Of a DNA stretch of 32,706 nt, positions 1 to 32,706 are shown in pieces. The stretch is from Frankia torreyi (GTDB taxonomy: Bacteria; Actinomycetota; Actinomycetes; Frankiales; Frankiaceae). Location: the NCBI RefSeq assembly GCF_000948395.1, contig NZ_JYFN01000068.1:1-32706 (forward strand). Direction: 5' to 3'. The position numbers and the translations under genes are program-made. Within the stretch, counting starts at the first letter, position 1; each line of letters begins with the position of its first letter. The notes under the pieces are model-generated. The model was not told where the DNA came from. It saw only the letters and a program-made list of their open reading frames with translations, and searched no databases.

Positions 1-1
1 G

Positions 2-4613
<4,612 letters not shown>

Positions 4614-4621
<8 letters not shown>

Positions 4622-7600
4622 CGAAGAGAAGCTCGTTGAATATCTGAAATGGGTGACGGCGGATCTGGCCCGCACCCGTCAGCGTCTTACCGAGGTGGAG
4701 TCCGAACAGCACGAGCCCATCGCGATCGTCGGGATGAGCTGCCGCTTCCCCGGGGACGTGTGGAGTCCGGAGGATCTGTGGGACCTGGTGGCCGGGGGGC
4801 GGGACGCCATCACACCCTTTCCCGCGGACCGCGGCTGGGACGTCGACGCGCTCTACGACCCAGATCCCGACTCGGACGTCGGCGGCACCTCGGTGACCCG
4901 GCACGGCGGATTCCTGCACCACGCCGACGAGTTCGACGCCGGGCTGTTCGGCCTCAGCCCGCGGGAGGCCCTCGCGACCGATCCCCAACAACGCCTTCTG
5001 CTCGAGACCGCCTGGGAGGCGTTCGAACGGGCGGGCATCGACCACACCACGTTGCGGGGCAGCCGGACCGGTGTGTACGCGGGCGTGATGTACGACGACT
5101 ACGCCTCCCGGCTCGGGCGGCCGCCGCGCGAGTACGAGGGATTCATCGGCAACGGCAGCGCCGGCAGCGTCGCCTCGGGTCGCCTCGCGTACACCTTCGG
5201 CCTCGAGGGGCCGGCGATCACCGTGGACACAGCGTGTTCCTCGTCGCTGGTCGCCGTCCATCTCGCCTGCGGCGCGCTGCGCCGAGGAGAGTGCTCCCTC
5301 GCGCTCGCCGGCGGTGTGACGGTGATGGCCACCCCCGGCCTGTTCATCGAGTTCAGCCGTCAGCGCGGCCTGTCGTTCGACGGGCGGTGCCGGTCGTATG
5401 CGGCCTCGGCCAACGGCACCGGGTTCGGAGAGGGGGTCGGCCTGCTGGTGCTGGAGCGGCTGCGCGATGCCCAACGCGCCGGGCATCGCGTGCTGGCGGT
5501 GGTCCGCGGCTCGGCCGTGAACTCCGACGGCGCGAGCAACGGGCTCACCGCGCCGAACGGGCCCGCCCAGCAGCGGGTTATCCGCGACGCCCTGGCCGAC
5601 GCCCGGCTGGAACCCGCCGATGTCGATGTCGTCGAGGGCCACGGCACCGGAACGACTCTGGGTGATCCGATTGAGGCGCAGGCGCTGCTGGACACCTACG
5701 GCCAGCGCGGCACCGGCGAACCGCTCCGGCTGGGCTCGGTCAAGACGAACATCGGCCACACCCAGGCCGCGGCCGGTGTCGCCGGGATCATCAAGATGGT
5801 CATGGCGATGCGGCACCAGACCCTGCCGCGCAGCCTCTACGCGGACGAGCCGACGCCGCATGTGGCCTGGTCCGACGGGGCAGTCGCGCTGCTGACCGAG
5901 AGTCTGGACTGGCCCGCGCCCGCCGGCCGGCCCCGCCGGGCCGCGGTGTCCGCGTTCGGCATCAGCGGAACCAACGCGCACCTCATCCTGGAGGAACCGT
6001 CGCCCGCCGGGCAGCCCACGCCAGACGACGTACCCTCGCCGCGACCGTCCATCGACTCACCCGCCGCGCCGTCGTCCGCTCCCGGCCCGCAGACCGACCG
6101 GACCGTCCAGCCCCGCGTGTTCGCCTTCCCCGTCTCGGGGCACAGCGACGAGGCTCTGCGGGCCCAGGCGGAGCGGCTGCGCGGGTTCGTCGCCGACCAC
6201 CCCGACGTCGCGCTGGCCGACGTCGCGCACGCGTTGACCACGACCCGCCCCCTGCTCGGCCACCGGGCCGCCGTCGTCGCCGGCCGGTCCGACGACCTGA
6301 TGCGAGGCCTCGCGGCACTGGGACACGGCGAGTTCGATCCCAGCGTGGTCGGGCCGACCGCGGCACGCCCCGCGGGACGTACGGCGTTCCTGTTCACCGG
6401 CCAGGGCAGCCAGCGCTCAGGCATGGGCCGCGACCTCCACGCGGAGGATCCGGTCTTCCGTGAGGCGCTGGACACGGTGTGCGCCCAGTTCGACCCCCAC
6501 CTCGACCGGCCGCTGCGGGAGGTGATGTTCGCTCCGGCCGGCCATCCCGACTCGCGGCTGCTCGACGAGACCCGCTACACACAGCTCGCCCTGTTCACGC
6601 TGGAGGTGGCGCTGTATCGGCTGGTGGAGGACCGGGGCCTGCGACCGGACCTGATGATCGGGCATTCGATCGGTGAACTCGCGGCGGTCCACGTCGCCGG
6701 GGTCCTGGGGCTCGAGGATGCCTGCGCGCTCGTCACGGCCCGGGCCCGGTTGATGCAGTCCATGCCGGCCGGCGGCGCGATGATCTCGGTGCAGGCGGCT
6801 GAGGACGAGGTCCTTGAGATGATCGACGGGCGGCAGGAGCTGGTCGGCATCGCCGCGATCAACGGCCCGCGGAACATCGTGATCTCCGGAGACCGGGACA
6901 CCGCCCTGGACGTCATGCGCTCGCTGCGCGGCCGCGGCCACCGGGCGAAGCGGCTGCGGGTGAGCCACGCGTTCCACTCGCCGCACATGAACGGCATGCT
7001 CGACGAGTTCAGTCGGGTGGCGCGGACGCTCACGTTCCATACCCCGCGGATCCCGGTCGTCTCCAGCGTGACGGGCGACCGCGTGACGCTCGACGAGCTG
7101 CGCTCGCCCGGGTACTGGACGCGGCAGGTGCGCCAGGCCGTCCGCTTCGACGACGGCGTGCGCACCCTGCTCGGCCTCGGCGTGGAGGCCTTCGTCGAAC
7201 TCGGGCCGGCAGCCGTGCTCACGGCGCTCGTCCAGGACCGTCTGCAGACCACGGCCGCGCCGGGGGCGCCGGACGCACTGCTCGTTCCCCTGCTGCGCGC
7301 GGACCGGCCCGAGCAGATCTCGATCACCTCCGGCCTCGCGGCGGCCCACCTGCGTGGGCTCGTCCCGGCCGTATCGACGGTGCGCGGCGACGGGCCCCCC
7401 GCCCCGGTCGACCTGCCGACGTACGCGTTCCGGCGGACTCGGTACTGGCTGCACGCGGAGCCGGCCGCGGCGGCCGCGTCGACCTCGCAGGACGCGGAGT
7501 TCTGGGCCGCTGTCGACCGGGGGGACGCGTCGGACCTCGCGGTGACGCTGGGAATCGACACCGAACGGCAGTCCGCCGTCGAGGCGCTGCTGCCGACGCT

Positions 7601-8951
7601 GACGGCGTGGCGCCAGCAGCGGAACTGGCGCTACCGGGTGACCCGGCACTCGCCGCAGGACGGTCTCCGCCTCGTCCGGGCCGGCCGGCCGCGGGCGGGC
7701 AGGCGCTGGGTACCGCGGGGCGCGGTCGTCGTCGCCGGGACGGCCGAGGGACTCGGCGGGGTCGCCCTGCGCTGGCTGGCCCGCCACGGCGCCGACCATC
7801 TCGTGCTGCTGACCCCGGACCCGCACACCTCCGCGGTGCGGGCTCTCGAGGCGGAGCTGGCCCGCCACGAGGTCCCCTTCGCGGCCCTGGACATCAACCT
7901 GGCGGGCGGTGTCGACCTGGCCGGTCGCGACGTGGCCGCGACGGTCCCGCTGTCCGTCGTGGTGTGCGCCGGGGACCTCCCCGACGGCGGCGAGGCGCTG
8001 GCCAGCCTGGCCGCGCTGCCGCGGGATCCGGTGCGCGCCGAGTCCACGGCGGCGCCACTCGGCACCGGGGCGGGCGCGCCGGTCGCCGTGCTCGTCGTCC
8101 TCGCTCCGCTGCCGGCGGAGTTCGCCACCACCGGCAGCCCCGCCACCGCCGAGAGCCCCGCCACCGCCGAGAGCCCCGCCACCGCCGAGAACCCCGCCAC
8201 CGCCGAGAACCCCGCCACCGCCGAGAACCCCGCCACCGCCGAGAACCCCGCCACCGCCGAGAACCCCGCCACCGCCGAGAGCATCGTGTCGGCCCAGGTC
8301 GAGGAGATGGTCGCCCGACGCCGAGCCGACGGCCGGCCCGCGTTGGCCGTGGCCTGGGCCCCGTGGCCGGGACCGGACCTCGATGCGGCGGCGGCTCCCG
8401 GGCTGCGCCCGCTCGCGTCGGACCTGGCGATATCGGTGCTGGAGGAGGCCACCAGCGACCAGGAGCCGGTCCTGGTCGTCGCGGACATCGACTGGGAGCG
8501 GTTTCCCGCCGATCTGTCCGTGCCGTTCTTCGCCGGCGTGCCCGAGGTCGCCCGCCTGCAGGCGGGCGCCGGGAACGCGGCCGCGCCCACGGGGCCACGG
8601 CTGCTCGACCAGCTCGCGGACGCAGACGAAGCCGAGGCCACGGCACTGCTGACAGAGGCCGTACGCGGATGTGTGGGTGGGGTGCTCGGCTATTCCGCGG
8701 ACACCCCGGTCGCCGCCGACACGAGCCTGCTGGATCTCGGCCTCTCCTCGTTCACCGCGCTGGAACTCGGTAACCGACTGCGGGCGGCCACCAGCCTCGA
8801 CGTGCCGGCCAGCGTCATTTTCGACCATCCCACGGCCGAGTCCCTGGCCGGCTATCTGCGGGATCGGCTGGCGACGGCGACGGCGGATCCGTCCGCCGCC
8901 GTCCCACCGGCAGACGCGAACTCCCCAGGGCGGTCAGCGCCCATCCACTAG
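4614..8951 (+). CDS. Type I modular PKS, apparent terminal module: docking-KS-AT-(inactive KR)-ACP
   Basis: 1445 aa. The ATG at 4614 fits because it starts a docking coiled coil ([13 protein letters not shown]...) and overlaps the upstream stop. KS about residues 38-460 has Cys208 (DTACSSS), His343 (EGHGTGT) and His382 (KTNIGH), so it looks active. AT about 590-900 has GHSIGE (Ser685) and HAFH (785-788), the malonyl-CoA signature. The KR-like region (about 960-1290) keeps a decayed nucleotide motif ([11 protein letters not shown], 1038-1048) and an LAVAWAPW end, but the Ser-Tyr-Asn catalytic stretch is missing; an ([12 protein letters not shown])8 repeat at 1175-1222 sits in its place. ACP near 1379 reads LGLSSF, with the modified Ser kept and the usual Asp replaced. 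There is no DH, ER, thioesterase or C-terminal docking domain, so this is probably the last module. Predicted output: an unreduced beta-ketoacyl-ACP needing release by another protein. Confidence 0.95.
8136..8279 (+). repeat. 18-bp minisatellite, 8 copies, inside the degenerate KR
   Basis: Eight near-identical 18-bp units (agccccgccaccgccgag, with agc changing to aac) encode S/N-PATAE. The array keeps the PKS frame. It lies where a KR normally carries its catalytic Ser-Tyr-Asn loop. Near-identity of the units argues for recent expansion. Confidence 0.95.
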
Positions 8952-8982
8952 TCCGGCATCCCAGCTGTCGAAAGGAATTTCC

Positions 8983-10479
8983 ATGAGTGGCACGGTGGTG
9001 ATAGTCGGCGGTGGGCCGGCTGGCCTGATGCTCGGCTGCGAGCTCCGTCTCGGTGGTATTGAGACGATCATCCTGGAGCAGCGACGTGAGGCACCTGCGG
9101 CCTCTGGCGGAATGGCTGTCCACGGCCAGACCATGAAGGTCCTCAAGGAGCGCGGATTCGCCGAGCGTATCCACGGCGAGGGGATCTTCCCCTGGCCTCG
9201 GACGCCTTTCGCGCTCCTGTGGCTGGACATCAGCTCGGCGAAGCCGGAGGAGCTCACCTACGTCTATCCGCAGTGGCGGCTCGAGCGTCTGCTGGAGTCG
9301 CGGGCGGTCGAGCTGGGCGTCGATCTGCGCCGGGGTCACCGAGTGATCGGAGTCGAACAGGACGCCGCCGGGGTCACCGCCAGGGTGGCGGCCGGCGACG
9401 AGGTCTATCAACTCACCGGTGACTACCTGGTCGGCTGCGACGGTCCCGACAGCGCGGTCCGGAAGGCCGCCGGGATCACGTCTGCGGTGCTCGGGAACAG
9501 CTACTACGGCGTGTGGGGCGACCTGGAGCTGACCCCGGGTACCGACTACCCGTTCGAGTCGGGTGTCTACGACCGGGGCATCTTCGGGGCCATGCCGCTC
9601 GTGACCGGCGGCCTGCGGCTGATGTCCATCGAGTTCGACGAGACCGGCCCGACCGAGGAGCCGGTGACCGAGCAGGAGCTGTTCGAGAGCATGCGCCGGA
9701 TCACCGGTGGCGCCCCGACAACCGGGAAGATCAGTCATCTCGGCCGGTTCGGCGGGCCGGTGAGTATCGCCGACCGCTATCGCGACGGGCGGATCCTGCT
9801 CGCCGGCGACGCCGCCCACTCGTTCTTCATCTCCGGCACCCAGGGGGTCAACACCGGAATACAGGACGTGGTCAACCTGGGCTGGAAACTGGCCGCGACG
9901 CTGCGCGGATGGGCGCCCGCCGATCTGCTCGACACCTACGAACTGGAACGTCATCCGGTGGGCCTGCGGATGTGCCAGCACGCCCAGGCGACCATGGGGC
10001 TGCTCTACCCGTTGGACCGCATCGCCTACCTGCGGGACATCGTCAACGATCTGATCGGCATCGACGGAGTCAGCAAGCACCTGCTCGACATCACCACCGC
10101 GGTGCGGTACCCGTTCGAGGATGCGACCCAGTCCGGCGCCGGGCCGGACCATCCGCTACTGGGCTGGCCCGTACCCGACGCGACGTTGGTGATCGGCGAC
10201 CGGGTCGAGTCCGTGGCGACGACCCTGCACGCCGGGCGCGGGGTGCTGCTCGACCTCTCCGCGGGCGCCGCCGACCTGACAGGGATCGCCGACTGGAGCG
10301 GTCGGGTCGACCTGACGGTGGCCGACCCCATCCCCGACGTCGACGCGGCGACCCTGCTGATCCGCCCGGACGGACACGTCGCCCATGCCGACGCCGACGG
10401 CACGGACGCCAAGGGCCTGCGGGAGGCACTCGCCCGTTGGTTCGGGACGCCCGCGCCGGCAGGAGCGGGCACGCCGTGA
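8983..10479 (+). CDS. FAD-dependent aromatic/polyketide monooxygenase (group A, PHBH-like)
   Basis: 498 aa. The ATG at 8983 follows AAAGGA at 8971-8976 and lies 31 nt after the PKS stop, so it is probably in the same operon. An N-terminal Rossmann motif GGGPAG (residues 10-15), a GCDGPDS motif (151-157) and a GDAAHS motif (275-280) followed by GVNTGIQDV mark a single-component, NAD(P)H- and FAD-dependent hydroxylase. A C-terminal thioredoxin-like tail ends with a DGHVAHAD segment, as in the PgaE/MtmOIV/rifampicin-monooxygenase group. It probably hydroxylates, or by Baeyer-Villiger oxidation inserts oxygen into, the polyketide. It is clearly paralogous to the monooxygenase at 22926-24407. Substrate cannot be read from sequence. 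Confidence 0.93.
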   Translation: MSGTVVIVGGGPAGLMLGCELRLGGIETIILEQRREAPAASGGMAVHGQTMKVLKERGFAERIHGEGIFPWPRTPFALLWLDISSAKPEELTYVYPQWRLERLLESRAVELGVDLRRGHRVIGVEQDAAGVTARVAAGDEVYQLTGDYLVGCDGPDSAVRKAAGITSAVLGNSYYGVWGDLELTPGTDYPFESGVYDRGIFGAMPLVTGGLRLMSIEFDETGPTEEPVTEQELFESMRRITGGAPTTGKISHLGRFGGPVSIADRYRDGRILLAGDAAHSFFISGTQGVNTGIQDVVNLGWKLAATLRGWAPADLLDTYELERHPVGLRMCQHAQATMGLLYPLDRIAYLRDIVNDLIGIDGVSKHLLDITTAVRYPFEDATQSGAGPDHPLLGWPVPDATLVIGDRVESVATTLHAGRGVLLDLSAGAADLTGIADWSGRVDLTVADPIPDVDAATLLIRPDGHVAHADADGTDAKGLREALARWFGTPAPAGAGTP

Positions 10480-10483
10480 CGCC

Positions 10484-10521
10484 CCGCCGGGCCGGGTCCC
10501 GACCGGGACCCGGCCCGGCGG
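10484..10521. terminator. Bidirectional hairpin terminator, perfect 17-bp stem
   Basis: CCGCCGGGCCGGGTCCC, then loop GACC, then its exact reverse complement. It starts four bases after the monooxygenase stop codon and lies between two convergent genes, so it can serve both strands. There is no U-tract, as is usual in actinomycetes. Confidence 0.9.
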
Positions 10522-10567
10522 CGCCGGGGACCGTCGCGGCCGGGCCCGGCGCCGTGCCTGGGGATCA

Positions 10568-11599
10568 TCACAGGGCTTCGAACACGTATCCAGCCTGGAT
10601 CCACTTGCTCGACTCCACCGCGATGCCGAGTGCTCGGTCGCCCGGCGCCATCTCGGCGAGGGCCCGCTCGATCTGGAAGAAGGGCAGCGCGTTGCCGGTG
10701 TTTCCGGTCTCGGTCACGCAGGAGACCTCTTCCGCGCTCGGCACCCCCAGCGCTTCGACGATGCGGGGCGTCATCCGGCCGGAGAGCTGCGGCGGCAGCA
10801 GGTAGTCGAGATCGGTCTCTTTCCACCCGAGGTCGTCGAGAAGCATGTGCAGGGTCTCGACCGCCATCGGGGGCACCGATTCCTCGATCATCTTGTAGTT
10901 CTCGCTGGCCGGCGGACGGTCGCTGTCGCGGTCGGCGAGCCCGTACCACTCCAGCGACTGCCCCGGCTCACGGCCGAGCCCCGTGAGCCGGGTGACCACT
11001 CGGCGGATCACGGCCCGTCCATGGTCGGGCGATGTGCCCAGCACGACCGCGCCGGCCGCGTCCCCGAAGAGGATGAGGTTGACCAACTGCGCCGGCGGCA
11101 TGCTTGTGACGTCGAGATCGACGTCGAAGTGCTTCGCCGTCGTGTCGCCGCCCAGGACGAGCGCCGTGCGGTACGCGCCGGTCTGCAGGAAGTGGTGGGC
11201 GACCTCCAGTGCCTGGACGGCCCCGGAGCAGCCGGACTGGAGCTGATAGGTGGGGACGCGGTTGATCCCGATCCGGTCGGCGACGATGTTGACGGTCGCG
11301 GGCATGAGCATGTCCGGGGTCGAGGTACCCATGACGATGAGCTCGATGTCCGCCGGGCTGATGTTCGCCGCGGTGATCGCGTGCCGCGCCGCCGTCGTCG
11401 CGAGGTCGGCCAGCGAACAGTACTGCTCGCCGGTGTCCAGGTCACGGGCCAGATGGCGGGTACGGGTGCCGATGAAGGTGTCGACCCACTGCTCCCACAC
11501 CGAATCCATGCGGAAAAGTCTCGCCAGACGGGCGTTGTCGACCGGGGCGCCCGGAAGAGCGGTTCCCGCAGACATGATCCGGATCTCCGTAGACTCCAT
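10568..11599 (-). CDS. KAS III (FabH)-like ketosynthase/acyltransferase lacking the catalytic His
   Basis: 343 aa from the ATG at 11599. A TTG at 11614 adds five residues and has an AGGG about 8 nt upstream, so it is an alternative. The thiolase fold shows the nucleophile in SGCSG (Cys124) and Asn300 in TGNTGN. The stretch that reads PHQAN in FabH reads PPQLS here (Pro269-Pro270), so the His is replaced by Pro. Known homologues use the Cys-His-Asn triad for decarboxylative condensation; loss of His suggests non-decarboxylative acyl transfer or condensation instead (inference). It lies beside a PKS that lacks a thioesterase and ends in a beta-keto module, so it is a candidate for chain release, or for esterifying or starter-unit duties. 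It is convergent with the PKS operon and so transcribed separately. Confidence 0.9.
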   Translation of the reverse strand: MESTEIRIMSAGTALPGAPVDNARLARLFRMDSVWEQWVDTFIGTRTRHLARDLDTGEQYCSLADLATTAARHAITAANISPADIELIVMGTSTPDMLMPATVNIVADRIGINRVPTYQLQSGCSGAVQALEVAHHFLQTGAYRTALVLGGDTTAKHFDVDLDVTSMPPAQLVNLILFGDAAGAVVLGTSPDHGRAVIRRVVTRLTGLGREPGQSLEWYGLADRDSDRPPASENYKMIEESVPPMAVETLHMLLDDLGWKETDLDYLLPPQLSGRMTPRIVEALGVPSAEEVSCVTETGNTGNALPFFQIERALAEMAPGDRALGIAVESSKWIQAGYVFEAL

Positions 11600-11949
11600 G
11601 CCAGAACAATGCAATCTCGCCCTAAAGCGGCCCTAGGTCATTGCTGAGTTTCCGGGCCCGGTCGGAATGGTCGGCCAGGGTGCGAGGCTCGCGGAGCATC
11701 GGTGACCCGGCGCGCGACGCCGCGGCCGAGCGGCAGACGCGTCAAAGCTCGGTGCCGGGGCCCCGGACGGTGGGCAGCCGGCGACGAGGTCCACGGCAAC
11801 GACCCGCCCTGCGCGCTGCCCTCGCCCGCCGCGGGAGTTCTTCGCCAGCCGCCCGTGTCCCCACCCCTGCCCAGACCCGCCTGGATCAACCGGCCGGCGG
11901 CCGGAAACAACCAGCTCGGCAATTCCTGGAGGATCCTGCCTTGAACAGG

Positions 11950-11980
11950 TTGACGACGTCCGCGGCATGGGCGGTTAATT
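11950..11980 (+). promoter_or_regulatory. Possible sigma70-type promoter (TTGACG / TTAATT)
   Basis: TTGACG at 11950-11955 and TTAATT at 11975-11980 have a 19-nt spacer, slightly long. The spacing places a start near 11987, just before GGGGAGAGG and the ATG at 12007. This is pattern only; no start has been mapped. Confidence 0.35.
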
Positions 11981-12006
11981 CAACTTTCCACATCGGGGAG
12001 AGGAAC

Positions 12007-12066
12007 ATGAGGAATGGTCCCTTCCGTCCGAATGGACGGGGCGCCGGTGGTCCTCGCGGCGCGTGA
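12007..12066 (+). CDS. Possible 19-aa peptide (small ORF with strong RBS)
   Basis: The frame encodes MRNGPFRPNGRGAGGPRGA then TGA. GGGGAGAGG at 11995-12003 is a near-ideal Shine-Dalgarno three bases before ATG, and a promoter-like pair lies upstream. The peptide is basic, rich in Gly, Pro and Arg, and resembles nothing I recognise. It points towards the 3' end of the SARP gene on the other strand. It could be a small peptide gene, the relic of a larger gene's start, or the 5' end of a transcript antisense to the SARP. Chance is not excluded. Confidence 0.3.
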   Translation: MRNGPFRPNGRGAGGPRGA

Positions 12067-12130
12067 CCGGCTGCTGCCAGGACGGCTCGAGATATCGCCA
12101 CGACCCGTGGCCACCTGCGGCGGCGACTAC

Positions 12131-12928
12131 TTACAGGCCGACTCGCTGGCGAATGATGGGTGTCCTGATACCACGTATTTCGCACGTTTCGTCCAGAATT
12201 GACTGGCGAATACGCTGGAAGCCGTCGCCAGGTTCCACGGCGAGTTCCCGGGTGATGGTGCTCCAGCCGCGGTCGTAGACGCTCAGAGCCTCCGCTCTGC
12301 GCTCCGATCGGCACAGGGCGATAATCAGGAGTTGATAGAACGACTCGCGGAGGGGATACTCGGCTATGAGCGAGTAGAGCTGGCTGAGGCTTTCGTGGTG
12401 TCGCTGTAGTCCAAGCTTCGCCTCGATCAGCGTCTCCAGGCACACCAGTCGGGATTCCTCGAGCCAGGTGATATGATCATTGATGATAAAGCCGCCCTGA
12501 AGCCCACCGAGCGCGGAGCTGCGCCACCGACTCAAGGCCGATTCGCATTCCGTGACGGCCTGGGCGTAGTTGTCGAGATGAAGATGCTGGCATCCTCTGC
12601 TCAGCTCCTTCTGGAAGAGGTGCAGGTCGAGTGTGTCGGTGCCCAGCTGCAACATGTACCCTGGGGATCGAGTGACCACCGGGCTGCTCGACTCGCCGGA
12701 GACGCACAGGAACTTCCGTACCTGGGAGACGTAGACGTACAGGGCGGCCGCGGCACACCGGGGCGGACGCCCGTTCCAGAGTTCGGCGACCAGCTGATCG
12801 GCGGGGACCACCTGGCCGGCGCGGATCAGTAGTGTCGCGAGCAGGATTTTGACCTTGGGTACGCTCAGGGAGTGGTCACCGGACTCGGTGACCACTCGTA
12901 GTTCTCCCAACATCTCGTAGCGCCTCAC
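12131..12928 (-). CDS. SARP-family pathway activator (AfsR/DnrI-like, small form)
   Basis: 265 aa from the GTG at 12928. That start is chosen because AGGGAGG lies 5 nt before it and the protein then begins VRRYEMLGELRV, matching other SARPs; upstream in-frame codons do not look coding. Residues about 1-95 form the OmpR-type winged helix (VPKVKILLATLLIRAGQVV...ELWNGRPP...YVSQVRKFL). Residues 100-255 form the bacterial transcriptional activation domain (TPR-like, ending ELAVEPGDGFQRIRQSIL). It lacks the NB-ARC/TPR extension of AfsR. SARPs activate antibiotic clusters by binding direct repeats near -35 elements, so it probably switches on this cluster. Its GC content is lower than that of the PKS genes. 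Confidence 0.93.
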   Translation of the reverse strand: MRRYEMLGELRVVTESGDHSLSVPKVKILLATLLIRAGQVVPADQLVAELWNGRPPRCAAAALYVYVSQVRKFLCVSGESSSPVVTRSPGYMLQLGTDTLDLHLFQKELSRGCQHLHLDNYAQAVTECESALSRWRSSALGGLQGGFIINDHITWLEESRLVCLETLIEAKLGLQRHHESLSQLYSLIAEYPLRESFYQLLIIALCRSERRAEALSVYDRGWSTITRELAVEPGDGFQRIRQSILDETCEIRGIRTPIIRQRVGL

Positions 12929-13307
12929 GACGACCTCCCTTCTGTCTGGGTGCACGCGGGTGAGGATGCGCGTCCGGAACTCGTCAACCGGCTGGTTCGG
13001 GTCCTTCTCCACCCGGAGATTCTCCAGCTCCCGGCCCGGCACGCTGATCGCTGGCCGGCCCTTCGGTCCTGGCGGCCTGGCCGGCGCCTCACGCTAATCC
13101 GTGTGCGTGCCCACAGCTTGTCATCGGGCGAGAACGTGCTTCTCTCGCCACCCGCAAGGATCGTAAGACGACTGGAGATGCCCGCCTTACCTCATGCTGG
13201 CAGGAAGAGACCTGACCTGGCCCGGCACCTGAGGTGGGGGTGGGCCGGACCGCAAAGTGCCACGCCATCAGTATAGATGACGTGGCGGCCCTCAGCGACG
13301 TTATGTT

Positions 13308-13321
13308 CTGTAATACTACAG
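13308..13321. promoter_or_regulatory. Palindrome CTGTA-ATAC-TACAG, possible operator
   Basis: Perfect 5-bp arms around a 4-nt centre in the A+T-rich region 380 bp upstream of the SARP start. The size suits a dimeric TetR/GntR-type repressor. Which protein binds is unknown; either TetR in the window is a candidate. Confidence 0.4.
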
Positions 13322-13452
13322 CAATGTAACGCTCGGTTTCCGGCCTCATGTGATCAATGAAAGGGGTAGTTTTCTCACCTGTGGTTATGGGTGCTGTCCG
13401 TCGGGGTGTAAGGATGCGCCGGCCGGTCGACCTGCACAATCTGTAGTGTTGC

Positions 13453-13469
13453 GTGACAAGTGTCACTTG
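13453..13469. promoter_or_regulatory. Two overlapping palindromes, possible operator
   Basis: GTGACA-AG-TGTCAC (13453-13466) overlaps CAAGTG-T-CACTTG (13457-13469). Both are perfect. The overlap lets the same DNA form two alternative dyads, as some operators do. It lies upstream of the SARP gene in the intergenic A+T-rich stretch. Confidence 0.45.
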
Positions 13470-13782
13470 ATAGTTGAATCATTGTTCTTCTTGCTGCTCT
13501 GTGGTGTGGCTAGCTCGCGGGACACGGATGTTCGTGGTGTTGGTCGGGGCAGCGGACGGGCGCGTCCACCCGGGCTCGGCGCCCGCCTCGGCCGGCCCGG
13601 GCCTTCGCCGGGGTCGAGGGGCGCGACCTTGCCGTTCGTCAGCCGACCGCCCGTCGCCCCCGCGGGCCGCCCCACATCGAGATCAGGCCGCCGAACAGGC
13701 GGACTCCATGACCGACATCCGTGGGTGCATCACTCGGGTCAGGGAGTGCGCACGTCGTGGGGCCCGGGACGCAAGCCGCCCG

Positions 13783-15300
13783 CTATCCCGCCGCGGTGGA
13801 GTCCGCCGGGGTCTCGACGGGATACTTGGCGGGGACGGCCTCCTGCGATGCTGTCGCCCGCGTCCGCAGCGCGATGATCGCCACGAGGAGAGCTGCCCCC
13901 ACGAACACCAGCGACGCTGTGAACGCGCCGCTCATTCCTTCGAACAGCGAGTAGCGACCTACGTCGCCGGGGGCGAGGTCGGTGGGCAGATGTTCCTGGG
14001 CATGCCGGCTCGAGGACGCGAAGACGGTGACCAGGGTGCTGACCCCGAGGGAGAAGCCCACCCACTGCATCGCTTCGAGAAGGCTGGAACCCGCGCCGGA
14101 CTCCTCCGGCCGAAGGTTGGACAGGGTCACCGAACTCAGCGCGGTGAAGGCGAGTCCTGAGCCGGCACCGAACAGCAGTGTGGGACCGAGTACACCGTTG
14201 AGGTAGCTTGTGGAGAGATCGACACGGGAAAGCCAGACCATGCCGCAGAAGACCATGGCCGCGCCCACGACGACGAACACGCGAGTGCCGACCCGTTCGA
14301 GGAACTGGGCGGCGATGGTGCCACCCGTCATGATGGCGAACGCCATGGGAAGAAAGGCGAATCCGGCGCGCAGCGGCCCGAAGTCGAGGCCGTTCTGCAG
14401 AAGCTGGGTCACGAAGAAGTTCATGCCGGCCATGGTGGCGGTGAGGGCGAGCAGGTCGAAGTACCCGGCTCCCCGGCTGCGGTTCTTGAAGATTCCCAAG
14501 GGGACGATCGGCTGGTCGGCCCGTGCTTCGACCACGATGAAACCGGCCAGCAGGATGACTGCCAGGGCCAGGGTGCCCTCGGTGACCCAGTTGCTCCACC
14601 CGTCCGAGGCCGCGTGGAGCAGGCCGTAGACGAGTGACGTCATCGCCGCGACCGACAGGAACGCGCCGGGGAGGTCGAAACGCCCCGGATGGCGTTCCGC
14701 CTCGTTGATGAACAGGGGCACCAGGAGGAGGACCGCGACCGAGATCGGGACGTTGATGAACATCACCCAACGCCAGGAGGCCCACTCGGTGAGCATGCCG
14801 CCGAGAATCAGCCCCAGGGCGAGGCTGGCCGCGTATGCCCCTGACACTGCGCCGAAGGCCCGGTTGCGGGTGGGTCCTTCCTCGAAGTTCGACGTGATCA
14901 GCGCGAGGGCGTTGGGCGCCGCGAACGCCGAGGCCGCTCCCTGGGCCGCTCGGGCGGCCAGCAGCCAGCCCGAGGACGGCGCGAGGCCGCCGAGCAGGGA
15001 AGCCACGCCGAAGATTCCGAGCGCGGCCATGAAGACCCGCCGCCGACCGAGGATGTCGCCGGCGCGGCCACCGAGCAGCAGCAGGCCGCCGAAGGCGATG
15101 GTGTAGGCACTGCTGACCCAGGCCAGGCTGGACGAGGAGAAATGCAGCGCCGAGCGGATGTGCGGCAGGGCGATGTTCACGACGGTGGCGTCCAGGCCGA
15201 CGATGAACTGGCAGCACACGATGATCATCAGAGTGATCGTGGGATGGCCTGGTCTCCGGGCCCGGGGTGGACTCGACAGTACTGTTGATCCACTGGACAT
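13783..15300 (-). CDS. MFS drug:H+ antiporter, DHA2 (14-TM, EmrB/QacA type)
   Basis: 505 aa. The ATG at 15300 has GGAGAG just upstream. The protein has about 14 hydrophobic segments. It shows the DHA2 motif C region (GLDATVVNIALPHIR in TM1), the loop-2 motif A (GGRAGDILGRRR) and WRWVMFINVP after TM5. It probably exports the cluster's product or a related toxic compound from the cytoplasm using the proton gradient. It is divergent from the TetR gene 123 bp away, the usual arrangement for repressor-controlled exporters, so the shared promoter region is probably repressed until ligand accumulates. The C-terminal tail is short and polar. Confidence 0.94.
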   Translation of the reverse strand: MSSGSTVLSSPPRARRPGHPTITLMIIVCCQFIVGLDATVVNIALPHIRSALHFSSSSLAWVSSAYTIAFGGLLLLGGRAGDILGRRRVFMAALGIFGVASLLGGLAPSSGWLLAARAAQGAASAFAAPNALALITSNFEEGPTRNRAFGAVSGAYAASLALGLILGGMLTEWASWRWVMFINVPISVAVLLLVPLFINEAERHPGRFDLPGAFLSVAAMTSLVYGLLHAASDGWSNWVTEGTLALAVILLAGFIVVEARADQPIVPLGIFKNRSRGAGYFDLLALTATMAGMNFFVTQLLQNGLDFGPLRAGFAFLPMAFAIMTGGTIAAQFLERVGTRVFVVVGAAMVFCGMVWLSRVDLSTSYLNGVLGPTLLFGAGSGLAFTALSSVTLSNLRPEESGAGSSLLEAMQWVGFSLGVSTLVTVFASSSRHAQEHLPTDLAPGDVGRYSLFEGMSGAFTASLVFVGAALLVAIIALRTRATASQEAVPAKYPVETPADSTAAG

Positions 15301-15316
15301 GCTGCTCTCCGCGGGT

Positions 15317-15363
15317 CCATAGTAGCGGGTGTCAGATAGTTCTAGTGAACGGCTGCGTCTACT
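15317..15363. promoter_or_regulatory. Nested inverted repeats in the exporter/TetR divergent promoter
   Basis: ATAGTAG (15317-15323) and its exact reverse complement CTACTAT (15357-15363) flank GTTC-TAGT-GAAC (15337-15348). The outer and inner dyads are nearly concentric. The position between divergent exporter and TetR genes makes this the likely TetR operator region controlling both. Confidence 0.5.
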
Positions 15364-15423
15364 ATATCGGTGGGCGTCTGCCAGGGCAACCGGTCAGTGA
15401 CGTCTCGATAGGGAAGTTGCCCA

Positions 15424-16026
15424 GTGGCACAGTCCTCCCCAGTGGCCGCCCCGGTGCGGAGTCGCCGGCGCGGAGAGGCGCTTGAGCAGGCGATCCTCGA
15501 GGCAGCCCATCAGATCCTGCGCGAGGACGGCTACTCGAAGCTGACCATGGAAGGCGTCGCGGCCGCCGCGGGTACGGGGAAGGCGGCGCTGTACCGGCGC
15601 TGGGCCGACAAGGACACGCTGGTGACCGCGGTCCTGCAGAGCGTGCTTCCGTCTCCCCAGCAGCTCCGGTTGACGGGAGATGTTCGCGAGGACCTGCTAC
15701 TGATCATGTGCTGCATCCGGAACGCCATCGGCCTGACGAACGGGGCGGCGTTCGACATCGTGCGCCACGAGGGCCCAGGCTCGGGTGGGCTGGTGCACAA
15801 GGCGGTGGGGCAGCGGGTCCTCGATCCCTGCCGGCGCGAAATCCTGGCCGTTCTGACCCGTGGGATAGCCGAGGGCTCCGTCCGCCCGGGCACCGCGACA
15901 CCGTTGATCGCCGACGTCGGTCCAGGGATGATCATTCAGCATGTGGTGGTCGTCGGGACGGACGTCCCGGAGCCGTTCGTCGTTTCCGTCGTGGACGAGG
16001 TTCTCCTGCCACTCATCCGGGCCTGA
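15424..16026 (+). CDS. TetR-family repressor, likely controlling the adjacent exporter
   Basis: 200 aa from the GTG at 15424 (GGGAAG upstream). The N-terminal helix-turn-helix is at about residues 22-68 (AILEAAHQILREDGYSKLTM ... TGKAALYRRWADKD), the normal TetR DNA-binding domain. The C-terminal half is a helical ligand-binding domain without a recognisable specificity signature. Divergent orientation to the DHA2 exporter and the nested dyads between them argue that it represses the exporter, and itself, until it binds a small molecule, perhaps the cluster product or an intermediate. Confidence 0.92.
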   Translation: MAQSSPVAAPVRSRRRGEALEQAILEAAHQILREDGYSKLTMEGVAAAAGTGKAALYRRWADKDTLVTAVLQSVLPSPQQLRLTGDVREDLLLIMCCIRNAIGLTNGAAFDIVRHEGPGSGGLVHKAVGQRVLDPCRREILAVLTRGIAEGSVRPGTATPLIADVGPGMIIQHVVVVGTDVPEPFVVSVVDEVLLPLIRA

Positions 16027-16143
16027 CCGGCCGGCGGCAGGAGGGCTCCCCGCAGTCGGGCAGAGCCACGAACACCCTGCCCAGCAGCTTGATCCATGTC
16101 GACATCGCAGGGCTTGGGGACCTTGTCACCGAGCCGGCCCCCG

Positions 16144-16161
16144 GGCGGGCCGCCGCCCGCC
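16144..16161. terminator. Hairpin between convergent TetR and LLM genes
   Basis: GGCGGGC-CGCC-GCCCGCC gives a perfect 7-bp stem with a 4-nt loop in the 240-bp gap between converging genes. There is no U-tract. Plausible bidirectional terminator. Confidence 0.45.
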
Positions 16162-16266
16162 ACCGCGATTCCCGCTGACGTGCCGCGCACCCGGACGGGC
16201 TCAGGCCGTTGTCGGTGGCGTCCTCGCCATCGGGCGGCGCGCGGGGCCGGCCAGGTCAGACATCCG

Positions 16267-17331
16267 TCAGGCGGTCTCCGCGGCCTGGGCGACGACGGCC
16301 GGCTCCCGCGACGCGGAGCCAAGCAGCTCGGCGAACAGTTCGTACGAGCGCACCCGTTCGGCGGGGTCCTGGATCATCGTGTGCAGCATCAGCTCGTCCA
16401 GCCCAGTGGCATCGACCAGTGCCTCGAGCTGCTGCTTGAGCTGCTCGGGGCTGCCGATGAGCTGCGGCCCGAGGACCTGCTGCATCATCGTGGCCTCGTC
16501 GGATGACACCGGTACCTGGATCTCGGCCGCCATGGCCGCGCTGGGGAAGGGCCGGTTGATCCCGCGCAGGCTCAGCGCGAAGGCCACCCCCAGCGGTCCC
16601 GCGAGGAACTCCGCGTGCTCCTGGGTGTCGGCCGCGATGCCGACGGCGGCGACCACCGCGTACGGCTGTGCGAACTGGGCCGACGGGCGGAAGCTGCGCC
16701 GGTAGATGTCCAGCGAGGCCACGGTCGCTGACGGGTTGAAATGATGGGCGAAGGCGTATCCCGCGCCGAGCCGACCCGCCAGCTGAGCGCTCTCCCCGCT
16801 GGAACCGAGCACCCACACAGGTACCTCGTTCTCATCGGCGGGCAGGGCCTGGATCCCCCCGTGGCCGCTGCCGGCCTGGGCCAGACCGAAGTAGTCGAGC
16901 AGTTCCTGGAGGTGGGCGGGGAACTCCGCGGCGGCGTTCGGGCCGGTCGCGCGGCGCAGAGCGCGGGCGGTGGCCGGATCGGTGCCGGGAGCCCGACCGA
17001 TACCGAGATCGATGCGGCCGGGGTAAAGCGCCTCCAGGGTGCCGAACTGCTCGGCGACCACCAGCGGCGGGTGGTTGGGGAGCATGACCCCGCCGGAGCC
17101 GATCCGGAGTCGGCTGGTCCGTCCCGCCAGATGGCCGATCAGGATCGCGGGCGCGGTGGCGGCGACGCCCGGCTGATTGTGATGCTCCGCCACCCAGTAG
17201 CGGCGGTATCCGAGTCGCTCCACCGCGACGGCCAGATCCAGGGCACCACGAACCGATTCGGTCGCGGACGAGCCGTGCCATACAGGGACCGTGTCGAGTA
17301 CGGACAGGGGTATTCCCTGGAAATTGCTCAT
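16267..17331 (-). CDS. Luciferase-like (LLM) flavin-dependent monooxygenase
   Basis: 354 aa. The ATG at 17331 has GGAGAA 7 nt upstream. The sequence starts [11 protein letters not shown] and contains [48 protein letters not shown] and [27 protein letters not shown], the pattern of the MsnO8-type LLM group, a TIM-barrel enzyme using FMNH2 from a separate reductase. It may tailor the polyketide or oxidise a compound imported by the divergent ABC transporter; the sequence does not decide. The conserved family motifs look intact. It is not the longer SsuD alkanesulfonate monooxygenase. There is no flavin reductase in the window. Confidence 0.9.
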
Positions 17332-17876
17332 TGTGGGTTCTCCGTTGTCTCATCAACAGATGTGCCGGCGCGCCGACGAGGGCACCGATGGCGGATGTGC
17401 TGCCGCCATGCCGACGTTGAATCACGAGCCAGGTCCTCGCAAGGGTATGGAGAATGACATCACTGCGCAACCAGGCAGATCAGGAGGGGGTCGGCCGGAA
17501 TCGGGAAGACTCCTGCCTGTCGAACCGGTTCGAGACGGTCGACGAGCGCGTGTCCTGCCTTGGTCGCATAGGTCAGGTGGACCGCGACCTGCGCGTTCTC
17601 TATCCGTCCCGCGGTACCGGTGTACTTGCGTAGGGGGTGTCATCCGCGCCGAGTACAGCGCCTCGGTCGGCGGCTCGTGAAGCTCGGGCGCCGTCGGCCG
17701 GGGATGGCTCCTCGCGCCCGGCGCGGGCCACGACGGGACGTGGGGCGGCGGTCTCGCCACCGCCGCCCAGCCCGATCCCTTCCGGGAACCACGCGCTCCA
17801 CTGGGATCACGTTCCGTATAAATTCTGATACATAGGGTGAGATTGGCGCGGGTACACGTACGGCTACAGAGAACAC
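17332..17876. other. 545-bp gap upstream of LLM gene and ABC operon
   Basis: Divergent promoter region. No gene is recognised; the open frames on both strands look like composition artefacts. An A+T-rich island lies at about 17810-17840 (ttccgtataaattctgatac) and may hold a promoter for the rightward operon. The LLM ribosome site is at the left edge. Confidence 0.55.
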
Positions 17877-17948
17877 ATGGTTGCATGCGGTGAGAAACCA
17901 CAATTTGCCGACGAACTTAGTGGGATCTTGCTAGATTCCGGAGGGTGA
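17877..17948 (+). CDS. Possible 23-aa leader peptide before ABC operon
   Basis: The ATG at 17877 opens a 23-codon frame (MVACGEKPQF...LLDSGG) ending TGA at 17946-17948, with a weak AGAGAA before it. It contains one Cys. Its last codons include GGAGGG, and its stop overlaps a GTG that opens a 10-codon frame (17945-17977). That frame's stop in turn overlaps the permease GTG at 17974, giving two successive GTGA junctions. The permease has no close Shine-Dalgarno, so coupled reinitiation would explain its start. Chance is possible; there is no homology support. Confidence 0.35.
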   Translation: MVACGEKPQFADELSGILLDSGG

Positions 17949-17965
17949 CTCCACTACCGACCCTC
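17941..17965 (+). promoter_or_regulatory. Hairpin that would sequester the SD-like GGAGGG
   Basis: GAGGGT (17941-17946) pairs with ACCCTC (17960-17965) across a 13-nt loop. The left arm includes the only strong Shine-Dalgarno-like sequence ahead of the permease. If it forms in mRNA it could modulate translation of the operon. Confidence 0.35.
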
Positions 17966-17973
17966 TCGATCGT

Positions 17974-18744
17974 GTGAGCAGGCGACTCGGCTCCCTCGGG
18001 CGCCGCGCTCTGGTGCCGTTCCTGCTGCTCCTCGCCTGGCAGCTTCTCGCCAGCGGGGGAGCGATCGACGAGCGGCTGTTCTCGTCACCCGCCCACACCG
18101 CTCACGCTCTGTGGATGCTGACGACGAACGGCACTCTCGCGAGCAACGTCCTCGTGTCCCTGCGGCGGTCGGCGATCGGCCTGCTTCTGGGAGTGTCCAC
18201 CGCCGTGGCGCTCGCGACCGTCTCAGGGTTGTGGCGGCTCGGGGAAGAGCTTGTGGACTCCACCATCCAGATGGTCCGTACCGTGCCCGTGTTCGCGCTG
18301 ACCTCGGTCTTCGTGGTCTGGTTCGGTCTCGGGGAGCTGTCCAAGGAGCTCCTCATCGCCATGGCCTGCTTCTTCCCGGTGTACCTGAACGTCCACGGCG
18401 GCATCCGCAACGTGGACCGCCGGCTGGTGGAGATGGCCGTCGCGATGGGCAAGGGCCGACGGCAGATCATCCGCCACGTCGTGCTGCCGGGCGCGATGCC
18501 GCAGACGCTCGTCGGGCTTCGCTACTCGTTGTCGATCTCGGTGCTCGCGCTCGTCGTCGCCGAGACGTTGAACACCACGAGCGGCCTCGGGTACCTGATG
18601 GCCAACGCCCAGCAGTACCTCGACACCGACGTCATCTTCGCCTGCGTGGTCGTGTACTGCCTGATGGGAATCACCGCGGACCTCGTCGTTCGCGTCCTGG
18701 AGTGGCGGACGCTGGCCTGGCGGACGGGAGTCGGCAACCGATGA
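17974..18744 (+). CDS. ABC transporter permease (SsuC/TauC/NrtB type)
   Basis: 256 aa from the GTG at 17974, the only usable start in frame. It is a BPD_transp_1 membrane protein with about six hydrophobic segments. The cytoplasmic EAA-type loop is visible near residues 157-180 (EMAVAMGKGRRQIIRHVVLPGAMPQTLVG), which docks with the ATPase. The family imports sulfonates, taurine, nitrate, aromatic acids or pyrimidine precursors, so the substrate is open. It is first in an operon with ATPase, lipoprotein and NTF2-like protein; the stop overlaps the ATPase start by ATGA. Confidence 0.92.
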   Translation: MSRRLGSLGRRALVPFLLLLAWQLLASGGAIDERLFSSPAHTAHALWMLTTNGTLASNVLVSLRRSAIGLLLGVSTAVALATVSGLWRLGEELVDSTIQMVRTVPVFALTSVFVVWFGLGELSKELLIAMACFFPVYLNVHGGIRNVDRRLVEMAVAMGKGRRQIIRHVVLPGAMPQTLVGLRYSLSISVLALVVAETLNTTSGLGYLMANAQQYLDTDVIFACVVVYCLMGITADLVVRVLEWRTLAWRTGVGNR

Positions 18745-19481
18745 CCTCATCGACGACGCTACGTCAGGAATCCGTGCGCGAGACGCGGGCCCCCGTCGAG
18801 GTCCGCGGCCTGCATCGCGCCTATGGCGCCCGTCAGGTGATCCGGGGCCTCGACCTGCGCGTGCAGGCGGGTGAGTTCCTGTGCCTGCTCGGCCCGAGCG
18901 GCTGCGGGAAGACGACGCTGCTGCGCACCCTGGCCGGGCTGGACGCCGCGGACGCCGGCGAGGTCGATGTGCCCACGCAGGTCGCCATCGTGTTCCAGGA
19001 GCCGCGGCTGCTGCCGTGGAAGCGGGTCGACTTCAACGTCCGGTTCGGCGTGGCGGGCACTCGCGGTGCTCGCGCGCAGGCGTTGGCCGCACTCGAGGAG
19101 GTCGGGCTCGCGGATCACGCCGACGCCTGGCCCGGGACGCTCTCGGGCGGGCAGGCGCAGCGCGTCGCGCTCGCCAGGGCGCTCGTTCGCGAGCCCCACC
19201 TGCTGCTCCTCGACGAACCGTTCGCCGCGCTCGACGCCCTCACCCGGATCCGTATGCAGGCGCTCGTCCGCGAACTCGTGGACCGCCACCGCCCGGCCAC
19301 CGTGCTCGTCACGCACGACGTCGAGGAGGCGATTCTCCTCGGCGACAGGGTGCTCGTCATGGCCGAGGGGCGCATCGTGCGGGACTCGGACACCACGGGC
19401 ATCACCCGTGACGCGGCGGACGCCGTCGCGCTCGACGTGCTGCGGCGCGACCTCCTGCGGGAGCTCGGCGTCGGCGGCTGA
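18741..19481 (+). CDS. ABC transporter ATPase (SsuB/TauB type)
   Basis: 246 aa from the ATG at 18741, which overlaps the permease stop and so should be translationally coupled. Walker A GPSGCGKTT (51-59), Q-loop at Gln86 (VFQEPRLLPW), signature LSGGQ (134-138), Walker B LLLLDEPFAALD (154-165) and H-loop THD (His192) are all intact. The PRLLPW segment is typical of nitrate/sulfonate/taurine importers. It powers uptake through the adjacent permease. All catalytic residues are present. Confidence 0.95.
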   Translation: MTSSTTLRQESVRETRAPVEVRGLHRAYGARQVIRGLDLRVQAGEFLCLLGPSGCGKTTLLRTLAGLDAADAGEVDVPTQVAIVFQEPRLLPWKRVDFNVRFGVAGTRGARAQALAALEEVGLADHADAWPGTLSGGQAQRVALARALVREPHLLLLDEPFAALDALTRIRMQALVRELVDRHRPATVLVTHDVEEAILLGDRVLVMAEGRIVRDSDTTGITRDAADAVALDVLRRDLLRELGVGG

Positions 19482-19538
19482 AGCTCGGCTGTCACCACCA
19501 ACATCCACATCAGGAACTAGCGAAACCGGAGAAGCGTG

Positions 19539-20564
19539 ATGCTCTCGGCCGCTCCCGTACGGCGAGCGATCGCCCTGGTCGGACTCGTCGCCGCGTTCGT
19601 GCTCGTCGCGGGCTGTGGGTCCAGCGGCGGGACACCGCCGTCGTCAGCCGCGGCCACAGTCCAACCGGCGCCGACGACCGATCTCGGCGGTGTCACGCTC
19701 AGAGTGGCCAACGGCGCGCCGTGGCAGTCGCAGCTGACCGCCGCCGGCCTCGCGAACACGCCATACCAGGTGAAGCCGGTCGCGGCCCCGACCGCCAAGG
19801 ACATCGCCGCGGCCTTCGCGTCGGAGCGGGCGGACGTCATCATCTTCAGCGACGTCGCGTTCGCGGGATACGCCGCCGCCGACCTGCCGGTCAGCATCGT
19901 TCATGCCATCCAGCGGCCCACGAACGTCTGCGGCGTCATCGTTCCGAAGGACTCCACGATCACCAGCATCGCGCAGCTGCGGGGCAAGACCGTCGGCAAC
20001 GGGGTCGGGCAGGCATCAGAGCTCGTCGCCATCCGCGCGTTCCAGCGCGTGGGTCTCGACTTCGGCAAGGACGTCCACCGTGTGGACCTCACGTCGCCGG
20101 CCGATGTGCAGGCCGCGTTCCTCAGCGGGCGCGTGGATGCGCTGGCCGCCTGCACACCCCCGGCCGCCTCGCTCGTTCAGGAGGGCCGCGCGCGGTGGCT
20201 CGCCAACGGCGACAACGGGCTGTGGGACGCCCATCTCTTCTGGGGCCTTTCCCACAAGGTCCTGAACGACCCGCGGAAGCTGGGCGCCGCCCTCGACTAC
20301 ATCCGACGCGTGGACCGATCGTTCGTCTGGGGCAACACCCATAACGACGAACTGGTGGCCGCGCAGGCGAAGACCCTGGGCATACCGGTCGCGCAGGCGA
20401 AGCTGGCCTACGCCGGACGGACGTACGGCATCCCGATCACAGGGCAGGTCGTCCAGAGCCTTCAGGCGACCTACGACTCGCTGGCCACCCTGGGCCGGAT
20501 ACCCGCCGACAAGAAGGTGGCCGGTCTGTTCACCGAGCGTTTCAACCCGAATCTCCAGGCCTGA
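19539..20564 (+). CDS. ABC substrate-binding lipoprotein (SsuA/NMT1-like)
   Basis: 341 aa from the ATG at 19539; GGAGAAG at 19528-19534 gives better spacing for it than for the GTG at 19536. Arg-containing N-region, hydrophobic stretch and lipobox LVAGC (Cys26) mark a lipoprotein anchored outside the membrane. The mature part has the two-lobe periplasmic-binding fold, with VANGAPWQSQLTAAG at the start and ITSIAQLRGKTVGNGVG and VDALAACTPPAASLV typical of the SsuA/TauA/NMT1 group. It captures the substrate for the preceding permease/ATPase pair, 57 nt downstream of the ATPase stop. Ligand unknown; sulfonate, aromatic acid or a thiamine-like precursor are options. Confidence 0.92.
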   Translation: MLSAAPVRRAIALVGLVAAFVLVAGCGSSGGTPPSSAAATVQPAPTTDLGGVTLRVANGAPWQSQLTAAGLANTPYQVKPVAAPTAKDIAAAFASERADVIIFSDVAFAGYAAADLPVSIVHAIQRPTNVCGVIVPKDSTITSIAQLRGKTVGNGVGQASELVAIRAFQRVGLDFGKDVHRVDLTSPADVQAAFLSGRVDALAACTPPAASLVQEGRARWLANGDNGLWDAHLFWGLSHKVLNDPRKLGAALDYIRRVDRSFVWGNTHNDELVAAQAKTLGIPVAQAKLAYAGRTYGIPITGQVVQSLQATYDSLATLGRIPADKKVAGLFTERFNPNLQA

Positions 20565-20595
20565 CGGCGACACCGACCACCAGGGAGAAGAGCTG

Positions 20596-21192
20596 ATGAC
20601 GACGCCAGCCGGTCGACACGACGACCTCGAACGCAGCCTGCGGGAACTTCTCGACAAGCAGGCCATCCGCGAGGTGTGCCTCATCTATGCGCGCGCGACC
20701 GAGCGCCGCGACGCCGAGGCCCTTGCCACCGTCTTTCACGACGACGCGATCTACGAGCATTTTCAGGCGCCCCCCGCCAGAGCCAACGGGAGCGCACGCG
20801 AGTTTGCGGACAAGATGGTGGCGGAGATGCGGGCCGCACCGATCAAGGTCAAGGGCCTGATGATCCCCAGCACGCTGGTCGAGCTGGAGGGCGACGTGGC
20901 GTTCGCCGAGTCGCTCGGGCTCAGTCTCAATCCGATGGAAATCAACGGCGAGCAGGTGACCTATCTGCGAACCCTGCGTTACCTCGATCGCTTCGAGCGT
21001 CGCGACGGAGAGTGGCGCATCGCCCATCGCATCGTTCTGCACGGGGGATACGAGCGCTTCGAGGCGGCGGCGCCGTCGCCGTTCGTGGAACACTTCGCCC
21101 CCGGGGGGCAGAGTCTCTCCCACCCCGACGACCTGCTCTACCAGATGCGGGAACGGCTGCGTCCCGAGGCCGTACCCACCGCCGGTGTCTGA
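20596..21192 (+). CDS. SnoaL/NTF2-like protein
   Basis: 198 aa. The ATG at 20596 has AGGGAGAAG about 8 nt upstream and lies 31 nt after the binding-protein stop, so it is co-transcribed. The sequence DKQAIREVCLIYARATERRDAEALATVFHDDAIYEH and DRFERRDGEWRIAHRIVLH is the SnoaL_4 pattern, a cone-shaped alpha+beta barrel. Relatives act as hydroxylases, dehydratases, isomerases or dioxygenase small subunits. Its presence in an uptake operon suggests it processes the imported compound, but a polyketide-cyclising role as in SnoaL itself is possible. Confidence 0.85.
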   Translation: MTTPAGRHDDLERSLRELLDKQAIREVCLIYARATERRDAEALATVFHDDAIYEHFQAPPARANGSAREFADKMVAEMRAAPIKVKGLMIPSTLVELEGDVAFAESLGLSLNPMEINGEQVTYLRTLRYLDRFERRDGEWRIAHRIVLHGGYERFEAAAPSPFVEHFAPGGQSLSHPDDLLYQMRERLRPEAVPTAGV

Positions 21193-21273
21193 TCGGGGAA
21201 GGTCCACCCCGACAGCCGACGTCGGCGGTCCGCACGTGGTGCCCGTCCGTCGTCACCTTGAGGAGGCCAGGCG

Positions 21274-21295
21274 GAGAGTACTCCCCGGTATTCTC
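21274..21295. promoter_or_regulatory. Imperfect palindrome abutting TetR start, likely autoregulatory operator
   Basis: GAGAGTAC-TCCCCG-GTATTCTC (7 of 8 positions match in the arms) ends five bases before the ATG at 21301. TATTCT within the right arm could be a -10 element for a leaderless transcript. Binding by the encoded TetR would block its own promoter. Confidence 0.5.
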
Positions 21296-21300
21296 TAGGC

Positions 21301-21846
21301 ATGCGCGTCGATGCCCGCCGCAACCGCGAGCGGCTGCTCACCGTTGCCGGCGTCCACTTCGCCGAGCACGGGACGGGCGCCTCGCTGGAGAACATCGCGC
21401 AGGACGCCGGCGTGGGGATCGGCACGCTCTACCGTCACTTCGAGACCCGCCAGATGCTCATCGAGGCGATGCTGCAGACCAGCTTCGAACGCCTGGTGGA
21501 ACGGGGCAACGAGCTGGCGGGCAGCTCCACCCCGGTCGACGAGTTGACGCAGTGGTCTCGATGGCTCATCGCGGCGGCGATGTCCTACCCGAACATGGCC
21601 GCGTGGACAGCCAGGATCATTCACAGTTCGGCGACGCTGGGGGCGGTGTGTGCCGAGCTCACCAGCATCACCGAGCGGTTGCTGGCACGCGCCCGCGCGG
21701 CCGGTACCGTTCGGCCCGACACCCGAGCGGATGATCTCGTGAGTCTCGTCAACGCCGTCGCCTGGGCGGCGCAGCAGCCGCCGGTAGATACCGAGCGTGC
21801 CGAGCGTCTGCTCGGCGTGCTGCTTGACGGACTACTTGCTCGTTAG
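21301..21846 (+). CDS. TetR-family repressor (second)
   Basis: 181 aa from the ATG at 21301. No Shine-Dalgarno is close to the ATG, while a TATTCT -10-like box lies 7 nt upstream, so a leaderless mRNA is plausible. The helix-turn-helix (LENIAQDAGVGIGTLYRHFETR) is canonical. The C-terminal region (about 80-181; WSRWLIAAAMSYPNMAAWTARI) resembles TetR proteins with a short SbtR-type ligand domain. It lies just downstream of the ABC/SnoaL operon and may regulate that operon and itself. A perfect hairpin follows the stop codon. Confidence 0.9.
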   Translation: MRVDARRNRERLLTVAGVHFAEHGTGASLENIAQDAGVGIGTLYRHFETRQMLIEAMLQTSFERLVERGNELAGSSTPVDELTQWSRWLIAAAMSYPNMAAWTARIIHSSATLGAVCAELTSITERLLARARAAGTVRPDTRADDLVSLVNAVAWAAQQPPVDTERAERLLGVLLDGLLAR

Positions 21847-21848
21847 CT

Positions 21849-21866
21849 CCACCGCGCCCACGGTGG
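21849..21866. terminator. Hairpin after TetR, convergent with SARP gene
   Basis: CCACCG-CGCCCA-CGGTGG forms a perfect 6-bp stem starting two bases after the TetR stop, in the 100-bp gap before the 3' end of the SARP gene on the other strand. Confidence 0.5.
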
Positions 21867-21946
21867 TCGGACTGGCCGGCGCCGGGATCGGCAGGCGCGG
21901 ACGTCACGACGGCGAGCCGGCCCCGATCCACGCCTCGCGGTGTCGG

Positions 21947-22798
21947 TCATCGCCGTCGATCGCGGGAGAACACGGTCCGGGCCATCTCGGAGACGGCGCC
22001 CGATCGCGACTCACCCCTGCAGGCGCGAGGCATCCTGGAGTGGAGATCGAGGCCCTCGTCGGCCTGAAGAATCGCCTGCTGCAGATCCCGCAGCGGTCGA
22101 CTGGGTTCCAGGCCGAGGTCCCGGTGGAAGATATCCCGGACGGTCTGGTAAACCTGGAGGGCTTCCACCTGTCGGCCCGACCGGTAGAGCGCCAGCATCA
22201 GCCGGTGGTGAAAAGTCTCGCGCAGCGGATGGTCGTTCGTGAGGGCGATCAGCCGACGGACCAGTTCGGGGTGGCGACCCAGCGCCAGATCCGCGTCGAG
22301 GGAGAGCTCGATGCACTCCAGCCGGGTCTCCTCGAGCCATCCCAGGAATCCGCTCACGATCGGGCCGGCCTTCAGATCGCCGAGGGCGGGACCGCGCCAC
22401 AGGCCGAGGGCAGCCGTCAGACATCGTGAGGCCTGCGCATAGCTGCCCTCGGCAAGGTGTCTCTTCCCCTCCTGAACTCTCCGCTCGAACAGGGTGAGAT
22501 CGAGATCGTCCGGCTCCATCTGCAGCAGGTAGCCCGGATGTCGGGTGACGATCGGGTTCTTCGTCTCGGCCGGCAGAGCGAGTATCTTGCGCAGATTCGA
22601 GACATACACGTGCATCGAGGCGATCGCCCGCCGCGGCGGGTCGTCGCCCCACAGTTCGGTCGTCAGCTGGCTGAGGGAGACCACATGGTTTGCTCGGACC
22701 AGGAAGACAGCGAGCATGATCTCGACCTTGCGCGCACTGATCATGATCTCGCGGTCTCCGTCAAGTATCCGGAGAGGTCCGAGGACGGAGTACCTCAC
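21947..22798 (-). CDS. SARP-family pathway activator (second)
   Basis: 283 aa. The GTG at 22798 has GAGGAGG 4 nt upstream and the protein begins MRYSVLGPLRILDG, the classical SARP start. Winged helix about 1-95 (ISARKVEIMLAVFLVRANHVVSLSQL...VYVSNLRKIL); activation domain about 100-250 (ending FHRDLGLEPSRPLRDLQQAIL). Short form without an ATPase domain. It lies downstream of the P450 and FAD monooxygenase genes on the same strand and may be co-transcribed with them. It is not a near-identical copy of the SARP at 12131-12928; the two may control different operons or act in sequence. A basic C-terminal tail (SRMPRACRGE...) is outside the family core. Confidence 0.94.
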   Translation of the reverse strand: MRYSVLGPLRILDGDREIMISARKVEIMLAVFLVRANHVVSLSQLTTELWGDDPPRRAIASMHVYVSNLRKILALPAETKNPIVTRHPGYLLQMEPDDLDLTLFERRVQEGKRHLAEGSYAQASRCLTAALGLWRGPALGDLKAGPIVSGFLGWLEETRLECIELSLDADLALGRHPELVRRLIALTNDHPLRETFHHRLMLALYRSGRQVEALQVYQTVRDIFHRDLGLEPSRPLRDLQQAILQADEGLDLHSRMPRACRGESRSGAVSEMARTVFSRDRRR

Positions 22799-22925
22799 TG
22801 CGCCTCCTCAAGCACCACGATTCACGGAAACGGCGGCTACCGAGCCACGGTGGTTCCACGGTCTCAGAAGAAGATATCTTAGATGTTGCTCCCGAGCTTC
22901 ACGAAGTCAGCCGTCCGATAATTCC

Positions 22926-24407
22926 TCAGGAAATAGTTGCGGGAACACCGAACCAGGCCGCGAGGGCCTGTCGGAGGCTCTCGGGATCACCGGTCGGATC
23001 GGCATGGACTACGTATCCGTCCGGGCGTACCAGCAGCACCGCGGCCGCTACACCCGCGGGTCGCGGCATGATCGTGGGATCAACCCGGCCCTCCCAGTCG
23101 GCCGCGGTCGCCTTCGGCGACTCCTCTTCCTCCCAGCTGAGCAGGAGACCACGGCCCTCGAACAGCGGCGAGACACCCCCGTTCGCCGCCGTGGCGCTTG
23201 CCACCACGTCGTCGGGAACAGTCCTGCCCAACAGAGAGGACTCCCCGGGATCGGTACCGAAGACCGTAACGTCATAACGGATTCCGACGCCGGTCACCAT
23301 GTCGGTGAGATACCGGTTGACGGCCTCGAGACGCACCAGCTCGCCGAGCAGGCCCCGCAGCGGCTCCAGTCGGTCGAGCGGGTGCAGCAGGGCATCTTGG
23401 GCCCGGGTGTTCCAGCAGACCCGAGCACCCACTGGGCGACGCTCCGCCTCGTAGGTGTCCAGCAGCCCGGGCGTCGCCCATCCGTTCACCTGGGCGGCGA
23501 GCTTCCAGCCGAGGTTGAGTGCGTCCTGAATCCCGGTGTTGAGACCCTGCCCACTGACCGGAAAATGGATATGACAGGAGTCGCCGGCCAGCAGGACTCG
23601 GCCCTCACGATAGCTGTCGGCCAGGCGGGTGGCATTACCGAAGCGAGACAGCCACCGTATCTCTCCCGTGTTCAGGATCCCGAGCTCCGAACCGGAGACC
23701 CGTTTGAACTTCTCCTGGAACTCCTGCACGGTCGGTTCCACGCCGTCGCGGCTGCCCTCGACGCCCAGCTCCAGGGCGGTCACCCGATAGAGCTCCGGGC
23801 CCAGCGGGACCACGGCGAACATGCCGTTCTGGTTCAGCGTAGGGCTGACGAATCCCTGCTTGTCGGCAGTGATCACGTCCGCGGTGAGGCCGTTCGCCGT
23901 CGACGACGTCCCCGGAAACCCGATACCGGCAAGTTTCCGGACCGTGCTGCCGCCGCCGTCGCAGCCCACCACGTAGTCCGCCCGGAGCTGGTAGACGGTG
24001 CCGTCCTCCTGCTCGACGGTGACGTCGACGCCGTCCTGGTCCTGCCGAAGCCCGACCACCGTCTGACCCCGACGGATGTCCGCACCGAGCGAGGCGGCAC
24101 GTTCCTCGAGCCTGCGCTCGATGTCACGCTGCGGGACCAGCAGGGGCAGAAGTGACGGGTCGATGTAGTCCTGGATCTCGATGAGACCGAAGTTGTAGGA
24201 CGGCACCGGTGGGTAGCCCTCGAACCAGTGCAGCCCGCGCTGCTCGAAGACCTGAGCGGACCGGGCATGCAACGTCAGCGAGCGTGAGTACCCGGACGGC
24301 TCGGCAAAACGCTCCAGAAGAATAGTGGGCACCTTGTGCAGCCTGAGTTCACTGGCAAGCATGAAACCAGTAGGCCCGCCACCGACAACGACTACGTTCC
24401 CGCTCAA
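22926..24407 (-). CDS. FAD-dependent aromatic/polyketide monooxygenase (second)
   Basis: 493 aa. The TTG at 24407 is supported by AGAGG 5 nt upstream and by the start MSGNVVVVGGGPTGFML, which parallels the first monooxygenase. GGGPTG binds the FAD ADP moiety, GCDGGGSTVRK is the DG motif, and GDSCHIHFPVSGQGLNTGIQDALNLGWKLAA is the GD motif region, all intact. The C-terminal thioredoxin-like domain ends with a DGYVVHAD segment. Same family as the 8983-10479 product. It probably adds a second oxygen to the polyketide. It lies 132 bp below the P450 gene and 127 bp above the SARP gene, all on one strand, so the three may form one transcription unit. Confidence 0.93.
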   Translation of the reverse strand: MSGNVVVVGGGPTGFMLASELRLHKVPTILLERFAEPSGYSRSLTLHARSAQVFEQRGLHWFEGYPPVPSYNFGLIEIQDYIDPSLLPLLVPQRDIERRLEERAASLGADIRRGQTVVGLRQDQDGVDVTVEQEDGTVYQLRADYVVGCDGGGSTVRKLAGIGFPGTSSTANGLTADVITADKQGFVSPTLNQNGMFAVVPLGPELYRVTALELGVEGSRDGVEPTVQEFQEKFKRVSGSELGILNTGEIRWLSRFGNATRLADSYREGRVLLAGDSCHIHFPVSGQGLNTGIQDALNLGWKLAAQVNGWATPGLLDTYEAERRPVGARVCWNTRAQDALLHPLDRLEPLRGLLGELVRLEAVNRYLTDMVTGVGIRYDVTVFGTDPGESSLLGRTVPDDVVASATAANGGVSPLFEGRGLLLSWEEEESPKATAADWEGRVDPTIMPRPAGVAAAVLLVRPDGYVVHADPTGDPESLRQALAAWFGVPATIS

Positions 24408-24420
24408 GTCAACCTCTCAT

Positions 24421-24435
24421 CCTCGGATAACGAGG
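24421..24435. promoter_or_regulatory. Small dyad upstream of FAD monooxygenase
   Basis: CCTCG-GATAA-CGAGG, perfect 5-bp arms, lies 13 bp ahead of the TTG start and overlaps the region before the ribosome site. It may be an operator or a weak attenuator between the P450 and monooxygenase genes. Confidence 0.3.
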
Positions 24436-24539
24436 TCCGACCCGCCACTGTCGGGCTCGGTGCCTCCTCCGCCATCCGTCATCGATCCTGGTCAGATCCC
24501 GGTGAAACGCGGCCCGTTGAGCCAGTGAAAGTCGATTGG

Positions 24540-25766
24540 CTACCAGACGACCGGAAGGCCGGTGAGTCCGACGCCATAGCTTCCCTCGGACCACGGTAGC
24601 TCGGCCGGCGGAACCGCCAGTCGCAGGTTCGGGAAACGGTCGAGCAGTGCATTCAACGTCAGCTCCAGCTCGACCCGAGCGAGATGAACGCCCAGGCAGT
24701 AGTGCCGACCGGCACCGAACTGCATCGTCGAATGCGTCTTCGGCCGGTCGAACCTGATCTGCTCGGGATCGGGAAAGACCGCCGGGTCGTGCCCGGCCGC
24801 GACCAGGGGCGTGAAGACTCCCTGCCCGGCCCGGATGACTCCGGATCCCGAGGTCAGCTCGACGTCCGCGGTGGCCAGCCGAATGAGACCGGTGGTGCCG
24901 CCGCCCGGCGGATTGTGGCGCAGAAGCTCCTCGATCGCCGCCGGCACCAGTGACCGGTCGGCGAGCAACGCCGCCCAGTGCTGCCGCTGGGACAGCAGGC
25001 TGAACAACGACCGGCTGATGGCATTGGCGATGGTTTCGTTCCCACCAATAATCAGCATCCGGATCATCGAGATGAGTTCGTTCTCGGAAAGTCGATCCTC
25101 AACGTCGTGGGCGTTGATGATGTGATCGATCAAACTGTCTCCCGGCTCTGCCCGCTTCCGCTCGACCAGGGCCCGCGCGTAATCCGAGAAGTCGTTCGCG
25201 GCGCGGTCCAGGTCCTCGCGGGGCAACGCGAAGGAAAGCCACGCGGAGACCCATTCAAGAAGCTGCTCGCCGTCATCCTCGGGCACACCGAGAATCTGCG
25301 ATATGAACCGTGTCGGCAGCAGTCGGGCGAACGTCATGAGATCGGCTGGATGGCCCCCGCTCTCCACGTCGTCGAGCAGCCGGTCGATAATCTTGGAGAT
25401 CTCCGGACGAGCCTGTTCCGCCCGTCGGGGAGTGAACGCGGAGGCAACGATCCGGCGAAGCCTAAGGTGATCTTCGCCATGCATGTTGAGCAGGATCGTC
25501 GGATCCTCCAGCAGGAGCATGTTGTGGAACAGCCGCGGCGCGTCCGGGGACGACAGATCCCGGGTGAAGTTTTTGTCATCCGACATGATCTGCTGGATGT
25601 CGGCGTGCCTGACGGCGACAAGCGCGGGATCGCCGGTGGGCAGGACGACCTCGCTCAGCGGACATTCCGACCGTCGGCGAGCAAATTCCGGTGGTGCCGT
25701 GGCCATAGGCCCGTCCGGGAACGGGAATGGCATAGGGGCGCCTGACGCCCCTGAAGAGTCAGACAT
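24540..25766 (-). CDS. Cytochrome P450 (bacterial class, CYP107-like)
   Basis: 408 aa. The ATG at 25766 has AGAGGAG about 6 nt upstream. Motifs: I-helix IIGGNETIANAI (GGxET form of AGxDT), K-helix EELLRH (ExxR), and heme-binding FGAGRHYCLGVHLAR with the ligand Cys357. Soluble, no membrane anchor. Length and layout match actinomycete biosynthetic P450s, which hydroxylate or epoxidise polyketides using external ferredoxin and reductase; no ferredoxin gene is in the window. It is the first gene of the leftward block P450, FAD monooxygenase, SARP. Confidence 0.95.
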   Translation of the reverse strand: MSDSSGASGAPMPFPFPDGPMATAPPEFARRRSECPLSEVVLPTGDPALVAVRHADIQQIMSDDKNFTRDLSSPDAPRLFHNMLLLEDPTILLNMHGEDHLRLRRIVASAFTPRRAEQARPEISKIIDRLLDDVESGGHPADLMTFARLLPTRFISQILGVPEDDGEQLLEWVSAWLSFALPREDLDRAANDFSDYARALVERKRAEPGDSLIDHIINAHDVEDRLSENELISMIRMLIIGGNETIANAISRSLFSLLSQRQHWAALLADRSLVPAAIEELLRHNPPGGGTTGLIRLATADVELTSGSGVIRAGQGVFTPLVAAGHDPAVFPDPEQIRFDRPKTHSTMQFGAGRHYCLGVHLARVELELTLNALLDRFPNLRLAVPPAELPWSEGSYGVGLTGLPVVW

Positions 25767-26385
25767 TCAGAACTCCTCTGCGCCGAACGTTGCAACCAGC
25801 TGACACAGAGAAATTAGGAGGGCTGTCTTGGGTCTCGCTAAAGCGGCGCTCACTGACGATCCATCGGCTCGGCGGAGCGGGCTGCCGGCCGCCGACTGCC
25901 GACCACCAGCCGCACGCAGGCGCGGCTGCCGTCGCAACGAGCCGGGACAGGCAGCTCGTCGGTCCGCACCCGGGTGACGCGCCGCAGTGGCCCGTCGACG
26001 ACCTGAGGGGGACTCAGCGTAGTGCGCGGTTCCGACCGCCCTCCCGGCGGGTGGGGGACCACGGGCATGTGGCTTGAGCAGGCCCGGAAGACGATAAACA
26101 GCCGCGATGCGCGGCAGGTTCGAGGAGTTCGCCGCGGACTTCTCGTCGGCGGTGGCCGGGTCACAGGCTCGCGGGACGTGGGCGACGCCGTGCTCCGGTT
26201 GCTCCTGGCTGGCGCCAGCCGGGACATCGTTGACGGCCTCGATGTGGAGGAGATCTCCCGCGCGGAGCTTGGCCAAGGCCGTGACAGCACGATGGTGCCA
26301 TCACTGCGGCGGTGGAGACCGGGCCGAGAATCGTCCCTGCCTCACGAGCGCGCCCAGCGAGTGTCGTCCTGCAAAGACGGGCTGT

Positions 26386-26700
26386 TCAGGTGGCTGACGC
26401 GGCGACCATGCGAAAGCTGGCAACGGCTCGGCCACGCGACCGTGAGTACCAGTCGCCGGCCATGGTCTGGCTGACGATGCGAGCCCGGTACTCGCCATCA
26501 AGGTCGATGGAACGCGGCCCCCTGCTGGCATATCCCTCCTCGGTCCAGACGATATCCACCTGGTTATTTGACGTGAGCTCAACCCGGCCGGTCACCTTGG
26601 TACGCGGCTGGCTGCCGGGGTAGCTCATGACGGCAGTGAACGTGTTGTCCTGCCACTCATCGATCAGGAGCTCGAGTGAATTCCATGCCGCTCACGCCGC
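26386..26700 (-). pseudogene. Orphan coding fragment, unrecognised product
   Basis: The reading frame is open from an in-frame TGA near 26703 to its stop at 26386. Third codon positions are strongly G/C, as in real genes here, and the translation is protein-like (WNSLELLIDEWQDNTF, then SNNQVDIVWTEEGYA and SIDLDGEYRARIV). The first ATG in frame is at 26628, but coding-like sequence extends upstream of it without a start or ribosome site, so the N-terminus has probably been lost. It adjoins an integrase remnant on the same strand. I do not recognise the family. Confidence 0.4.
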
Positions 26701-26743
26701 TGATTCCATGCACGGCGGGACTGCTGCGTCGTCCGGCTCCTTG

Positions 26744-26836
26744 ATCGAGCAGGGGAATCTCGTCCCTCTCCGTGCGGAAGAACCGTTCGGCGTAGGCGTT
26801 CGCCGGCGGAGTCCGGGGTGGACGGCGCCGGCAGTC
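26744..26836 (-). pseudogene. Integrase/transposase core remnant
   Basis: The minus strand encodes RTPPANAYAERFFRTERDE, matching the end of the DDE integrase core (rve) in IS3/IS481-type transposases, where a P-x-N-A-x-A-E-R-F/W-x-R-T motif carries the catalytic Glu. Flanking sequence in the same frame is not transposase-like, so only a fragment survives. No terminal inverted repeats were found around it. Confidence 0.55.
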
Positions 26837-27232
26837 GGACACTCCCGGTGGTGGGCGGGATCCGCCAAGCGGCGAAGACACGGCTCGTGGCACCGGACGC
26901 AACAGATCTCCGCGATCGCACTCGGCTCCGTCGCGAAACATCCGAGTTCACGAAATCCGCAACACCAAGATCCCGCTTAGAATCCGATCGGTCGATTCGG
27001 ACTACCTATTTGACATCGCTGGTCGGGTGTGGCCACAATCTTGATGAAATTCGTCGGCGGAGAATCCCTTGGAGATTCATGGGCTGTTGACGACCCGACC
27101 AATTAGGTTACCGGTGCGTGCTGTCTCACCGGTCCAGTTCTTTCCTCGGCGCGCGATCGGTCCGGCAGCGGCGACCGGTCCCGCAGGACCGGGTCGGGAC
27201 GAACATGTACGCGTAGACAAGGAGCTGCCGAT

Positions 27233-28486
27233 ATGGCCACCGCCTCGACCTCGAACCCGGCCAGCGGGCGGCGCTCGCCGCTGCTGGTGGCCTTCGACGC
27301 CGCACGCCAGGCGGATCCCTACCCCACCTACCGGGCCATCCGCGAGGCTGACCCGTTGGCCGGGTATGACATGGCGGGCCACCGGGTGACCCTGGTGACC
27401 CGACACGGCGACACCGCCGCCGTGCTCCAGGACCCCGCCTTCGGGCACGGTTACAAGGAGAACATCAGTCCCTTCCGTCCCGACGGCGACGCCGATGACG
27501 GGCTGGAGTCGCTCCTGCGGTCCGATCCGCCAGATCACACGCGGCTACGTCGACTGGTCAGCAGGACGTTCACTCCCGGCACCCTCGCCGAGCTTGCCCC
27601 CGACATCACGTCCTTCGTCACCGGGCTGCTGGACGCGGCGCTGGAGGCCGGTGAGATCGACGCGATCAGCGCACTGGCCCGGCCTGTGCCGACCCGCATG
27701 ATATGTCGGCTGCTCGGCGTCCCGGCCGCGGACGAAAAGATATTCGGGGAATGGGCGGAGACGCTGATTCGCGGCATCGATCCGGACTTTCTGCTGACTC
27801 CCGATGAAATCACCGGGCGCCGTCGGGCGGCCCGGGAACTGGATGCCTATTTCCGGGACCTCATCGCGCGCGTCCGGGTCAGGCCGGGCACCGATCTCGT
27901 CAGCCAGCTCGTCGCGATCCACCTCGGGGAGGACGCGCTGACCGAAAGCGAGGTCCTCGCGCTCTGCGCCGTGCTGTTGGTGGCCGGGCACGAGACGACG
28001 GTCAACCTTATCGGCGGCGGAGTCCTCGCCCTCGTGCAGCACCCCGACCAGCTGGCACTGCTGCGCGCGGACCCCGGTCTCGTCCCCGCTGCGGTCGAGG
28101 AGATGCTGCGGCACGACTGTCCGGTTCAGTTCATCCCGCGGACGGCGTTGCGTGACACCGAGGTCGGTGGACGGGAGTTCCGCCGAGGTGAGGGCGCCAT
28201 GCTGCTCGTCGGTTCGGCGAACCGTGATCCGGACGCGTTCGACGAGCCCGACCGTTTCCTGGTCGCCCGCTACGCGGGACCCACTCCGGCCGCGCGCCAC
28301 TTCGGGTTCGGGACAGGTATCCACTACTGCCTCGGCGCCCCCCTGGCCCGCATGGAGGCGGAGATCATCTTTCGTCTGCTCCTCGAGCGCACCAGCGAGC
28401 TCGCTCTGATCGGGAGCACGCCGACATACCGAAACCAGAGCATCATCCGCGGGCTGCAGACGCTCCCCCTTCGGCTCGCCGCCTGA
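27233..28486 (+). CDS. Cytochrome P450 (second)
   Basis: 417 aa. The ATG at 27233 has AAGGAG (27219-27224) 8 nt upstream. Motifs: [18 protein letters not shown] (C-helix), AGHETT (I-helix), EEMLRH (ExxR) and [17 protein letters not shown] with heme ligand Cys366. A typical soluble class I actinomycete P450 with no gene for its redox partner nearby. It resembles the 24540-25766 P450 only at family level. It may be a tailoring enzyme of the PKS pathway or belong to an independent locus, since a decayed region separates the two and transcription points away. Confidence 0.95.
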
Positions 28487-28672
28487 CAGCGAGGAGGTAG
28501 GCGACGTCCCGATGGGACAAGGCCCCGGATGGGACAAGGCATAGCGTCGGGCACCACCGCACCGCCAGGTCGTCGGGTGTCGGACAGGGCGGGAGGTCGC
28601 GGGCGGCGGGCAGCTTACAGTCCGCGGGTCGGGTCACGTGTCGACTCGGCGGGACCTGGCCGGGAGGCGGAC

Positions 28673-29521
28673 GTGTGGGCAGGCAGGACGGGTCGGCGAG
28701 AGGCCGGCGTGCGCTGGTGGGCGGCCGTCTTCGTGGCGGCGTCGGTGACGGCGCTCGCGGGCTGTGCCAGCGAGGGGCGGACTGGCGCGCAGGCGGCTGT
28801 GACGACGCCGCCGGCTGTGACGACGCCGGCTGTGTCCACCGCAAGGACGGTCCCGACGGCGACGACGGTCCCGACCGCGACGACGGTTTCGGCCGCGGGG
28901 ACAGGCGCCGGGGCGGGAAGCTCGGGGGCGGCCGGCGCGCGCGGCGGCCCGGTGACTCGGCTGGTCAACCTGGCCCCGGTCGACCGCCGCGGACAACCGG
29001 CGAGGGGCTGGACCGTCGACGGGCGCGATGATGATCCGGACGCGCCGATCGACTGCGGCGACACCAGCCAGGCGTACCCGTCACCGGCCGCCGTCAGCGG
29101 CGACATCTACCTCTGTTCGCCCAGCGCCGCCGCCGCCGATGCCTGCTGGCCGACACCCCAGGCCCGCCGGATGCTCTGCCTGCGCGACCCCTACTCGGCC
29201 ACGCTCACCGCGCTCACGGCCCAGTCGCTCGTCGCCAGAGTCTCCCCGCCCAGGAACCCCGTCCCGTTCGGCCTGGTCTTGGCCAACGGGGACCGCTGCC
29301 GGCTGCGCGACGGCGGCGCCTGGGGATCCCCGGAGAACCATCCGGGCTATGTCGGCTACTACTCCTGCGGCCCGCGCGACATCGTGTGGGCGTCTCAGAA
29401 CTCGCCCACCGGCGGCATCGACAGGACCAGCAGACGTTGGACCGTCCTGGTCGGAGACGTCACCGGCCCCCTGGCCACCGTCCCCGTCACTGCGGCCGAC
29501 TTCGTCACCACCGCCCCCTGA
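28673..29521 (+). CDS. Secreted Cys-rich lipoprotein, unknown function
   Basis: 282 aa. The GTG at 28673 is chosen because GGGAGG (28662-28667) precedes it and it places the signal peptide near the N-terminus; the open frame extends further up without support. Basic N-region, hydrophobic VRWWAAVFVAASVTA and lipobox ALAGC predict a membrane-anchored lipoprotein. A Thr/Pro/Ala-rich linker of about 60 residues (repeats of TVPTATTVPTAT) follows, then a domain with six Cys that could form disulfides (DCG, LCSP, ACW, LCLR, DRCR, SCG). I do not recognise the domain. It lies 186 bp after the P450 and may have its own promoter. Confidence 0.8.
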   Translation: MWAGRTGRREAGVRWWAAVFVAASVTALAGCASEGRTGAQAAVTTPPAVTTPAVSTARTVPTATTVPTATTVSAAGTGAGAGSSGAAGARGGPVTRLVNLAPVDRRGQPARGWTVDGRDDDPDAPIDCGDTSQAYPSPAAVSGDIYLCSPSAAAADACWPTPQARRMLCLRDPYSATLTALTAQSLVARVSPPRNPVPFGLVLANGDRCRLRDGGAWGSPENHPGYVGYYSCGPRDIVWASQNSPTGGIDRTSRRWTVLVGDVTGPLATVPVTAADFVTTAP

Positions 29522-29599
29522 ACGGCCCTCTGGCCGGCGAATGGCCGGCGAACCTTCACGTGGGTCTCGTCGAGGGACCACCTGTCTCCAGGTCGGTGG

Positions 29600-29644
29600 G
29601 AGAGCTGGTCCCGGATGCGCGAGCGCCAGGCGCGACCGGCTCTC
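29600..29644. terminator. Long-armed hairpin between convergent lipoprotein and MFS genes
   Basis: GAGAGCTGGTC (29600-29610) pairs with GACCGGCTCTC (29634-29644), 10 of 11 positions, enclosing a smaller GCGC...GCGC dyad. It lies in the 141-bp gap between two converging genes and probably terminates both. Confidence 0.5.
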
Positions 29645-29662
29645 TCGATCACAAGGTCGTCG

Positions 29663-31024
29663 TCACCGTCCGGACTCATGCTGCCGAGCAGCGCGAGCGG
29701 CTGCGGCCCCGGCGGCCGTGGAAGGGCCTGAGTCCATCAGCGGCCGCGGCTGCCCGGGCGCTGGTCCTGCTGACGCTGGTTCTGCTGACACTGGTTCTGC
29801 TGGCGCTGGGCCCGTAGGCGCTGTGGCCACTGGCGTGGCGGCGGTCCGGGGTCGTCGTTCCGGGGCGGTGGTGGCGATGAGGGCGAGCCCTGCTGCGGCG
29901 AGTACGGCGGCCGTGGCCGGAATCGTGGCCGCCCCGGCCGCGTCGAGGGTCACGCCGCCGAGCGCGGCGCCGAGGGCGCTGCCGAGGTAGATCGCCGATC
30001 CGTTGAGCCCGAGGGCGACGGTGGCGACGTCCGGGGCGACGACGAACAGCCGGTGCTGCTGCGGCGTGATCGACAGTCCCTGGAAGGCGCCGACGGCGAG
30101 CAGGACGGCCAGCGCCGCGCCGTACTCCTCGCGGGCCGGCACCAGCACGGCGAACGACGCGGCGAGCCCGGCGACGGCGACCAGCAGCACTCCCAGCGCG
30201 CCGCGACCGTCGACCAGGCGTCCCACCAGCCGGTTTCCGGTCAGGCTGCCCAGCCCGAACGCGAGCAGTATCACCACGAGCCGGCCATCGGTGTCGGCCA
30301 TGCCCAGGACGACCGGCAGATAGGAGATCAGCAGGATTGGCGGCGCGACCACCGCGACCGTCGCGAGCAGAACCAGGAGTACCGCGGGCCGGGTCAGCAC
30401 GCCCAGCCGGGCGCGCATGTTCGTCGGTGGGACGTGGGCCCGGGGCAGCAGGGGCACGCAGAACGCGGTGAGCGCCGCGAGTGCCGTGATGACCCACAGC
30501 ACCGCTCGCCAGCCGAACCACTGCCCGGCCAGGACGCCGAAGGGCACCCCGAGCACCGTCGAGAGCGAGGTCCCCGCGGTGACGGCGGCCAGCGCGCGGC
30601 CGCGCCGCCGGCCGTCGGCGAGCATGCCGGCCATGACGTAGGCGTTGGACTGGAACGCCGCGGCACCGAGGGCCGCGGCGGCCCGGCCGGCGGCCATCAC
30701 GGCGTAGGAGGGGGCAAGTGCCTGGCCGGCCATCCCGAGAAGAAACAACGCCAGCCCGCCGCCGAGCAGCAGGCGCCGGTCCCAGCGGCCGGTGAGGGCC
30801 GCGAGCACCGGCGACCCGACCGCGTAGGTGATGGAGAAGATCGTGGTGAGCTGGCCGGCGGTGGACACGCTCACGGACAGGTCGTCGGCAATCGCGGGCA
30901 GCAGGCCGGCGAGCACGAACCCGTCGACGCCCAGCGTGAACGTGCCGGCCGCCAGCACCCCGAGCTGCCAGCCGCGCAGCCCGCCCTCGCCCTCAGGCTT
31001 GTAATTCGATCCTTGTCGAATCAT
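29663..31024 (-). CDS. MFS transporter, DHA1 (12-TM, AraJ/Bcr-type efflux)
   Basis: 453 aa from the ATG at 31024. A longer frame opens with TTG at 31063, but that TTG is the first base triplet of a TTGACA box, so the true start is the ATG, or the GTG at 31027, probably on a leaderless mRNA. About 12 hydrophobic segments; TM1 reads GVDGFVLAGLLPAIADDL, the loop-2 motif A is degenerate (ALTGRWDRRLLL), and AGTSLSTVLGVPFGVLAGQWFGWRAVLWV is the TM5 antiporter-type motif. It probably exports drugs or sugars. The tail after TM12 is a long Ala/Pro-rich stretch with short repeats. It is divergent from the ArsR gene, 164 bp away. Confidence 0.9.
   Translation of the reverse strand: MIRQGSNYKPEGEGGLRGWQLGVLAAGTFTLGVDGFVLAGLLPAIADDLSVSVSTAGQLTTIFSITYAVGSPVLAALTGRWDRRLLLGGGLALFLLGMAGQALAPSYAVMAAGRAAAALGAAAFQSNAYVMAGMLADGRRRGRALAAVTAGTSLSTVLGVPFGVLAGQWFGWRAVLWVITALAALTAFCVPLLPRAHVPPTNMRARLGVLTRPAVLLVLLATVAVVAPPILLISYLPVVLGMADTDGRLVVILLAFGLGSLTGNRLVGRLVDGRGALGVLLVAVAGLAASFAVLVPAREEYGAALAVLLAVGAFQGLSITPQQHRLFVVAPDVATVALGLNGSAIYLGSALGAALGGVTLDAAGAATIPATAAVLAAAGLALIATTAPERRPRTAATPVATAPTGPAPAEPVSAEPASAGPAPGQPRPLMDSGPSTAAGAAAARAARQHESGR
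29763..29807. repeat. 15-bp tandem repeat in the MFS C-terminal tail
   Basis: Three 15-bp units (g/actggttctgctgac and variants) lie within the 3' end of the MFS gene and encode the SAEP/SAGP repeats of the tail on the minus strand. In-frame expansion in a disordered tail. Confidence 0.7.
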
Positions 31025-31034
31025 CACAGTGGGG

Positions 31035-31063
31035 AGGCTAGGGGTACGTTCGATGGGTGTCAA
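31035..31063 (-). promoter_or_regulatory. Sigma70-like promoter of MFS gene (TTGACA-N17-TAGCCT)
   Basis: On the minus strand TTGACA (31063-31058) and TAGCCT (31040-31035) are separated by exactly 17 nt. Seven bases follow the -10 before GTG (31027) and ten before ATG (31024), so transcription should begin at or next to the start codon. No Shine-Dalgarno lies before either codon. Confidence 0.7.
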
Positions 31064-31111
31064 AGCATCGGGATCGGCGAAGCGACCGGCTGGGCGGTCG
31101 ACGAGGTGGTC

Positions 31112-31135
31112 GGCGAACCGACCGGCGAACCGACC
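31112..31135. repeat. 12-bp direct repeat in MFS/ArsR intergenic region
   Basis: GGCGAACCGACC occurs twice in tandem, with related GCGACCGGC and GGTGACCGGC copies around it (31081-31150). It lies between the divergent MFS and ArsR genes and could be a regulator binding region. Confidence 0.5.
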
Positions 31136-31188
31136 GGCCGGGTGACCGGCTGAGTGGTCGGCCGAGAGGCTGAGCCGGGCAGCCCGCG

Positions 31189-31509
31189 GTGTCTCGACAG
31201 CTCCCTCAGCCGAGCCGTGACTCGATCAACCTGGTCACGCTCCTTGCCGCCCTGGCCGACCCGGTCCGGCTCACGCTGATGCAGGCGATGTACTCCCGGA
31301 CCGGCCCGGTCGACTGCTCCGTGATCGCCGAGGGGGTCGAGGTCGGCGCCCCGACCGTCTCCCATCACTACCGCGTGCTGCGCGAGGCCGGCCTGACCAT
31401 GACCACGGTCGAGGGGCGCCGCCGCGTCGTCGCCATCCGCTACGAAGACCTGGAAGCACGCTTTCCCGGCCTCCTCGCCGCCGTCCTCACCCCGACCGCG
31501 AACACCTAG
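31189..31509 (+). CDS. ArsR-family winged-helix regulator
   Basis: 106 aa from the GTG at 31189; there is no clear Shine-Dalgarno. Winged helix: NLVTLLAALADPVRLTLMQAM, then VSHHYRVLREAGLTMTTVEGRRRVVAIRYEDLEARFPGLL. The ELCVCDL metal site of ArsR/SmtB is absent and only one Cys is present, so it probably senses an organic ligand or redox state rather than metal. Divergent placement next to the MFS exporter suggests it regulates that exporter. Confidence 0.88.
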   Translation: MSRQLPQPSRDSINLVTLLAALADPVRLTLMQAMYSRTGPVDCSVIAEGVEVGAPTVSHHYRVLREAGLTMTTVEGRRRVVAIRYEDLEARFPGLLAAVLTPTANT

Positions 31510-31566
31510 CGCACCCGCTGGTGACCGCGACGGCACTGTTGCTGAGGATGCGGGACGTGCCAGTGG

Positions 31567-31950
31567 TCATGGTGACCGCCGGTCAGACGGTGGAGACCGG
31601 CAAACATCCCAGTGATCGCTGACGTTCCGCTCCGAACGCTGCCACCGGACCCGGAGCAGGTCCTCGTCCAGCTCTCGCCCCCACTCGCGCCGGGCCTCGG
31701 CGGCGAGCTCGTCCAGCACCGTGGCGAGTTCCGCGGGCGCGGCGCTGCCCTCCGCCGTTCGCCGTTCGACCAGGTAGGCCACCGTTCCCAGGCCGAAGGC
31801 TCCGACGGCCCACGGCACGCTGACCACGCCGTTGTCGAGGATCTGGTTGACGGCAACACCGGAGAGCACCGGTATCACCACGGCCGCGAGGACGCGGTTC
31901 CAGACCCGGAACCACCGGGCCGCCCCGGCGTAACGCTGTCGGACGGTCAC
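31567..31950 (-). pseudogene. N-terminal piece of a NACHT/WD40-type membrane protein
   Basis: 127 codons from the GTG at 31950. Two hydrophobic segments (VLAAVVIPVLSGVAVNQIL and VSVPWAVGAFGLGTVAYLV) are followed by LDELAAEARREWGRELDEDLLRVRW and DHW, which resembles the region before the NACHT ATPase in actinomycete STAND proteins (usually ...QWxxEAxLRRLxDPxPLPVRW). It stops shortly after, with no P-loop, so the ATPase is lost. It starts 15 bp after the stop of the WD40 fragment on the same strand. It could still make a small two-TM protein. Confidence 0.5.
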
Positions 31951-31965
31951 CTTCCGACCAGCTCG

Positions 31966-32588
31966 TCAGTTCTTACATGTCTTCTTGTAGGAAATATCTG
32001 GAATGGAGCTTCTCCATTCGCTTGGAGTGAGACCGCCGCCAGCCGCGACACAAGCCCGATCCGGCAGGTGAGCGAGAAGATCGGCCAGACCTCCGACGTT
32101 CCACAAGATTGCCGTTCGGTCGGCGCTACCAGTTAGCGCTGTGCGGCCGTCCCGCGTGAATACTGCGGCGTATACGGCTCCGGTGTGGCTGGTGAGGGTG
32201 GCGCGACGGGTGGGGCGGAGAGGGTTGGCCAAGTTCCACAGGTCTAGTGTGGAGTCGGCCTTCCGTCGGGAGTGAGCGCCACCGTGCGTATGGAGTCGGT
32301 GTGGCCGGTGAGGGTGGCGCGGCGGACAGGGCGAGCCGGGTTGGTCAGGTCCCACAGGATCGCTGTCCGGTCTTGGCTTCCGGTGAGGGCGGTGTGCCCG
32401 TCGGGAGTGAGTGTCACTGAGTACACCCAACCGGTGTGGCCGGTGAGGGTAGCGCGCTTTCTCGGGTTATCGGGATCGGTTAGATCCCACACGATCGCCG
32501 TGTTGTCCGAGCTGCCGGTGAGGGCGGTGTGCCCGTCCGGCGTGAGTGCCACCGCGTTTACACCGTCGGTGTGGCCGGTGAGGAGCAA
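31966..32588 (-). pseudogene. WD40-repeat C-terminal fragment, frameshifted
   Basis: Four beta-propeller blades are visible on the minus strand: GHTDGVNAVALTPDGHTALTG...WDL, GHTGWVYSVTLTPDGHTALTG...WDL, GHTDSIRTVALTPDGR (interrupted) and SHTGAVYAAVFTRDGRTALTG...WNV. The first frame ends at 32244 within blade three, where about 20 bp expected to encode HTALTGS is missing; blade three resumes in another frame (DSTLDLWNL). The end (RACVAAGGGLTPSEWRSSIP) matches the conserved tail of NACHT/WD40 STAND proteins. No start or ATPase domain is present: the frame runs up to a stop near 32696. It is a broken remnant. Confidence 0.75.
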
Positions 32589-32616
32589 TGGTTGAGACCT
32601 GTGGATCGGCTGGGGA

Positions 32617-32692
32617 GGGCGTACCTTCCCGGTGATCGAGGTTGAGGTCTCAGTCAGGCCGACGTTGACGCGTCGGTCGGGAAGGCACGCCC
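32617..32692. repeat. 76-bp structured inverted-repeat element
   Basis: GGGCGTACCTTCCC (32617-32630) pairs with GGGAAGGCACGCCC (32679-32692), 13 of 14 positions. Inside, CCGACG-TTGACG-CGTCGG (32659-32676) is a perfect hairpin, and AGGTCTCA (32645-32652) can pair with TGAGACCT just outside (32593-32600). It lies upstream of the broken WD40 frame. Candidate MITE, insertion-sequence end or folded RNA. Confidence 0.6.
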
Positions 32693-32706
32693 GTGCTCAC
32701 GGTAGT

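Follow-up and report, generated by a model that had tools for sequence, protein, structure and literature searches.

A KAS III-like protein with proline at the catalytic histidine position as the putative chain-releasing tetronate synthase of a split Frankia polyketide cluster

The window analyzed here, a stretch of 32,706 nucleotides from Frankia torreyi, comprises contig C118 minus 229 bases. Two PKS genes, the first of them cut by the contig end, and a gene for an FAD-dependent oxidoreductase face a convergent gene for a KAS III-like protein, with regulator and exporter genes beyond it (Table 1). Further along, between positions 16267 and 20564, a luciferase-like monooxygenase adjoins an apparent ABC import system, read by eye as permease, ATPase, and substrate-binding protein. 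This segment could represent abyE-like tailoring or a separate uptake locus, and the two possible readings leave the boundary of the cluster unsure. A second FAD monooxygenase is encoded at 22926-24407; among solved structures, it is closest to rifampin monooxygenase and aromatic polyketide hydroxylases. A search for a spirotetronate cyclase-like AOC barrel (PF18678) returned zero matches, with the control also unmatched.

Table 1. Features of the KAS III locus, in window coordinates
Feature	Coordinates	Strand	Remarks
PKS protein truncated at the 5' side by the contig boundary: (KS C-term)-AT(methylmalonyl-type YASH)-DH-KR-ACP, then a C-terminal docking region	2..4621	+	
Terminal PKS module: docking-KS-AT(malonyl-type HAFH)-degenerate KR-ACP, without thioesterase	4614..8951	+	
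Degenerate KR region, catalytic Ser/Tyr absent	7713..8372	+	beta-keto product predicted
FAD-dependent oxidoreductase (FAD_binding_3 + Rng_hyd_C)	8983..10479	+	nearest solved relative ChlE3 of chlorothricin
KAS III-like (FabH-like) putative tetronate synthase, AbyA1/RkD type	10568..11599	-	343 aa, open frame unbroken
E329-S-S-K-W333 motif, where FabH has a glycine-rich loop	10601..10615	-	alignment, 36 sequences
Asn300 codon, equivalent of the FabH catalytic Asn	10700..10702	-	alignment
Pro270 codon, position of the FabH catalytic His (PPQLSG)	10790..10792	-	(P/T)PQ in 36/36 clade members
Cys124 codon, nucleophile position (QSGCSGA)	11228..11230	-	Cys in 36/36 clade members and 27/27 other KAS III
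SARP-type (BTAD) regulator	12131..13042	-	probably of the tetronate cluster
MFS exporter	13783..15300	-	probably of the tetronate cluster

Orthologues of the FAD-dependent oxidoreductase occur near the KAS III gene in Frankia sp. AiPa1 and in a second related genome (G199). Its kinship to ChlE3 raises the question of a decalin-forming Diels-Alderase. Five residues are reported as universal in ChlE3-type decalin cyclases, His97 and Pro287 among them (PMC13273814); these two are replaced here by Gln and Ile, respectively, and such a role is therefore unlikely. The protein is probably an oxygenase or a divergent cyclase.

The KAS III-like protein matches the Pfam families ACP_syn_III (2.5e-15) and ACP_syn_III_C (5.8e-8), both over the cut-off, and NCBIfam models place it in KAS III, far under the FabH cut-offs. 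It shares with FabH the fold family and the positions of Cys and Asn: the translation reads YQLQSGCSGAV around Cys124 and ETGNTGNALP around Asn300 and Asn303, and in an alignment with 27 other KAS III sequences, Asn300 falls on the Asn of GNTSAAS. In contrast, PHQAN of FabH has become PPQLS, and ESSKW stands where FabH, close to its C-terminus, has a glycine-rich loop. Residues Pro269-Pro270-Gln271 lie within DYLLPPQLSGRM, with Pro270 in the His column, and the Cys-His-Asn triad of priming FabH is thus absent. An earlier note on this DNA had read PPQLS at the catalytic His site beside a retained Cys124 and Asn300; translation and alignment confirm both the reading and its coordinates. The closest solved structure is PDB 5by7, named '3-oxoacyl-ACP synthase III' (E 1e-125 over 338 residues), which also carries PPQLSG and ESSKW; no paper naming 5BY7 was found in the literature searched. 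CorB (E 1.8e-8) and CerJ (E 1.1e-5) are weak matches in the structure database. Predicted structures of the protein were of low quality, with a mean pLDDT of 37.5 from a single sequence and 41.6 from two sequences.

Is the missing His an accident of one protein? A similarity search with the window protein, covering 394 genomes of the same class as well as plasmids and one genome contig, gave a clade set of 36 sequences (the window protein and 35 homologs), which was set against 27 ordinary KAS III from related genomes. The His column reads (P/T)PQ in all 36, whereas His is kept in 26 of the 27 other KAS III. Pro270 itself is invariant across the clade, which establishes that PPQ in place of His is real and not a chance event. 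An ESSKW-type motif likewise replaces the glycine-rich loop throughout, with E329, S331, K332, and W333 invariant and position 330 occupied by Ser in 34 sequences and Ala in 2. The alignment was also read for a substitute His, and no invariant His exists among the clade sequences; the best candidate, His49, is Tyr in 7 of 35. In the tree, the His-less sequences, including PDB 5by7, form a single group (SH-aLRT 99). Given one very long branch among the FabH-like rows and a group picked by similarity to the window protein, the tree shows one clade but gives no date for the His loss. A scan of viral contigs yielded no further clade members and no FabH. Judged by these alignments, loss of the His is the rule of the tetronate-type clade and not an oddity of one protein, where the His position was read in the 36 sequences and 5by7, and the likeness to RkD, AbyA1, ChlM, and Tmn15 was taken from their published descriptions. 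We found no discussion of an absent His in tetronate KAS III in the literature searched, which excluded subscription papers.

The adjoining PKS genes indicate what kind of chain the KAS III-like protein would receive. In the terminal module, the Pfam match to KR spans only about 60 of 180 positions, and a hexapeptide repeat, ATAE(N/S)P (8136-8282), occupies the segment of the catalytic Ser and Tyr. The orthologous module of AiPa1 also has no KR Ser/Tyr motif. With a dead terminal KR, the chain should therefore leave as a beta-keto thioester. A profile search of the whole genome gave no PF00975 thioesterase match on the window contig or on contig C119, described below. The earlier note's description of a PKS ending in an unreduced beta-keto module without a thioesterase is upheld, and the dedicated thioesterase that it named as evidence to the contrary is found on neither contig.

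Partner genes for a tetronate pathway are encoded on C119 of the same genome. An FkbH homolog (NCBIfam TIGR01686, 300 bits versus a cut-off of 147) is followed on one strand by a discrete ACP, an Agg4-like E2 of the 2-oxoacid-dehydrogenase type (DHRVIDG motif), and an Agg5-like alpha/beta hydrolase. The hydrolase gene is followed by a PKS that combines a KSQ loading module with two DH-KR modules. At the contig end, another PKS protein begins, its KS broken off just past the active-site Cys. The window starts within the C-terminal part of a KS, and the gap between the two KS fragments amounts to about 236 residues, a natural place for an assembly break since the KS region is repeated in every module. 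C119 (reversed) followed by C118 very probably constitutes one cluster, judging from the gene content and the two KS ends, in which FkbH-ACP-E2-hydrolase and the KAS III gene occupy opposite ends. Near its FkbH end, C119 also encodes a FAAL-type AMP-ligase and a 317-residue protein without a Pfam match (L015:5526-8746).

We infer this join, as the contigs are unjoined in the assembly, which also places FkbH and E2 outside the window itself; more modules could sit in the gap. The join is supported by Frankia sp. AiPa1, where a single 40.9-kb contig carries all these genes, namely FkbH, ACP, E2, hydrolase, the terminal PKS module, the FAD protein, and a KAS III 78% identical to the window protein. 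Both genes that the earlier note suggested looking for, FkbH and a free ACP, are therefore present in the same genome on C119, and again beside the AiPa1 orthologue, but they are not in the window and their linkage to it depends on the inferred join. The AiPa1 orthologous cluster additionally contains an AurF-like N-oxygenase gene (L005:1441-2547).

A similar association is seen across the clade, in which the window protein groups with KAS III proteins sitting in FkbH-ACP-(E2-hydrolase) cassettes. At 22 of 26 homolog loci, a gene for FkbH, an E2-like protein, or a hydrolase lies in the flanking sequence covered (roughly 10 kb and at most 20 kb), and three of the remaining four have FkbH on the same contig, at distances of 13, 22, and 48 kb. 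The annotated gene order in Methylosinus and Pseudalkalibacillus is KAS III, HAD-IIIC (FkbH-type), ACP, E2. In the complete chromosomes of two related genomes, FkbH and KAS III are 37 and 48 kb apart, so a split layout is not unusual in this group. An FkbH neighborhood alone is not diagnostic, however, because the KAS III adjoining FkbH in one small genome, distant and belonging to another class, retains FHQPN.

One locus differs in its partners. On the Streptantibioticus cattleyicolor plasmid pSCAT (NC_016113.1, about 1573900-1578300; L006:19956-24360), a His-less KAS III (PPQLSG) follows a type I PKS with three KS domains, and FkbH is absent within 70 kb. Located 3' of the KAS III gene are a small ACP-like frame and genes for a pyruvate-dehydrogenase-like E1 alpha, E1 beta, and lipoyl E2, with the E1 beta and ACP-like calls read from the translation and not from profile matches. 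With these genes in place of FkbH, donor units may vary within the clade, and the locus possibly uses another ACP-bound unit, for example glycolyl, in a tetronate-type release.

Based on the clade membership, the FkbH, ACP, E2, and hydrolase genes, and a predicted beta-keto chain with no thioesterase to free it, we consider it highly probable that the KAS III-like protein is the tetronate-forming, chain-releasing enzyme of a polyketide-tetronate cluster divided between C119 (reversed) and C118. The earlier note's comparison with the FabH-like enzymes that off-load chains in tetronate pathways is thus strongly supported by the clade, the C119 genes, and the single-contig cluster of AiPa1. Its further idea, that a His-less variant could represent a different release or acyl-transfer chemistry, loses its footing with (P/T)PQ in every clade member and in PDB 5by7.

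Three other explanations merit consideration. A KAS III-like acyltransferase of the CerJ/ChlB3/DpsC type, acylating a carrier protein, sugar, or alcohol and making no tetronate ring, would suit a protein of the KAS III fold family that is encoded in a tailoring region and has CerJ among its weak matches. Enzymes of this type, however, use Cys-His-Asp or Ser-His-His (PMC9573744), whereas the window protein's clade combines the lack of any invariant His with a retained Asn300; the required set of Cys or Ser, His, and Asp or His is not there. The protein is moreover distant from CerJ and lies within a clade accompanying FkbH/Agg4/Agg5-like genes, which makes an acyltransferase role very improbable. 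We regard as just as improbable a different release chemistry, in which the His-less variant would have diverged from the tetronate enzymes. The His is truly absent, and the S. cattleyicolor locus pairs such a KAS III with an ACP-like frame and E1/E2 genes and has no FkbH, but the absence is clade-wide, extending to loci with complete tetronate cassettes, and the same Frankia genome encodes FkbH, ACP, E2, and hydrolase. The least probable alternative is a catalytically dead or regulatory relic: one residue of the Cys-His-Asn set is indeed lost, but Cys124, Asn300, and about 20 other positions are near-invariant over the 36 sequences, Bacillota and Alphaproteobacteria members included, which favors a maintained function, and deletion of abyA1 or abmA1 abolishes the product (PMC3625739, PMC5819245).

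For the tetronate-forming role, we propose the following model, in part by analogy with characterized pathways. In these, FkbH and an ACP give glyceryl-ACP, a FabH-like enzyme forms a C-C and a C-O bond and frees the chain, and an exocyclic methylene arises by acetylation and elimination, both carried out by Agg4/Agg5 homologues (PMC3625739, PMC5819245, PMC7489565, PMC4979870). In Frankia, the terminal PKS module would present a beta-ketoacyl-ACP, while FkbH would load a glyceryl unit onto the discrete ACP. The KAS III-like protein would then form one C-C and one C-O bond between glyceryl-S-ACP and the beta-ketoacyl chain; once both were made, the chain would leave as a 5-hydroxymethyl 3-acyl-tetronate, which the Agg4/Agg5 pair may acetylate and then convert by elimination into a 5-methylidene tetronate. 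From the predicted modules (KSQ-malonyl load; methylmalonyl-DH-KR; malonyl-DH-KR; methylmalonyl-DH-KR; malonyl with dead KR), the chain would start from acetate, continue with methylmalonate, malonate, and methylmalonate, each dehydrated, and end on an unreduced malonate. Provided that the C119-C118 gap conceals no further module, the predicted product is a 5-methylidene tetronate bearing a 2,6-dimethylocta-2,4,6-trienoyl chain.

How could such an enzyme dispense with its His? In canonical KAS III, His and Asn serve the decarboxylative condensation with malonyl-ACP (PMC5724707). In tetronate formation, the nucleophile would be the beta-ketothioester carbon, which is already acidic; decarboxylation would be superfluous, and the His therefore dispensable. 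Cys124 may serve as the acyl carrier, with Asn300 left to stabilize the enolate. The invariant ESSKW, which in the alignment stands in for the glycine loop, may perhaps contribute to an oxyanion site or to glyceryl binding.

Most likely, the window protein is an ordinary further member of the known tetronate-synthase family, and how that family works without the His is the real question. We see even chances that tetronate synthases represent a separate mechanistic class of KAS III, defined by clade-wide loss of the His, conversion of the glycine-rich loop into ESSKW, and a His-free, non-decarboxylative condensation of hydroxyacyl-ACP with beta-ketoacyl-ACP, in which the hydroxyacyl donor may be exchangeable. 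An apparent oddity thereby becomes a family rule, that of a tetronate-type clade without the KAS III catalytic His, and a putative product class, 3-acyl tetronate, is now assigned to an uncharacterized actinobacterial cluster. Which of the C-C and C-O bonds tetronate KAS III enzymes form first has been described as unclear (PMC4979870), and for this question, the analysis offers a useful set of concrete residues: C124, P270, N300, E329, and K332.

Stand-alone KAS III proteins that release carrier-bound beta-ketoacyl chains with ring formation, as proposed here, are also known from myxopyronin and corallopyronin biosynthesis (MxnB and CorB; PMC5724707). MxnB keeps the Cys-His-Asn triad (PMC5724707), whereas the alignment shows the window protein to lack the His and hence the triad of these alpha-pyrone synthases; MxnB is only 22% identical to RkD (PMC5724707). 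The closest parallels are found among the tetronate systems. At 343 residues, the protein compares with AbyA1 (341) and AbmA1 (343) (PMC3625739, PMC5819245), and a Frankia protein was reported as the best match of AbyA1, with 68% identity (PMC3625739). AbyA1-type genes are needed for abyssomicin-type tetronates (PMC3625739, PMC5819245). AbyA1/AbmA1 (abyssomicin), ChlM (chlorothricin), RkD (RK-682), and Mad16 (tetromadurin) have FkbH, ACP, E2, and hydrolase partners, as found here in the same genome, and the tetromadurin PKS resembles that of the Frankia cluster in its KSQ loading, absent thioesterase, and dead terminal KR (PMC7489565). Unlike in these systems, the Frankia KAS III gene is convergent to the PKS genes, 3' of which it lies, and is outside any A1-A5 operon, and the predicted product is likely a short triene in place of a macrocyclic spirotetronate.
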